Below, piece after piece: positions 1 through 64,000 of a stretch of 64,000 nucleotides of DNA. The stretch covers positions 51,004-115,003 of the forward strand of contig CANFEY010000006.1 of the NCBI GenBank assembly GCA_947446025.1, in the 5' to 3' direction. Below the pieces are notes generated by a model. It searched no databases. It was not told where the DNA came from and worked only from the letters and a program-made list of their open reading frames with translations. The position numbers and the translations under genes are program-made. Each line of letters opens with the position of its first letter. Within the stretch, counting starts at the first letter, position 1. This DNA comes from Bryobacterales bacterium. GTDB lineage: Bacteria > Acidobacteriota > Terriglobia > Bryobacterales > Bryobacteraceae.

Positions 1-3
1 GCG

Positions 4-2427
4 TTAGTGCGTGACCTTAGTATCTTCCCGCGACCGCGCCACGATGTCCGCCGCTGACAACATCGCCGTCATCGGGACCATCTCGATCTCGCGCTCCAGC
101 GCCAACGGTAGAACCTCGTCCATCGAAGTGACGAAGTGCATCTTCATTTCCTTGCGCAGCATCTCCGGGATATCCGGGAGATCCTTTTCGTTGTCCTTGG
201 GCAGGATCACTTCGCGGATGCCATGGCGGTAGGCAGCCAGGAGCTTCTCCTTCAAGCCGCCGATGGGCAGCACCTTGCCGCGTACCGTGATTTCGCCTGT
301 CATGGCGATGCTCGCCTTTACCGGAATGCTGGTTAGGGCGCTGGTGATCGACGTCGCGATGGTGATGCCAGCCGACGGGCCGTCCTTCGGGATAGCGCCT
401 TCGGGGACGTGCAAGTGGATGTCGAGGTGGCGGTAGAAGTCGCGCGGCAGGCCGAAGATGTGGGCGCGCGCGCGGATGTAGCTGAGCGCGGCTTGCGCGG
501 ATTCCTGCATCACATCGCCGAGCTTGCCGGTGGCGGTCAACTTGCCGCGGCCTTCCATGATTTCGCACTCGGTGGTAAGAATCGTGCCGCCCACTTCGGT
601 CCAGGCGAGGCCGACGACTGCGCCGACTTCGTTCTTGGTCTCGGCGGGTTGTTCGCGGAACTTCTGCGGTCCCAGCAGCTCCTGCACCTTGGCCGAGTTG
701 ATCACGACCTTGGGAGCGGCCTTTTTCTTATCCGACTTCGCGGTGACGACGGCACGCGCGATCTTGCGGCACACGTTGCCCACTTCGCGTTCCAAATTGC
801 GGACCCCGGCTTCGCGCGTGTAGTGCTGCACCAATTCCTTCAAGCCTTCGTCGGTGAACTCAATCTGCTTATCAGCGAGTCCGGTTTCCTTCTTCTGCTT
901 CGCCGCCAGGAAGCGCTTGGCGATTTCGAGCTTCTCAACTTCGGTATAACCCGACAGGCGAATCACTTCCATGCGGTCTTGCAGAGCCGCAGGGATGGTG
1001 TGGAGCACGTTCGCCGTGGCGATGAAAAAGACTTCGCTTAGGTCGTACTCAACGTCCAGGTAGTGATCCTGGAAGCTGGTGTTCTGCGCCGGGTCCAGCA
1101 CTTCCAGCAGCGCCGAAGACGGGTCGCCGCGGAAGTCGGTGGACATCTTGTCGATCTCGTCCAGCATGAAGACCGGGTTACGCACGCCGGCTTTCTTCAT
1201 CATCTGGATCACCTGGCCGGGCAGCGCTCCAATGTAGGTGCGCCGGTGCCCGCGGATCTCGGCTTCATCCCGCACGCCGCCCAGCGACATGCGCACGAAC
1301 TTGCGGCCCGTGGCCTTCGCAATCGACATGCCCAGCGAGGTTTTGCCCACGCCCGGAGGTCCAACGAAGCACAGGATCGATCCCTTGGGATTCTTGACCA
1401 ACTGGCGCACCGCTAGGAATTCGAGGATGCGTTCCTTGATCTTTTCGAGGCCGTAGTGATCGCCTTCCAGCACTTCCTGCGCGTACGGCAGCTCGCGGAC
1501 TTCCTTCGACTTCGCCTTCCACGGCACAGCCAGCAGCCAATCGAGGTAGTTGCGCGAGACGGTGGATTCGGCGGACATCGGCGGCATCTGCTCCAAGCGT
1601 TTCAGCTCGGTCATCGCCTTGTCCTGCGCGTCTTTGGTCATGCCGGCGGCTTCGATCTTCTTCTTCAGCTCGTCGAATTCGCTCTTCTCGCCGCGCCCCA
1701 GTTCCTTTTGGATCGCCTTGATCTTCTCGTTGAGGTAGTATTCCTTCTGCGCCTTTTCCATCTGGCGCTTTACGCGCCCTTGCACCGTGCGGTCGACGTT
1801 GAGCTTTTCGATCTCGATATCGAGCATCTCGGCGACACGCGTCAGCCGGTCAATCGGGTCGAAAATTTCGAGCAGGTCCTGCCGCTCTTCAATCGACAAC
1901 TGCAAATTCGCGCCCACCGTATCGGCCAGCTTGCCCGGATCGTCCCCGCGCACCGCGGCGACCATGGAATCATAATTCACGTTCTGGCTGAGCTTGACGT
2001 ACTGCTCAAACAACCCCGTCACCCGCGCGATCAACGCGTCGAGTTGCGCGCCCGTCTCCACGCGGTAAGTGAACGTCTTGACCGTCGCCTTGAAGTAGCC
2101 TTCTTCTTCGCTGACCGAAACCAGCTTGGCCCGCTCCACGCCTTCGACAAGGACCTTAATGTTACCGTCCGACTGGCGCAAGCTCTGCACGATGTTCGCA
2201 ATCGTGCCCACCGAGAAAATCTCATCCGGCCGCGGCTCGTCAATCTTCGCGTCATGCTGCGTGGCCAAGAAAATCTTGCGGTCTCCCGCCAACGCCTCTT
2301 CAAGCGCGCGGACGCTGGATTCCCGACCCACGACGAACGGCGTCATCATGTGCGGAAATATGACGACGTCCCGAATGGGCATCATCGGAATCTTGCGGGA
2401 GTCTGACTTTTCCTTGGAAGTAATCAT
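4..2427 (-). CDS. lon: ATP-dependent Lon protease
   Basis: 807 aa; Walker [22 protein letters not shown]-terminal protease motif PKDGPSAGI; full length. Confidence 0.98.
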
Positions 2428-2461
2428 GTTGGGGCTACGCTTCTACTTTAGCAGCAGTAGG

Positions 2462-2478
2462 GCGGCTTCGTAAGCCGC
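2462..2478. other. Perfect hairpin (GCGGCTT-CGT-AAGCCGC) in lon upstream region
   Basis: 7-bp arms and 3-nt loop about 35 bp upstream of the lon start codon. Confidence 0.5.
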
Positions 2479-2806
2479 GCGAAGGTTCGCAACCGTCGCT
2501 GTCGGGTGCAATCTGATGGCAAGCCTAGCTGAGTGTCTACGAACCATGAATCAAATGTAACAGGAGGAACCGCCCAGGCTCACAATCAAACGCGTGCTCG
2601 GCAGCGGTTTTCCCGGGTAGACTGCTTCCACCACGAATACCCGAACCGATTCATGTAGGCGACAAGGTGGTAAAAGGTGCAGCGAGCGGCTTGGACCTCA
2701 TCTTTGGAGGGGCGCACAGCGGAGCGGCACTGCGGCGTGGTTGCAACGATCTTGTTCGACCCCGGGCGAAGAGCCAGCCCGAAGACACATCGGAGCATCC
2801 TGGTTT

Positions 2807-3637
2807 CTAGTGCGTCATCGAGTAGATGACGTAGTTGACGCCGTAGTGGTACGCGAGCGTGGTCATTTCCGCTGGATAATACGGGGCATCGGCGTATTCC
2901 CAGGCGTCGCCCATGTCCGTATTGTCGTTAATCGCGATCACGACGTGGCCCTTTAGATCGGACACCTTGTGCCAGCCGGGCACGCCGTCAGGGTTAATGC
3001 GGCCATTGCCGCTGAGGTGGCGGTCGCCGGGAATGAAAGTGCGGTCCTTGTCCTCAATATTGTAGTGAACGTGCATCATGGGATCGGCTTCACTCATCTC
3101 CTCAATTTGCTGCTCCGGGTAGACCTGGGCGACGATCTGGCGGAAACCGTCGCCTTCGCGGTGGTCGTACATATCGTCGGTCATGAGGAAGCCGCCGCGA
3201 TCCAGAAATTCGCGCAGGGCCTTGATCTCCTCATCGCTCATGATCATATAGTCGTTCTGGGTCGAGTACAGCCACGGGTAGTCGTAGATCTTCTCGTCGA
3301 GGATGCTGTAGTGGACCGGCTCGGAGATATTGATTCGGGTGAGGCGTTGCAGGCCGACGGTGAGGTGATTGTCGGCATCCGGCCAATCTTGCGCCCACCA
3401 GGTGGAGCCGCCGACTTGCCCACGGCGCGAGACGTTGCGGAAACCGCCGCCGCGGCTATCCGTGTATTCCAGACGCGCGAAGGCGAACTCGCCATCGGGC
3501 GGAAAGTTGAAATCGGAGGCGTTGCTAGTCTGCCCGCGGAAGCCGCCGCCACCGAAACCGCCGCCGCGGCGTTGCGCGAAGGCAGCGATGGTGAATAGCA
3601 GCAACCCGCCGACAACGATGGCCCAGATGCGCTTCAT
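2807..3637 (-). CDS. DUF4159-like domain protein with signal peptide
   Basis: Signal peptide MKRIWAIVVGGLLLFTIAAFAQ, Gly-rich linker, FLDRGGFLMTDDMYD motif. Confidence 0.8.
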   Translation of the reverse strand: MKRIWAIVVGGLLLFTIAAFAQRRGGGFGGGGFRGQTSNASDFNFPPDGEFAFARLEYTDSRGGGFRNVSRRGQVGGSTWWAQDWPDADNHLTVGLQRLTRINISEPVHYSILDEKIYDYPWLYSTQNDYMIMSDEEIKALREFLDRGGFLMTDDMYDHREGDGFRQIVAQVYPEQQIEEMSEADPMMHVHYNIEDKDRTFIPGDRHLSGNGRINPDGVPGWHKVSDLKGHVVIAINDNTDMGDAWEYADAPYYPAEMTTLAYHYGVNYVIYSMTH

Positions 3638-4755
3638 GCTTGCGTGGTCTCCTTCACTAGTTCGCGGACGTGGGCGGCTGCCGCCGACGCGAGTCCATTC
3701 AAATTGTAGCCGCCTTCGAGGACACTTACCAGCCTGCCATTCGCATGCTCACCCGCGATGCCCAGCATCAGGCGCGTGAGGTCGGCGAAATCGGCGTCAG
3801 AGAGCGTGAAGCCGCCCAGAGGATCACCCGCGCGCGAGTCGAAGCCCGCGGAGATGAGGACAAGGTCGGGCTTGAAGGCGTCGGCAGCTCGGCGGAGGTC
3901 TTCTTTGAAGGCGTTCAGGATCTGCGGCCCGGAGCCCGCGGGGAACGGACGGTTCATGATGTTGCCTCGGCCGGTTTCGCTCGCGGGGCCGGTGCCGGGA
4001 TACCAGGGCCACTGATGCGTGCTGAAGAAGAAGACGGAGGGGTCGTCGGAGAATGTATCCTGCGTGCCATTTCCGTGGTGGACGTCCCAATCGACGATCA
4101 GGACTTTCGCGAGCCCGTGGTGGCGCTGGGCGTAGCGAGCCGCGACCGCGATGGAGTTGAAGATGCAGAAGCCCATGCCTTGGTCGGGCCTCGCGTGGTG
4201 GCCTGGAGGGCGGACCGCGCAGAACGCGTTGCGCGCGGAGCCGGTAACGACGGCATCGACGGCGTTTAGGACTCCGCCGGTGGCCGCGAGCGCGGCGTCG
4301 AGGGAGCGGGGTGAGATGGCGGTGTCGCCGGTGGAAAGCTCGGTGCGTCCGGCGGTGATGTCGCGGCGGGCGATGTCGATGTAGCGGCGCGTGTGGACCA
4401 GCGCGATCTCGTCGTCGGTGGCGGCGCGGGAGTGGATGTGTGTGAGCGGCAGCGACTGGATCGCGGTGAGCACGGCATCGTAACGGGCGGGCTGTTCGGG
4501 GTGGCCGGGGCCGGTGTCGTGGAGCTTGTAGATGGGGTCGGCGAGGAGGGCGGTGGTAGGTTCGGCGGCGGTGGCGGGCATGAGGGCGGCTCCCAGGGTC
4601 CATTGGAGCACGTTTCGGCGGGATGGGGATTTTCGGATGTAGGGGTTAAGTGGTTTGGTTGCTTGAGATGGATGAAAACAAATTGGCTTTGTTTTGTCAG
4701 GGGAGATTTTTCTCAGGCGCAACCTCGTGGACATCGCAAGCCTCCTCCGAACCAT
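3634..4755 (-). CDS. Histone deacetylase family protein (acetylpolyamine amidohydrolase-like), predicted Tat-exported
   Basis: RPPGHHARPDQGMGFCIFN, DVHHGNGTQ, SAGFDSRAGDPLGG; SRRNVLQWTLGAALMPATAAEP near N-terminus; 4-nt overlap with the downstream gene. Confidence 0.9.
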   Translation of the reverse strand: MVRRRLAMSTRLRLRKISPDKTKPICFHPSQATKPLNPYIRKSPSRRNVLQWTLGAALMPATAAEPTTALLADPIYKLHDTGPGHPEQPARYDAVLTAIQSLPLTHIHSRAATDDEIALVHTRRYIDIARRDITAGRTELSTGDTAISPRSLDAALAATGGVLNAVDAVVTGSARNAFCAVRPPGHHARPDQGMGFCIFNSIAVAARYAQRHHGLAKVLIVDWDVHHGNGTQDTFSDDPSVFFFSTHQWPWYPGTGPASETGRGNIMNRPFPAGSGPQILNAFKEDLRRAADAFKPDLVLISAGFDSRAGDPLGGFTLSDADFADLTRLMLGIAGEHANGRLVSVLEGGYNLNGLASAAAAHVRELVKETTQA

Positions 4756-4952
4756 TATGGGGCGAGGAGCCGGGGAAAGCAGCGGGCGAAAACGGCAAGT
4801 GAGTGAATGGGAAGGTGAAACAGGTTACAAAATTTGAGTAAGGTCGTCCACGCTCAACTGGCAATCGCGCAGAATCTTGTTCAAGAGGCCAGGTCAGTTT
4901 ACAGATTAAGGCCCTGCGTTTTTGCGCTAGGATAACCACACTCCGGTGCCCC

Positions 4953-6512
4953 ATGAATAACGAGCAAATAAACACGGCCTTTCTCAAATTGTCTCGCCGA
5001 GCAGAATCGCGCGAGTTGCCACAGCTGGTAGAAACCTTTGTCGATGCCGCGCCACTGCTAACGTTATTAAGCACTCACGATCACCAAGTCATTTATGGGA
5101 GACGAGGAACTGGGAAAACACACGCCTTGCGGTATCTGGGCGAGACAGAACGTCGAACTGGCCACGTTTCGGCCTATGTCGACATGCGAACTGTCGGCTC
5201 GACCAGTGGGATTTATGGAGACTCTTCCATTCCATTGGGAGAACGAGCTACCCGCCTACTTGCCGATACCTTAGCTGCCGTCCATGAAAGTATTTTGACA
5301 TTTGCGCTCGAGGGTACCTCCGTTGACCTCGCTGCAATTTCCCCAATACTCGACCATTTTGCCGAGGGCATCACGCAAATCAGCGTAACGGGAACGGTGG
5401 AACGAGAATCTCAAAATGAGAACTCGGCTCAATCCCAAACAGCTTCCGGTATTCACGTGGCGCTCTCGGCAGGCCCCAGTGTTGCTCTTGACGATTCTAG
5501 GGGAACCGGCACGTCTTCAAAGGCCGCTGTTCGATATAAAGAAGCTGGGTTACGCCAGCACCGAATCCATTTCGACAACCTTGGACAAGTCTTCTCAGAT
5601 CTTGCCCGACTGATAACCCCCAAGCGAGTTATCATCCTCCTGGACGAGTGGAGTTCCGTACCCCTTGACCTGCAACCATATCTGGCCGATCTGATTCGAA
5701 GGGCAATCTTACCGCATCGCGGGATCACAGTGAAAATTGGGGCAATCGAACAACGTTCAAGCTTTCAGATTGCAGGCGAACGTGGCGACTATATCGGTTT
5801 GGAGCTAGGCGCCGACGTCACTGCAGATCTAAACCTCGACGATTTCATGGTTTTTGAAAACGATGCGGGACGCGCGACTCAGTTCTTTCAAGAATTACTC
5901 TTCCGTCATTTCCTCTCAGTAGTGACCGATCAACCCGCACCGATCGGCTCGTCGGATGAACTTATTCGAGTTGCCTTAACCCAGTCAAACGCTTTTGAAG
6001 AATTCGTGAGAGCTTCCGAGGGAGTACCACGCGACGCAATTAACATCCTGTCCACGGCGGCACAGAAGGCGTTTCGTGAACCAATTTCCGTTCCCCACAT
6101 CCGGTCAGCAGCGAAAGCGTGGTTCCAAAGAGACAAAGAGGCAGCTGTATCGGCCAATCCAATGGCTGCGGCTCTATTACATTGGATCGTGGACGACGTC
6201 ATCGCCCATCGACGTGCGCGTGCATTTCTACTCGGGGCAGGGCGTCCGCCGGACCTGATAACGACGCTGTTTGACGCGCGCGTACTCCACTTGCTTAAGA
6301 GAAATATTTCAGCGCACGACCAACCTGGTGTTCGCTACGACGTCTACAAGCTCGACTACGGTTGTTACGTGGACTTACTCACGACAGCAAAGACCCCGCT
6401 GGGCCTCCTACAGGCCGAGGATAGTTCCTACATCGAGGTACCTCCTGACGATTATCGGGCCATTCGCCGGGCGATCCTGGATATGACGAAATTTGAGAAT
6501 CCACCCACGTGA
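4953..6512 (+). CDS. ORC/Cdc6-like AAA+ family ATPase
   Basis: Walker A YGRRGTGKTHALRYL and Walker B RVIILLDEWSSVP; 519 aa; codon composition less GC-rich than neighbours. Confidence 0.7.
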   Translation: MNNEQINTAFLKLSRRAESRELPQLVETFVDAAPLLTLLSTHDHQVIYGRRGTGKTHALRYLGETERRTGHVSAYVDMRTVGSTSGIYGDSSIPLGERATRLLADTLAAVHESILTFALEGTSVDLAAISPILDHFAEGITQISVTGTVERESQNENSAQSQTASGIHVALSAGPSVALDDSRGTGTSSKAAVRYKEAGLRQHRIHFDNLGQVFSDLARLITPKRVIILLDEWSSVPLDLQPYLADLIRRAILPHRGITVKIGAIEQRSSFQIAGERGDYIGLELGADVTADLNLDDFMVFENDAGRATQFFQELLFRHFLSVVTDQPAPIGSSDELIRVALTQSNAFEEFVRASEGVPRDAINILSTAAQKAFREPISVPHIRSAAKAWFQRDKEAAVSANPMAAALLHWIVDDVIAHRRARAFLLGAGRPPDLITTLFDARVLHLLKRNISAHDQPGVRYDVYKLDYGCYVDLLTTAKTPLGLLQAEDSSYIEVPPDDYRAIRRAILDMTKFENPPT

Positions 6513-6588
6513 CATTCCTGCGGCGTAGGGCTTTAGGACCCGTTTGGGCGGCTCGGAAAACTGCAACAATGGCATTAAGAGGACGCCC

Positions 6589-6837
6589 ATGACGATTACG
6601 CCAAGACCGGAACAGGAGCAACTAATCACCCAGGCGATTCAGGCTGGGTTGATTCATAGCGCAGACGATGCGTTGGACCTTGCCGTCGAGACATTGAAAG
6701 ACCGGCTCGCGGCTCCAGTGTCGAAGCGTCCCGAGGGGCGGAAGAGCTTGGCGCAACTGTTCGCGGAATCTCCCTTGAAAGGGCTTGACCTCAAGTTTGA
6801 GCGGGACCCGGACACGGGACGCACGCCGCGGCTATGA
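6589..6837 (+). CDS. Type II antitoxin (ParD/CopG-like, VapC-associated)
   Basis: Small acidic protein directly upstream of a PIN toxin with ATGA overlap; C-terminus FAESPLKGLDLKFERDPDTGR. Confidence 0.75.
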   Translation: MTITPRPEQEQLITQAIQAGLIHSADDALDLAVETLKDRLAAPVSKRPEGRKSLAQLFAESPLKGLDLKFERDPDTGRTPRL

Positions 6838-7256
6838 AGGGCTTTCTGCTGGACACGAATGTGCCATCGGAGTTGACGCGGCCACAGTCGGATGCAAATG
6901 TCGAGCGATGGTTAAATGAGGCGGACGACGAACGACTCTACTTAAGTGTCGTCTCGCTCGGCGAGGTGCTGAAGGGGCTCACGGTGCTTCCGGCGGGGAG
7001 ACGGCGCGATCAGATTCAGCTTTGGATTGAGGGGACGCTGCGGCCGTGGTTCGCGGGGAGGATCTTGCCGGTCAGCGAGGAGATTGCCGAGCGGTGGGGC
7101 GTCTTGGCAGGTGAGTGCTAATTGAAGGGGAAGGCGATGGGTGTGGCGGACGGATTGATCGCCGCGACTGCATTGGTCCATGACCTCACGGTTGTCACGC
7201 GCAATGTGAAGGACTTTCAACATCTTGGTGTCGACATCGTGAATCCATGGGACTAG
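6834..7256 (+). pseudogene. vapC: VapC-type PIN-domain toxin interrupted by in-frame TAA
   Basis: MKGFLLDTNVPSELTRP...ERWGVLAGEC* then same frame LKGKAMGVADGLIAATALVHDLTVVTRNVKDFQHLGVDIVNPWD*; stop at 7119-7121. Confidence 0.9.
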
Positions 7257-7594
7257 CGACCACACGTGGGCGATTCAAATCCGAAGCGTTGCAACACACC
7301 TACGAGCAGCTGGTGGGCGACGATCCGCAGCGGCAGGCGGATGTCGAACAAGAGATCATCAACGTTGAGGCGGCTCAGTTGATTTTCGACATGCGAACGG
7401 GGGCAGGGCTCACGCAGCGGGCACTTGCGCTGAAGGTTGGCACTTCGGCGTCGGCGATCAATCGGCTGGAGTCGGCGGACTACGATGGGCACACGCTGGC
7501 GATGGTGCGGCGGATCGCGGCGGCGTTGAATCGGCGGCTGGAGTTGCGAGCCGTGCCCGTCGTAGCCAAGGCCCGGAAGCGCAGAGCGGCCTGA
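7247..7594 (+). CDS. XRE-family helix-turn-helix protein (HigA-like)
   Basis: HTH region GLTQRALALKVGTSASAINRLES; 115 aa. Confidence 0.8.
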   Translation: MGLATTRGRFKSEALQHTYEQLVGDDPQRQADVEQEIINVEAAQLIFDMRTGAGLTQRALALKVGTSASAINRLESADYDGHTLAMVRRIAAALNRRLELRAVPVVAKARKRRAA

Positions 7595-7622
7595 CGGCGT
7601 GGTGCATGGTATCCTTCCTCCC

Positions 7623-8510
7623 ATGCGCACTCTATCGATTCGACTGACCGCGCTCGCGCTGACATTGGCGGGGGCCTGGGCGGCCTACACGCAGACTCCG
7701 CAGGCGGGGCAGACGGGTGCGGCGAAGGCTCCGGCGGCGTTCGTGTTGCATAAGGTCGCGGACGACCTTTACGTCATTGACGGCGGCGGGGCGGGCAACG
7801 TCGCTGTGTACATCACCAGCGAGGGCGTGGTGCTGGTGGACGACAAATACGAACGGCACTTCGACGAAATTATGGCCAACGTCAAAAAGGTCACGGCGCA
7901 GCCGGTGCGATACGTGATCAACACGCACTATCACGCCGACCATAGCGGTGGGAACACACGCTTCACGGGCATCGCGCAGATCATCTCGACTACGATGGCG
8001 CGCGAGAATATTCTCAAGAAGGTGCAATCCAACGCGCCCGCCGATATGGTCCCCGCCAGCTTGACGTTCAAGGATGAGATGAGCGTCTTCCTTGGCGGCA
8101 AGGAAGTCCGCGCCATTCACGTGGGACGCGGGCACACGGGCACGGACGCGATGGTGTACTTCCCTGCCCTGAAGGTGCTGCACAGCGGCGACGCGGTGAC
8201 TAGCGGAACGCCCCTGATCGACTACCCCGGCGGCGGAAGCATCGTCGAGTGGACCAAGACGCTGGACCGGGCGATGAAGGAAATCGACTTCGAGACGCTG
8301 ATCCCTGGCCACGGCCCCGTCAGCCCGAAGACCATGATGCTGACCTACCGCAACAACGCGGAGACGCTGCGCACGCGATTTGCGGCGGAGCTGCACGCGG
8401 GCAAATCGCAAGCCGAGCTGACCCAGTTCATGACCGCCAACTACAACTGGCAGCCGAACAGCCTCAACATGCAGTGGAGCCTTCCGGGTATGATGCAGGA
8501 GTTAAGATAG
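7623..8510 (+). CDS. MBL-fold metallo-hydrolase, secreted
   Basis: NTHYHADHSGGN, HSGDAVTSG, PGHGP motifs; signal peptide. Confidence 0.9.
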   Translation: MRTLSIRLTALALTLAGAWAAYTQTPQAGQTGAAKAPAAFVLHKVADDLYVIDGGGAGNVAVYITSEGVVLVDDKYERHFDEIMANVKKVTAQPVRYVINTHYHADHSGGNTRFTGIAQIISTTMARENILKKVQSNAPADMVPASLTFKDEMSVFLGGKEVRAIHVGRGHTGTDAMVYFPALKVLHSGDAVTSGTPLIDYPGGGSIVEWTKTLDRAMKEIDFETLIPGHGPVSPKTMMLTYRNNAETLRTRFAAELHAGKSQAELTQFMTANYNWQPNSLNMQWSLPGMMQELR

Positions 8511-8517
8511 ATCCGAC

Positions 8518-8766
8518 ATGCCGATTTACGACTACCAATGCCTGGATTGCAGTGAGCGTTTCGAAGCGCTCATCTTGAAGAACACTCCGCCGCCGACCTG
8601 CCCCGCCTGCAAAGGCGCGAAGCTGGAGCAGTTGATCTCGATGTTCGCCGTGGATTCGGAAGGCACGCGCGACAACAACGCCCGCGGCGTCCGTGCGAAG
8701 AACGCGGCGGCGACGAAGGAATTCCAGGTGGAGCAGATTAAGCACGAGCGCGAGCATCACCACTAA
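8518..8766 (+). CDS. FmdB-family zinc ribbon protein
   Basis: MPIYDYQCLDCSERFEAL...TCPACKG. Confidence 0.85.
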   Translation: MPIYDYQCLDCSERFEALILKNTPPPTCPACKGAKLEQLISMFAVDSEGTRDNNARGVRAKNAAATKEFQVEQIKHEREHHH

Positions 8767-8954
8767 GGGCAGCAGGCTAGGGCCTGATGAAGCGCTACCG
8801 CCGGTCCAATCACGCAGCCGGTCGCGCCGCCTGGAGGGGATAACAGTTCCACATTCTTGTAACCTCCCGGGGCTTTCCTCCATCTTTAACACAGGGGGTC
8901 CCCACGGGGAGCCCGGAATCGTGCATCATAGATCGAGGAGGTAGTTCAACAAAA

Positions 8955-9356
8955 ATGAAAACACTGCGGATCGTATTCGCTTTGGGTATGGGCGTACTCG
9001 GCGGCGTGCTGCTGGCTCAGACCGAAGCTGACTTTTCTGGCTGGATGAAGGGTGTGGCCAAGAGCAACGGCGCGCTGAAGGGCGCGGTTGCTGCAAAGGA
9101 TGCCAAGCTGGTGGCGACGGAAGCCAAGGCTCTGGACGGAATCTTCGCCCAAGTGGAAGCCTATTTCGGTAGCCACAACATGGCGGACGCGGCCGGTATG
9201 GCCAAGGCCGTTCATGCCAACACCACCAAGGCTGCTGCTGCGGCCGCTGCCGGCACCATTGATGAAGCCGCCATCACGGCTATCGGTGGAAGCTGCCAGG
9301 GTTGCCATGCCGCGCACCGCGAAAAGGGTGCTGACGGCGCTTATAAGATGAAGTAG
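8955..9356 (+). CDS. c-type cytochrome (class II-like)
   Basis: Signal peptide and C-terminal CQGCHAAHREK heme motif. Confidence 0.8.
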   Translation: MKTLRIVFALGMGVLGGVLLAQTEADFSGWMKGVAKSNGALKGAVAAKDAKLVATEAKALDGIFAQVEAYFGSHNMADAAGMAKAVHANTTKAAAAAAAGTIDEAAITAIGGSCQGCHAAHREKGADGAYKMK

Positions 9357-9434
9357 TTTTCGACAGTTGCAGTTCATGACCGCGCGGCGGCGCTCCGCAA
9401 GGTGCGTTCCGCGCGGTTTCTTTTTAGTCTTCTC

Positions 9435-10076
9435 ATGTTCCACGACCTTCTCAAAACCTGGTTCGAATGGTCCCGCGACTTGGGCTACATCGGCGTCTTC
9501 CTCATGATGGCGCTCGAGAGCACCATCGTGCCCGTGCCCTCGGAGATCATCATGCCTCCCGCTGGCTTCTGGGCGGAGCAAGGCCAGCTCTCCCTGTGGG
9601 GCGTCATCCTTGCAGGCGGACTAGGTTCAACGTTCGGCTCCACCATCTGCTACTGGTTCTCGCGCACTGTTGGCCGCAGTTTCATTGACCGCTACGGCCG
9701 CTACATGTTTCTGCCGCCGGAGACGATGCAGCTCGCCGAGCGCTGGCTGGCCCACTTCGCGTTGCCCGGCGTCTTTCTCTCACGGCTCCTGCCTGTCGTA
9801 CGCCACCTGATCGGCTTCCCCGCGGGCCTGGTCCGCATGCCCTTCGGACCATTCATTGCTGTCACCTTCGTCGGCTCCACCATCTGGTGCGCCGTGTTGG
9901 CGCTGTTTGGAGCCAAGATCATCGGCCAACAACCTGCGCTGCTCGACGATCCAGCAGCACTCAGCGCCGCGATCAAAGACAACCTGCTGTGGTTCGTGCT
10001 GTTGATCGTCGCGCTCGGAGCTGGCTGGATGTTCGTGAAGTGGTTTGGCCTCCGCGCAGATCGCGCCAAGGCCTAG
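9435..10076 (+). CDS. DedA family membrane protein
   Basis: ALESTIVPVPSEIIMPPAG, FLSRLLPVVRHLIGFPAGLVRM. Confidence 0.92.
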   Translation: MFHDLLKTWFEWSRDLGYIGVFLMMALESTIVPVPSEIIMPPAGFWAEQGQLSLWGVILAGGLGSTFGSTICYWFSRTVGRSFIDRYGRYMFLPPETMQLAERWLAHFALPGVFLSRLLPVVRHLIGFPAGLVRMPFGPFIAVTFVGSTIWCAVLALFGAKIIGQQPALLDDPAALSAAIKDNLLWFVLLIVALGAGWMFVKWFGLRADRAKA

Positions 10077-10100
10077 CAGTCTGCATCGAGGAGGGCAGAT

Positions 10101-10174
10101 CGCAGGCGAAACCGCCTGCGCTACCACGAAAAGATCAGCGGTTCGCGATGGTAGGGTAGGCGCTTCCGGCTGCC
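10101..10174. repeat. Dispersed twin-palindrome intergenic element, family 1, copy A
   Basis: CGCAGGCG-AAAC-CGCCTGCG stem plus degenerate GTAGGCGCTTCCGGCTGCC; matches reverse complement of 46706-46770. Confidence 0.75.
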
Positions 10175-10205
10175 ATTTTGGATTTTCCCGCAGCCAGCCA
10201 GAGCT

Positions 10206-10640
10206 TTACAAATTCCGCGGAGCCTGCGCCGCATGCAACGCGCGCGCGGCCTTCTCGTGGTCTGACTCCTGGAAGTAAATCACGTACCCGAAGCGCCCGT
10301 TGCCATCGGTGACGCCGCTGGAGGCGTAGACCTCCACACCCGCCTGCGCCAGCATCCGCAGGATATCGGCGAGCGCGCCCAAGCGGTCATCTCCCTGTAC
10401 CAACAGAGCGTGCTGTGGACCCGTCGCCGCCCACCCCAGCTGCTTCGCCAGCTTCGTGAACGCATCGCCCGAATCCGGGAAGATGGTCAGCTCCACGTGA
10501 TCGGGACCGAAGGGCACGGCGCTGAAGGCGAGGATGTTGACGTCCTCCACAGCGAGTTTCTCCAGAACCTCGTACGCGGTGCCGCCGGAGTCGCGGACGC
10601 GCAGGTAGAAATACTCGACGCTGGAAACGTTTAGTGCCAC
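10206..10640 (-). CDS. ACT-domain protein
   Basis: Two ACT-like halves (YFYLRVRDSGGTAYEVLEKLAVEDVNI; LVQGDDRLGALADILRMLAQAGVEVYASSGV). Confidence 0.75.
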   Translation of the reverse strand: MALNVSSVEYFYLRVRDSGGTAYEVLEKLAVEDVNILAFSAVPFGPDHVELTIFPDSGDAFTKLAKQLGWAATGPQHALLVQGDDRLGALADILRMLAQAGVEVYASSGVTDGNGRFGYVIYFQESDHEKAARALHAAQAPRNL

Positions 10641-10705
10641 GGCCTCAGTATACTCCTGTGGGGGCGGCGATTTTGCTTGACGGGAAAGTGTATTAGTAGC
10701 ACAAT

Positions 10706-11029
10706 GTGACTATAATGATCGGCGAATTTGAATACCTTCTCCTGGCAGCCACACGCCGCCTGGCCCCCGACGCGTACGGAGCCTCCATCGCCCAGGAAAT
10801 CGAGGAACTCACCGGCCGCCGCTGTTCGCTGGGAGCCCTCTACACCACCCTCGACCGCCTGGAATCCAAGGGCCTGGTCAAGACCCGCATGGGCGACCCT
10901 ACCCCCGAACGCGGAGGCCGAGCCAAACGCATGGTCACCCTCACCGCCGCCGGCCGGCGCGCCGCCGCGGAATTCTACTCAGCGATCACGACAGTCACGG
11001 AGGGAATAGCATGGTCTGGAAGTATCTAG
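10706..11029 (+). CDS. PadR family transcriptional regulator
   Basis: GASIAQEIEELTGRRCSLGALYTTLDRLESKGLVKTRMGDPTPERGGRAKRMVTLTAAGRRA. Confidence 0.92.
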   Translation: MTIMIGEFEYLLLAATRRLAPDAYGASIAQEIEELTGRRCSLGALYTTLDRLESKGLVKTRMGDPTPERGGRAKRMVTLTAAGRRAAAEFYSAITTVTEGIAWSGSI

Positions 11030-11682
11030 AAGGCATCGCATCGTTGCTCGAAGACGACGAGCGCCAATCCGTCCTCGGCGACATCCAGGAACGTGGCACC
11101 ACTCTCCGGTCTCTTCTCGATCTGCTCGGTTTGGTTGCCCTGCGCCAACTCCAATACCTAAGGCGCCTCGATACCTGGGTGCTTGCTGCCATATTTTTTC
11201 TGCCGACTTTTGCGGCGGTAAGCGGCGTGTTGGTCTTCGCCGACGTTGTGGCGTTGCATCCAACCCTGCTGTCCTTGCCCTACTTTCTGGGTGGGGAGCT
11301 GAGCACGCTGATCAGCATCCTCGCTCTTTCTTGGGCGGGCGGCTTTGCACTGACCTCGCTATCGCGGCATCGTGCAGTTGCGTTGATGGGCCTAACCTGT
11401 GTTGCCGTAACCTGGCTGCAAAGCGATTCCCAGACTCCGGCATGGGTAGACTTAACGGCCTTGTTCGTCTTCATGGGTATTCCAGGTTCCCTGGGGCTCG
11501 CCCGCGGCCGGAAGATTGCTCCTCTCAGCCCGAAGTCAAGAATCTGGATCGTGGCCCTCCGTGTCCCAATATTAGTGTTGGTCGGCAGCCGGTACCCTTT
11601 AAAAGAGCTGGGTCTCGTTGTCGCGGCATTCTGGCCGGCCTTCTACGCGGTCAAATCCAAACGCACCGAGGTAGAGCTATGA
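11011..11682 (+). CDS. Membrane protein, tandem paralog 1
   Basis: N-terminal SLLEDDERQSVLGDIQERGTTLRSLLDLLGLVALRQLQ shared with next gene; hydrophobic segments. Confidence 0.7.
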   Translation: MVWKYLEGIASLLEDDERQSVLGDIQERGTTLRSLLDLLGLVALRQLQYLRRLDTWVLAAIFFLPTFAAVSGVLVFADVVALHPTLLSLPYFLGGELSTLISILALSWAGGFALTSLSRHRAVALMGLTCVAVTWLQSDSQTPAWVDLTALFVFMGIPGSLGLARGRKIAPLSPKSRIWIVALRVPILVLVGSRYPLKELGLVVAAFWPAFYAVKSKRTEVEL

Positions 11683-12503
11683 AGGAGCGAACGAATCTAT
11701 GGCGCTGGCTTGGGACTATTGCCACCCTACTCGACCCCGACGAGCGCCAATCAGTCCTCGGTGACATCCAGGAACGAGGAGCCAACCTCCGCGCTCTTCT
11801 CGACCTCATCGGCCTCGTTGCCCTTCGCCAACTCCAAGCCTGGACCTCCTGGCAACGCTGGCTGATGGCGGCACTCCTAGCCCTTCCCGCGATATTCGCA
11901 GGACGCGCGACGCACCCCATTGCGTATATCGCGCGCACTGGCCATCTTTTTAGGTTTGGTACCTTCGTCCTCCAACCATGGGTCACGCTGGAAGCAGTCG
12001 CCGCCGCCTGGGCGATCGGCTTCACCCTGGGTTGCTTCGGACAACGCCGCTCCGCGTCCGCCCTGCCGCTCCTGATCGCCCTCGCCTCGTGGAATAGCTA
12101 CCAAATGGCGCGCTCCTCCCTCCGTCTGGAATTGCCTCCGACCTGGATGACGAGATTTCAACTCGACTTCACCCCGGCGCAGCACATCGCGAGCGCCGTC
12201 CAACTCCTAGACGAATCGCACAGATTCATCGCGGCCGTGATTGCGATGAGCCTTCTCATCGCCATCCCCTGCATCCATGGTTGGTACCGGGGCATGCGAC
12301 AACGCCCCCTGGCTCTGAGTTTCGCCGCTGTTATCGCTGTCGCAGCCCTTGCCCCGCGAGGCTACGTGGTACCCGAAAACGTCAGTCCATTGCGATTCTC
12401 GTTCCTCCTCTTGGCGTCCGCCTGGCCGATCGCCTACACACTCTGGGCCGCTTCCCGATCCATTGGCTTCCGAAAGTCTACTCGTGTTATACATAATGTA
12501 TAA
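11679..12503 (+). CDS. Membrane protein, tandem paralog 2
   Basis: N-terminal TLLDPDERQSVLGDIQERGANLRALLDLIGLVALRQLQ; ATGA overlap with previous gene. Confidence 0.7.
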   Translation: MKERTNLWRWLGTIATLLDPDERQSVLGDIQERGANLRALLDLIGLVALRQLQAWTSWQRWLMAALLALPAIFAGRATHPIAYIARTGHLFRFGTFVLQPWVTLEAVAAAWAIGFTLGCFGQRRSASALPLLIALASWNSYQMARSSLRLELPPTWMTRFQLDFTPAQHIASAVQLLDESHRFIAAVIAMSLLIAIPCIHGWYRGMRQRPLALSFAAVIAVAALAPRGYVVPENVSPLRFSFLLLASAWPIAYTLWAASRSIGFRKSTRVIHNV

Positions 12504-12504
12504 C
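12486..12504. promoter_or_regulatory. Perfect palindrome, candidate brnTA operator
   Basis: GTTATACAT-A-ATGTATAAC ends one base before the brnT ATG at 12506. Confidence 0.7.
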
Positions 12505-12505
12505 G

Positions 12506-12799
12506 ATGATCTTCGAGTGGGACACGGAAAAGAACCGGTCGAACGAGAAGAAACATAGCTTCAACTTCGAGGCCGCCTCGCGAGTGTTTGCCGATCCACT
12601 CTGGGTTCTTCGAGAAGATCGTGTGGTGGCTGGCGAACAGCGCTGGCACGCAATCGGCATAGCGCAGCAGGCCGTGTTGGTAGTCGTGCATTTGTATCGA
12701 GAGGTAACGTCCGATGGCGAAGAAATTGTCCGCATCATCTCAGCCCGCGAAGCTGGTTCGCGTGAGCGCCGAATCTATCTGGAGCAAGCCCCTGACTAA
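12506..12799 (+). CDS. brnT: BrnT family toxin
   Basis: FEWDTEKNRSNEKKHSFNFEAASRVFADP...VRIISAREAGSRERRIY. Confidence 0.93.
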   Translation: MIFEWDTEKNRSNEKKHSFNFEAASRVFADPLWVLREDRVVAGEQRWHAIGIAQQAVLVVVHLYREVTSDGEEIVRIISAREAGSRERRIYLEQAPD

Positions 12800-13043
12800 A
12801 CGTCAGACAGCCGTCTTGAACAAGATGGCAGAACGGCAGAAGCGCGGCGACGACTCACACATCGACTACTCTGACATCCCCGAACTCACCGAGGCTCAGC
12901 TGCGCGAATTTCGCCGCCCACCGAAGAAGCTCGTGGCGGTCCGGCTCGACGCCGACGTCTTTGAATGGCTGCAGCAGTTCGGAGCGGGCTACTCCACCCG
13001 CATCAATCACGTCCTCCGGACCGTGATGACGCAAAGCCGCTAG
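12714..13043 (+). CDS. brnA: BrnA family antitoxin
   Basis: C-terminal RHH-like KKLVAVRLDADVFEWLQQFGAGYSTRINHVLRTVM; overlaps brnT by 86 bp. Confidence 0.9.
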   Translation: MAKKLSASSQPAKLVRVSAESIWSKPLTKRQTAVLNKMAERQKRGDDSHIDYSDIPELTEAQLREFRRPPKKLVAVRLDADVFEWLQQFGAGYSTRINHVLRTVMTQSR

Positions 13044-13066
13044 GCGCTCCGTTATAATCACTCTTG

Positions 13067-13903
13067 ATGGATCTCTACGACGAAATCGTGCGCCTGCGCG
13101 CCCTGGGACAGAAGTGCGCCATAGCGACCATCGTGCAGGTCAACGGCTCGATCCCGAGCTATGAGAGCGCGAAGATGCTGGTGCGCGAGGATGGGTCAAT
13201 TCTGGGCACCGTCGGCGGGGGCTGCGTCGAAGGTGACGTGTGGACCGCGGCGCGCGAAGTCATCGAGACCGAGAAGCCGAAGCACCTCAACTTTTCGCTG
13301 AGCCAGGAAGCCGCCTACGACGAAGGGCTGATCTGCGGCGGGCAGCTCAACATCTTCGTGGAGCCGATCATTCCGCACCCGCAGGCATTGATCTTCGGCG
13401 GAGGGCACGTTTCCAAGGGCATTTCGCGCATTGCCTCGCTGGCTGGGTTCCAGACTTCGATTATTGACGACCGCGAAGCCTTCGCTAACAAGGAACGTTT
13501 TCCCGAAGCCGTGGCCACCTACGCCGACGACTACGAGGCGGTTTTCGACAAGCTGCTGATCAACGCCGCGACCTATATCGTGATCGTCACGCGCGGCCAT
13601 CGCGACGATATGCGCGTGCTGCGCTGGGCCGTGAACACGCAAGCGAAATACATCGCGATGATCGGCAGCAAGCGCAAGACGATCAGCGTGGTCAAGGAAC
13701 TGGAAAAAGAAGGCATCCCGCGCGAGGCATTCGAAAAAGTCTGCGCGCCCATGGGCCTGGAAATCGGCGCCGAAACGCCGGAAGAAATCGCGATCTCCGT
13801 GGTCGCGGAAATGATCGCCGTCCGCCGCGCGCCTTCGGTAGACTGGCGCGCGCTTTCTAAATCCGTCTTCGCGCACGACCGCTTGAAAGCTCTCCTGAAG
13901 TGA
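13067..13903 (+). CDS. XdhC/CoxI family protein
   Basis: GTVGGGCVEGDVW, LICGGQLNIFVEP, FGGGHVSKGI, MIGSKRKT. Confidence 0.92.
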   Translation: MDLYDEIVRLRALGQKCAIATIVQVNGSIPSYESAKMLVREDGSILGTVGGGCVEGDVWTAAREVIETEKPKHLNFSLSQEAAYDEGLICGGQLNIFVEPIIPHPQALIFGGGHVSKGISRIASLAGFQTSIIDDREAFANKERFPEAVATYADDYEAVFDKLLINAATYIVIVTRGHRDDMRVLRWAVNTQAKYIAMIGSKRKTISVVKELEKEGIPREAFEKVCAPMGLEIGAETPEEIAISVVAEMIAVRRAPSVDWRALSKSVFAHDRLKALLK

Positions 13904-14484
13904 CGTCAGCCATCATCCTAGCCGCCGGAGCCTCGCAGCGCATGGGTACTCCGAAAGCGCTGCTCGATCTGCACGGCGAAACTTTTCTGGCGCGGCTTAC
14001 ACGTATCATGGGAGCGCGCTGCGATAGCGTAACCGTGGTCCTCGGCAATCATGTGGACCGCATCCGCCCGCACGTACCCAATCGCGCCCGCGTCGTGGTG
14101 AACCCCGACCCGGATCGGGGCCAACTCAGTTCCCTACAAACCGCGCTGGCCGAGCTGCCGGCATCCGACGTCGCCTTCATCCCCGTCGATTGCCCCGCCG
14201 TCTCGGAAGCCACCGTGGCCGCACTCGCGCACGCCTTCGCGCACCGCGATCCGTCAATGCTCTTCGTCATCCCGCGCATGAACGGCAAACGCGGCCACCC
14301 GGTCTTCGCTGCCCGCTCCATATCGCAAGAATTCCTCGCTCTCGCACCCACAGACGAGGCCCGAGCCATCGTCCACAAACACGTACCCCACACGCAATAT
14401 GTCGACGTCGACGACCCCGGCATCTTCGCCGACATTGACACGCCCGAAGCCTATCAGCGATTGCTACAGGAAACCCGCGCATGA
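13900..14484 (+). CDS. MobA-like nucleotidyltransferase (MocA type)
   Basis: AIILAAGASQRMGTPKALLDLHGETFL, VFIPVDCPAV-like motif; overlaps xdhC. Confidence 0.88.
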   Translation: MTSAIILAAGASQRMGTPKALLDLHGETFLARLTRIMGARCDSVTVVLGNHVDRIRPHVPNRARVVVNPDPDRGQLSSLQTALAELPASDVAFIPVDCPAVSEATVAALAHAFAHRDPSMLFVIPRMNGKRGHPVFAARSISQEFLALAPTDEARAIVHKHVPHTQYVDVDDPGIFADIDTPEAYQRLLQETRA

Positions 14485-16736
14485 GGGGCAAACTCTTCCG
14501 CATCGCATTCTACGCCGTGATCGCCGTGGCCATCCTGGCCGCGCTTGCGCCCTACATCCCCGCCGCGTTCCTGCGCGCCCGCGTTGAAGCCGCACTCTCG
14601 CGCAGCCTGAATCGAGCCATCGAAATCGGAGATATCCGCTTCACCTTCTTCCCGGCAGGCCCCGTCCCCGGGCCGGGCTTCGCGCTGGAAAACGTCACCA
14701 TCCATGAAGATCCGCGCGCCGGCATCGAACCGTTCGCATACATGCAGGAGCTGGGAGCCAGCGTGCGCGTGCTTAGCTTGCTGGGGGGCAGCCTGGAACT
14801 CTCCGGCATCAACCTGGGCAACGCTAGTATCAACCTGGTGAAGACCGAGTCTGGCCTATGGAATTTTCAGTATTTGCTGAACGGACTGAAAGACGCCTCC
14901 ATGCCGGCGTTCCGCATGCGCGAGGGCCGCGTGAATTTCAAGTTCGGAGACACAAAGTCTGTGATTTTTTTCAACGCGGCCGACATCGACATCGCCCCTG
15001 GCGCTACCGGGGCCATGGACCTTCGTTTCAGCGGCGAGCCTTCGCGCAGTGACCACACCAAGCAGGATTTCGGGCGGTTCTTCATCCGCGGCACCTCTTC
15101 GGCGGCGGGCCAGCTGGATCTCACCATCGAATTGCAGCGCAGCTCCCTCGAAGAAACATTGCGCTTGATGGACCCGCAGGGGTTTGGCGTTCACGGTATC
15201 CTTGCGCTGAACGGCCGTCTCACTGGACCTCCGGAACAGTTGGCGCTCACGGGGACCGTGGACATCGGCGATATTCACCGCTCTGACCTGCTGCCGAAAG
15301 AAGGTCAGGCGTGGAAGCTTCCGATCCAGGGCACGCTCAACCTAAGCAACGAACGTTTCGATTTAGAGAGCACGGGCGCGGACACCGTGATCGGGATGAA
15401 GTTCCACGCACAGGAGTATCTGACGCGGCCCATGTGGAACGCAGCGGCGGAGTTTCGTGCCATGCCGCTGAGCACTTTGTTCGCCGTGGCCCGACATATG
15501 GGCGCGACGTTGCCGGAGACGCTGGTGGCGGAAGGCACTGTCTCCGGCGCGGCTGCCTATGATCAGAGCTCCGGGCTGAGCGGGAAATTCACAGTGGATG
15601 ATGCGTCGCTCAAGCTGCCGGAGAGTGATCCGCTGAAGACCACGCTGGCGACGCTGGAGGTTCGGGAAGGTGCGCTGCATCTGGCTGCGGCCACCGTGAT
15701 CGTTTCGCCCACGCAGGCAGCGCAGATTGAAGGCAGCGCGGGGTTGGCATCGCCGCACGCGCTGGACTTGCGCATCACCACACGCGGGCTTTCCGTGGCG
15801 GCGATGCGGTCCTTCGGCTTGCCGGACATTCCGGTGGTCAGTCAAGGAGCTAGCTGGGCGGGGTGGGCGCGCTATCAGAATGAGAAATGGTCGAGCGAGT
15901 CCACGGTGACGGACGCGAAGTTGGCGGTGGCTGGGTTCGCCACGCCGCTGGAGATCGCTTCCGCCACGGTGAGCCTGGTTCCTGCGCGGCTCGCTGTCAG
16001 CCGGATCAGCGGCAAGTTGGGTGAGACCGCCTTCAGCGGATCTTACGAGGTTCGGGGGACACAACCCGCGCGGTTCGCGCTCAGCATCCCGGAAGCAAAC
16101 GCGGCGGAGCTGGAGCGAATCCTGGCACCCACTCTGGCGCGCGCCGGCCCGGGGCTGCTGGACCGCACACTGCGCCGTCCGGCAAATCTTCCGGAGTGGT
16201 TGAAGACACGCCGCGCCGAAGGGACCATCAGTATCGACACCGCTTCGGCGGGCGAGTGGCGCGCCCGCGACATCAAGGCGCGCGTCTCATGGGATGGTGC
16301 GGCGGTGCATTGGACCAACGCCACCGCGCAGATCGAAGGCGCGGTGTTCGCGGGCACACTGGACGCGGATTTGGCTGTGCCCTCCGCGAAGTTTCATGTG
16401 GCGGGCGCCATCACCGGCATCCCCTACCGCGGAGGCGTACTGGATCTCACGGGCACGGTGGATGCCGAAGGTTCCGGCGCGCAGTTGTTCCAAACAACGC
16501 GCGCGGAGGGGACGGCAAAGGGACGCGGAATCGGGCTGGCAGGGGAGGGAGACTTCCGCACCTTCAGCGGATCGTTCGCGATGCAGCCTTTGGGAACCGC
16601 ACCCCGCTGGAAGCTCACCAACGTAGAAACGCCGCAGGGCCAGGGATCCGGTGCAACGCAGGACGACGGGCAGCTAGTGTTGCAGGTGGGACAGGCTCGG
16701 ATTGCAGGTCCGCTATTTCCGGTCAGAGTGAAGTAG
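14481..16736 (+). CDS. AsmA family protein
   Basis: N-terminal TM plus long beta-rich region; FTFFPAGPVPGPGFALENVTIHEDP. Confidence 0.8.
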   Translation: MRGKLFRIAFYAVIAVAILAALAPYIPAAFLRARVEAALSRSLNRAIEIGDIRFTFFPAGPVPGPGFALENVTIHEDPRAGIEPFAYMQELGASVRVLSLLGGSLELSGINLGNASINLVKTESGLWNFQYLLNGLKDASMPAFRMREGRVNFKFGDTKSVIFFNAADIDIAPGATGAMDLRFSGEPSRSDHTKQDFGRFFIRGTSSAAGQLDLTIELQRSSLEETLRLMDPQGFGVHGILALNGRLTGPPEQLALTGTVDIGDIHRSDLLPKEGQAWKLPIQGTLNLSNERFDLESTGADTVIGMKFHAQEYLTRPMWNAAAEFRAMPLSTLFAVARHMGATLPETLVAEGTVSGAAAYDQSSGLSGKFTVDDASLKLPESDPLKTTLATLEVREGALHLAAATVIVSPTQAAQIEGSAGLASPHALDLRITTRGLSVAAMRSFGLPDIPVVSQGASWAGWARYQNEKWSSESTVTDAKLAVAGFATPLEIASATVSLVPARLAVSRISGKLGETAFSGSYEVRGTQPARFALSIPEANAAELERILAPTLARAGPGLLDRTLRRPANLPEWLKTRRAEGTISIDTASAGEWRARDIKARVSWDGAAVHWTNATAQIEGAVFAGTLDADLAVPSAKFHVAGAITGIPYRGGVLDLTGTVDAEGSGAQLFQTTRAEGTAKGRGIGLAGEGDFRTFSGSFAMQPLGTAPRWKLTNVETPQGQGSGATQDDGQLVLQVGQARIAGPLFPVRVK

Positions 16737-17939
16737 CATTCCCACCGTAAGCAGAATGCGCCGCAGCCCCAATTCGCGGCCCTCAGGATGGAACCATTCA
16801 CCGGGCGTGTGAGCTCCCCCGCCCGCGCCGCCGGCCCCAATGGAGATCGCCTCCAAGCCCAGCGAAAGCGGAATGTTCGCATCCGTGGAGGAGCAGTCGA
16901 GTTGGGCGCGGATGCCCAGGAACTGATCCACGGCACGGACTGCTTCGAGGATAGGCGCATCCATGGCGAGTTCCCCGCCCGGACGGTTGCCGATTTCCTT
17001 CACCTTCGCGTTGACGCGGCCTGTCGCGCCGTTGTTCTCCGATTCTATCGCGCGGTCTACAGCAGACTGCAGCAAGACCGCCATGCGGTCCATCATGCTG
17101 GGATCTTCCGAACGCAGGTCGACTTTTGCGCGCGCCTCGACGGGGATGCTGTTGATACTGGTGCCGCCCTGGATGAGGCCGAAGTTGAACGAGGACCTGG
17201 GGGATTGTTCGCGCGGAACCGCGGCGGTGAAATTCGCGATGGCGCGGCTGAGCGCGTGGACTGCGTTGCCCGCTCCATGATCGCTCCAGCTGTGGCCGCC
17301 GGGGCCGCTGACGATCACTTCAAAACGCCGGCTGCCGAGCGCGCGGCAGGTGATGTGCTCGGTAGCGGGACCATCCAGGATCAGGAACGCCTTGGGCCGC
17401 GCGGCGTGCGGACGGCACAGAAATCGCATGCCGGAAAGGTTACCCTCGCCCTCTTCGCCTACGTTGGCAACCAGCATGGGAGCCAGCGGGGCGTCGGCGA
17501 ACAGATCGGGGAACTCGCTCCACACGCGGGCCAGGGCCAATAGGCCGGCCAGACCGGCCCCGTTGTCGCCGACGCCGGGACCCAGGAAGCTGCCGTCTTG
17601 CGCCGAGATGGAAATGTCCTCAGGCACGCGCGGAGCCAGCACGGTGTCCAGATGGGCTGTGATCGCCACGCCGGCGTCGCCGGACCGCAGGCGGCGTCCA
17701 GGTAAGACCGCCACAACGTTGCCCGCCCGGTCTGTCCACGCATCCCAACCGAACTCGCGGAAGCGTTCCTGGATATAGGCGGCGCGCTTCTCTTCCAGAA
17801 ACGTCGGCGCGGCCACGCGGCAGATCTTCAGGTGCTGCTCATTGATCCACGCGCGTTCCTTGCGGAACCACTCGAGCGCTTCACGCACGCCGGCGGCGCG
17901 AGCGAGACCTGCGACGGATTCGATGGCAGCCAGAGGCAT
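16713..17939 (-). CDS. M20/M25/M40 family metallopeptidase
   Basis: AITAHLDTVL, GPGVGDNGAGLAGLL, ANVGEEGEGNLSG, SGPGGHSW, SSTDANIPLSLG. Confidence 0.93.
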   Translation of the reverse strand: MPLAAIESVAGLARAAGVREALEWFRKERAWINEQHLKICRVAAPTFLEEKRAAYIQERFREFGWDAWTDRAGNVVAVLPGRRLRSGDAGVAITAHLDTVLAPRVPEDISISAQDGSFLGPGVGDNGAGLAGLLALARVWSEFPDLFADAPLAPMLVANVGEEGEGNLSGMRFLCRPHAARPKAFLILDGPATEHITCRALGSRRFEVIVSGPGGHSWSDHGAGNAVHALSRAIANFTAAVPREQSPRSSFNFGLIQGGTSINSIPVEARAKVDLRSEDPSMMDRMAVLLQSAVDRAIESENNGATGRVNAKVKEIGNRPGGELAMDAPILEAVRAVDQFLGIRAQLDCSSTDANIPLSLGLEAISIGAGGAGGGAHTPGEWFHPEGRELGLRRILLTVGMLLHSDRK

Positions 17940-17980
17940 GAGAAACCTCTAGTCTACCTTGGTCTTCGTTTTTCGTCTCC

Positions 17981-18391
17981 TCAAATTCCGGCTTTCGGAT
18001 AACGCCTGTGCATCCACGTGACGAAATCCTCGGGCACCGCCATGGTGGAGAGCCTGCTCTGCCGCACCAGCGCGAAACCCTCAAAGAGCTTCGACCCTTT
18101 CACGTCGGCCAGCGTAGTGGGCGGCTCCAGTTTGCAGGCGAAGGCCAAGTCCGCCACAGCCGATTTGGGATTCTTCGGGTCCGGGCGCCCTGCACCTTTG
18201 ACCACCGCGACTCCGACAATGCTGGAGACGCCGCCGGAGTGATAGAAGAACACCTTGTCGCCGGGCCGCATGGCCAGAATCGCGCGCACAGCCTGGGCGT
18301 TGGTCACGCCATCCCACACAGTCTGGCGGTCCCGCTCCAGATCATCAATCGAGTAGGTACCGGGTTCGGACTTGGCCAGGTAATAGGTCAT
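17981..18391 (-). CDS. EVE domain protein
   Basis: MTYYLAKSEPGTYSIDDLERDRQTVWDGVTNAQAVRAI...VFFYHSGG. Confidence 0.93.
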   Translation of the reverse strand: MTYYLAKSEPGTYSIDDLERDRQTVWDGVTNAQAVRAILAMRPGDKVFFYHSGGVSSIVGVAVVKGAGRPDPKNPKSAVADLAFACKLEPPTTLADVKGSKLFEGFALVRQSRLSTMAVPEDFVTWMHRRYPKAGI

Positions 18392-18462
18392 GTTGCTCTC
18401 ATGGTAACTCTGCCGGAGCGTTGTACACTAGAGGAGTACTGCTCCGAATCGCACAACAAGGA

Positions 18463-19125
18463 ATGCGGCAAATGTTTCAGCAAAAAAGACTACGGGTACT
18501 ACTAAGCGGTTAGTTGTGGGTTAGTCCGGCGCTATGGGCTCAGAACAACGGGAATGCTACGCCACCTCCTCCGGCTGCGCCGGTGAAGGTGGATGCACCG
18601 TCAGCTGAGAAGTTGGATCCCAACGGCGTGGCCCAACCGGTGGACCCGCGCGTGTACGAGATCGGTGCGGAGGATGTGCTGCGGATCGTAGTGTGGCAGT
18701 CACAGGAGTTCTCAACGCTGCAAGCTGTGCGGCCGGACGGCAAGATTTCCATGCCGCTGATCGGGGACGTGCAGGCAGAAGGGTTGACGCCGAACCGGCT
18801 GAAAACGACGCTGACGGACGCCCTGAAGGACTACCTGGAATCCCCGGACGTCACCGTTTACATTCAGCAGGTAAACAGCAAGTCGTACCGGGTGAACGGC
18901 TTTGTGAACCGGCCGGGACGCTATCCGCTGGTGACCCCGATACGGGTGTACCAGGCGATCGCCGACGCGGGCGGGTTCCGCGAATACGCCAGGACCAAGG
19001 AAGTGATCATTATGCGGGGCCCCACGATGCGGATCAAGTTCAACGCCGACGACTACCGCAAGGGCAAGAACCCGGACGACAACATCTTCCTTGAAAACGG
19101 CGATATTGTGGAAATTTACGACTAG
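18463..19125 (+). CDS. Polysaccharide export protein (Wza/SLBB type); signal peptide interrupted by in-frame TAG
   Basis: YEIGAEDVLRIVVWQSQEFS, VRPDGKISMPLIGDVQAEG; upstream same-frame MRQMFQQKRLRVLLSG*LWVSPALWAQ with TAG at 18511-18513. Confidence 0.85.
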
Positions 19126-19137
19126 GAACGAGGCCCC

Positions 19138-20790
19138 ATGCAACCAACCGAAAGCTTTAATCAACAGCGGCGCGCCCTGGACATAGAAGACTACATCGAC
19201 ATCCTGAGGCGGCACAAGGGCTGGATTTTCGGACCGTTTTTGTTGGTCCTGGTGGGCAGCGTCGTAGGCGTGTACTTGTGGCCGGACAGCTACGAGTCCT
19301 CCGCCACGGTCTCCATCCGGCCCCCGCAGGTTTCCTCCAACCTCATCAAGGGTTCCGTGCAGATTGACATTGTGGACCGCATCAACCAGCTCTCCAATCA
19401 AGTGATGAGCCGCAGCGAGTTGATGAACATGATCCGCAACCTGAATCTGTATCAACGCGAACGCAACAGTATGCCGAACGAGGATGTGCTGGAGTTGATG
19501 CGGGCGAAGATCCACATCGAAGCGGCCCCAGCGATTGTCGGAGGACGCAGCGTGCCGGCGTTCCGGCTCTCCTTCACCTACCCCAACCGGTTTGACGCGA
19601 CCAAGGTGGTCAACAATTTGGTGTCGAAGTTCCTGGACGAAAACATCCGCAACCGCGACGTAGCCACGTACCAAAATGCGGACTTCATCAAGAGCCAAGC
19701 CGAGCAGGCGAAGAAGCGCCTGGACGACGCCGACGTGAAACTCACCGCATTCAAGCTATCCCATCCAGGGGCGATGCCGGAACAAGTGGTCAACAACATG
19801 GCGCAGATGCAAAACGCGCAGACGAATTTATTTGGTCTGACCAACGCAATCAGCCGGGCCTCCTCCGAGAAGCTGCAACTAGAGCGGCAGATCAGCAATT
19901 ATCAGGATCAGATTGCGGGTCTGCAACGTGACTCCAAGGTGGTTAGCGCACAGCCCCAACGTCAAAGGAATCCCAAGCTTGTCGTTGCGGAGAATGATCT
20001 GGAGCGCCTCAAAGTAAACATGGCGGTGCTGCGGAAATCCTTTACGGAAGCGCACCCAGAGGTCCGCCGCTTAAATGGGATGATCGAAACGGCGCAGGTG
20101 CAAGTGGATCGGATTGAGGCCGAGGAAGCGGCCAAGCCCACCGACGAGGCTCCCGCCGCACCGGTGGAGAATCTGGCGATTACCCGTGACATCCGCAATT
20201 TCAACGCGTCCATTAACACCACTCAGGCGTTGATTCAAGCCAAGGAAGTGGAGATCGCGAACTTCCAAAGGCAGGAAAAACAGGCGAACGACCAGTTGGC
20301 CATCTTGAATGCGCGCATGTCCGCCATGCCCACGGGAGATCAGGAATTGAGCCAGTTGTTGCGCGAGCAGTCGCTGGCCAAGGACGAATATCTGCGCCAG
20401 AGCCAGAACCTGACGGACGCGCAGGTGATGGTCAGCATTGAGAGCCGCAAGCAGGGCGAATCGCTAGAGGTGCTGGACCCCGCGAGCCAACCCACCGACC
20501 CGACGGAACCGAACCGCCCGATGGTGATTTCCATTGGCGCTGCGCTGGGGCTGGTGCTGGGAGTGGCGCTGGCAGGCGCGCGGGAAATGAAGGACACCTC
20601 GCTCAAGAACCTGAAAGACGTGCGGGCGTATACACAGATGGCGATTCTGGGCAGCGTGCCGCTGCTGGAAAACGACTTCGTGGTACGCCGGCGGCGCCGG
20701 ATTGCGTGGCTCAGCTGGACAGCCGCGTCTTTGCTGGCTGCGCTGGTGATGGCCGGTTCGATTGTGTACTACTACGCGAGCAAGCCGTGA
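19138..20790 (+). CDS. Polysaccharide chain-length determinant protein (Wzz/GumC type)
   Basis: DIEDYIDILRRHKGWIFGPFLLVLVGS, coiled-coil region, C-terminal TM, PxxPxxPNRP motif. Confidence 0.92.
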   Translation: MQPTESFNQQRRALDIEDYIDILRRHKGWIFGPFLLVLVGSVVGVYLWPDSYESSATVSIRPPQVSSNLIKGSVQIDIVDRINQLSNQVMSRSELMNMIRNLNLYQRERNSMPNEDVLELMRAKIHIEAAPAIVGGRSVPAFRLSFTYPNRFDATKVVNNLVSKFLDENIRNRDVATYQNADFIKSQAEQAKKRLDDADVKLTAFKLSHPGAMPEQVVNNMAQMQNAQTNLFGLTNAISRASSEKLQLERQISNYQDQIAGLQRDSKVVSAQPQRQRNPKLVVAENDLERLKVNMAVLRKSFTEAHPEVRRLNGMIETAQVQVDRIEAEEAAKPTDEAPAAPVENLAITRDIRNFNASINTTQALIQAKEVEIANFQRQEKQANDQLAILNARMSAMPTGDQELSQLLREQSLAKDEYLRQSQNLTDAQVMVSIESRKQGESLEVLDPASQPTDPTEPNRPMVISIGAALGLVLGVALAGAREMKDTSLKNLKDVRAYTQMAILGSVPLLENDFVVRRRRRIAWLSWTAASLLAALVMAGSIVYYYASKP

Positions 20791-20824
20791 TGCGAGCAAA
20801 TCCAATGGCAACAGAGAGGTCACG

Positions 20825-21826
20825 ATGAGCCGAGTTCATGACGCACTACGCCGTGCTGAGCAAGCAGGCCAATTCCCTTCCACGCAAGCGCGCCCGACGG
20901 GTCCGCGGGGAGGAGCGGCGGTGCTGGAATCCGGACCGAACATGTCAGGCCTGCTGGAACTGGTGAAAGAGATCCCCTTCCGCGCGCCCACCGATTCGCT
21001 GCTGATCAACGCGAGCCGGCCGCACGAAGCTCCCATGGAAGAGTTCCGCACGCTGCGTACGCGGCTGAACCACATGAAGAGCCTGCAGCCGATCCACAAT
21101 GTGATGGTGACCAGCGCCTCTCCGGCGGAGGGCAAGTCTCTTTCAGCCGCAAATTTGGCGTTGGCGCAATCCCATTTGAATGGGAACACGACGCTGCTGG
21201 CGGACTTTGACTTCCGCCGCCTTATTGTTCACACGCTGTTCGGCGTGGACCGGGGTCCCGGCATCACCGACTACTTACAGGGCAAGATTCCTTTGCACGA
21301 AGCCATCCGCAAGGTGCAGGGCACGGACCTGTACATCATGCCGGCTGGAGAGGCTGTCATCAATCCGCTGGAATTGTTGAACCTGCGCGAGGTCAAGCAA
21401 CTGCTGGACCGGCTGCCCAGTCTGTTTCAGTGGGTGATTATGGACAGCCCGCCACTGCTGTTCGCGGCCGACGCGAATCTGCTTTCGACGATGTCGCATG
21501 GAACGCTGCTGGTGGTCCGCATCGGCCACACCACCATCGACTCGGTGACGCGCGCGATGCAGAGCCTGTGCAACAACAACGTTCTGGGCATCGTGGTCAA
21601 CGGGGCACGGCGCGGCGAACTGTACAGCAAGTACACTTACTATCACTCCTATTACACGCCGAAGGAAGAGGATGTTCCGGTGGAGGACCCCGAGTCCTTC
21701 AGTGCGGCGCCCGCGGCAGAGGAAGTACACGCCGAGGCTGCTCCCGAGGCTGTGGTGGAGAGCCAGCCGGAAGCACCGCCGCCAGCACGGGCGTCCAGGT
21801 CGAACCGCCTGGACGACGACGAATAG
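20825..21826 (+). CDS. CpsD/CapB-like tyrosine-protein kinase
   Basis: NVMVTSASPAEGKSLSAANLALAQS, TLLADFDFRR, WVIMDSPPLL; C-terminal YSKYTYYHSYYTP. Confidence 0.9.
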   Translation: MSRVHDALRRAEQAGQFPSTQARPTGPRGGAAVLESGPNMSGLLELVKEIPFRAPTDSLLINASRPHEAPMEEFRTLRTRLNHMKSLQPIHNVMVTSASPAEGKSLSAANLALAQSHLNGNTTLLADFDFRRLIVHTLFGVDRGPGITDYLQGKIPLHEAIRKVQGTDLYIMPAGEAVINPLELLNLREVKQLLDRLPSLFQWVIMDSPPLLFAADANLLSTMSHGTLLVVRIGHTTIDSVTRAMQSLCNNNVLGIVVNGARRGELYSKYTYYHSYYTPKEEDVPVEDPESFSAAPAAEEVHAEAAPEAVVESQPEAPPPARASRSNRLDDDE

Positions 21827-21834
21827 CGGACGCG

Positions 21835-22995
21835 ATGAGCAAGCGCATCGGTATCTTGACCGGGGGAGGCGATGTTCCGGGCCTCAACTCGGTCATCAAG
21901 GAAGTGGTGTATCGCGGCTCGGAGAATCGCTGCGAGGTGTTCGGCATCCGCCGCGGATGGGAGGGGCTGACGCACGTCAACCTGGACGACCCCGACAGCA
22001 AGGCTCACTACGTCCGTCCGCTGGACCGCGCCAACACCCGTACGATCGACCGCTTTGGCGGAACCATTCTGCACGCCAGCCGGACCAACCCTTCGCGGAT
22101 GAAGAAACTGCCGGAGTTTCTCTCAGCCGACTCATTTCCCAAGAGCGGAAATACATGGGATGTGAGCTCGCAGGTGCTGCGGAACCTGGACCGCCTGGGC
22201 ATCGATCACCTGGTAGCCATCGGCGGGGACGATACGCTGGCCTACGCGTCCAAGCTGGACAAGCTGGGCGTCAAGGTGGTGGCCATCCCCAAGACGATGG
22301 ACAACGACGTGCGCAACACGGAATACTGCGTGGGATTTTCCACCGCGATTACGCGCGCCACGGGGGCGATTCAGAGGCAGCGGACGACCATCGGGTCGCA
22401 CGAACGCATCGGCCTGTTCCGCGTGTTCGGGCGCGACGCGGGCTACACAGCGCTGTACACGGCCTACACCACATCGATCCGTTGCTGCATTCCTGAGTTT
22501 GAAGTGAGCCTTCCGAAACTGATCGACCTGCTGTTGGTGGAGAAGCGCAACACGCCCAGCAACTACGTGCTGGCTGTGCTTTCTGAAGGCGCGCGCTGGC
22601 AGGGTTACCAGGTGATGGAATACGGCGAGCCGGACGCGTTCGGGCACCGGCGCAAGGCGAGTGTTGCCGAAGCACTGGGCAACGAAATCAGCCGGCGGAC
22701 GGGTGAAGAGAGCATCATCAGCGACCTCACCTACGACCTGCGCAGCGGGGAACCCGACTTCGTGGACAAGATGATCGCGGCGACGTTTGGGAACATCGCG
22801 ATGGACGCGGTGCTTTCCGGGCGCAGCGGACTGATGGCGGCGATTGTGGGCGGGTGTTATACACTGGCTCCAATTCCCGATCCGGCGCTGGGACCGCGCA
22901 AAGTGGACGTGGCTACGATGTATAACACGGAGCGCTACCGGCCGGTGTATTCGGATAAGCTGGGGCTGCCGGTGTTCTTGACCAAGGCGGATTGA
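21835..22995 (+). CDS. 6-phosphofructokinase, residues indicate PPi-dependent type
   Basis: RIGILTGGGDVPGLN, AIGGDDTLAYA, PKTMDNDVRNTEYCVGF, IGLFRVFGRDAGYTALY. Confidence 0.92.
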   Translation: MSKRIGILTGGGDVPGLNSVIKEVVYRGSENRCEVFGIRRGWEGLTHVNLDDPDSKAHYVRPLDRANTRTIDRFGGTILHASRTNPSRMKKLPEFLSADSFPKSGNTWDVSSQVLRNLDRLGIDHLVAIGGDDTLAYASKLDKLGVKVVAIPKTMDNDVRNTEYCVGFSTAITRATGAIQRQRTTIGSHERIGLFRVFGRDAGYTALYTAYTTSIRCCIPEFEVSLPKLIDLLLVEKRNTPSNYVLAVLSEGARWQGYQVMEYGEPDAFGHRRKASVAEALGNEISRRTGEESIISDLTYDLRSGEPDFVDKMIAATFGNIAMDAVLSGRSGLMAAIVGGCYTLAPIPDPALGPRKVDVATMYNTERYRPVYSDKLGLPVFLTKAD

Positions 22996-23667
22996 ATGGG
23001 ATTGCCCCGTCTGCCCGCTTCCTTGCGGTCGCTGTTCGGTGGATTGCTTGGACGGGCGCACAGGCCTGACCATGCGGATCTGTCCACTGTGCGCGACTAC
23101 TTTACGCGGGCTGCTGCGGACGAGGAGCACTACCCTTCCACCATTGACCCGCGCATCTTTTTTGTGCGTGCGGTGCTGGACCATTTAGGCGACCTCAACG
23201 GGCGCGTTGCCGCCGACATTGGAAGCGGCAAGGGGCGGTTCGCGCGCATCGTCAAGGAGCGCAATCCGCAGGCAACCGTGATCGCACTCGACATCGCGGA
23301 GACGATGCTGCATCACGTGCCCGCCGATGTCTGCAAGATCGGCGCAAGCATGACGCAGTTGCCCTTGGCCACGGCGTCGGTGGATGGAGCCTACGCCATC
23401 GAGTCCTTGGAACACGCGGTGGACATAGAAGGCGCGGTGACGGAACTGGCGCGCATCGTGAAACCTGGCGGGCGGATCGTGATCATTGACAAGAACGCAC
23501 AGAAGTGGGGCAAGCTCGAGACACCGGCGTGGGAGCGATGGTTCGGCAAGTCGGAGTTGGATCGGCTGCTCAAGCGCCACTGCGCTAGCGTGAAGAGCCG
23601 CCCGATCTCGTACTGGGAAGACGTGAAACCGGACGGGCTGTTCCTGGCGTGGTTCGCGGTAAAGTAA
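22996..23667 (+). CDS. Class I SAM-dependent methyltransferase
   Basis: VAADIGSGKGRFARIV, VDGAYAIESLEHAVD. Confidence 0.88.
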   Translation: MGLPRLPASLRSLFGGLLGRAHRPDHADLSTVRDYFTRAAADEEHYPSTIDPRIFFVRAVLDHLGDLNGRVAADIGSGKGRFARIVKERNPQATVIALDIAETMLHHVPADVCKIGASMTQLPLATASVDGAYAIESLEHAVDIEGAVTELARIVKPGGRIVIIDKNAQKWGKLETPAWERWFGKSELDRLLKRHCASVKSRPISYWEDVKPDGLFLAWFAVK

Positions 23668-23670
23668 GGC

Positions 23671-24422
23671 ATGCTGCGAATTGGTTCCGTGCTCCTCTTT
23701 GCCGCGGTGGGTTCCGCGCAGTGGATCAGCCACCCGGCCAAGGGCATCCCAAGATTGGCGGACGGCAAGCCCAATCTGAACGCTCCCGCTCCTAAGAAAG
23801 ACTTGAGCGGGACCTGGATGGTGCCGAACGCGAGGCTGGGAGAGGGCGGCCCGCCGCGTTATGTGACATACCTGGCCGCGGATCTGCCGGAGAACGCGGT
23901 GCCGATGAAGCCGGAAGCGCGGGCGTTGATCGGGCAGCGGCTCGCGGGCTTCGGTAAGGACATTCCGTTCTCGCGCTGTCTGCCCGCGGGGCTGCCGATG
24001 GTGACCATGTTCCCTGCCCCGCTCAAGATTGTGCAGAACCGTTGCCGAAGGACCCGAATCCCACGTGGAACGGCTACTCGGTGGGCCGGTAGGAGAAGGA
24101 TGTGTTCGTGGTGGAGTCCGCCGGGTTCAATGACAAGACGTGGATCGACGCCACCGGCAGCCCGCACGGCACCAAGCTGCGCCTGACGGAGCGCTTTCGC
24201 CGCCGCGACTTCGGGCACTTGGAATTGCAGGTCACCATCGATGACCCGGAGTGGTACGAGAAGTCGTGGAGCGTCACCGTCGTGTTGGAACTGAATCCCG
24301 ATACCGAGTTGCTTGAAGACGTGTGCCTCGAAAACGAGCGGGATGCGGTTCACATGGTGGGCAAGTATGCCGTTCCGCGCGAGCTGATTTCGACGATCAC
24401 GGGCGTTTTCGCATCGGCGTAG
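23671..24422 (+). pseudogene. Remnant of 'ADGKPNLSGxW' secreted protein
   Basis: N-part LADGKPNLNAPAPKKDLSGTWM...LKIVQN; frame changes to LPKDPNPTWNGYSVGR*EKDVFVVESAGFNDKTWID; TAG at 24090-24092. Confidence 0.85.
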
Positions 24423-24859
24423 TCCTGCGAGTCCTTCCATTCGCGCGACGCCAAGTCCCGCTTGGTGCGCGCGTACCGGTCACGGTCATCGCTGTGTGCG
24501 CGTAACCAGTCGCGGAAGGCGAGCATCTTGTCGATCTCAGGGCAGCCCTCGGTGAAGACGTGCAGGTTGACGCTGGGATCCAAACCTTTCAGCATGCGGT
24601 GCTCAAACCAATGCGGTTCGCGATGGTGGAATCTGTAGCCTGCCGCTTCCAGGCTGGGGACGTAGGCTGATTCCTTGGTAGAGTCCTGCACCACCAGCAC
24701 GACATCGATGATCCGTTTTGCGGGAAGGCCGGGAACCGCGGTGGAGCCGACGTGTTCTATGCGCATTGCAGCGGCACCCAGTGCGGCCAGGATCTTGGCG
24801 GCTTCGACGCGGAACTTCTGGGGCCACGCGGGATCGTAGTCTGCAATCTGAATCGTCAT
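24350..24859 (-). CDS. GrpB family protein (UPF0157)
   Basis: MRIEHVGSTAVPGLPAKRIIDVVLVV...NLHVFTEGCPEIDKMLAFRDWLRAH. Confidence 0.93.
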   Translation of the reverse strand: MTIQIADYDPAWPQKFRVEAAKILAALGAAAMRIEHVGSTAVPGLPAKRIIDVVLVVQDSTKESAYVPSLEAAGYRFHHREPHWFEHRMLKGLDPSVNLHVFTEGCPEIDKMLAFRDWLRAHSDDRDRYARTKRDLASREWKDSQDYADAKTPVIVEISSRGTAYLPTM

Positions 24860-25386
24860 GGCTGCTGCTCTTGATCCGCGAAGGCGAGTTTGACGGCGTG
24901 GTCACGGACGTCGGGCGGCCAGTTCGCGATCAACTCACCGAATTTGCGGCGGTCGTAGGCGAACAATGCGCGAGCGGCCTCCTCAAAGCCGGGCAGGTTG
25001 CCGGCCATGGCGGATGTGAAGTTGTAGGCAGCTTCCTGGGCGGAGCGGACACGGTCGCGGTCGCCACTGGTGCGCCGGGCCTCATCCACCAAGCGCCGCA
25101 GCGCCACCGATGCTCCCCCGGGTTGGTGGCTGAGCCAATCCCAGTGGCGGGGCAGCAGCGTTACTTCGCGGGCCACCACGCCGAGCTTGGGCCGACCCCG
25201 CCCGCGAGGCTCCTCAGGAGGCGGCAGTACGGCGCGGGTGTCGAGGTCGATTCCCTTGCCGGTGCGGTCGTCAAAGACAAGCACCAGAACATCTTGCGGG
25301 GCACGTTTCAACTGCTGGGTGACTTCCGCTACGGTCCCGGAGGCGAACCTGTTGTGACCGAGAAAGGCGGTGCAAGCGGTGGTCAT
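24856..25386 (-). CDS. DUF2239 family protein
   Basis: FDDRTGKGIDLDTRAV, GRGRPKLGVVAREVTLLPRHWDWL. Confidence 0.88.
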   Translation of the reverse strand: MTTACTAFLGHNRFASGTVAEVTQQLKRAPQDVLVLVFDDRTGKGIDLDTRAVLPPPEEPRGRGRPKLGVVAREVTLLPRHWDWLSHQPGGASVALRRLVDEARRTSGDRDRVRSAQEAAYNFTSAMAGNLPGFEEAARALFAYDRRKFGELIANWPPDVRDHAVKLAFADQEQQP

Positions 25387-25487
25387 GGAGTAAATATATC
25401 CGGATTTAATCCCGCTGTCAATAATAGCCGGGTAAAACCATTTTGCCTATGCCGAACGTCCCTATACCCGTGGTGTATCATAATCCT

Positions 25488-27050
25488 ATGTTTTCTTGGC
25501 CTTCGAGACTATTCGCGGCTGCCTTGCTGAGCACGCTGGCCTCCGCGCAGACGGCGGTACCCCGGGCGGCGAATGGTAAGCCGAACCTACAGGGCATCTG
25601 GCAGGCGCAGACGCGCGCGGCCTACGATCTTCAGGACCATGCGGCGCGCTCTGGGATGCCGGCTGGGCGCGGTGTGGTGGAAGGCGGAGCCATCCCCTAT
25701 TTGCCCGCTGCTGCGGCGAAGAAGCTGGCGCATTACGCGGACCGGAAGAACCTGGATCCGCTGAACAAGTGCTTCTTCCCGGGCGTTCCGCGCATTATGT
25801 ACATGGAGTCTCCGTTCCAGATTTTCCAGGGCGATGAACACGTGGCGATTCTGTTTGAGTGGACGCAGGTGTACCGGCTGATCTACACCAATGGCAAGGC
25901 TCCGCTGCATACCGTAGTGGATTCGTGGATGGGAGATTCGCGTGCGAAGTGGGAGGGCGACACGTTGGTGGTGACGGTGACGGGCCACAACGACAAAACG
26001 TGGTTCGACATGGCGGGCGACTTCCATAGCGACCAGCTGAAGGTGACGGAGCGTTACACGATGCTGGACGCGGACACGATCCGTTACGAAGCGACGATGG
26101 AAGATCCGAAGACGTTCTCGCGTCCGTGGAAGATCACGGTACCGATGGCGCGGCAGAAGGGCGCGGACCGGATTCTGGAGTTCCAGTGCCAGGCGGAGAA
26201 GGAAGAGGCTTCGGGTGATTTTGAGCGCGACTTGCGTACGTGGGCTCCGGAGCCGGGAACGCCCGCGTCTCCGCTGGGTCCGGTGCCGGCGCTGGGAGCT
26301 GGGGGCGTGTTGACGAACGTAGCTGCTGGGGCAAATATCCAGCGCATGACGGACGGGAAGCCGGACATCTCCGGCTACTTCCAGTCGAATGCGGGCGGGG
26401 CCAACTATGGTCTGGAAAAACACGCGCGCGACTTTCTGACGCCGGCGACGCAGGGTGTGATCATCGACCCGCCGGACCGGCTGTTGCCGTATCGCGACTG
26501 GGCGAAGGTGGAACGCACGGAGCGTGAGCTTCCGCATCGCGGGTATGACGATCCGACGGCGCATTGTTTTGTGGCGGGGCTGCCGAGATCGATGTATGTG
26601 CCCTCGCCGTTCCACATTCTGCAGGTGCCGGGTTACGTAGTGATTCTGCATGAGCGCATGTCGTGGCGCATTATCCGCATGAGTGGAGCGCATCTGCCCG
26701 ACAGCATCCGGCTGTGGCAGGGCGATTCGCTGGGGCGCTGGGAAAGCGATACGCTGGTGGTGGACACCACCAACATGAACGGCAAAACGTGGCTGAACGA
26801 AGTGGGCGAAGTGGTGAGCCACGCCCAGACCATCGTGGAGCGTTTTGTGCCAACAGCGGACGGTAAGATCACGTATCGCGCGACGATCAGCGATCCGATT
26901 CCGTACACCAAGCCGTGGACGATTGAACTGCCGCTGAACCGCGACAACGAAGAGCTGCTGGAGGTCGCCTGCCACGAAGACAATGGCGACCTGGAACATC
27001 TGAAGGACGTCCGCGACCAATTCCGCGCGCAACAGAAGAAGGGAAACTAA
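25488..27050 (+). CDS. Secreted protein with two tandem 'GKPNLxGxW' domains
   Basis: Repeats ANGKPNLQGIWQ...WEGDTLVVTVTGHNDKTWFD and TDGKPDISGYFQ...WESDTLVVDTTNMNGKTWLN. Confidence 0.8.
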   Translation: MFSWPSRLFAAALLSTLASAQTAVPRAANGKPNLQGIWQAQTRAAYDLQDHAARSGMPAGRGVVEGGAIPYLPAAAAKKLAHYADRKNLDPLNKCFFPGVPRIMYMESPFQIFQGDEHVAILFEWTQVYRLIYTNGKAPLHTVVDSWMGDSRAKWEGDTLVVTVTGHNDKTWFDMAGDFHSDQLKVTERYTMLDADTIRYEATMEDPKTFSRPWKITVPMARQKGADRILEFQCQAEKEEASGDFERDLRTWAPEPGTPASPLGPVPALGAGGVLTNVAAGANIQRMTDGKPDISGYFQSNAGGANYGLEKHARDFLTPATQGVIIDPPDRLLPYRDWAKVERTERELPHRGYDDPTAHCFVAGLPRSMYVPSPFHILQVPGYVVILHERMSWRIIRMSGAHLPDSIRLWQGDSLGRWESDTLVVDTTNMNGKTWLNEVGEVVSHAQTIVERFVPTADGKITYRATISDPIPYTKPWTIELPLNRDNEELLEVACHEDNGDLEHLKDVRDQFRAQQKKGN

Positions 27051-27055
27051 AGACC

Positions 27056-27448
27056 ATGAACTTGAAATATTTGGGTGCAATTCTTGTGATCGCCGCCGGG
27101 ACGGTGGGGGCACATCATTCCTTCACGGCGGAGTTTGACCAGAACAAGCCCATCAAGCTGGAAGGCAAGGTCAAGGAGATGAAGTGGTCCAACCCGCACG
27201 CCTGGATTTATCTGGACGTGACGGATGCGGGCGGCAAGGTGACCACGTGGGCGCTGGAGACTGGGGCCGCGAATGCGCTGATCCGGCGCGGGTGGACGCG
27301 GGAGGCTTTGCCACCCGGCGTGGAGCTGAAGATGGATGGGTGGCAGGCTCGGAATGGGTCGCCCACTGCCAACGTTTCCAGCATTACGTTCAAGGACGGC
27401 AAGCGGCTGTTCGCTGGGTCGTCGAATGGTGAGGACAAGGGGAAGTAG
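27056..27448 (+). CDS. DUF6152 family protein
   Basis: AHHSFTAEFDQNKPIKLEGKVKEMKWSNPHAWIYLDV. Confidence 0.85.
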   Translation: MNLKYLGAILVIAAGTVGAHHSFTAEFDQNKPIKLEGKVKEMKWSNPHAWIYLDVTDAGGKVTTWALETGAANALIRRGWTREALPPGVELKMDGWQARNGSPTANVSSITFKDGKRLFAGSSNGEDKGK

Positions 27449-27470
27449 CCCCACCGCGTAAGTGTGGGGC
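27448..27470. repeat. GCCCCA palindrome, family 2
   Basis: GCCCCAC-CGCGTAAGT-GTGGGGC directly at the stop codon of 27056..27448. Confidence 0.75.
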
Positions 27471-27507
27471 TTATGAGGAAGTATCGGCCTCACGCTTGCG
27501 CATGGGG

Positions 27508-29724
27508 TTAGCGGCGGTACTTGAAGGTCAGCGTTGTTTCTTCGTCCATGACCAGCGCTCGGGCGAACTGGTAGGAATTGCCGGTGCGCGGGACGTTGAC
27601 GGAGATAGGCAGGACTCCGGCGACGCGCTGTTGCAGGTTTGAGACGTTGCTTGAGCGCGGGATTACCGGCAGCGGGGGAATCCTTGGCGCTGGGGCGGAG
27701 CGAGTCTGTTGGGAATCGAAACGGAAGGTTTGCGACATTTCCGCGGATTCGGCCTTCAGCAACGAAGTCTCAGCCATCACGGTGACGGATTCCGTGGTCG
27801 CCCCAACCTCCAGAACCGCGTTGGCGGTTGTCACGCGTGCGGGGTTGTAGTCGAGTTCGCGCACGTAAATCTTGAATCCGGGCACGTTGACCATGACGGA
27901 CAGTCTTTCCGGCGGCAGATTAGAGATAGCCCAACGGCCTGAGGCGTCGCTTCGGGCGTTATAGGTTGCTCCGGTTCCGATTACGCGCACGTCGATTCTG
28001 GCGCTCGCAATGATTCCGCCCGCAGGGTCCACAACGACGCCGCCGAGCACACCGGGCCGAAGCGTCTCCGCATTTGATCCCAGCGCCATCACGGGCAGTG
28101 ACAGCAGCGCGGCGTTATCGAGCGACACTTCGCGCGCGTCTTCGCCGGTGGAGGCACGCAGCAAGAGTGCGGAGATCGCGTTGCCCGCAAAGTCCGCCAC
28201 CTTGTAGCGTTGCGGCAGAAACACTTCCCACTGCATCTGGCCGATAGGGATGTCCATCTTTGGCAGGGTCAGCTCGGCGTCGCCTTTCTTGGCGAAGGGA
28301 GCGCCTGCGTGCAGGAACACGAAGGTCACCTGATAGGCATCCGTTGGACGGAAGCCTGCGCGCAGCAGCGGGACCCGGTTGCCGTCCGCGCCTTGCACGG
28401 GCTTGACCTTCTCTCCGGCCACGTCGGCGGAGAGGATGGATGCGCCGGCGGGGAGTTCCAGCTTGAGGAATGGTTGGGCTTTGTTCTTGACGGTCAACTT
28501 GACCTCGGTGAGTGACCGGCCTTCGCTGGTGACCAGCGTGGTGACGACAGCGCGTTGCGCGACGGCGGCGACGAGGGCACTCTCCGGGAAGCGGACCCAT
28601 TCGAGCGCCACTGCGGGCGCTTCGGCGGGGCGTTTCTGATAGCGGAACGCGGCGTGCAGGGTTGTGTTCGCGAGGCTGCGGAGGGTGTCATGGGTTTCCT
28701 TGAGGTCGATGCGCTGCAGGCCGCCTTTTTCGCCCGCCGTCAACTCCATCGCACCCTGGCCTTCGATGAGGACCTCTCCGGTTTCGCGCTGCGTGCCGGT
28801 GAAGGTAAGCAGAGGGACCTCGATTTGTTTTGACATACTTTCGCGCGAGAAGGAGATGAGGAACTCATGCGCGCGGGCCGCTGGATCACTCACCGTGAGC
28901 AGCAGCGTGGTGCCTTGCATCTCGTTACCGGAAACCGTGGGACCGGTGGCTCCGGTTAACTCAAAACCCGTGGGGATGGGCACGCGGAACTGCGATGGCT
29001 CGCCTTGCACCACGGTGATCGCGGTGAGCGCCGCTACGGCGACGTCGTTCTCTGAGACCGAAACCAGGGTCTTCACGTCAGAGAGGAAACGCACTTCCTT
29101 GGGGGCGGCGGTCGAATTGAGGCGCGCGGCCCACCAGATATTGCTGATCTGGCCGGGAACCAGCACGGCCTCAACCGTAGTGCGGCCGTTGCTTGTAGTC
29201 CGCGACGTGATGATCCCCGGCGTGAGATTCACCAGCGTCTGCGCGCCAGGGACCACCAGCGTCAAGCGCACGGCTCCGGCGGACGGGGCGGGAAGGTTGA
29301 AGGACGCGCGGCCGGCTTCCGTGTTTAGCGGCAACGCGGTGGTCAGCGTGACGTCGAAGGCGCCGGGTCCGGGCAAGAGCGCGGAATGAATTCCGCTGGC
29401 CTGTTCCAGAGGCAGATCGGCGCCGCTGCGTTGTGCGTCGGTGACGATGAAGCCGGTGACCAGCGGGACCTTGCTGTTGCCGGAGGAGAGCGTCTCGCCA
29501 TGGAGCGCGACGGTGCCGGCCACGGATTCAGCCTGCACGGAGAGTAAGACTTCCGCGCTCTTGAGCAAGTGTCCGATAGGCGCGGCCTCAGGCGAACGCG
29601 GAGGGCGGGCGGCGCGTTCCACCAGTGCGTTGTATTCGTCCGACGGAAGAGCGACGTTGCCCGGCGCAGGGACGACCTGCGCGAACGCAACGGTGGAAAA
29701 TACGGCGGTCAGTAGCATCCTCAC
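27508..29724 (-). CDS. Secreted protein with C-terminal carboxypeptidase-regulatory-like (CnaB) domain
   Basis: GTG start in GTGA overlap with upstream gene; PGVLGGVVVDPAGGIIASARIDVRVIGTG...WAISNLPPERLSVMVNVPGF. Confidence 0.75.
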   Translation of the reverse strand: MRMLLTAVFSTVAFAQVVPAPGNVALPSDEYNALVERAARPPRSPEAAPIGHLLKSAEVLLSVQAESVAGTVALHGETLSSGNSKVPLVTGFIVTDAQRSGADLPLEQASGIHSALLPGPGAFDVTLTTALPLNTEAGRASFNLPAPSAGAVRLTLVVPGAQTLVNLTPGIITSRTTSNGRTTVEAVLVPGQISNIWWAARLNSTAAPKEVRFLSDVKTLVSVSENDVAVAALTAITVVQGEPSQFRVPIPTGFELTGATGPTVSGNEMQGTTLLLTVSDPAARAHEFLISFSRESMSKQIEVPLLTFTGTQRETGEVLIEGQGAMELTAGEKGGLQRIDLKETHDTLRSLANTTLHAAFRYQKRPAEAPAVALEWVRFPESALVAAVAQRAVVTTLVTSEGRSLTEVKLTVKNKAQPFLKLELPAGASILSADVAGEKVKPVQGADGNRVPLLRAGFRPTDAYQVTFVFLHAGAPFAKKGDAELTLPKMDIPIGQMQWEVFLPQRYKVADFAGNAISALLLRASTGEDAREVSLDNAALLSLPVMALGSNAETLRPGVLGGVVVDPAGGIIASARIDVRVIGTGATYNARSDASGRWAISNLPPERLSVMVNVPGFKIYVRELDYNPARVTTANAVLEVGATTESVTVMAETSLLKAESAEMSQTFRFDSQQTRSAPAPRIPPLPVIPRSSNVSNLQQRVAGVLPISVNVPRTGNSYQFARALVMDEETTLTFKYRR

Positions 29725-31565
29725 TTCACACCTCCCTTTTTGTCTTTCTGGTAGCTGAACTCCAACACCGCGCCTAGTCCTTCGCCGGTCAACTCGGAGA
29801 CCAGGAATGCCGACGGACCAACGGAAGGAAACGTGACGCGCGCGGGCAACGCCTCGGCTGCTTTGCGGTTCCCTGCCCGGTTGCGGTACTGCTCGATCAA
29901 CGCCTGCGTGGAGGCCTGGGCGGGAGAGCCATTCACGCGCGCCGCGGCGTTCTCCAGCACTGTGGCCGCGTTCAGGACTTCGGATGCGGCGGGTTCGTAG
30001 TCCTGCATGCGGAACGCGCCGGGATCGACAGCGAGCCGGTAGAGCGGGGGGAAATACAGCACTAAGCCGGTGCGCGAGACGGGCAGATCGAGCACCGGGA
30101 GCGCGAGCGAGGCGTGGCCTTTTTCGAGCCACGCGGTGCCGCGTAGGGAGTACAGGATTTCGATGGCGAAGGGCGGGGCTTCGTCCCCGGCGCGCCCCTT
30201 GGCCAGCGGGAAGAGCAATCCTCCGTTAGGCGCTTCGCCCGGACGGACAGGGCGGCCTGTCAAGGATGAACTCCATACCTGGGCTCCGGCGGGGAGCGTG
30301 ATGCCCACGAAGTTGCGCTGGTTGTTGCGGACCGCGTAGCGGGCTTGCACCAGCGTCTTCCCCTCCGCGGTCAGCAGCACGCGGTAGCGAGCCTCTTCTA
30401 TGTTGGCGGTGAGCACGGCTTGCTGCGCGTAGCGGGCGACGTCCACGCTCAGCGAGCGCGACGGCGCGCCTGCCCGGAGGCGGAACGCCGAGAGCGACGG
30501 CGACTGCCGGGCAGCAATGCTTGCGCCCAGTTCGGCTGCATCGGCGGGATCTAAACCTTGCGGGCGTGTGGCTTTGATTTCGCCCGCGCCCAGAATTTCC
30601 ACGGCCACGCTGCCGGATTCGCGCTCCACGTCGAGCACTTGCAGCAGCGGGATGGTCATGGTCCCATCGCGCGGCAGGCGGGCTTCGGCTTGGATGAGGA
30701 ATTTGGCGGCGCGATCCACGGGGTCAAGGAAATGGATGATCAGCTCGCCGTTGCGGAGGTCCCAATCGGCGACGTTGGCTCCAGGAACCTGGTTGATGGT
30801 CAGCGCAGCGGGGACTTGCATGCGGAGCTCAGTGGCCGCGCCCCGCAATACTTCCAGCTCGACTTCGGCGTTGAGCGTGGACCCATCTTCGCCGGCTCCG
30901 AACAGCTGCATCAGGGACGCCTTCATTCGTGTGGGCAGCTCCTCGCGGCGTTCTTCGATCTTCTTGCGCCAGGTGAAACCCAGGGGCTCAGATCCACGGG
31001 CGTAGGCGAGCCAGCGGGTGGGGGAACTTTCCTGGAGCACGCCGCCGGTCACGTTTACCTGGACGTCGGAGCCGGGGGGCAACACTGCGGCGGCGGTGAT
31101 TCCGGAGCTGCCCGCAGGCAGCCAGAGCCGTTCTTCGCCACCGGACGAAACGACTGCGAAGGCGACGTCCAAGGCCAGCACGGAGCGCCCGCGGCGGGAA
31201 AGCAGCGCGGTGAGTTGTCCGGCGCGATCCGGGGTCAGCGAGACGATTTCGCCGTTGACGCGGGCTTCGCGCACCAGCAGGCCTTGCGGGATCGGCACGC
31301 GCACCCAACCGTCGGTGAGCACATCCACGGTGAGGCTGGCGCGGCCTGTGGCGACGGCCGCCTCTACGCGAAGGTCGTAGTCGACGCGGGTCAGGACGGC
31401 GCGTGCCGCTGGCGGCTCAGGCGGGAGTTCCGCGGGGAATGCCCGGCCTCGCAGCGCGTCGTAATCTCGAACTGGGATGACCACCCATCCGGGTGAGCGG
31501 GGCGCATCCTCCGCCTGTATCCATAAGGAAGAAACAAGTACCACGACCGCGTACAGCTTCGCCAT
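29721..31565 (-). CDS. Secreted hypothetical beta-rich protein
   Basis: Signal peptide MAKLYAVVVLVSSLWIQAEDA; GTGA coupling to downstream gene. Confidence 0.65.
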   Translation of the reverse strand: MAKLYAVVVLVSSLWIQAEDAPRSPGWVVIPVRDYDALRGRAFPAELPPEPPAARAVLTRVDYDLRVEAAVATGRASLTVDVLTDGWVRVPIPQGLLVREARVNGEIVSLTPDRAGQLTALLSRRGRSVLALDVAFAVVSSGGEERLWLPAGSSGITAAAVLPPGSDVQVNVTGGVLQESSPTRWLAYARGSEPLGFTWRKKIEERREELPTRMKASLMQLFGAGEDGSTLNAEVELEVLRGAATELRMQVPAALTINQVPGANVADWDLRNGELIIHFLDPVDRAAKFLIQAEARLPRDGTMTIPLLQVLDVERESGSVAVEILGAGEIKATRPQGLDPADAAELGASIAARQSPSLSAFRLRAGAPSRSLSVDVARYAQQAVLTANIEEARYRVLLTAEGKTLVQARYAVRNNQRNFVGITLPAGAQVWSSSLTGRPVRPGEAPNGGLLFPLAKGRAGDEAPPFAIEILYSLRGTAWLEKGHASLALPVLDLPVSRTGLVLYFPPLYRLAVDPGAFRMQDYEPAASEVLNAATVLENAAARVNGSPAQASTQALIEQYRNRAGNRKAAEALPARVTFPSVGPSAFLVSELTGEGLGAVLEFSYQKDKKGGVK

Positions 31566-31841
31566 ATCTGACTCCTTCGCGTGAGTGGTGAAGGAGTGCA
31601 GACACACGTCTGGCGTGAGCGCTGGACGCGAATTTCCGGCACGGACCCCTTGTAGCGGGAGCTGATTTAACCTCCGCTTTCACCCTCAGTGGCGCCAGAA
31701 TACACCCGAATGGCAGTGGTGGCAAGAACTATTTTTGGGTTTGGTTAGTACCGTCTGACCGCTCCCTAATGGTCGCGGTTCGGTGGGGGGCGTGTTACCG
31801 AGCGGCGTGCGTGAGCAAGCGGTAGCCGGAAGCGTTTGCGG

Positions 31842-32960
31842 CTAGAGTGAGCGTAGTTCGACGCGGGACTGGCTACCCCACTTTGCGGTTTGGCGGCGGA
31901 GGTGGGGAGGGGCGGTGTTGGCGGCTTCGATGGCGCGCTCAAAGGCGGAGCGGGCATCGGTGGCGCGGTTCGAGGATTTGTGGACGCGGCCCAGCCAGTA
32001 GAGGCCTTGCGGGTCATACTCGCGGCGCTCGACGTAGGTTTCGAGTTGCGTGCAGGCCTGGTCCAAATTGTTGAGCGCGAAATTTGTGGCTCCCAGATCA
32101 CGCCAGACTTCGCTGGAGCTGTGCTTCTGATCGAGAGCGTGGGCCTTGGCTATGTGACTCAACGCATCTTCGAATCGATTCTGCTCGCGGGCGATGACGC
32201 CGAGCTGGTGGTGCGCGCCGGGGTCGGCTGGATCGATCTGGGCGGCCTTGCTGAAGCGCGCGATGGCTTCGGTGTAGTTGCGGCGTTCCTGATAAATGAG
32301 GCCGAGCTGGTATTGCGCGTCGGCGTCGTGGGGGTTGAGGGTGGAAGCTTCCAGGTTGCGGCGGAAGTTCTGGCGGGAGCGCAGACCATTGCCGAAGCCG
32401 TCGGCATAGGAACGCAGGACCGGGTAGAGCCAGATCAGCATGAAGGGCGAGAGAAAGAAGTACGGAACGCCGCCGAGTTGATCCCATCCGAAGTAGCCGC
32501 CGATGGCGACGGCACATGCTCCAGCGGCGGTGGCGATGGCTTGCGGGATGCTGGCTCCGGTAACGGCTTGGATGGCGAAGGCGGAGAGAATGAGGAAGTA
32601 GGCAATGGCCGCGATGCGTGCAATGGTGAGGGCCTGCGGGGCGAGCCAGACGAGGAGCAAGATGGGCAGGTGCGCGGCGGTCCAGGCGATGAGCGTGCAG
32701 GCCAGCATGGGGGCGTAATCGCGCTGGAGGGCGACGCCCATGCTGCCGCGTCCCAGCCAGGAGGCGGTGATGAGGACAGCGGCGGGCGCGAACAGGAAGG
32801 CCACGGGGGCGAGGCTCGAGAGCGACTGCATGGCGACAGCGACGATGGCGGCGGCGACGGCGGCGAAAAGCAGGCTGCCGGTATCGAGCATGGCACCGAA
32901 GGCTTTCGTGGGCTGGACGTAGACGCGCAGGAGGATCTTGAGCTGGTCCAGCATTTCCAA
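31842..32960 (-). CDS. Membrane protein with Yip1-like N-terminus and C-terminal TPRs
   Basis: Multiple hydrophobic segments, then DADAQYQLGLIYQERRNYTEAIARFSKAAQIDPADPGAHHQLG. Confidence 0.8.
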   Translation of the reverse strand: MEMLDQLKILLRVYVQPTKAFGAMLDTGSLLFAAVAAAIVAVAMQSLSSLAPVAFLFAPAAVLITASWLGRGSMGVALQRDYAPMLACTLIAWTAAHLPILLLVWLAPQALTIARIAAIAYFLILSAFAIQAVTGASIPQAIATAAGACAVAIGGYFGWDQLGGVPYFFLSPFMLIWLYPVLRSYADGFGNGLRSRQNFRRNLEASTLNPHDADAQYQLGLIYQERRNYTEAIARFSKAAQIDPADPGAHHQLGVIAREQNRFEDALSHIAKAHALDQKHSSSEVWRDLGATNFALNNLDQACTQLETYVERREYDPQGLYWLGRVHKSSNRATDARSAFERAIEAANTAPPHLRRQTAKWGSQSRVELRSL

Positions 32961-33020
32961 CGATTCTACCTGAATCCGCGCGGGGGTTGCGCGCGCAGCG
33001 GTGCTGCGGTATTAACGAGC

Positions 33021-33866
33021 ATGCTCAGATGCGCCCTGCTGTTGGTCTTTGTGTTCACGGTGCGCGGACAAAGTTTCGAGGCGGCGACGGTGAAGCCGGC
33101 GTCACCGAATGGGCGGCTATCGGCTATGCCTGCCATGCTCCAGAACGGTCCCGCTGGAGACGGGATTCGATTTCAAGGGGGGCCGGGGAGCAGTACTCCG
33201 GATCGGATCGACTACGTCAGCGCCAGCCTGAAGCCGTTGCTTGCCCGGGCGTACGACGTGAAGACCGACCAGGTTTCGGGGCCCGATTGGCTCGGTGACG
33301 AACGCTTCGATGTGCAGGCGACGATGGCTCCTGGGACAAATGCTGCGCAGTTGCGGGTGATGTTGCAGCAGTTGTTGGGCGAACGGTTCCAGGTCCGCAT
33401 ACATCGCGAAACGAAGCCGTTGCGCGCTTATCTGTTGACCGTGATCAAGGGCGGGTCGAAGTTGCAAGCCGCGAAGAAATTGCCCGAATACAAGGACGAC
33501 GAAGAAGCCAAGGCGGCGCGGGAAAAAAGCGGGAGGGAAGCGCTGGAGGCTATGGTTGCGAGAAACGCGGAGTCGGGTCCGTTCAATAGCATGGGGCACG
33601 CCAGTTCCACGGTGGCCAAACTCGCCGACCGGCTAAGGCGGGAACTGGAGCGACCCGTGATCGACAAAACGGGGATCGACGGCATCTACTCTTACAATTT
33701 GGAATGGGCCCCCGACGGAGCGCGCACGCGGGACGGTGCTCCCTCCACGCTCCCATCCATCTTTGCCGCCGTGGAAGAGCAGCTCGGCCTGCATTTGCAG
33801 GCGGAGACGGTGCAGTCCGAAATCCTGGTGATCGACAGCGCCCAACGGGTCCCCGCCGAAAACTAG
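33021..33866 (+). CDS. TIGR03435 family protein
   Basis: FEAATVKPASPNG, GGPGSSTPDRIDYVSASLKPLLARAYDVKTDQVSGPDWLGDERFDVQATMAPGT...VIDKTGIDGIYSYNLEWAPD. Confidence 0.92.
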   Translation: MLRCALLLVFVFTVRGQSFEAATVKPASPNGRLSAMPAMLQNGPAGDGIRFQGGPGSSTPDRIDYVSASLKPLLARAYDVKTDQVSGPDWLGDERFDVQATMAPGTNAAQLRVMLQQLLGERFQVRIHRETKPLRAYLLTVIKGGSKLQAAKKLPEYKDDEEAKAAREKSGREALEAMVARNAESGPFNSMGHASSTVAKLADRLRRELERPVIDKTGIDGIYSYNLEWAPDGARTRDGAPSTLPSIFAAVEEQLGLHLQAETVQSEILVIDSAQRVPAEN

Positions 33867-33931
33867 AATTTTACGTGGAAAGGCCGCCTGCGCTATTCTA
33901 AGTTTTTACCCCGAATTCTCAAGGAGCACGA

Positions 33932-34741
33932 ATGGCCTCGATAGATGTCCCGCTAAAGGATGGCGGGTTTGGTTCCACACGGCGCACGGACAACTGGTGG
34001 TTGGAGCCGCTGCTGATTTTCCTGGGATACGCCCTGTTCCTGGGCTATTCCAACTACGCGGTGTTCACGCCGATGTGCGGACCGACGCAGCCTTGTTACG
34101 AGGTGCCGGGGACGAATTACTTGTCGCCGATGTACTCGCCGCTGCTGTTCACCTCCGCGCCGTCGTGGTGGCCTGGGTTCATTCCGTTCTCGGCGGCGAT
34201 GCTGATTTTGTGGGCTCCGGCGGGCTTTCGCTTCACTTGCTACTACTATCGTGGCGCTTACTACAAGGGCTTCTGGGCTGACCCGCTGTCGTGCGCTGTG
34301 GGTGAGCCGGGCTTTCGCGGCAAGAATTATCGCGGGGAGCGTAAGTTTCCGCTCATCATGCAAAACATCCACCGCTACTTCCTTTACTTGGCCATCGTCT
34401 TCATCGTCCTGCTCACTTGGGACGCGTGGCGCGCGCTGTGGTTTCCGGTGGCGGGTGGGGGCGAAGTGTTCGGCATCGGATTGGGCACGCTGATCATGAT
34501 CGGCAACCCGATCCTGCTGGGCTTGTATGCTTTCGGATGCCACTCCTTCCGGCACTTGATCGGCGGGCGCAAGGACGTGATGAGCGGCTCTTCGGTGACC
34601 AAGAGCTGCTACGACTGCGTATCGCACTTGAACAAGAACCACATGAAGTGGGCGTGGATTTCGATGTTTTACGTGGGCGGCGTCGACCTGTACATTCGTC
34701 TGTGCGCGGCGGGCACGATTACTGATTTGAGGATTCTCTAA
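33932..34741 (+). CDS. sdhC: Succinate dehydrogenase membrane anchor subunit
   Basis: Directly upstream of sdhA/sdhB; hydrophobic helices; QNIHRYFLYLA, FGCHSFRHLIGG. Confidence 0.85.
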   Translation: MASIDVPLKDGGFGSTRRTDNWWLEPLLIFLGYALFLGYSNYAVFTPMCGPTQPCYEVPGTNYLSPMYSPLLFTSAPSWWPGFIPFSAAMLILWAPAGFRFTCYYYRGAYYKGFWADPLSCAVGEPGFRGKNYRGERKFPLIMQNIHRYFLYLAIVFIVLLTWDAWRALWFPVAGGGEVFGIGLGTLIMIGNPILLGLYAFGCHSFRHLIGGRKDVMSGSSVTKSCYDCVSHLNKNHMKWAWISMFYVGGVDLYIRLCAAGTITDLRIL

Positions 34742-34744
34742 CCA

Positions 34745-36562
34745 ATGGCTGACTATCCGATTCATGAATTCGACGTGCTTGTGGTCGGCGCCGGTGGTGC
34801 TGGATTGCGGGCGGCCATTGAAGCGTCTAAAGCTGGGGCAAAGACCGCTGTCGTTACCAAGAGCCTGTTGGGCAAAGCCCACACCGTAATGGCTGAAGGC
34901 GGCATGGCGGCGGCGATGGGCAATGCCGATGATCGCGACAACTGGCGCGTACATTTCGCGGACACGATGCGCGGCGGGCAGTATCTGAACAACTGCAACA
35001 TGGCGCTGCACCACGCGAAGGAAGCTCCGGCGCGCGTGCATGAGATGGAAGCCTGGGGAGCGATTTTCGACCGCACCAAGGACGGCCGCATCAATCAGCG
35101 CAACTTCGGCGGGCATCGCTATCCGCGCCTCGCGCACGTGGGCGACCGCACAGGGCTGGAGATGATCCGCACGTTGCAGGATCACGGGATTCACCAGGGG
35201 CTGGAAGTGTTCGCGGAGACAACGATGGTCCGCTTGCTGATGGACGGCGGGCGTTGCGCGGGGGCGTTTGCCTATGACCGGGAGCGCGGGCGCTTCATGG
35301 TGTTCCATGCGAAGGCGGTGGTTCTAGCTACGGGCGGTGTGGGACGCAGCTTCCGCGTCACGTCGAATAGCTGGGAGTACACGGCGGACGGGCAGGCTCT
35401 GGCCTACAACGTCGGTGCGGCGCTGCTGGACATGGAATTTGTGCAGTTCCATCCGACGGGCATGGTGTGGCCTCCGTCGGTCAAGGGCATTCTTGTCACC
35501 GAAGGCGTGCGCGGCGAAGGCGGCGTGCTGAAGAACAAAGACGGAAAGCGGTTCATGTTCGATGACATCCCGGACAACTACAAGCCGCAGACCGCCGACA
35601 ATCCGGAAGAAGGCTGGCGTTACACGCAGGGCGACAAGAGCGCCCGGCGTCCGCCGGAATTGCTCACGCGGGACCACGTGGCGCGCTGCATCAATCGCGA
35701 AGTGAAGGCGGGGCGCGGGAGTCCGCATGGGGGCGTGTTCCTGGACATTGCCTGGATCGGGAAGAAGATTCCGAACGGCGCGGAGCACATCAAGAAAAAG
35801 CTGCCGAGCATGTATCACCAGTTCAAGCAGCTAGCGGATCTGGACATCACAAAGGAGCCGATGGAAGTCGGCCCCACCACGCATTACATGATGGGCGGAA
35901 TTCAGGTGGACGCGGATTCGCAGATGTCGACGGTACCGGGGCTGTTCGCCGCGGGCGAATGCGCCGCGGGCTTGCACGGTGCGAACCGGCTGGGCGGCAA
36001 TTCGCTGTCCGATCTGGTTGTGTTCGGCAAGCGGGCGGGTGAGTATGCCGCGAAGTACGCGAAATCGAACGGAGCCACCAAGCTCAACATGTCCGACGTG
36101 GAGGAGACGGCTAAATGGTGTCTGACACCATTTGAGCGCGGCGCGGCGGGCGAGAATCCGTTCGCGGTGCAGAGTGAACTGCAGGACGTGATGCAGAACC
36201 TGGTAGGGATTGTGCGGGTGGAATCCGAAATGCAGCAGGCGCTTGAGAAAATCGAGCAACTGCGCAAGCGGGCCGTCAAGGCAGGCATCACCGGCAACAT
36301 CGAATACAACAACGGCTGGCACACCGCCTTGGATCTTGAGAACATGCTGGCGATCTCCGAGATGATCGCGCTCTCCGGCATCGAGCGCAAGGAAAGCCGC
36401 GGCGGCCACTTCCGTGACGACTTTCCCGAAAAGAGCAATGAGTGGGCCAAGTACAACCTGCGCCTCACGAAGGGCGGCGACGGCAAGCCCAGCATGGAGC
36501 GGGTCCCCGTGGTTCCGCTGACCGACGAGATGAAGCAGATTATTGAGGAGCAGAAGAGCTAA
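34745..36562 (+). CDS. sdhA: Succinate dehydrogenase/fumarate reductase flavoprotein subunit
   Basis: FDVLVVGAGGAGLRAAIEASKAGAKTAVVTKSLLGKAHTVMAEGGMAAAMGN; GLFAAGECAAGLHGANRLGGNSLSDLVVFGKRAG. Confidence 0.97.
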   Translation: MADYPIHEFDVLVVGAGGAGLRAAIEASKAGAKTAVVTKSLLGKAHTVMAEGGMAAAMGNADDRDNWRVHFADTMRGGQYLNNCNMALHHAKEAPARVHEMEAWGAIFDRTKDGRINQRNFGGHRYPRLAHVGDRTGLEMIRTLQDHGIHQGLEVFAETTMVRLLMDGGRCAGAFAYDRERGRFMVFHAKAVVLATGGVGRSFRVTSNSWEYTADGQALAYNVGAALLDMEFVQFHPTGMVWPPSVKGILVTEGVRGEGGVLKNKDGKRFMFDDIPDNYKPQTADNPEEGWRYTQGDKSARRPPELLTRDHVARCINREVKAGRGSPHGGVFLDIAWIGKKIPNGAEHIKKKLPSMYHQFKQLADLDITKEPMEVGPTTHYMMGGIQVDADSQMSTVPGLFAAGECAAGLHGANRLGGNSLSDLVVFGKRAGEYAAKYAKSNGATKLNMSDVEETAKWCLTPFERGAAGENPFAVQSELQDVMQNLVGIVRVESEMQQALEKIEQLRKRAVKAGITGNIEYNNGWHTALDLENMLAISEMIALSGIERKESRGGHFRDDFPEKSNEWAKYNLRLTKGGDGKPSMERVPVVPLTDEMKQIIEEQKS

Positions 36563-37299
36563 TGGCCTCCGCAACCTTCCGCATCTGGCGTGGTGAACGC
36601 GGCGCCGGTAAGTTTGTCGATTACACCACTGAGTTTGAAGAAGGCATGGTCGTGCTGGACATGGTCCACAAGATCCAGGCCAATTCCGCCAACGACATGG
36701 CGGTCCGCTGGAATTGCAAAGCGGGCAAGTGCGGTTCGTGCTCGGCGGAAATCAATGGCAAGCCGAAGTTGATGTGCATGACGCGGCTCAACCAGCTCGA
36801 CCTGACGCAGCCGGTCACGGTGGAACCGATGAAGACGTTCCCGCACGTGAAGGATCTGGTCACCGACGTGAGCTGGAACTATCGCGTCAAGAAGAAGATC
36901 CAGAAGTTCACGCCGCGCCCAGCGGACGCAGCCGACGGCACATGGCGCATGCAGCAAGCCGACGTGGATCGCCCGCAGGAATTCCGTAAGTGCATCGAGT
37001 GCTTCCTGTGCCAGGACGTGTGCCACGTGCTGCGCGACCACGACAAACACGACGAATTCATCGGGCCGCGCTTCCTTATCTACACGGCGCAGTTGGAGAT
37101 GCATCCGTTGGATACGGGCGACCGGCTAAAGGCGCTCAAGGACGACTTCAATATCGGTTACTGCAACATCACCAAGTGCTGCACCAAGGTGTGCCCGGAA
37201 GAGATCAAGATCACGGACAACGCGATCATTCCGTTGAAGGAACGCATCGTGGACGAGTACTACGATCCCTTAGGCAAACTATTCAAGATGTTCAAGTAG
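36562..37299 (+). CDS. sdhB: Succinate dehydrogenase/fumarate reductase iron-sulfur subunit
   Basis: CKAGKCGSCSAEINGKPKLMC, CIECFLCQDVC, CNITKCCTKVCPEEI. Confidence 0.97.
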   Translation: MASATFRIWRGERGAGKFVDYTTEFEEGMVVLDMVHKIQANSANDMAVRWNCKAGKCGSCSAEINGKPKLMCMTRLNQLDLTQPVTVEPMKTFPHVKDLVTDVSWNYRVKKKIQKFTPRPADAADGTWRMQQADVDRPQEFRKCIECFLCQDVCHVLRDHDKHDEFIGPRFLIYTAQLEMHPLDTGDRLKALKDDFNIGYCNITKCCTKVCPEEIKITDNAIIPLKERIVDEYYDPLGKLFKMFK

Positions 37300-37355
37300 T
37301 CCGGCTAAGGTGAACCCCGCGTCTCCATCGTCGCCCCAGGTGCCGATGGCTAGAC

Positions 37356-37961
37356 ATGGACGAGACTCCGAAGGCGCGGTCTAGCGCTCTTAGACAAGAT
37401 CTGCTGCGCGGCATCCGCTGGGGCACGATTCTTCTGCTGGTGATGCTGCTGGGGATCACAGCGTACCGCGTGTTGAGTTCCAGCCCGGCGGCTGCCTCAC
37501 AACCAAGAGTAGCCGAGGAGTTGACGGCGGCGCCGGATGTGGCCCCGGCGGCTGCGATTCAGGTAGGCGACGGGGTGTTGAAGGGTCCTGACGCTCCGCT
37601 CGCGCCGGAGTTGCCGAAAGCACGCAAGGCATCGGCAAAGCCTGCACTGGTTCCGGTGGAACCGCCGCAACGGTTGCACGCGCCCAGCTTCGCCCCGCTG
37701 CCGGCTGTAGCCGCGCCGAAGCCGCAGTCCAACGCCTTTGTTCCAGCGCCGCTTCCGGAACCGGCCCCCGCGGTGGGTCCCGCTGTGTTGGACCTCCCCA
37801 TTGCAGGGGCGGTACCCGTCCCGGCCCCTGCGGCCACGCCCGCTCCGGTGGATAATTCCAAACAGAGCAACCGCGCTGTTCGGGCCGTGCGCTCCGTGGG
37901 CCGCTTCTTCCGGCTGGGACGCAAGGACGACAACGCGAAAGAAGAACCCACCAAGAAGTAG
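37356..37961 (+). CDS. Hypothetical Pro/Ala-rich single-pass membrane protein
   Basis: One TM followed by a long low-complexity Pro/Ala/Val region. Confidence 0.6.
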   Translation: MDETPKARSSALRQDLLRGIRWGTILLLVMLLGITAYRVLSSSPAAASQPRVAEELTAAPDVAPAAAIQVGDGVLKGPDAPLAPELPKARKASAKPALVPVEPPQRLHAPSFAPLPAVAAPKPQSNAFVPAPLPEPAPAVGPAVLDLPIAGAVPVPAPAATPAPVDNSKQSNRAVRAVRSVGRFFRLGRKDDNAKEEPTKK

Positions 37962-37994
37962 GTTCTTCAGAGCGCGCCCGCTACACTGGAGGGA

Positions 37995-38765
37995 GTGACC
38001 CCTGTAGCTCTGACCATCGCCGGCTCGGACCCTAGCGGCGGAGCTGGAATCCAAGCAGACCTGAAGACGTTCCATCGGCTGGAGGCGTACGGCGAGTCTG
38101 TGATCACACTCATCACCGTGCAGAACACGCTGACGGTGGATCGAGTGGAAGTCCTGGACGCCGACTTGGTGCAGCAACAGTTGGACGCAGTGCTCCGCGA
38201 TATTCCACCGGGGGCGGCCAAGACAGGCGCCTTGGGGAACGCGGCCATCGTCCGCACCATCGCGGATGCCGCTGCTTCGTTCAAGTTCCCACTGGTGGTG
38301 GATCCCGTGCTGTTCAGCTCCAAGGGTTTCCCGTTGCTGGATGCGGAGGGCCGCACCGCGCTCATCGAACTGCTTCTGCCGCGGGCTTTTCTGCTCATGC
38401 CGAATCTCTCTGAGGCATCGGACCTGGCGGGGATCTCCGTGACCGACATTCATTCCATGCGGCGCGCCGCCGAGATACTTTCCACCCGCGGACCGAAGAA
38501 TGTTCTGGTGAAGGGCGGCCATTTGCAGGGGGAGGCAGTGGACGTGCTGTTCTGCAACGGCCAATTTCACGAGTTCGCAGCCAGCCGCATCAAGACCACG
38601 CACACCCACGGAACCGGCTGCACCTACTCCGCCGCCGTCACCGCCGAACTCGCCAAAGGTACGCCGCTGCCGGACGCCGTAGCCCGCGCCAAGACGTTTA
38701 TCACCCGCGCGATCCAGTGGGCTCCAGGACTAGGTTCTGGTACCGGACCGCTCAATCATTTCTGA
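37995..38765 (+). CDS. thiD: Hydroxymethylpyrimidine/phosphomethylpyrimidine kinase
   Basis: ALTIAGSDPSGGAGIQADLKTF, VVDPVLFSSKG, KTTHTHGTGCTYSAAVTAELAKG. Confidence 0.96.
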   Translation: MTPVALTIAGSDPSGGAGIQADLKTFHRLEAYGESVITLITVQNTLTVDRVEVLDADLVQQQLDAVLRDIPPGAAKTGALGNAAIVRTIADAAASFKFPLVVDPVLFSSKGFPLLDAEGRTALIELLLPRAFLLMPNLSEASDLAGISVTDIHSMRRAAEILSTRGPKNVLVKGGHLQGEAVDVLFCNGQFHEFAASRIKTTHTHGTGCTYSAAVTAELAKGTPLPDAVARAKTFITRAIQWAPGLGSGTGPLNHF

Positions 38766-38798
38766 GAATTTTGGCGCGCCGGGCGCACTCACTTTTGA

Positions 38799-40589
38799 AT
38801 GGGTGCCGCCTGGATTGACGGATACGTGATTGACGGATACGTTGTCGCGTTGCTGGTACCGCTTGCCGGCGCGATCCTGGTGAGCGGAATCGATGACCTG
38901 CTGATTGACGCCGCGTGGCTGTGGGCTTGGCTAAAGGAACTGTTCCGTCCGGCCGCGAGTCTGTTTCCACCCGGTCCAAGGCAATTGGAGGCGGCTCCGC
39001 GGCGGTTGATCGCCATCTTTGTGCCGCTGTGGCATGAGGACGCGGTGATCGCTCGGATGCTGGAACACAACCTGGCCTCGATACGGTACGCGGAGTTGCA
39101 CATCTTCGTCGGCTGCTATCCGAATGACGTTGCAACGCAGGAAGCCGTGCGCAGCGTAGCGCGGCGCTTTTCCAACGTCCACCTTGCGGTCTGCCCTCAC
39201 GATGGTCCTACTTCCAAGGCGGACTGCCTCAACTGGGTGTACCAGCACATGCTGCTGTCTGAAGAGGAGGCCGGGATTCGATTCGAGATCGTGGTTACAC
39301 ACGATGCAGAGGACCTGATCCACCCGGAAGAGTTGCGCTGGATCAACTACTACGCGGCCCGCTACGACTTTGTGCAGACGCCGGTGTTGCCGCTGCGGAC
39401 CTCGCCGTTTGAAGTCACGCACGGAGTCTATATTGATGAATTCGCGGAATATCACACGCGCGACATGACGGTGCGCGCTGCGCTAGGCGGGTTCGTGCCC
39501 AGTTGCGGCGTGGGCACAGGCTATCGGCGCAAGGCGCTGGAGCGGCTGGCGGAGACGTCTTCCAATCACGTGTTCGAACCAGAGGCGCTGACCGAAGACT
39601 ACGACAACGGACTGCGGCTGAAGCGGCTGGGATGTACGCAGGCGTTCGTGCCGATCGCCCCGCACGGAGCTTCTGACTTCGTGGCCACGCGGGAATTTTT
39701 TCCGCGCAACTTCCGCGCCGCGCTGCGGCAAAGAACGCGCTGGGTCATGGGGATCTCGCTGCAGAGCTGGCAGAAGTTCGGCTGGCGTGGAAGCCCGGCT
39801 GAGATCTATTGGCTATGGCGGGACCGCAAGGGGCTGCTGGCGAACCCTCTGAGCATGGTGGCGAACTTCGTATTCTTGTATGGGCTGGCCACCAACATAT
39901 GGAGCCGCGCTCCGGTGGAAGCGATGCGGCTGGCGGAGATCACCTATTCGCTGCTGGCGCTACGGACGGCAGTGCGCATGGCGTGCGTGGCGCGCATCTA
40001 CGGGCCATGGCTGGCGCTCGGCGTCCCGGTGCGCGCCGTCTACGCCAACGTTCTGAACTCGGCGGCGACGGTGGAAGCAATCCGGCGGTTTACATGGGCT
40101 CGGCTGCATGGCAGACCGCTGAAGTGGCTGAAGACCGAGCACGCCTATTCCAGCCGTTCGGTCCTGCTGAGCCACAAGCGTCCGCTGGGAGAGATTCTTA
40201 CGGGCGGAGGCTACGTGAGTACAGGGGTGCTGAACCTGGCGCTGAAGAGCTGCCCGCCTGGCACGCGGTTGGGCGAGCATTTGGTTCGCAACGGCAAGCT
40301 TGCCATGCGCGACCTCTATGACGCGCTCAGCTTCCAGCAAGGCTTGCCCCTCGCCCAGGTGGAGGCTCGGACGGTACGGCCACAGACCGCGCGGTCCTTG
40401 CCGGAAGCGCTGTTGCGGCGGTGGCAGCTGATTCCGTTCCGGGCCGCGGACGGGGCTCTGTTCCTGGCCTCGCCTGAGCCGCCCACGGCGGAGCTGACTA
40501 CCGCCCTATCGCAGTTCACCAAGTTGGAGCCGCGCTTCCATCTGCTGCCGCCCGCCGAGTTCGAGACGCTTACCGCTGCGCTACTGTAG
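38799..40589 (+). CDS. NfrB-like glycosyltransferase with C-terminal MshEN (GSPII_E N-terminal) domain
   Basis: GT2 residues THDAEDLIHPEEL and QRTRWVMGISLQSW; C-terminal RLGEHLVRNGKLAMRDLYDALSFQQGLPLAQ. Confidence 0.88.
   Translation: MGAAWIDGYVIDGYVVALLVPLAGAILVSGIDDLLIDAAWLWAWLKELFRPAASLFPPGPRQLEAAPRRLIAIFVPLWHEDAVIARMLEHNLASIRYAELHIFVGCYPNDVATQEAVRSVARRFSNVHLAVCPHDGPTSKADCLNWVYQHMLLSEEEAGIRFEIVVTHDAEDLIHPEELRWINYYAARYDFVQTPVLPLRTSPFEVTHGVYIDEFAEYHTRDMTVRAALGGFVPSCGVGTGYRRKALERLAETSSNHVFEPEALTEDYDNGLRLKRLGCTQAFVPIAPHGASDFVATREFFPRNFRAALRQRTRWVMGISLQSWQKFGWRGSPAEIYWLWRDRKGLLANPLSMVANFVFLYGLATNIWSRAPVEAMRLAEITYSLLALRTAVRMACVARIYGPWLALGVPVRAVYANVLNSAATVEAIRRFTWARLHGRPLKWLKTEHAYSSRSVLLSHKRPLGEILTGGGYVSTGVLNLALKSCPPGTRLGEHLVRNGKLAMRDLYDALSFQQGLPLAQVEARTVRPQTARSLPEALLRRWQLIPFRAADGALFLASPEPPTAELTTALSQFTKLEPRFHLLPPAEFETLTAALL
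38813..38842. repeat. Perfect 15-bp tandem duplication
   Basis: GATTGACGGATACGT repeated twice; encodes IDGYV-IDGYV. Confidence 0.9.
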
Positions 40590-40594
40590 TGGAC

Positions 40595-41974
40595 ATGCGG
40601 GTGTTCGTTCTCTGTCTTCTCACAGCTGTCTTTTCTTTCGCGCAATCCAACAACGCGGACTGGATCTGGTCTGCGCGCTACATCGTTACCCAAGATGGCT
40701 CAGCGGGCATTATCGAAGACGGAGCCATCGCCATCCAGGGTGGGCGCATCGCCGCCGTCGGACCGCGCGCGGAGATTGAAACGCGCTTCCGGGCTCCGAA
40801 TCGTTTGGATCAACCCAATGCGATTCTCGCTCCGGGGTTGATCAACACCCATACGCATGCCGCGATGAGCCTGTTCCGCGGCATCGCCAATGACCGCAAG
40901 CTGGAAGACTGGCTGCAGAACTTCATCTTCCCCGCGGAGGCGAAGAATGTGGACCGTGAGTTCGTCCGCTGGGGCACGCGCCTTGCGATTTACGAGATGC
41001 TGCTTTCCGGCACCACCACCTTCACGGACATGTATTATTTCGAGGACATCGTGGCCGAAGAGACAAAGGCAGCGGGCATGCGCGGCGTGCTGGGGCAGAC
41101 GATCATCGGCTTGCCCGCCCCGGACTACAAGACTCCGGGCGCGCAGCTGGATGGCGCGGAGACGTTCCTGCAGAAATACACCGGCGATCCGCTGATCACC
41201 GCCGCCGTCGCGCCGCACGCCATCTATACGACGCCGGATGAAACGCTCAAGGCCGCCCGCGCGTTGGCCAACAAGTATCAGGCACCTTTGCTGATCCATC
41301 TATCAGAGACCAAGGCCGAATTCGACGACGCGCGCACGCAGCGCAAGATGACGCCGACTGAGACGCTGGATCGCTTGGGTGTGCTCTCCGGCTGGACCGT
41401 AGCCGCGCACGCCGTGTGGCTTACCGACAACGACATCGACCTGTTGCGCGCCAGCCAAACCGGCGTGGCGCACAATCCATCGAGCAACATGATGCTGGCC
41501 AGCGGCATTGCGCCGGTGACAAAGATGCTGGCGCGCGGTGTGACCGTGGGCCTGGGAACCGACGGCCCAGCTGGTTCGAACAACGACTTCGACATGTTCG
41601 AGGAGATGGACCTGGCAGCAAAGCTACAGAAAGTTTCGACCGGCGACCCCACCGCCATCACCGCGAAGCAGGCCTTCGCCATGGCGACGAGCGAGGGCGC
41701 GAAGGCGCTGCACATGTCGAACGTGATCGGATCTTTGGAGCCGGGCAAACTAGCCGACATCATCAGCGTCCGAGTGGAAGGCCCCCGCCCGACACCGATG
41801 TACGACGTCTACGCGCAGCTGGTGTACGCATTGAAGAGCTCGGATGTGACGGACGTGATGGTGAATGGCAAGCTGCTGGTCCGGAATCGCACGGCGTTGA
41901 CGCTCAACACCTCGGCGATTTTGAGTAAGGCGGAGGAGTACCGCGGGAAGATCGCCGGGTCGCTTGCGAAGTGA
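40595..41974 (+). CDS. Amidohydrolase (MTA/SAH deaminase-like) with signal peptide
   Basis: LAPGLINTHTHAAMSLFRGIAND, HLSETKAEFDDA, GTDGPAGSNNDFDMFEEM. Confidence 0.9.
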   Translation: MRVFVLCLLTAVFSFAQSNNADWIWSARYIVTQDGSAGIIEDGAIAIQGGRIAAVGPRAEIETRFRAPNRLDQPNAILAPGLINTHTHAAMSLFRGIANDRKLEDWLQNFIFPAEAKNVDREFVRWGTRLAIYEMLLSGTTTFTDMYYFEDIVAEETKAAGMRGVLGQTIIGLPAPDYKTPGAQLDGAETFLQKYTGDPLITAAVAPHAIYTTPDETLKAARALANKYQAPLLIHLSETKAEFDDARTQRKMTPTETLDRLGVLSGWTVAAHAVWLTDNDIDLLRASQTGVAHNPSSNMMLASGIAPVTKMLARGVTVGLGTDGPAGSNNDFDMFEEMDLAAKLQKVSTGDPTAITAKQAFAMATSEGAKALHMSNVIGSLEPGKLADIISVRVEGPRPTPMYDVYAQLVYALKSSDVTDVMVNGKLLVRNRTALTLNTSAILSKAEEYRGKIAGSLAK

Positions 41975-42002
41975 GGTGCGTGCTATGCTCGGCAATTCAA
42001 CA

Positions 42003-42377
42003 ATGACCGCACCGGTGGCAGTTCTAATGACGCAAGGCTCGGAGCACAGCTGCTCGATGTTGGATGAATTCGGGGTGGCTTGGAGTACCGCGCTCACGCC
42101 GAGCACCAAAGTAGTGATCGTATCGGCAGACAGGGCGGCGGAGGCTGCGGCTCGGACGGTGCTGCCGGTGCTGGCTGTGCCTATGGAGAGCTCGGTGGAC
42201 GCGCTGCGGGGTTCGTCGGAGTTGCCTGCGGCTACGCTTGCTATCGGGAAGCCGGGGGCCATCAACGCTGCGCTGTTGGCGGTGGCGATTCTGGCGAATG
42301 GAGACGCGGGGCTCCGGTCGAAGCTGCACGACTTTCGCGCCAGGCAGACTGCGGCTGTGCTGGCTGTTGAGATTTAG
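42003..42377 (+). CDS. PurE-like protein, truncated family member
   Basis: PVLAVPMESS...LPAATLAIGKPGAINAALLAVAILANGDAGLRSKLHDFRARQT matches PurE C-terminus; SAHRTP and GGAAHLPGM absent. Confidence 0.8.
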   Translation: MTAPVAVLMTQGSEHSCSMLDEFGVAWSTALTPSTKVVIVSADRAAEAAARTVLPVLAVPMESSVDALRGSSELPAATLAIGKPGAINAALLAVAILANGDAGLRSKLHDFRARQTAAVLAVEI

Positions 42378-42385
42378 CCTCGTTC

Positions 42386-42436
42386 GTGAGCGCGGGGCTT
42401 ATAATTTCTTGCAGCCCCACGCTCACGCATGGGGCT
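42386..42436. repeat. GCCCCA palindrome, family 2, with overlapping hairpins between convergent genes
   Basis: GTGAGCGCGGGGCT...AGCCCCACGCTCAC and AGCCCCACGCTCACGCATGGGGCT share the middle arm. Confidence 0.75.
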
Positions 42437-42447
42437 AATTGACGTCG

Positions 42448-42966
42448 TTAGTCCGCGAAGAACGGGGTTTCCTTGTCACCGCGCAGGTGGATGTCGAAAA
42501 GATACGAGCCATCGTCTTGGCGCTTGGCGATCAGCAACTCGCGGCGGGCTTCGGGCACGCAGTTCAATACAGGATCGGGCGAGTGGCTGAAGAACAGCGT
42601 TGTCACCACGCGGCGGGTTAGGCCGATGGCCAGGACCATCACGTTGATGTGGGGGGCGCGGCCGGAGGCGGCTCCGGGTAGCACGGTGCGGAACTCGTAG
42701 CGGCCCTCGGCGTCGGTGCGGGCGCGGCCGAAGCCTCGGAAGTTCTGATCGCGGTCAGCGTAGCGCGGGTCGTCTGGATGATGCAGGATGCCGCGCGCGT
42801 CGGGCTGCCAGATCTCGACGATGGAGTTGCGCGTGGGCGCGCCGCCTTGCTCCAGGACGCGGCCCCGGAGGATGATGTGTTCGCCGCCGTTGGTCAGATC
42901 GCTTAGCTCATCCGCGAACGGGAACGGGAAAAACGGGCCGATGGTGCAGAAGGGTGAGACGATCAT
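42448..42966 (-). CDS. pcaG: Protocatechuate 3,4-dioxygenase alpha subunit-like
   Basis: TIGPFFPFPF, IVEIWQPDARGILHHP, GRAPHINVMVLAIGL; no full iron-ligand set, as expected for alpha. Confidence 0.88.
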   Translation of the reverse strand: MIVSPFCTIGPFFPFPFADELSDLTNGGEHIILRGRVLEQGGAPTRNSIVEIWQPDARGILHHPDDPRYADRDQNFRGFGRARTDAEGRYEFRTVLPGAASGRAPHINVMVLAIGLTRRVVTTLFFSHSPDPVLNCVPEARRELLIAKRQDDGSYLFDIHLRGDKETPFFAD

Positions 42967-43652
42967 TAGTCCACCTCCGGGGTGCGGCGGTGGCCGCGCA
43001 ACACGAAGTCGCGTTTGTAGCCGATGGAGTTGATCTCGCCCATGGTGGTGTCGGTGAAGTCGAAGATGAGGCGGTTGCGGGTTTCCTTGTCCGGCACACC
43101 GTTCAGCAGCAGGTCGGTTTCGTTCAGCGGTTCGCCGGGGAAGAAGATCTGCGTGACGTAGCGGTCCATCCACGAGACTCCGAAGATGGAGAAGTGAATA
43201 TGCGGCGGACGCCACCACCAGCCGGATTCGAGCACCGGATACGCACCGGGCTTGATGGAAAAGAACTCGTACTCGCCTTCTTCGTTGGTGACCAGGCGGC
43301 CCTCGCCGGTGAAGTTCGGGTCGATGGGGGCCTGATGGTTGTCCATGGCGTGGATGTATTTTCCGGCGGAGTTCGCCTGCCACAGTTCGATGACCGCGCC
43401 CCGGATGGGCGAGCCGTCTTCATCCATCACGCGTCCCTTCACGGTGATGAGCTGGCCGGTGGCGCGCACGCCCTTGGGCGCGGCCAGATTCAGCGGGCCG
43501 CAGCCGAACAAACCCACGGGGCCGGTGCGCTCCGTGAGTGTTAGAGGGCGCTCGATCAGCGGCTCCGCGGGTGTCCGCGTGAAGCTCTTCGGATAACGGT
43601 CAATGTAGTGCAGCATCTGGCTGCGGTCGTCGTAGAGGCTGTAGTCTTTCAT
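42966..43652 (-). CDS. pcaH: Protocatechuate 3,4-dioxygenase beta subunit-like
   Basis: VIELWQANSAGKYIH, IKPGAYPV, WWWRPPHIHFSIFG (Tyr/Tyr/His/His ligands). Confidence 0.92.
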   Translation of the reverse strand: MKDYSLYDDRSQMLHYIDRYPKSFTRTPAEPLIERPLTLTERTGPVGLFGCGPLNLAAPKGVRATGQLITVKGRVMDEDGSPIRGAVIELWQANSAGKYIHAMDNHQAPIDPNFTGEGRLVTNEEGEYEFFSIKPGAYPVLESGWWWRPPHIHFSIFGVSWMDRYVTQIFFPGEPLNETDLLLNGVPDKETRNRLIFDFTDTTMGEINSIGYKRDFVLRGHRRTPEVD

Positions 43653-45820
43653 TTCTTCTTGAGCGCGGCTAGGACACGCGCGGGGGTAAGCGGATACTCT
43701 TCCATACGAACACCGGTTGCGTCAAAGAACGCATTGGCCATGGCTGCGGAGGCGGCGGCCATCGTCTCTTCACCCGCTCCGCTGCTGCGTTCGGTGAGGC
43801 GCTGTACAACAACGGGCGTCACCTCCGGGCATTCGTCGAAGCGCAGCACGGGGTAGCTGTTCCAATCGAGCGTGGTCACGCCGGTTTCGTTGAACTTTAC
43901 TTCTTCGAGCAGCAAGCGGCTGACGGTTTGCACAAGTTGTCCTGTGATCTGCGCCTCCACGATTCCGGGATTCACAACCTGCCCGGCATCGAGCGCGCCG
44001 TACATGTGTTTAGCACGTACCTTGCCAGTCTGCTTGTTGACTTCGATGTCGGCCACCGCGGCTCCCCAGGATTGCAGGTGCGTACCCAGGCCGATGCCGC
44101 GCCCTGTGACGAGGTTGGCGTTCGACGGATTCGCGTATGGCTTGCGCGGCGTCCATTTGGCGGCCTGCGCGACCGCGTCCAGCACGCCGAGCCAGCGCAC
44201 GTCCGTCATGTTGCGCTTGCGGAATTCGTAGGGGTCCAGGCCCAGCTCGAAGGCGAGGTGATCGATGGCTTGCTCGGAGGCAAAGGAGAAGGAAAGGTCC
44301 AACGGCGAGCGCAGCCACGCACCGCGCAGGTAGCCCTGCACACTGACTTTGTGGTTGACCAGCTTCAGGTTCGGGATGACGTACATCGAGCCGAGGTTCA
44401 ACGGGCTCACCTGCGCGGCCGCGGCACCGGGCCGCTCGGCGGCGGCGACTCCGGTGAGTTGTTCCGAGGTCTCTACGTTTGCCCAGTTATGTTGCCAGCC
44501 GTGATATTCGTAACTGGTCAGCTTGCCCTGCGCGTCCGCCGTAGCCTTACACTCGCCGATGTGCGCGGGACCGTAGAGATCCCAGCCATGCTCGTCGTGA
44601 CGCATGAACTGCAAGCGGACGGGCTTGCCCGCGAGTTGCGAAAGCAACGCCGCGGCTTGTGCGCAATCATCGTAGCAACTGTGGCCATAGGTTCCCGCGC
44701 CTTCCGCGTATTGAACTCGAATTTGTTGCTGCGTCAAGCCGAGCACCCGAGCCAGTTGTTGGCGGGTGGCGTAGACGTCCTGTGAAGAGGTGATGATGAG
44801 CGCGGAATCGGCCTTGACGTCCGCAAGCGCTCCGTTGGGGGCGAACGGCGCGTGCATCTGATACGGGCCTCGGACCACGCGCGTGACTGTGTGCGCTGCG
44901 TTAGCGGAAGCGAGGTTGCCACGCTCCAGTACGATGCGGTCTTCGGTCTTCTCCGCGCGCATCTGTGTGAACAGCTTGTCGAAGGCGGGCAGCGAGGGCG
45001 TGTTGTCCCAGGTGACCTGCAACTGTTGAGCGGCCTTGACGGCGTCCCACTCGGTGTTCGCCACCACGCCGAGGAAGTCTTCCTTGCGCAACACGCGCGC
45101 GCCGGGGATGTTCTGGATGGACGCTTCGTTGACGCTGACGATCTTCGCTCCGGCTCCGTAAGCGCGCTGACCGCGCGGGCGCACGATGCGGGCATGCAGC
45201 ATGCCGGGGATGCGGGCGTGTTGCAAGTAGGCGTACGAAGCATTGACCTTCGCGGGCGTGTCTTTGCGAGCGGGCCGCTGGCCGACGATTTTGTATTCTG
45301 CCGGTTTCTTCACAGGAGCGTTGCCGGTGAAGGCAAGGTTGAACTGCTTGTCGCCGATGAGCGCTCCGTAGGTGACCGTGCGGCCTCCGCCAGAGACGAT
45401 GCCGCGCGCCACGGTGAGTTGGTCCACTTGTGCGCCCAGTTGCGCCGAGGCCATCTTGAGAAGGGCCTGACGGGCTTCCGCGGCAGCGGTGCGGACTTGC
45501 GGCCCACCGCGCGCGATGGAGGCGCTGGAATAGGTGCCGCCCTGGTTGGGCGTGACGTGCGTGTCCAGGTTGATGGTGCTCAGCTGATCGAGGCCCAGGT
45601 CGAGTTCCTCAGCTGCGATCTGCAGCAACGCAGTCGAGTTTCCCTGGCCGAGTTCAGCGAAGCCGACGTAGAAGGTCGCGGTGTTATCGGCATGAATCGC
45701 CAACCACGTGTCGATCTGATTCGCGTTGGGCGGCCCAGCGACGGGCGTGCGAGTCTGCGCATTGAGTTGGAAACCAATGATGATGGCACCACCGGCCTTC
45801 AGGAATTCTCGCCTAAGCAT
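43649..45820 (-). CDS. Molybdopterin-binding hydroxylase large subunit (IorB-type), Tat signal
   Basis: LRREFLKAGG; FAELGQGNSTALLQIAAEELDL; TYGHSCYDDCAQAAALLS; GAGEETMAAASAAMANAFFDATG. Confidence 0.93.
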   Translation of the reverse strand: MLRREFLKAGGAIIIGFQLNAQTRTPVAGPPNANQIDTWLAIHADNTATFYVGFAELGQGNSTALLQIAAEELDLGLDQLSTINLDTHVTPNQGGTYSSASIARGGPQVRTAAAEARQALLKMASAQLGAQVDQLTVARGIVSGGGRTVTYGALIGDKQFNLAFTGNAPVKKPAEYKIVGQRPARKDTPAKVNASYAYLQHARIPGMLHARIVRPRGQRAYGAGAKIVSVNEASIQNIPGARVLRKEDFLGVVANTEWDAVKAAQQLQVTWDNTPSLPAFDKLFTQMRAEKTEDRIVLERGNLASANAAHTVTRVVRGPYQMHAPFAPNGALADVKADSALIITSSQDVYATRQQLARVLGLTQQQIRVQYAEGAGTYGHSCYDDCAQAAALLSQLAGKPVRLQFMRHDEHGWDLYGPAHIGECKATADAQGKLTSYEYHGWQHNWANVETSEQLTGVAAAERPGAAAAQVSPLNLGSMYVIPNLKLVNHKVSVQGYLRGAWLRSPLDLSFSFASEQAIDHLAFELGLDPYEFRKRNMTDVRWLGVLDAVAQAAKWTPRKPYANPSNANLVTGRGIGLGTHLQSWGAAVADIEVNKQTGKVRAKHMYGALDAGQVVNPGIVEAQITGQLVQTVSRLLLEEVKFNETGVTTLDWNSYPVLRFDECPEVTPVVVQRLTERSSGAGEETMAAASAAMANAFFDATGVRMEEYPLTPARVLAALKKK

Positions 45821-46265
45821 TGACCACCCCCGCTGCGCGCTGGATGGCTCGTAGGATGCGCGGGTAGTTCCCGCAGCGGCACAGGTGTCCCTTCATCGCA
45901 GTACGGATCTGCGGCTCAGTGGGCTTCTTGTTTTTCGAGAGCAGCTCCGTGGCCTTGATGATCATTCCGTTGAAACAGTAGCCGCATTGGACGGCTTGTT
46001 CGGCGGTCATGGCCCGGGAAACAGGGTTGTCAGCGGGCAGGCCTTCCAGTGTGGTGATCGATTTGGAGCCCACCGACCGCAGCGGGGTGACACACGACCG
46101 CGTTTCCACGCCGTCGATCAACACCGAACACGATCCGCACTGGGCCAGCCCACAGCCGAAGCGCGGCCCTTTCAGTTCCAGGTCATTCATCAACACGTAC
46201 AACAACGGAGTATCAGGAGCCGAGGGAACCTCGCGCTGCCGCCCGTTGACACGAATGGTCGCCAT
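45813..46265 (-). CDS. (2Fe-2S)-binding subunit (IorA-type)
   Basis: FGCGLAQCGSCSVLIDG, QCGYCFNGMI, HLCRCGNYPRI. Confidence 0.95.
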   Translation of the reverse strand: MATIRVNGRQREVPSAPDTPLLYVLMNDLELKGPRFGCGLAQCGSCSVLIDGVETRSCVTPLRSVGSKSITTLEGLPADNPVSRAMTAEQAVQCGYCFNGMIIKATELLSKNKKPTEPQIRTAMKGHLCRCGNYPRILRAIQRAAGVVNA

Positions 46266-46330
46266 GGGGACAGGGTAACAAGATTCTGCATCCCCAGCCG
46301 TTTCGTGGCATCCCACAGGTAGAGGGATTT

Positions 46331-46702
46331 ATGACGTCACCTTCCGGAATTTCGGCGGCGATTCCAGAGCCGTTGCCCACGGACAGCTTGGTGAACCTGA
46401 ATGATCTCGCGGCTGGCTCAACCATTGAGGTTGAAACCAAGAGCCGGCGCTACCACATCGAATGCCTGGGCGGAAGTTCCGTGCGTATCTCCGGGCACCC
46501 GGATTACTGCCCCACGCCGGTTGCGGCCCATGTGCAAGGGTCCATCAGCCGGGAAGCCGGGCTGGAACTTGGCTTGATCCAATGCGGCAGCCGCTTGTTG
46601 ATCTTCCTGGGCGGGAATCAGCCCGTCACAACCTCGCGGGTGTTGAGCATCCGCGTTCAGCCGCCATCGGACCAGCCGAAGTCTGCCATCAGCATTCACT
46701 AA
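46331..46702 (+). CDS. Hypothetical protein
   Basis: 123 aa ORF, intact, unopposed by another CDS. Confidence 0.5.
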   Translation: MTSPSGISAAIPEPLPTDSLVNLNDLAAGSTIEVETKSRRYHIECLGGSSVRISGHPDYCPTPVAAHVQGSISREAGLELGLIQCGSRLLIFLGGNQPVTTSRVLSIRVQPPSDQPKSAISIH

Positions 46703-46705
46703 GAA

Positions 46706-46770
46706 GGCAGGCGGAAGCGCCTGCCCCACCTTCTCTTGTGGTCGTGCGGGCGGTTTCGCCTGCGATCTGC
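46706..46770. repeat. Dispersed twin-palindrome intergenic element, family 1, copy B (inverted)
   Basis: GGCAGGCG-GAAG-CGCCTGCC and TGCGGGCG-GTTT-CGCCTGCG followed by ATCTGC. Confidence 0.75.
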
Positions 46771-46839
46771 TCTGCGGCATAAAAGCGGACGCCTTGCATC
46801 CGGTGCCGATGGGCAGTAAGATTCTCTTGGAGGCTGGCA

Positions 46840-48171
46840 ATGAAGCTCTTACAGCGAATCTGGATTTCGGCTGCGGTGGCAATGGGGGCGGATGCTCCGG
46901 TCACCTTCAACAAAGACGTGCTGCCGGTGCTGCAGGCCAACTGCCAAGTGTGCCATCGTCCGGGCGAAGTGGCTCCCATGTCGCTGATGACGTATGCCGA
47001 GGCCCGGCCATACGCGCGCGCGATGAAAAATGCCGTGGTCACCGGGAAGATGCCGCCGTGGTTCGCGGATAAAAACGTGGGGCACTTTAAGAACGACAAG
47101 ACGCTGAGCGCCGACGCGGTGCGCGTGCTCTCCGCCTGGGCCGATGCGGGCGCGCCGGAGGGCAACGGCAAGGACAAGCCGGCGGCTCGCGCGTTTAACA
47201 GCGGCTGGAACATCAAGCCGGACGTGGTGGTGGAGATGCCGAAGCCGTTTGAGCTTCCCGCCAAGGGGACCATCAACTACAAGTTTGTCGTGGTGAAGAC
47301 GAACTTTGACCGCGACATGTGGGTGTCCGCCGCCGAGATGCGGGCAGGCAACACGGAAGTGCTGCATCATGGCAAGGTGTGGGTGCGGCCTCCGGGCTCG
47401 CAATGGCTGTCCAAGGCCGTCTACGGGGAAGCTTATGAAGTGGAAACGCAGCGCGACATCATCGGGCGCAATGCGGGCGAAGAGGGCAACGATATCCTGG
47501 GCAAGTTCAACCCTGGCCTGGGTCCGCAGTACTTTGACAGCGAGGGAGCGGCAAAGTTCATCCCCAAAGGATCGGACCTGGTGTTCGAGTTGCACTACAC
47601 AACCAATGGCAAGAACCCCACCTCGGACGCCTCGAAGGTGGGCTTCGTGCTGGCCAAGAATCCGCCCAAGACACGCTACTATTTCAATCCTGGACCGACG
47701 GCGTTGAATCTGGCAATTCCGGCTCGGGACGGGAATGCGGAGGTGGTCAGCGAGATCACGGTGCAGCAGGACATGAAACTGGTCTACGCCCAGCCGCACA
47801 TGCACGTACGCGGCAAGGACTTCGAACTGCGGTTGATTTATCCCACCGGCGAGATGCAATCGGTACTAAAGGGCAAGTGGGATTTCGAATGGCAGATGGG
47901 GTACGAGTTCGAAAAGCCGATTGTGATGCCCAAGGGCACGCGCATGGTGGCAATTTCGCATTTCGACAATTCGGCGAATAACCGCTTCAATCCGGACCCG
48001 GCGGCGAAGGTAATTTGGGGGCCGCAGAATTGGGACGAGATGAGCAACGTGTTTATCGGGGTGACGTTCGATGTGAACATTGACCCGAACGTGGTGTTCG
48101 GCCGGTCGGGTCCCAGCAATCTGCCCAGGGGCGATTCCGGGCCGACGCTTTCGGCGTTGCAGCTGAAGTAA
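46840..48171 (+). CDS. c-type cytochrome / copper type II monooxygenase-like protein
   Basis: CQVCHRPGEVAPMSL heme motif; PHMHVRGKDFELRLIYP. Confidence 0.8.
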   Translation: MKLLQRIWISAAVAMGADAPVTFNKDVLPVLQANCQVCHRPGEVAPMSLMTYAEARPYARAMKNAVVTGKMPPWFADKNVGHFKNDKTLSADAVRVLSAWADAGAPEGNGKDKPAARAFNSGWNIKPDVVVEMPKPFELPAKGTINYKFVVVKTNFDRDMWVSAAEMRAGNTEVLHHGKVWVRPPGSQWLSKAVYGEAYEVETQRDIIGRNAGEEGNDILGKFNPGLGPQYFDSEGAAKFIPKGSDLVFELHYTTNGKNPTSDASKVGFVLAKNPPKTRYYFNPGPTALNLAIPARDGNAEVVSEITVQQDMKLVYAQPHMHVRGKDFELRLIYPTGEMQSVLKGKWDFEWQMGYEFEKPIVMPKGTRMVAISHFDNSANNRFNPDPAAKVIWGPQNWDEMSNVFIGVTFDVNIDPNVVFGRSGPSNLPRGDSGPTLSALQLK

Positions 48172-48224
48172 AAAAGTTCTGGACTCTGCTGTGGGATAGA
48201 GCATAATAGTCAGCGAGGGTGAGG

Positions 48225-48827
48225 ATGAAAACGACCGTTCTTCTTGTAACTGGACTTTGCTTGATCGCAACCGGGTGTAAGCCGAAGGCTGTGGCAACCG
48301 GGGGAGGCACGACGCAGATTGCGGCACCAGTCGCTCCGCCGGAGGCACCGAAGCCTAAGCCGCAGCCGACGCCGACAGCGAAAGCCGAGGCTCCCAAGCC
48401 GGTAACCCAAGCCAAAGCTCAGCCGGCAGCGGAGGCGAAGAAGCTCACGCCGCAGCAGCGCACGGATCTGAACACGCTTCTGGCGAAGCTGGCGGACGCC
48501 TTCTTCGACTACAACCAGACCACCATCCGGGCGGACGCCTCGACGACCCTGGGGGCTAATGTCACCGCGATCCGCAACATCCTGGCGGAGTACCCGACCG
48601 AGAAGTTGCTGATCGAAGGGCACGCCGATGAGCGCGGGTCCTCTGAGTACAACCTTGCGTTGGCCGACAAGCGCAGCCGCTCGGCGCAGGAATTTCTGGC
48701 CACCCGGGGGATTCCGCAATCGCAGCTGAGCATCCTGAGCTACGGCGAAGAGCGGCCTGCGTGTACGGATCAGACCGAGGCTTGCTTTCAGCAGAATCGG
48801 CGCGTTCACATCGCTGTGGCGCCATAG
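48225..48827 (+). CDS. OmpA family (Pal-like) lipoprotein
   Basis: Lipobox LIATGC; IEGHADERGSSEYNLALADKRSRSAQEFL. Confidence 0.93.
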   Translation: MKTTVLLVTGLCLIATGCKPKAVATGGGTTQIAAPVAPPEAPKPKPQPTPTAKAEAPKPVTQAKAQPAAEAKKLTPQQRTDLNTLLAKLADAFFDYNQTTIRADASTTLGANVTAIRNILAEYPTEKLLIEGHADERGSSEYNLALADKRSRSAQEFLATRGIPQSQLSILSYGEERPACTDQTEACFQQNRRVHIAVAP

Positions 48828-48843
48828 GGGCAAGTATTTTGTG

Positions 48844-48865
48844 GCCCCAGGCTTACGCTTGGGGC
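48844..48865. repeat. GCCCCA palindrome, family 2
   Basis: GCCCCA-GGCTTACGCT-TGGGGC, 16 bp after the pal-like stop codon. Confidence 0.7.
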
Positions 48866-48891
48866 TACAGCGTTGCAACCATTCCGCCGTT

Positions 48892-49975
48892 ATGGTGAAG
48901 TGGGAGTATGCCTCGCGTGAAACTTCTGGTTTGTTTTCCCTTTTGTTCCTGCTCGGAGCCTGTACCAGGGACCCGCACGCACTTGCGGTCCGGTACGTGG
49001 AGAACGGAAACAAGTTCTTCGAGCGGGAAAAATACAAAGAAGCATCGCTGATGTACCGGCGTGCCGTGGCCGCCAACGCGGGCCCGTTGTTCGGGGAGGC
49101 CTACTACCGGCTTGGCCTGACGGCGATGAAACTATCCGACGTAGGCAGTGCTTACCGGGCATTTGTGCGCGCGGTGGAACTGCAAAAGAACAACGTCGAT
49201 GCGCTCACCAAGACGGCGGATATTGAGATCCTGGCGGCCACGCAGGGCGGCAAGCAAGGGGACAGTTTCTTACAGAGCGCGAAGGACCGCGCCACGCAAC
49301 TGCTCAAGATGAAGGACGGTTCCTACGATGGGTACCGCATGCTGGGGCAGATCGCGCTGCTGAACAAACAGCCGGTCGAAGCGGTGCACAATCTGGAACT
49401 GGCGAACAAGATCAAGCCCGATCAAGCGCCCTTGATTCTGGCGTATTTTACGGCTCTGGTGCAGAACAATCAGTTTGCCGAAGCCGAGGTCGCGGCAAAA
49501 TCGCTCATCGCCAAACAGAAAGACTACGGAAGAACTCCCGTCGGGATCACAAAGGAAATTCCGAATGAAACCAAACCCTAATCTCTATTTAGAAACCAAT
49601 CCAGAAGGCGAGACAATACGTCTGTATGAGCATGTGGACGGTTTCTTTGTTCTTGAGGGGAAATACCCTACTGGAATCATTGATCCTTTTGTGCGTGGTC
49701 CAAAAGAAGTTTCAGAATTGGAAGATCTTGCACAAAGTTTCCAGCGCGGTGTACGTCTAGACAAAATTTTTATTTAAAATAGTTCTTGCTTTTTCCGAAT
49801 TTCGGAATATGATCGAGTTTGTCCAGGCAGCCCGGTCTACCGGATGCACTACGCCATGGCCCTGAAACAGAAGGGCGACCTTCCTGCCGCCAAGCGCGAG
49901 CTCGAGGCGGCACTCAACAGCGGACCCTCCAAGGACGAAGCTGCCAAAATTCAAGAATTGCTGCGGACGCTGTAG
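48892..49975 (+). pseudogene. TPR lipoprotein gene with central region replaced by AT-rich DNA
   Basis: N-part up to AAKSLIAKQKDYG; C-part PVYRMHYAMALKQKGDLPAAKRELEAALNSG...LLRTL* (to 49975); about 49531-49828 is different in composition. Confidence 0.75.
49565..49777 (+). CDS. Small hypothetical protein inside AT-rich insert
   Basis: MKPNPNLYLETNPEGETIRLYEHVDGFFVLEGKYPTGIIDPFVRGPKEVSELEDLAQSFQRGVRLDKIFI (70 aa). Confidence 0.5.
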   Translation: MKPNPNLYLETNPEGETIRLYEHVDGFFVLEGKYPTGIIDPFVRGPKEVSELEDLAQSFQRGVRLDKIFI

Positions 49976-49993
49976 GCCGGCCGGTACCTCATT

Positions 49994-50647
49994 TTGACGT
50001 CGACTCCTTACGTTGCCCCGTTCGTAGTGTTTGTGGGCTTCATGGCCCTGCACTCCATGGCGGGCCTTCCGGCGCTGGCTGAGCAGGCATTGTGGCTCGC
50101 GGGCATGTGCGCCGTCATCGCCTTGGTGGCGCGGCCAGTGCTGGACTTCCGCGTACGGAAGTGGGGTCTCAGCTTGGCGCTGGGAATCGGCGTATTCCTG
50201 CTGTGGATCGCCCCCGACCTGCTGATTCCCGGCTACCGCTCGCACTGGCTGTTTTCGAATTCCATCACCGGGTCCGTAGCAGCAGGTCTGGCGGAAGCGG
50301 ATCGCTCAAACACCGCGGTTCTCCTCTTGTGCGGGCTGCGGGCCGCCTTGATCGTGCCCATCGTCGAAGAACTGTTCTGGCGGGCCTGGCTGATGCGCTG
50401 GCTGGTCAACGAGCAATTCTGGAAAGTGGAGCTGGGCGCCTACGCCCCCAAGGCTTTCTGGCTGGTGGCCGTGATGTTCGCGGTGGAACATGGACCCTAC
50501 TGGGACGTGGGGCTAGCCTGCGGGATTCTTTACAATTGGTGGATGGTACGCACCAAGAGCCTTGGAGATCTCATCCTGGTTCATGGTGTGACCAATGCCT
50601 GCCTGAGCGTCTATGTGGTCGCGGCGGGGAAATGGGAATACTGGTAA
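49994..50647 (+). CDS. CPBP/CAAX protease-related membrane protein (PEP-CTERM-associated type)
   Basis: PIVEELFWRAWLMRWLVN, FAVEHGPYWDVGLACGILYNWW, LVHGVTNACLSVYV. Confidence 0.85.
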   Translation: MTSTPYVAPFVVFVGFMALHSMAGLPALAEQALWLAGMCAVIALVARPVLDFRVRKWGLSLALGIGVFLLWIAPDLLIPGYRSHWLFSNSITGSVAAGLAEADRSNTAVLLLCGLRAALIVPIVEELFWRAWLMRWLVNEQFWKVELGAYAPKAFWLVAVMFAVEHGPYWDVGLACGILYNWWMVRTKSLGDLILVHGVTNACLSVYVVAAGKWEYW

Positions 50648-50658
50648 CACAACAAAAC

Positions 50659-51462
50659 ATGATTGAACAGATACGGCCCGGCACGTCTGCATCCGGCGCG
50701 CGCGTGGCCATTTTCGATTTCGACGGAACCATTTCACTGATCCGCTCCGGGTGGGTGGACGTGATGGTGCCCATGATGGTGGAAATCCTGGCGGACCTGA
50801 AGACCGGTGAATCGGAAGCCAGCCTGCGGGAAGTGGTACACGAATTTGTGTGGCGGCTCACCGGCAAAGAGACCATCTACCAGATGATGGAGTTCGCGGA
50901 CAATGTGCGGTCGCGCGGCGGCACTGCGAAGCAGCCGAGCGAGTACAAGAAAATGTATCTGGACCTGCTATGGGTCAAGATCCGCGGCCGGGTGGAGGAG
51001 TTGCGCCAGGGCAATGCCTCGCCCGAGCAGTATCTGGTCCCCGGCGCGCGGCAGTTGCTGGAAGGCTTGAAAAACCAGGGTCTGAAGATGTATCTGGCCA
51101 GCGGCACCGATCACGCGAACGTCGTCGAAGAATCGGGTTTGCTGGACGTCTCGCGCTACTTTGACGGCGGCGTATTCGGCGCCCAGGATGACCTCACCAG
51201 CTTTTCCAAGAAGCTGCTCATCCAGCGCATCATCTCCGGAACCGACGTCGCGGGCCACCAGATTGTGGGCTTCGGCGACGGGTATGTGGAGATCGAAGAA
51301 GTGAAGCTGGTGGGCGGCATCGCGGTGGGCGTGGCGACCAAAGAGCCGGCCTGCGCGGAAGTCGACGATTGGAAGCGAGACCGGCTGGTGGGCGTGGGAG
51401 CCGACTTCATTGTCCCGAACTTTGAGCGGCACGCGGAGTTGACCGGACTGCTGTTTGCATGA
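50659..51462 (+). CDS. HAD family hydrolase
   Basis: VAIFDFDGTISLIR, YLASGTDH, IVGFGDGYVEIEE. Confidence 0.9.
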   Translation: MIEQIRPGTSASGARVAIFDFDGTISLIRSGWVDVMVPMMVEILADLKTGESEASLREVVHEFVWRLTGKETIYQMMEFADNVRSRGGTAKQPSEYKKMYLDLLWVKIRGRVEELRQGNASPEQYLVPGARQLLEGLKNQGLKMYLASGTDHANVVEESGLLDVSRYFDGGVFGAQDDLTSFSKKLLIQRIISGTDVAGHQIVGFGDGYVEIEEVKLVGGIAVGVATKEPACAEVDDWKRDRLVGVGADFIVPNFERHAELTGLLFA

Positions 51463-52295
51463 AGACGCTGGCCATCGACATCGGCGGGACCAAGCTCGCG
51501 CTGGCGTTGTTTGAGGATGGCAAGATCGTGCAACAAGCGCGACGGCCCACGGACCGGGAGCGCGGTCCAGCCTATGCGCTGCCTGAGATCGCTGCCATCG
51601 CAAAGCAATGGTCTGGCTTCGAGGCGTGCGGCGTAGGCTTCGGCGGACCGGTGGATTTCGACAACCAGCGGGTGGCGCTCTCCACACATGCCGCCGGTTG
51701 GGACGGCTTCCCCCTCCGGGACCACTTACAGGCAGTGCTGGGAGTGCCCGTCATCATCGACAACGACGCCAACGTTGCGGCGCTGGGCGAATCCCGCTTC
51801 GGTGCCGGTGTCGGCCAGCTTCCGATGTTCTACATAACAGTTTCCACGGGCGTCGGCGGAGGGTTGGTCCTGGCGGACGGCTGCGTCTATCGCGGCGCGA
51901 ATTCGTGGGCCTGCGAGATCGGGCACTTGACGATTCGTCCCGGCGGCCCGGAGTGCCTGTGCGGCGCGCGCGGATGCCTGGAGCGCATGTGCTGCGGCCT
52001 GTGGCTGGAGCGTGACCACGGGCAGTCTCCCCGCGCTTTGTTCGAGGACGCCGCGTTTGTAGAGCGCTACGTGGTGGACCTGGCTCTGGGCGTGAAGGCG
52101 GCGCTGATGCTGCTGAATCCCGCCGTGGTGGTCATCGGCGGCGGAATCGCGCAGGCGGGCGACCGGTTGTTCGTCCCCTTGCGGGAAGAATTGGCCCGTC
52201 AGTGGCCGGATTGGTCAGGCGCGCGGACCGAAGTGCTGCAAGCGGCGCTGGGAGAACACAGTGTGTTGTGGGGCGCGTACGCCCTGACCGAATGA
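51459..52295 (+). CDS. ROK family sugar kinase
   Basis: LAIDIGGTKLALALFE, VIIDNDANVAALGE, VSTGVGGGLVLADG, CGARGCLE. Confidence 0.93.
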   Translation: MKTLAIDIGGTKLALALFEDGKIVQQARRPTDRERGPAYALPEIAAIAKQWSGFEACGVGFGGPVDFDNQRVALSTHAAGWDGFPLRDHLQAVLGVPVIIDNDANVAALGESRFGAGVGQLPMFYITVSTGVGGGLVLADGCVYRGANSWACEIGHLTIRPGGPECLCGARGCLERMCCGLWLERDHGQSPRALFEDAAFVERYVVDLALGVKAALMLLNPAVVVIGGGIAQAGDRLFVPLREELARQWPDWSGARTEVLQAALGEHSVLWGAYALTE

Positions 52296-52311
52296 CGGGG
52301 GGACAGCAATA

Positions 52312-52728
52312 GTGAATCCACCAAAGCTCAACCGGATCCTGGAAACCGCGCTCTACGTAGCCGACGTGGAGCGGTCCCGCGCCTTCTACGAACGCATCCT
52401 GGGCCTGACCTGTTTCCTCGCACTTGACCGCATGTGCGCCCTGTCCGCCGGCCCAAGCTTGCTGCTGCTTTTCTTGCGCGGCGGCACCACCGAGTGGGTC
52501 GAACTCCCCGGCGGACGCTTGCCTCCACACGACGGCAGCGGGACCAGCCATTTCGCGTTCGCCATCGATGCCGGCACGCTCCCGGCCTGGAAGCAACGCC
52601 TAGCCGATCACGGTGTCCCCATCACCAGCGAAGTTCGCTGGGACCTGGGCGGCACCAGCATCTACTTTGACGACCCGGACGGCCACGTGGTCGAACTTGC
52701 CACGCCCGGAGTCTGGCCGGTCTATTGA
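52312..52728 (+). CDS. VOC family (glyoxalase-like) protein
   Basis: ETALYVADVERSRAFYERILGL...IYFDDPDGHVVELATPG. Confidence 0.92.
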   Translation: MNPPKLNRILETALYVADVERSRAFYERILGLTCFLALDRMCALSAGPSLLLLFLRGGTTEWVELPGGRLPPHDGSGTSHFAFAIDAGTLPAWKQRLADHGVPITSEVRWDLGGTSIYFDDPDGHVVELATPGVWPVY

Positions 52729-53699
52729 GGCGCAAGGTGCTGCGGGTAGTGGTCGCCTTCGCAGACCAACTCTAGAATCTCTTCCCCCGGCGTCAGATCC
52801 CACACCACATGCCAGGTCCAGGGCTTAGTGAACGCACCCGGATCTTCAATCACGAAGTCCTTTTCGATGTGCCCCGCATCCACGCGCCGGACGCGTTGCA
52901 CCACGTGCAGCGCCTCGGTGTGCGGATAAATCCCCAGCCAGCTGCGGTCGTGGAACCCCACCGTGTCGATCACCAACGTATCGCCATCCCAACGCCCAAT
53001 GGAGTGCCCCATCCACGAAGGATCGTGGTTCGCGGGATGCCCGCGCCCGTCCATGAAGACTTGCGTCACGCCCGGAAGATTGCCGTCCCACAGGATCACG
53101 ATGAGCCCCGGAGTCTGCACAATTTTGTAGAGGAACGGGTCCTTCAGGATCGGATCGCCCGGTAAGCAGAAACCCGACGGATGATCGCGCCCGCCGTTCG
53201 CCGCGCGTTCCATGAAGAGCTTCTCCGCCCATGGCTGGAACCCGGGCGTCTCGCCGCTCCCCGGTAATCCGAGCCACACACCCGACAAGTCGGGCTTGCC
53301 ATCGGGGGTTCGCGGCACCGGACCGGAGGGCGCGGGCGACCGTAAGCGCACCAGCATGGCGATGTCATCCCCAGGTGTTCCCAGGTTGCCGCCCCACGGC
53401 ATGGCGATATCGAGCCGCAGCGGCTGCCCTGCCCGCGCTACGATCCCTGCCTGCTGATAACGCTTGAAGGTGAATCCGATCGTCGGGATGGTCAGGTCGT
53501 AGGTGCCGGCGGGCAGTTCTGCCGTATAGCTGCCGTCAGCTTTGCTGGTTGCCGGATACACTACCGCAGTCGCGGAATTCTTGAATTGCAGCGACGCGGT
53601 AGCCACGGCACCGCCGTCGGGATCCGTGATCCTGCCTACGATGCTTTGCGCGGTCAGCGGCAGCGTCAACAGGCACAAGCAGAGGATTCGCGTGGACAT
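52722..53699 (-). CDS. CnaB-like domain fused to 'GKPDLSGVW' domain, secreted
   Basis: GRITDPDGGAVATASLQFKN; PDGKPDLSGVWLGLPG...GRWDGDTLVIDTVGFHDRSWL. Confidence 0.8.
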   Translation of the reverse strand: MSTRILCLCLLTLPLTAQSIVGRITDPDGGAVATASLQFKNSATAVVYPATSKADGSYTAELPAGTYDLTIPTIGFTFKRYQQAGIVARAGQPLRLDIAMPWGGNLGTPGDDIAMLVRLRSPAPSGPVPRTPDGKPDLSGVWLGLPGSGETPGFQPWAEKLFMERAANGGRDHPSGFCLPGDPILKDPFLYKIVQTPGLIVILWDGNLPGVTQVFMDGRGHPANHDPSWMGHSIGRWDGDTLVIDTVGFHDRSWLGIYPHTEALHVVQRVRRVDAGHIEKDFVIEDPGAFTKPWTWHVVWDLTPGEEILELVCEGDHYPQHLAPQ

Positions 53700-53702
53700 A
53701 AA

Positions 53703-54185
53703 CTACATCTTGTACTGGCCGAGATCGTCGTCCTTCAAGCCTTCCAGCCAGCGCCGCAATTCGTCGGTGCTGCCCGGCTCGCTGAGCGCCGCGGCACGCG
53801 ACGTCTTCAGCACGGAATCTTCCACGTAGATCGGACAATCAAGGCGCAGGGCGATCGCCAGCGCGTCGCTCGGCCGCGAATCCACGGCGATCAGCTTGCC
53901 TTGGCGTTCCACCCAAATCACCGCGTAGTAGGTGTCGTCCTTGAGATCGCACACCACTACCTTCTTCACGCCCGCGTCCATTCCCAGAAGCATGTTGCGG
54001 ATCAGATCGTGCGTCATGGGACGGGCGGTCGATTCCTTGGCGATCTCCAGGGCGATCGCGTTGGCTTCCGGCATGCCCACCCAAATGGGGAGCACGGAAT
54101 TGCCGTCGACGTCTTTCAGGACGACGATCGGGATGTTGTTGGTGGGGTCTATCATCAAGCCCCGGATCTTCATTTCTACTTCCAT
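53703..54185 (-). CDS. Bifunctional nuclease family protein
   Basis: LMIDPTNNIPIVVLKDVDGNSVLPIWVGMPEANAIALEI; DSRPSDALAIALRLDCPIYV. Confidence 0.93.
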   Translation of the reverse strand: MEVEMKIRGLMIDPTNNIPIVVLKDVDGNSVLPIWVGMPEANAIALEIAKESTARPMTHDLIRNMLLGMDAGVKKVVVCDLKDDTYYAVIWVERQGKLIAVDSRPSDALAIALRLDCPIYVEDSVLKTSRAAALSEPGSTDELRRWLEGLKDDDLGQYKM

Positions 54186-54191
54186 AAACTC

Positions 54192-55502
54192 CTATTGAAC
54201 CGCCTCTCCTACTAGAGAGTTGGGACCGGAACGCGTTACGCGAACTTCCAGGTATGTTCCAGTAATATCTTCGTCCGAACTGGGGCGCAGGAAGTTCACC
54301 ATCTTGTGTTGTGAGGTCCGGCCCATCCACTGCCCTGTGGCTTTGTTGAAGCCTTCCACCATGCACTCAGCTACCACGCCGACGTACTGCGCGTTGCGCC
54401 GGATCTGGATCGCGCGCTGATGTTCCTGCAAGATCGCCAGACGCCGGGATTTTTCTTCTTCCGAGATGTGATCCTCCAGCGCCAGCGCCGGTGTATTCGG
54501 ACGGCGCGAATACTTGAAGCTGAACAGGGCGTCGTATTCCACTTCGTCCAGCAGCGCCAAGGTGGCCTCGAAATCGGCTTCGGTTTCGCCCGGAAAGCCG
54601 ACAATGATGTCGCTGGTGATCGCAATCGGGCGCGCCGCGCTCTTCATCCACTGAATCCGCAACATGTACTCTTCGAGCGAATACGACCGTTGCATCCCGC
54701 GCAAGACTTCGGTGGAACCCGACTGCACCGGCAAGTGTACGTGATTGCACAAATTCGGATTGCGGTCGATGGCGTCGATGATTTCCTTGGTAAAGTCCCG
54801 GGGATGCGACGTGGTGAAGCGTACACGCCGGATGCCCGGCACCTTGCCGACTCCATCCAGCAGCTGTGCGAAGTTCCATCCCGTGGGCGAAGGATCGCGG
54901 TAGCTGTTCACGTTCTGGCCCAGCAGCTGAATCTCCGAATACCCGGATCGCGCCAGGTCCGCCGCCTCGCGCAACACCGAATCGCTGGTGCTGCTGCGCT
55001 CCGGCCCGCGTGTGAATGGGACCACGCAATAGGCGCACTTCTTGTCGCAGCCCTCAATGATTGTGACGTAGGCCCGATGTGGATTGTCGCGCCGTGTGTA
55101 GGGAGTCTCAAAGGTGTCTTCGGTGTCCAGGCTCAGCCCGGTGACGCGCTTATTCCCTGCCTCCAACTGCACCAGCATCTGCGGCAACTGGTTGTAACTG
55201 GCTGACCCGCACACCATGCTCACGTGCGGCGCGCGCTCGAAAATCTTCTCGCCCTCTTGCTGCGCCACGCACCCCAGCACCGCAAACGTCTTGCCTTTGT
55301 TCTCGCGCTTGAAACGGTCCAACCGGTTGAAGACTTTTTGTTCGGCTTTGTCGCGGATGCTACAGGTGTTGTAGAGCACCAGTTCGGCGTCTTCCGGCGT
55401 TTCCACCTGGCTGTAGCCCTGGCCCACCAGCGTGCCCACGACTTTTTCTGAGTCGTGCGCGTTCATCTGGCATCCGAACGTTTCGATGTAGAAAGTTTTC
55501 AC
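54192..55502 (-). CDS. miaB: tRNA-2-methylthio-N6-isopentenyladenosine synthase
   Basis: FYIETFGCQMNAHDSEKV, GCDKKCAYCVVPFTRG, TRAM-like C-terminus. Confidence 0.97.
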   Translation of the reverse strand: MKTFYIETFGCQMNAHDSEKVVGTLVGQGYSQVETPEDAELVLYNTCSIRDKAEQKVFNRLDRFKRENKGKTFAVLGCVAQQEGEKIFERAPHVSMVCGSASYNQLPQMLVQLEAGNKRVTGLSLDTEDTFETPYTRRDNPHRAYVTIIEGCDKKCAYCVVPFTRGPERSSTSDSVLREAADLARSGYSEIQLLGQNVNSYRDPSPTGWNFAQLLDGVGKVPGIRRVRFTTSHPRDFTKEIIDAIDRNPNLCNHVHLPVQSGSTEVLRGMQRSYSLEEYMLRIQWMKSAARPIAITSDIIVGFPGETEADFEATLALLDEVEYDALFSFKYSRRPNTPALALEDHISEEEKSRRLAILQEHQRAIQIRRNAQYVGVVAECMVEGFNKATGQWMGRTSQHKMVNFLRPSSDEDITGTYLEVRVTRSGPNSLVGEAVQ

Positions 55503-55535
55503 GCTACTTCCATTGTACGAGATCGCACGAGGCTG

Positions 55536-55557
55536 GCCCCGTTCGTAAGAGCGGGGC
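55536..55557. repeat. GCCCCG palindrome, family 2
   Basis: GCCCCG-TTCGTAAGAG-CGGGGC between divergent starts of miaB and 55611 ORF. Confidence 0.65.
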
Positions 55558-55610
55558 TTCTAAGGTGTTCGCTCGATTGTTGCGTGGGGGCATTCGGCCT
55601 AGAGTAGGAG

Positions 55611-56606
55611 ATGATGCGGTCTCTCTTAATCCTGTCGATTCCAGCGGCGCTGCTCGCGCAATCCACCACCACCACCTACCAGACCGGCACCAACGGCCAA
55701 CGCATAGCGGTTTCCACCGTGGACCAATCCGCCACCGGCGAACGCACCCAGCGCATACAGTCGACCAATGGGAGCCAGATCCCGACGGAAAAGACCTCCG
55801 AGCGTGTATTGCGCGACGACTCCGGCGGCAAGACCATCGAACGCACCATTCAGAAGTACGACGCCAACGGCCGGCCCGGCGGCATCGAGAAGATCACCAT
55901 TGAGGAAACGCCTCTCGCAGGCGGCGGCAAGCTTTCCAAAGAAACCCGCGCCCAATCCGACATGAACGGCCGCTTCAGTCCTGTGGAACGCCGCACCACC
56001 GAAACGCGCGTCTCCGGCCAGACCACCACCACCAGCGTCACCGTGGACCGGCCCACACCCAGCAATGCGTTCCAAACCGCCGAGCGCCGCAACACCGTCA
56101 CCGTCGGCCCCGCGGGCAAACAGCAATCGACGGAAACCGTGGAACGGGCCGACGTCGCGGGCCGCTTCCGCCAGGTTGGCCGCACCGAATCCTCCACCCA
56201 GGCCGCCGGCGATAAGACCACGCAAAACACCGCGGTCTACGAACTCGACGCAGTGGGGAAGCTCACGTTGGCGAAACAGACCGTCGCCACCACCACCAAG
56301 CGCCCTTCCGGCGACGTCACTGAAACCAACGTCTTCGCCACCGCGACCCTGGGCCGCACGGCCTCGGCCACGGACAGGCTCCAGTTACAGGAACAGCAGG
56401 TCACGGAGCGCAAGATCGCAGCCGACGGATCGGTCACCGAAGCGGTCAGCGTGCGCCTGCCCAACCCCTCGGACCCAACTAAACTGAGTGACGCCAAGAA
56501 GATCTCTGAAACCGTATGCTCCGGCAAATGCCTCCCGGCCGCCGCGCCGCCGGTGGTCACGCCAGCAGTAGCCCCCGCTAAGCCAGCAACTGCGGCAAAG
56601 CCGTAG
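55611..56606 (+). CDS. Secreted repetitive Thr-rich protein of unknown function
   Basis: Signal peptide; recurring D(A/M)NGR..P.E..T.E segments. Confidence 0.65.
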   Translation: MMRSLLILSIPAALLAQSTTTTYQTGTNGQRIAVSTVDQSATGERTQRIQSTNGSQIPTEKTSERVLRDDSGGKTIERTIQKYDANGRPGGIEKITIEETPLAGGGKLSKETRAQSDMNGRFSPVERRTTETRVSGQTTTTSVTVDRPTPSNAFQTAERRNTVTVGPAGKQQSTETVERADVAGRFRQVGRTESSTQAAGDKTTQNTAVYELDAVGKLTLAKQTVATTTKRPSGDVTETNVFATATLGRTASATDRLQLQEQQVTERKIAADGSVTEAVSVRLPNPSDPTKLSDAKKISETVCSGKCLPAAAPPVVTPAVAPAKPATAAKP

Positions 56607-57744
56607 TGCCCACCGAAATCCGCGCACCGAAGTTGTCCGCCACCGTCTGACCGATGTCTGCCAGCGTCGCGCGCGTCCCCAAGTTAACCGCCCGTGCGTG
56701 CTTCCCGTACATCAACACCGGCACATACTCGCGGCTGTGATCGGTGGACGGCGTCGTCGGATCGCATCCATGGTCCGCCGTCAATATCGCCAGATCGTTC
56801 GGCCCCAGCGCGGCCTCCAGTTGCGGCAACCACGCATCCGCCTCTTCCAGCGCGCGCGCGTACCCTTCCACATCGTTGCGATGCCCGTAGTTCTGGTCGA
56901 AGTCCACCAGATTGGTCCACAGCAGCCCGCGCTCCATCTCCGCCAGCATCGAAAGCGTCTTCGCCATGCCATCCGCGTTGGACTTGGTCTTCACGTGGTC
57001 CCCAATGCCGCGCCCCAGGAACACATCAAAAATCTTCCCTACGCTCGACACCGGAACCTTCGCCGCCTGCAATTGATCCAGCAACATCCCCTTCGGCGGA
57101 GCCGTCGCATAGTCGCGCCGGTTCGTAGTCCGCTGGAACGCCCCCGGCTCCCCTTCGAACGGCCGCGCGATCACCCGGCCTACCTCATACGGACCCACCA
57201 GCATCGCCCGAGCCTGCTCGCAAATCTTGTACAACTCAAACAGCGGAACTACATCCTCATGTGCCGCGATCTGAAACACGCTGTCGGCCGAGGTGTAGAC
57301 AATCGGTGAACCCGTCTCCATATGTTCCGCGCCCAGCTCGTCAATAATTTCCGTACCGGAAGCGGCCTTGTTGCCCAGCGAACTACGCCCGGCCTCGCTC
57401 TCAAACCGGTCCATTAACTCGCGTGGAAACCCGTTGGGGAACAGCGGCAGCGGCTTCGCCAAATGAATCCCCGCCATCTCCCAGTGGCCTGTGGTGGTGT
57501 CCTTGCCCGGCGACGCCAGCGCGCACCGCCCATACGCCGCCACCGGATCCGCCGCCGCAGTCAGCCCTTCAAACGGGCGAATATTCGCCAAGCCCCACCG
57601 GCACAGATTCGGCAGCGCGAGCCTGCGTTGCCGCGCGATGTTCCCCAGCGTGTCGCTGCCCACGTCTCCATACGCCGCCGCGTCCGGCATCTCACCGATG
57701 CCCACGCTATCCAGCACAATCCACACAATCCGATCAAAGCTCAT
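56578..57744 (-). CDS. deoB: Phosphopentomutase
   Basis: VWIVLDSVGIGEMPDAAAYGDVGSDTLGNIA; TTGHWEMAG; LTADHGCDPTTPSTDHSREYVPVL. Confidence 0.97.
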   Translation of the reverse strand: MSFDRIVWIVLDSVGIGEMPDAAAYGDVGSDTLGNIARQRRLALPNLCRWGLANIRPFEGLTAAADPVAAYGRCALASPGKDTTTGHWEMAGIHLAKPLPLFPNGFPRELMDRFESEAGRSSLGNKAASGTEIIDELGAEHMETGSPIVYTSADSVFQIAAHEDVVPLFELYKICEQARAMLVGPYEVGRVIARPFEGEPGAFQRTTNRRDYATAPPKGMLLDQLQAAKVPVSSVGKIFDVFLGRGIGDHVKTKSNADGMAKTLSMLAEMERGLLWTNLVDFDQNYGHRNDVEGYARALEEADAWLPQLEAALGPNDLAILTADHGCDPTTPSTDHSREYVPVLMYGKHARAVNLGTRATLADIGQTVADNFGARISVGTTALPQLLA

Positions 57745-58991
57745 CGTTCCCTCGCCAGCATGTTCTGTATCCGCGCCGTCATCTGATCCAGGAACGTACT
57801 CGGATCAAACCCATCCATCCGGCTGACCAACTTCCCTGTTCTGTCAAACAGAATCGTCGCCGGAATTTGCATCACGTTCAGCAGCCGAGCCAGTCCATCT
57901 TCAAAGTAGACCGTCTTGTCCCACTTCTGCTCGTCCAGGAAGGGTTCCACCACGCTGCGATCTTCGTCAGCGTTGATTTGCAGAAACACCACCCCGCTCG
58001 TTTCGGGGAATCGTTCCTTCAACGTCGCATAGAGAGGATGCTGCGTCCGGCACGGCACGCACCAGCTGGCCCAAAAATCCATCACCACGATCTTGCCCCG
58101 CAGCTGAGGCAGAGGGAGCGGCTTGCCGTCCAACCCGCCCAGCGTGTACTCCATGGCGTCTTCCAGCCCGGCGTTCGGCTCCATCGCCTGCAGCGCCTTG
58201 CGCCGATTTTCCGTAAGCATCGCCATGCGGTCAAAGGCGGCCAGGACCACTTCGCCCAAACCTTTTTGGGACCCATTCCGAGCGGCAAACCACTCGCCCA
58301 GCAGCTTGCGATCATTCTGCCGGGCCGCGTCACTGCTGTTCAAATCCGAAACCACCAACGCCTCGGCCAGCCGCTCAATCGCAGCTTCCGTTTTGCCCGC
58401 GCCCTGCAACTGCTCAGCCCGCTCGCGCGCAGCCTCTTCGCTCGGATACACCAGAAACGCCCGTTCCGCTAGCTGCGCAGCTTCGTCCGCCAACCCCGCG
58501 ATGCCGCGCGCCCGAGCCTGGTACAGCAACGCGCGAGACATCTCCCTGTCCCAGTCCTCCTGCTTGCGCGCTGCCCCCACGCCCGGAGCCACTTTCAGCC
58601 CGTTCAACAACTCCTCCAGCCTGCGGGCATGCGCATACGCCCGCTCCGCCAGTTCCTTGTTCCCTTTATTTACCAGCGCGAAGGAGAGCCGGTCCAACAG
58701 CAGCAAGTCTTCCGGCAGCGCCTCGAGCAATGGCTCGCCGTACTTCACCAGCCGGTCCAGATCCCCGACATCGAGCGCCGCCTTCGCCAACGTCTGCTCA
58801 ATAGCCGCCATCTGCGCCGACTTCGGAAACTTCGCCAGGTGCGCTTCCAGCGCGCGGATCATGTCCAAGGCCCCGGTCTGCCCGTCGGTCAGCGCCGCCA
58901 TCAACGACTGCTGCTCCGCCACCGAAGGCTCCTGCCCCCACACGCAAGAAGCGCTGCACAGAACCGCGACCGTAAGGAAGCGGACAGTCAT
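57741..58991 (-). CDS. TlpA-like thioredoxin-fold protein
   Basis: GKIVVMDFWASWCVPCRTQHPLYATLKERF; N-terminal helical/TPR-like region. Confidence 0.9.
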   Translation of the reverse strand: MTVRFLTVAVLCSASCVWGQEPSVAEQQSLMAALTDGQTGALDMIRALEAHLAKFPKSAQMAAIEQTLAKAALDVGDLDRLVKYGEPLLEALPEDLLLLDRLSFALVNKGNKELAERAYAHARRLEELLNGLKVAPGVGAARKQEDWDREMSRALLYQARARGIAGLADEAAQLAERAFLVYPSEEAARERAEQLQGAGKTEAAIERLAEALVVSDLNSSDAARQNDRKLLGEWFAARNGSQKGLGEVVLAAFDRMAMLTENRRKALQAMEPNAGLEDAMEYTLGGLDGKPLPLPQLRGKIVVMDFWASWCVPCRTQHPLYATLKERFPETSGVVFLQINADEDRSVVEPFLDEQKWDKTVYFEDGLARLLNVMQIPATILFDRTGKLVSRMDGFDPSTFLDQMTARIQNMLARER

Positions 58992-59596
58992 GGAACCCTG
59001 ACCGCCTTAAACGCCTCACTCAATCCCGCCGCCCGCTCCCGAGCCATATTCAGCAACGATTCATTCTTCGCAATCCGGTCCAGCATCGGAACAAACTGCG
59101 CCGCCGCCACCACTCGCTTCCCCTGCCAAGCCGCGTCCAGCCGCATCACAATCTCGTTGACCCCCAGCCGGTCATACTTGTAGGTCCGCTCCAAATCCGC
59201 GAGTATCCGCTGGCTCTCACTGATGTGCTCGAACCAGTCCTGCAAGGCGCGCGCATTCTCGTCGTTGCTGTGGTTGTAGCGAACCTCTGTGGCGGACCCG
59301 CCCTCTTCCCAGCGATACGTCTTATCCCCCGTCCTGGCCACTTTCAGACCGCTCTCAAGCTTCGTCTTGAAGTGACCCAACTTCGCCGCCAAGTCGAAAA
59401 TGGCTGACACCTCCGCCGCCTCTAACTGAACCTTATCCGGCTCCGGCTCATTCGCTTCTTCCTGATACGTCATCGCCCCGGCCTGGGTGATCGTGATCTT
59501 GGCGTAAGCCGGATTTGATCCCGGAAACACCTTCGTGTAGACAATGCGTTGCGCATTCACGGAGAGCGCCACTAAGCACAGGAGTAGTAGTTTCAC
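58988..59596 (-). CDS. Hypothetical secreted protein
   Basis: GTG start, signal peptide [16 protein letters not shown]. Confidence 0.65.
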
Positions 59597-60093
59597 GGTG
59601 CCACCTTGAGAACTCGTTGCCCGGAAACGTGAGAAGTAGCGTGACAAATCGCCACCGCCACCGCATCCGAAGCATCTTCCGTTTCGAACTCGCCCTTCAT
59701 CCCGGTGATGTTGCGGACCATCAGCTGCACCTGGCTCTTCTCCGCCCGCCCATACCCCACCAAGCTGCTCTTTACTTCCAGCGGCGAGTACTCCCCGAAC
59801 TCCACACCTGCTTCGGCGATCGCCAGCAGCGCCACGCCCCGCACGTGCGCCAGCTTGAGCGCGGTCTTGACGTTCAAGGAATAGAAGAGCCCTTCCACCG
59901 CGGCGGCATCCGGCTGATGCTCATCCAGCACGGCCCGCAGCCCCACGGCGATGGTCTTCAAACGCAACTCCAGCGGATGTGCGGCCTTAGTCTTGATGAC
60001 GCCGTGCCCCACCACGCTGTGGCGGCGGCCATCGCTTTCGATGACGCCCCAGCCGGTGCGTTCGGTGCCGCAATCGATCCCCAGTATCCGCAT
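59593..60093 (-). CDS. ruvC: Crossover junction endodeoxyribonuclease RuvC
   Basis: [55 protein letters not shown]. Confidence 0.96.
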
Positions 60094-60105
60094 GCCGCGG
60101 TTCCT

Positions 60106-60849
60106 TTACGAAAGCGACTCGAGTTCGCTCTCGTCGATATCGAAATTCGAGTACACGCTCTGCACGTCGTCGTGTTCTTCAAAGAAATCGTTGAGCTTCA
60201 GCATGCCCGTCGCCTGCTTGCCTTCCAGCTTGGTCAGGTTTTTAGGCAACATACCTACCTCAGCCGAAGCCGTTTCGATCTTTGCCGCGCGCAACGCCTC
60301 CACCACCGCATCGTGGGCTTCAGGCGCGGAGATCACCGTCCAGTTGCCGCCGTCATTGCGCAAATCCTCGGCGCCGGCGTTCAACACCAGATCCATCAAC
60401 GCGTCCTCGGCGGCGTTTTCGCCCTCGATCAGAATGATGCTCTTGCGCTCAAACATCCACGACACGCTGCCCTCGGTGCCCATGTTGCCGCCGAACTTAC
60501 CGAACGCATGGCGGATTTCGCTCACCGTCCGGTTCTTGTTATCCGTGGCCACGTTGACCAGCACCGCCGCACCACCAGGCCCGTAGCCTTCGTAGGTGTA
60601 CTCCTCCATCGTCGCACCTTCAAGTTCGCCGGTGCCGCGCATGATGGCTCGCTTGATGTTATCGGCCGGCATAGACTCGGCCTTCGCCGCAGCCACAGCC
60701 GTCCGCAGGCGCGGGTTCATGTCAGGATTGCCGCCCCCGCGGGCAGCGATCATGATTTCCTTGATCAGGCGGGTGAAAATTTTCCCGCGTTTGGCGTCAA
60801 GAGCGCCCTTCTTGTGCTTAATGGTCGCCCATTTTGAATGTCCGGACAT
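60106..60849 (-). CDS. yebC: YebC/PmpR family protein
   Basis: MSGHSKWATIKHKKGALDAKRGKIFTRLIKEI; YEGYGPGGAAVLVNVATDNKNRT. Confidence 0.96.
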   Translation of the reverse strand: MSGHSKWATIKHKKGALDAKRGKIFTRLIKEIMIAARGGGNPDMNPRLRTAVAAAKAESMPADNIKRAIMRGTGELEGATMEEYTYEGYGPGGAAVLVNVATDNKNRTVSEIRHAFGKFGGNMGTEGSVSWMFERKSIILIEGENAAEDALMDLVLNAGAEDLRNDGGNWTVISAPEAHDAVVEALRAAKIETASAEVGMLPKNLTKLEGKQATGMLKLNDFFEEHDDVQSVYSNFDIDESELESLS

Positions 60850-60975
60850 AAAGACCTCGGGGCTCGCTGCAAGTTGCGGAACCCAACTGTCTAAGATAAC
60901 AGAAGTCGCCGCAGGTACGCGATTCCTACAGCCGCTAGCCTTGCGCCCAAGATCGTCGTATGATGATTTACTATT

Positions 60976-63860
60976 TTGCCCAATCCGACCAGCCAACACG
61001 ATGCGCAGACCGCCGCCGGCGTCCGCGACTTGATTTTCGTCGGCGCGGCGCTGGATCTCATGCGGGCGGCAATCCTCCTCCCCCTCGCCGCCAACCTGCG
61101 CCTGGCCGTCGCGCTTCTGGTGATCAAGACCCTGGCGGTGGAACTGATCCCCTATCTGTTGCTCCGGAGTGGACGCATCCTCGCCGCGGCCTGGACTCTG
61201 ACAATCAATGCCACTCTGTTCGCGGCTTTCTACATCGTGGTTTCGGGCGGCATTCGAAGTTCCGGCCTTGTGTTGGAAGTCGCCATCGCCAGCTTGGCCA
61301 TCTTGATCCTTGGCAAGTCCGGTCTGTTCGTGGGATGCGCCGGAGCCGCCTTCGCCGTTGTCCTTGCCGCTCTCGATCTGCGCGGATGGCGTGCCCCGGC
61401 TTTGCTGGAAGAATCGACTTACTCGGTGGTTGTCAATGTGGTCGGCGCTCTCTGTTTTGCCGGCGTCCCCATCCTTCGAGCGACGGCCCGCCTGAGAAAG
61501 CTCAGTACTGATCGCGACGACCTTCTCCGGGACATGACCTCGGAGCAGCAGCACCTCGTCACCGCGCAGCAAGCCCTCCGCGAAAGCGAAACCCTGTTTC
61601 GCGGCATCAGCGAAAGCAGCCCCGCAGGTGTGTTCCGCACGAATGCCGCCGGCCAGTGCATCTACGCCAACCCCAGGATGCTGGAAATCTGGGCCATGAG
61701 TTGGGAGGAATTCAAAGACCAGGGCTTTGCTTCCCGCATCCACGTCGAGGACGCCGCCGCCGTCATGGCCGAAATCAATGCCGCCCACGCTGAGAGCCGC
61801 TCCTGCTTTGCCGAATACCGCCTCGCCCGCCCCGACGGCGTCCGCTGGGTCACCGCCCGCTCCAGCCCCACCACCAATGATCGCGGCGAATACGACGGTG
61901 AAGTCGGCACCGTCGTTGACACCACCGAAGCCGCCCAACTGAACCAACTGCTGCGCGAAAAAGAAGCCTACATGCGCACCATTCTCGACTCCGAGCCCGA
62001 GTGCGTGAAAACCATCGACCCTTCCGGCAGACTGGTCGAAATGAACACCGCTGGACTTGCCATGATTGAGGCCGAATCCGAAGCACAGGCCGTCGGAACC
62101 TTGGTCGCCGACCTGATTCCTCCGGTCCATCGCGCCGAGTTCATCGAGCTGCACCGGCGCGCGATTGCCGGCGAATCCGGCATCATGGAACACCAGCTCA
62201 CCGGCCTTTGCGGCACTGTCCGCTGGCTGGAAACGCACGCCGCACCGCTTCGCAATAGCGCAGGGCAAGTCGTCTCCGTCATCGCCCTTTCCCGAGACAT
62301 TTCCGACCGAAAGGCGCGCGAGGAAAGCCAACGGCGCCTGGACTTGGTTCAAGCAGCCGCCCACATCGGCCTGTGGGATCGCATTCCAGGAACATCGGAG
62401 ACGTGGTCCAATCCGGAAAACCTCCGCATGTTCGGCTTCCCCCCGATAGCGCGCCCACAGCAGAGGAGTTCTGGCGGCGCATCCACCCCGATGACCGTGA
62501 ACAGGTTCGGCAGGCCATGGACGCGGCCCTCTCCGGAGCCGGCGAATTCGACATCGAATACCGCGTACTTTGGCCCGATTCCAGCGAACACTGGCTGCTG
62601 AGCAGGGCGGAAATGCTCCGCGATGCCGCCGGCGCACCCGCCCGCATTGTCGGTGCCAACCAGGACATTACTGCGCGCAAGCGTCGGGAACAGGAACTCC
62701 GCGAAAGCGAGGAGAACTTCCGTACGCTCTTTGATCACGCTCCCTACGGCGCAATCCTGATGGACGTCAAGGATCTCTCTATCGTCGGCTTCAACGCCCT
62801 GGCCCATGTCCAGCTTGGCTACACCCGTGAGGAATTCTCCAAACTCACGCTCTCCGATATCGATACATTCTTGACCGGGCAACAGGTCCGCGCCACGGGC
62901 CGGACAGCCAACGAGAATCCGCCCGTAGAATTTGAAACCAAGCACCGCACCAAGGATGGACGACTCCTCGAAGTGCTCATCACGGCAGCACCGGTACGCA
63001 TCGGCGGCAACGCGCTGGTCTACTCCGCCGTGCAGGACATCACGGAACGGAAACGAGCCGAAAAAGAGCTACAAGCCTCCGAGGCTCGTCAACGAATTCT
63101 TGCCCAACTCTCCGGCGAGCTGTGGATGCGTCAGGACGATCCCATCGCAGTCCTGGCCGGCAGCATCCGCCGCCTGGAGTCCGGATTTGCCGACATCTGT
63201 GCAGCGCGGCTACTCTCCGAGGATGGCCTATGGCTCCTGCCTCCCTCCGTCGCCTTCGGGGAATTCATGGAAATGGACTCCGTTCGCCAGACGCTGACTC
63301 AACCACTTCCCTTCCAGGAGCCTTATTTCCACCAAGAGATCGTCCGCACCGGCCACGCCCAATTCCTGCCATTCTTTGACCTTGACCAATTCGCTGACCG
63401 CTTTAGTCCCGAGTATCGCAAAATCATTGGTAACCTCCGCACCCACTCTTTGATCGCTGTACCCCTGCGCGCCGGCGATCAGCCTATCGGAGTCCTCACC
63501 GTTGGGCGCCACCGGCCTGAACTACCGGCCTTCACCGAACAGGACTTCTCGTTCCTCCAGGAACTGGCCGACCGCGCCGCCCTGGCCTTCGCCGCCTCCA
63601 AACTCACACTGGATCTGCGGGCCGAACTCGCCCAACGTGGCGCCATGGAAAAAGAGCGCGACCTGATTCTGGCCGAGCTACAACAACTCACCAAGCACCT
63701 GGAAAGCGCCCGCGAAGACGAACGCAAACGCATCTCCCGCGAAATCCACGATGAGTTGGGACAGCAGCTCACCGGCCTCAAAATGCGCCTCGACTTCCTC
63801 TTCCGCGCCCCCCTCTCCCCGGAACAAAGGGATGAGCAGAAACATTCCCTACACCAGTAG
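60976..63860 (+). pseudogene. Multi-PAS/GAF HisKA_3 sensor histidine kinase: frameshifted and lacking HATPase domain
   Basis: ORFs 60976..62601 and 62373..63860 join at FGFPP|DSAPTAEEFWRRIHPDD; ends after REIHDELGQQLTGLKMRLDFL...KHSLHQ*. Confidence 0.85.
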
Positions 63861-64000
63861 TGTCCGGCTATAAGTCGAACAGATTCAGCTGGTTGAAAAA
63901 TGGGTCTGATTTTTCTCCGGTATGTTGTAGCTGAAGGGCCTGTAGAATGGGCGTCCGCTCGAAAATGGTGACGCTGACAACCTGTAGGATTTGGTAGAGG
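63861..64000. mobile_element. Possible terminus of an insertion sequence running off the window
   Basis: Kinase homology stops abruptly at 63858-63860; following TGTCCGGCTATAAG... is non-coding in the kinase frame. Confidence 0.35.

Follow-up and report, generated by a model that had tools for sequence, protein, structure and literature searches.

The window, a 64-kb stretch of DNA from a Bryobacterales genome (G000), contains a TPR gene that has been broken in two, with an AT-rich patch between its pieces. The N-terminal remnant of this PrsT-like lipoprotein gene lies on the forward strand at 48841-49530 and was identified by its identity to orthologs and by TPR matches in a Pfam search. Its reading frame, with a GTG start as listed, spans 48841-49581, and the last ~16 residues before the stop at 49581 are foreign. 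The C-terminal remnant (PVYRMHYAMALKQKG..LLRTL*), recognized by ortholog identity and synteny, occupies 49821-49975 on the same strand, and no separate start is evident in it. The upstream neighbor of the broken gene is a Pal-type (OmpA-like) lipoprotein gene (48219-48827), while downstream lies a CAAX-protease-like gene (49994-50647) that matches TIGR03008 with 115 bits (cut-off 81).

Uninterrupted versions of the TPR gene were recovered from two genomes of the same genus, G014 (769 aa) and G007 (781 aa), which were the most similar at this gene among the genomes searched and have the same neighboring genes on both sides. The best NCBIfam model for the intact G014 ortholog is TIGR02917 (XrtA/PEP-CTERM TPR protein PrsT), which makes PrsT its best named relative, and it is followed by the TIGR03008-matching gene (CAAX prenyl protease-related); however, the score of 251 bits falls below the cut-off of 312, and the gene is PrsT-like only. 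Amino acid identity to the G014 ortholog is 68-77% for the N-terminal remnant and 85% for the C-terminal remnant (47 codons, aligned with the end of the ortholog), and nucleotide identity between the window and G014 reaches 76% over 46829-49515 and 74% over 49832-52285.

The preliminary description of this DNA had proposed that TPR likeness breaks off and that a C-terminal end resumes at about 49829, several repeats having been lost between. Matching of both remnants to the intact orthologs bears out the interruption and the resumption, but places the return of homology a few bases earlier, from ~49820. Codon comparison with G014 and G007 sets the left edge at ~49528-49530, and the right edge at ~49818-49823; in the nucleotide alignment homology has resumed by 49832. 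By either ortholog, 515 codons (1,545 bp) have been lost, and ~290 bp now occupies their place. The missing middle is absent from the rest of the assembly, where paralogs of no more than 41% are all that matches, the best of them on contig 85. The N-terminal remnant has not evolved markedly faster than its G014 counterpart (17 versus 9 unique amino acid changes, with ratios of 28:13, 25:13 and 6:15 in neighbor genes), and for this reason the loss in the TPR gene looks recent. Separately, the signal-peptide region of the remnant (48909-48975) has lost 1 nt with respect to both G014 and G007, which breaks the ancestral ATG frame; an ATG farther upstream (MVKWEY...), in frame with the lipobox, could preserve a lipoprotein-like start.

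The patch between the remnants was described at the outset as strikingly AT-rich, and it is indeed the lowest-GC stretch of its size in the window. Positions 49531-49828 have a GC content of 40.9%, while the mean for 298-bp windows across the 64 kb is 61.7% (sd 3.9%), with a minimum of 40.6% located exactly at the patch. Comparison with G014 divides this DNA into three parts, all assigned to the forward strand. The central part is a core unit of 257 bp (49557-49813) common to both genomes, with 95.4% identity over 49557-49774 and 98% over 49770-49813; it begins ATTCCGAATGAAACC and closes TTTCGGAAT. To its left lies a filler of ~27 bp (49530-49556) that is neither TPR-derived nor common to the G014 copy; its alignment to TPR orthologs was no better than that of shuffled sequences, and no match was found in the loci examined. 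This filler holds AAAGGAA, which might serve the small ORF of the core as a ribosome-binding site. To the right, a filler of a few bp (49814-49820), delimited by codon comparison with G014 and G007, precedes the resumed TPR homology. Leftover TPR sequence was ruled out as the source of the fillers, neither of which aligns as TPR.

An inverted repeat and a 15-nt palindrome, already reported for the segment, exist at the positions given for them. The left repeat, ATTCCGAA (49558-49565, forward strand), coincides with the left homology boundary, and the right repeat, TTCGGAAT (49801-49808, forward strand), lies 5 bp inside the right one. The palindrome TTCCGAATTTCGGAA (49793-49807, without strand), at the 3' end of the core, is unchanged on contig 20 of G014. 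Taken alone, both features are unremarkable: an 8-bp inverted repeat with arms more than 100 bp apart occurs in 37% of composition-matched random sequences, and any 7+7 palindrome in 10%. The inverted repeat gains its meaning from its position, since it bounds on both sides the 257 bp that G014 also has. A search of IMG/VR with the palindrome pattern returned three contigs, two of them alike around the match and none with a similar ORF, and these were judged to be chance matches. A structured RNA or intron was rejected as an explanation of the segment (no Rfam match up to E=1; folding z-scores of +0.85 and -1.0), as were tandem repeats in the region.

The core carries a single small gene. Its ORF of 70 aa (49565-49777, forward strand, ATG to TAA, 39.9% GC) was found as originally annotated; starting it from a TTG at 49475 would lengthen it to 100 aa, at the cost of overlap with the TPR frame. 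Relatives were sought across the family (237 genomes) and the phylum (396), and also in GTDB genome contigs, IMG/VR, plasmids and phages; the sole one found was a 96% identical protein on contig 29 of G014 (CALQCC020000029.1, a metagenome-assembled genome). Weak matches from the genomes of the family (E 0.004-0.07) were discarded as short stretches within long unrelated frames. Nor was the unit's DNA found in plasmids. The record CALQCC020000029.1 is titled Bordetella parapertussis, apparently a mislabel, as its kinship is with the window's own genus. Profile searches of the ORF against Pfam, PHROGs, NCBIfam, PADLOC and PDB assigned it to no family, and AlphaFold, run on two sequences, gave low confidence (pLDDT 47) and no usable model. 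The two copies of the ORF differ in 10 codons, with seven synonymous changes over 47 sites and three non-synonymous changes over 163 sites (Fisher p=0.0013). This synonymous excess indicates purifying selection on the frame and, judged by this substitution pattern, the orphan ORF is a genuine coding sequence. The AAAGGAA site and the overlap with the TPR frame make translation of the predicted gene possible.

The search for the protein in other genomes yielded one further copy, in G014, with the same ends. This copy sits at another locus, after a DUF6152 gene, and its DNA is 95.4% identical to that of the window copy, versus 74-76% for the inherited flanks. The combination of 95% identity, flanks at about 75% and a different locus shows that the unit was acquired horizontally and not by vertical descent in place from the common ancestor. 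Leaving aside an IS in the G014 copy, the two copies share 49557-49813 and nothing clear outside; the 36 non-coding bp after the stop codon are nearly identical (98% over 44 bp), and then homology ends abruptly. It is at these shared ends that the inverted repeat ATTCCGAA/TTCGGAAT lies, which had been named beforehand without any comparison; the chance probability of this agreement is ~8e-4.

On its left, the G014 copy has ~45 bp of further AT-rich DNA that is not common to the window copy. It was later split by the IS, which is flanked on both sides by a 4-bp duplication, TTAT, and has the ends TGACCTG(CC/AT)CCCCAT(A/T)TTCCG. The left part of the unit is on contig 29 and its right part forms the start of contig 20; synteny with G019 confirms that the two contigs adjoin. 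An IS with those ends, probably of the IS3 family, occupies four or more sites in G014, each at the end of a contig, and occurs in G007 at ~90% identity. At the corresponding locus G000 is empty: YjbQ comes immediately after the DUF6152 gene, and then an intact HEAT-like gene. In G014 the HEAT-like gene breaks off after 108 of its 317 residues, at the end of the unit, and the rest of it was not recovered in that genome. Of 23 genomes in the genus, only G000 (C70:165-1115) and, in truncated form, G014 (C20:192-497) have this 317-aa gene, and with so narrow a distribution the original gene order at the G014 locus is uncertain. DUF6152-type proteins are greatly expanded in the genus: many of its genomes encode ~30 to 70 of them, and the window's genome has 50.

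Both known copies therefore sit where a gene has been broken and has lost DNA, each species lacks the unit at the other's locus, and each genome (G000 and G014) has one copy. No target-site duplication was found in either, the flanks differing on the two sides; such a duplication could have been lost together with the deletion.

These data are best read as the insertion, with loss of host DNA, of a minute ORF unit that is non-autonomous and has defined ends. We give a probability of about 0.55 to a recent insertion-with-deletion scar, in which a defined AT-rich unit moved in and was joined into a break. The 257-bp unit, with inverted-repeat ends ATTCCGAA...TTCGGAAT and one 70-aa gene, would have arrived from outside, having moved as a defined piece; it would then have been joined into the broken chromosome, with the intervening host DNA lost and a few filler bases added, leaving a shortened N-terminal frame and a C-terminal TPR remnant. 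Because the unit encodes no transposase and is single-copy, it is classed as non-autonomous. Ku (E=6e-49) adjoins LigD in this genome, the latter with PE (phosphoesterase), ligase and Prim-Pol (primase-polymerase) domains, and the two could seal the joint. NHEJ reportedly acquires heterologous DNA, to judge from the title of one paper. End joining would account for the fillers and the deletions, but alone it leaves the recurrence of the same two ends unexplained, which suggests a unit with recognized ends. We infer that the inverted repeats are those ends, that one event made both the deletion and the insertion, and that end joining sealed the junctions, the route having been either transposition or end-joining capture; deletion and insertion could also have been separate events. 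The initial suggestion of a small mobile cassette and an accompanying deletion gains support from the same ends at two loci, each at a broken gene; the claim of mobility rests on the shared ends and displaced loci of two copies. Several points weigh against this scar reading: there is a single copy per genome, neither copy has a target-site duplication, the inverted repeat is only 8 bp long, the ~45 bp to the left of the G014 copy have no counterpart in the window, and the original gene order at the G014 locus is uncertain. In addition, bacterial end joining, which can produce deletions and nucleotide insertions, left deletions in Rhizobium etli that were mostly 1-6 bp, the largest being 136 bp (PMC10932983).

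The main rival is plain transposition with an adjacent deletion, by which a MITE-like non-autonomous element was moved in trans by a transposase recognizing ATTCCGAA ends, flanking DNA being deleted at or after insertion. Two copies whose defined ends match the inverted repeat, both hosted by deletion edges, speak for this explanation, but the single copy per genome, the absent target duplication and the filler on both sides of the window copy, unlike the result of a single adjacent deletion, make it doubtful; moreover, no transposase with such ends has so far come to light. Random capture, in which a foreign fragment with a small gene was caught at a break and its ends simply follow the gene and its 3' region, is improbable. 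It would treat the inverted repeat as chance, in line with the 37% frequency given above, and it accommodates both the Ku and LigD of the host and a left boundary just upstream of the start codon; nevertheless, two separate captures are not expected to have both ends in common, nor to retain a nearly identical non-coding stretch after the stop codon that halts abruptly. An assembly join or chimera, raised as an alternative in the preliminary description and conceivable in a draft genome of 120 contigs, is highly improbable given that both flanks are syntenic and in the correct order against two sister genomes, that a separate assembly carries the unit at a broken gene with the same ends and 4-5% divergence, and that the ORF is under coding selection.

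The overall picture is of a very small gene unit, apparently transferable, that settled in the scar of a deletion; it is a clear case of an orphan gene gained horizontally and an ancestral gene lost within one scar. If more copies confirm it, it would represent a very small gene-carrying transferable unit, and pairs of occupied, empty and IS-split sites would make the joining mechanism, transposition or end joining, readable from the junctions. A broader and unlikely proposition is that it belongs to a new minimal mobile class, with a single small gene and ~8-bp inverted-repeat ends, joined as a defined excised piece into double-strand breaks across species, each copy marking a deletion.

Among known systems, insertion-deletion scars left by Ku and LigD resemble this locus in that host DNA is lost and unrelated filler is inserted, and the genes are encoded by this host; the difference is that here both ends of the inserted piece recur in a second species. 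Integron gene cassettes likewise are compact units with one small ORF and a 5' end near the start codon, but the unit has no attC core motifs, and the assignment was rejected after neither RYYYAAC nor GTTRRRY was found on either strand of 49520-49840. MITEs and non-autonomous IS derivatives share with the unit a size of ~250 bp, an AT-rich composition, short terminal inverted repeats and the lack of a transposase, and ATTCCGAA/TTCGGAAT do stand at both homology boundaries, though they are 8 bp long. MITE-type elements usually occur in many copies. The present unit differs from them in being single-copy per genome and without target-site duplication in both G000 and G014, in lying at deletion edges, and in carrying an ORF under purifying selection.
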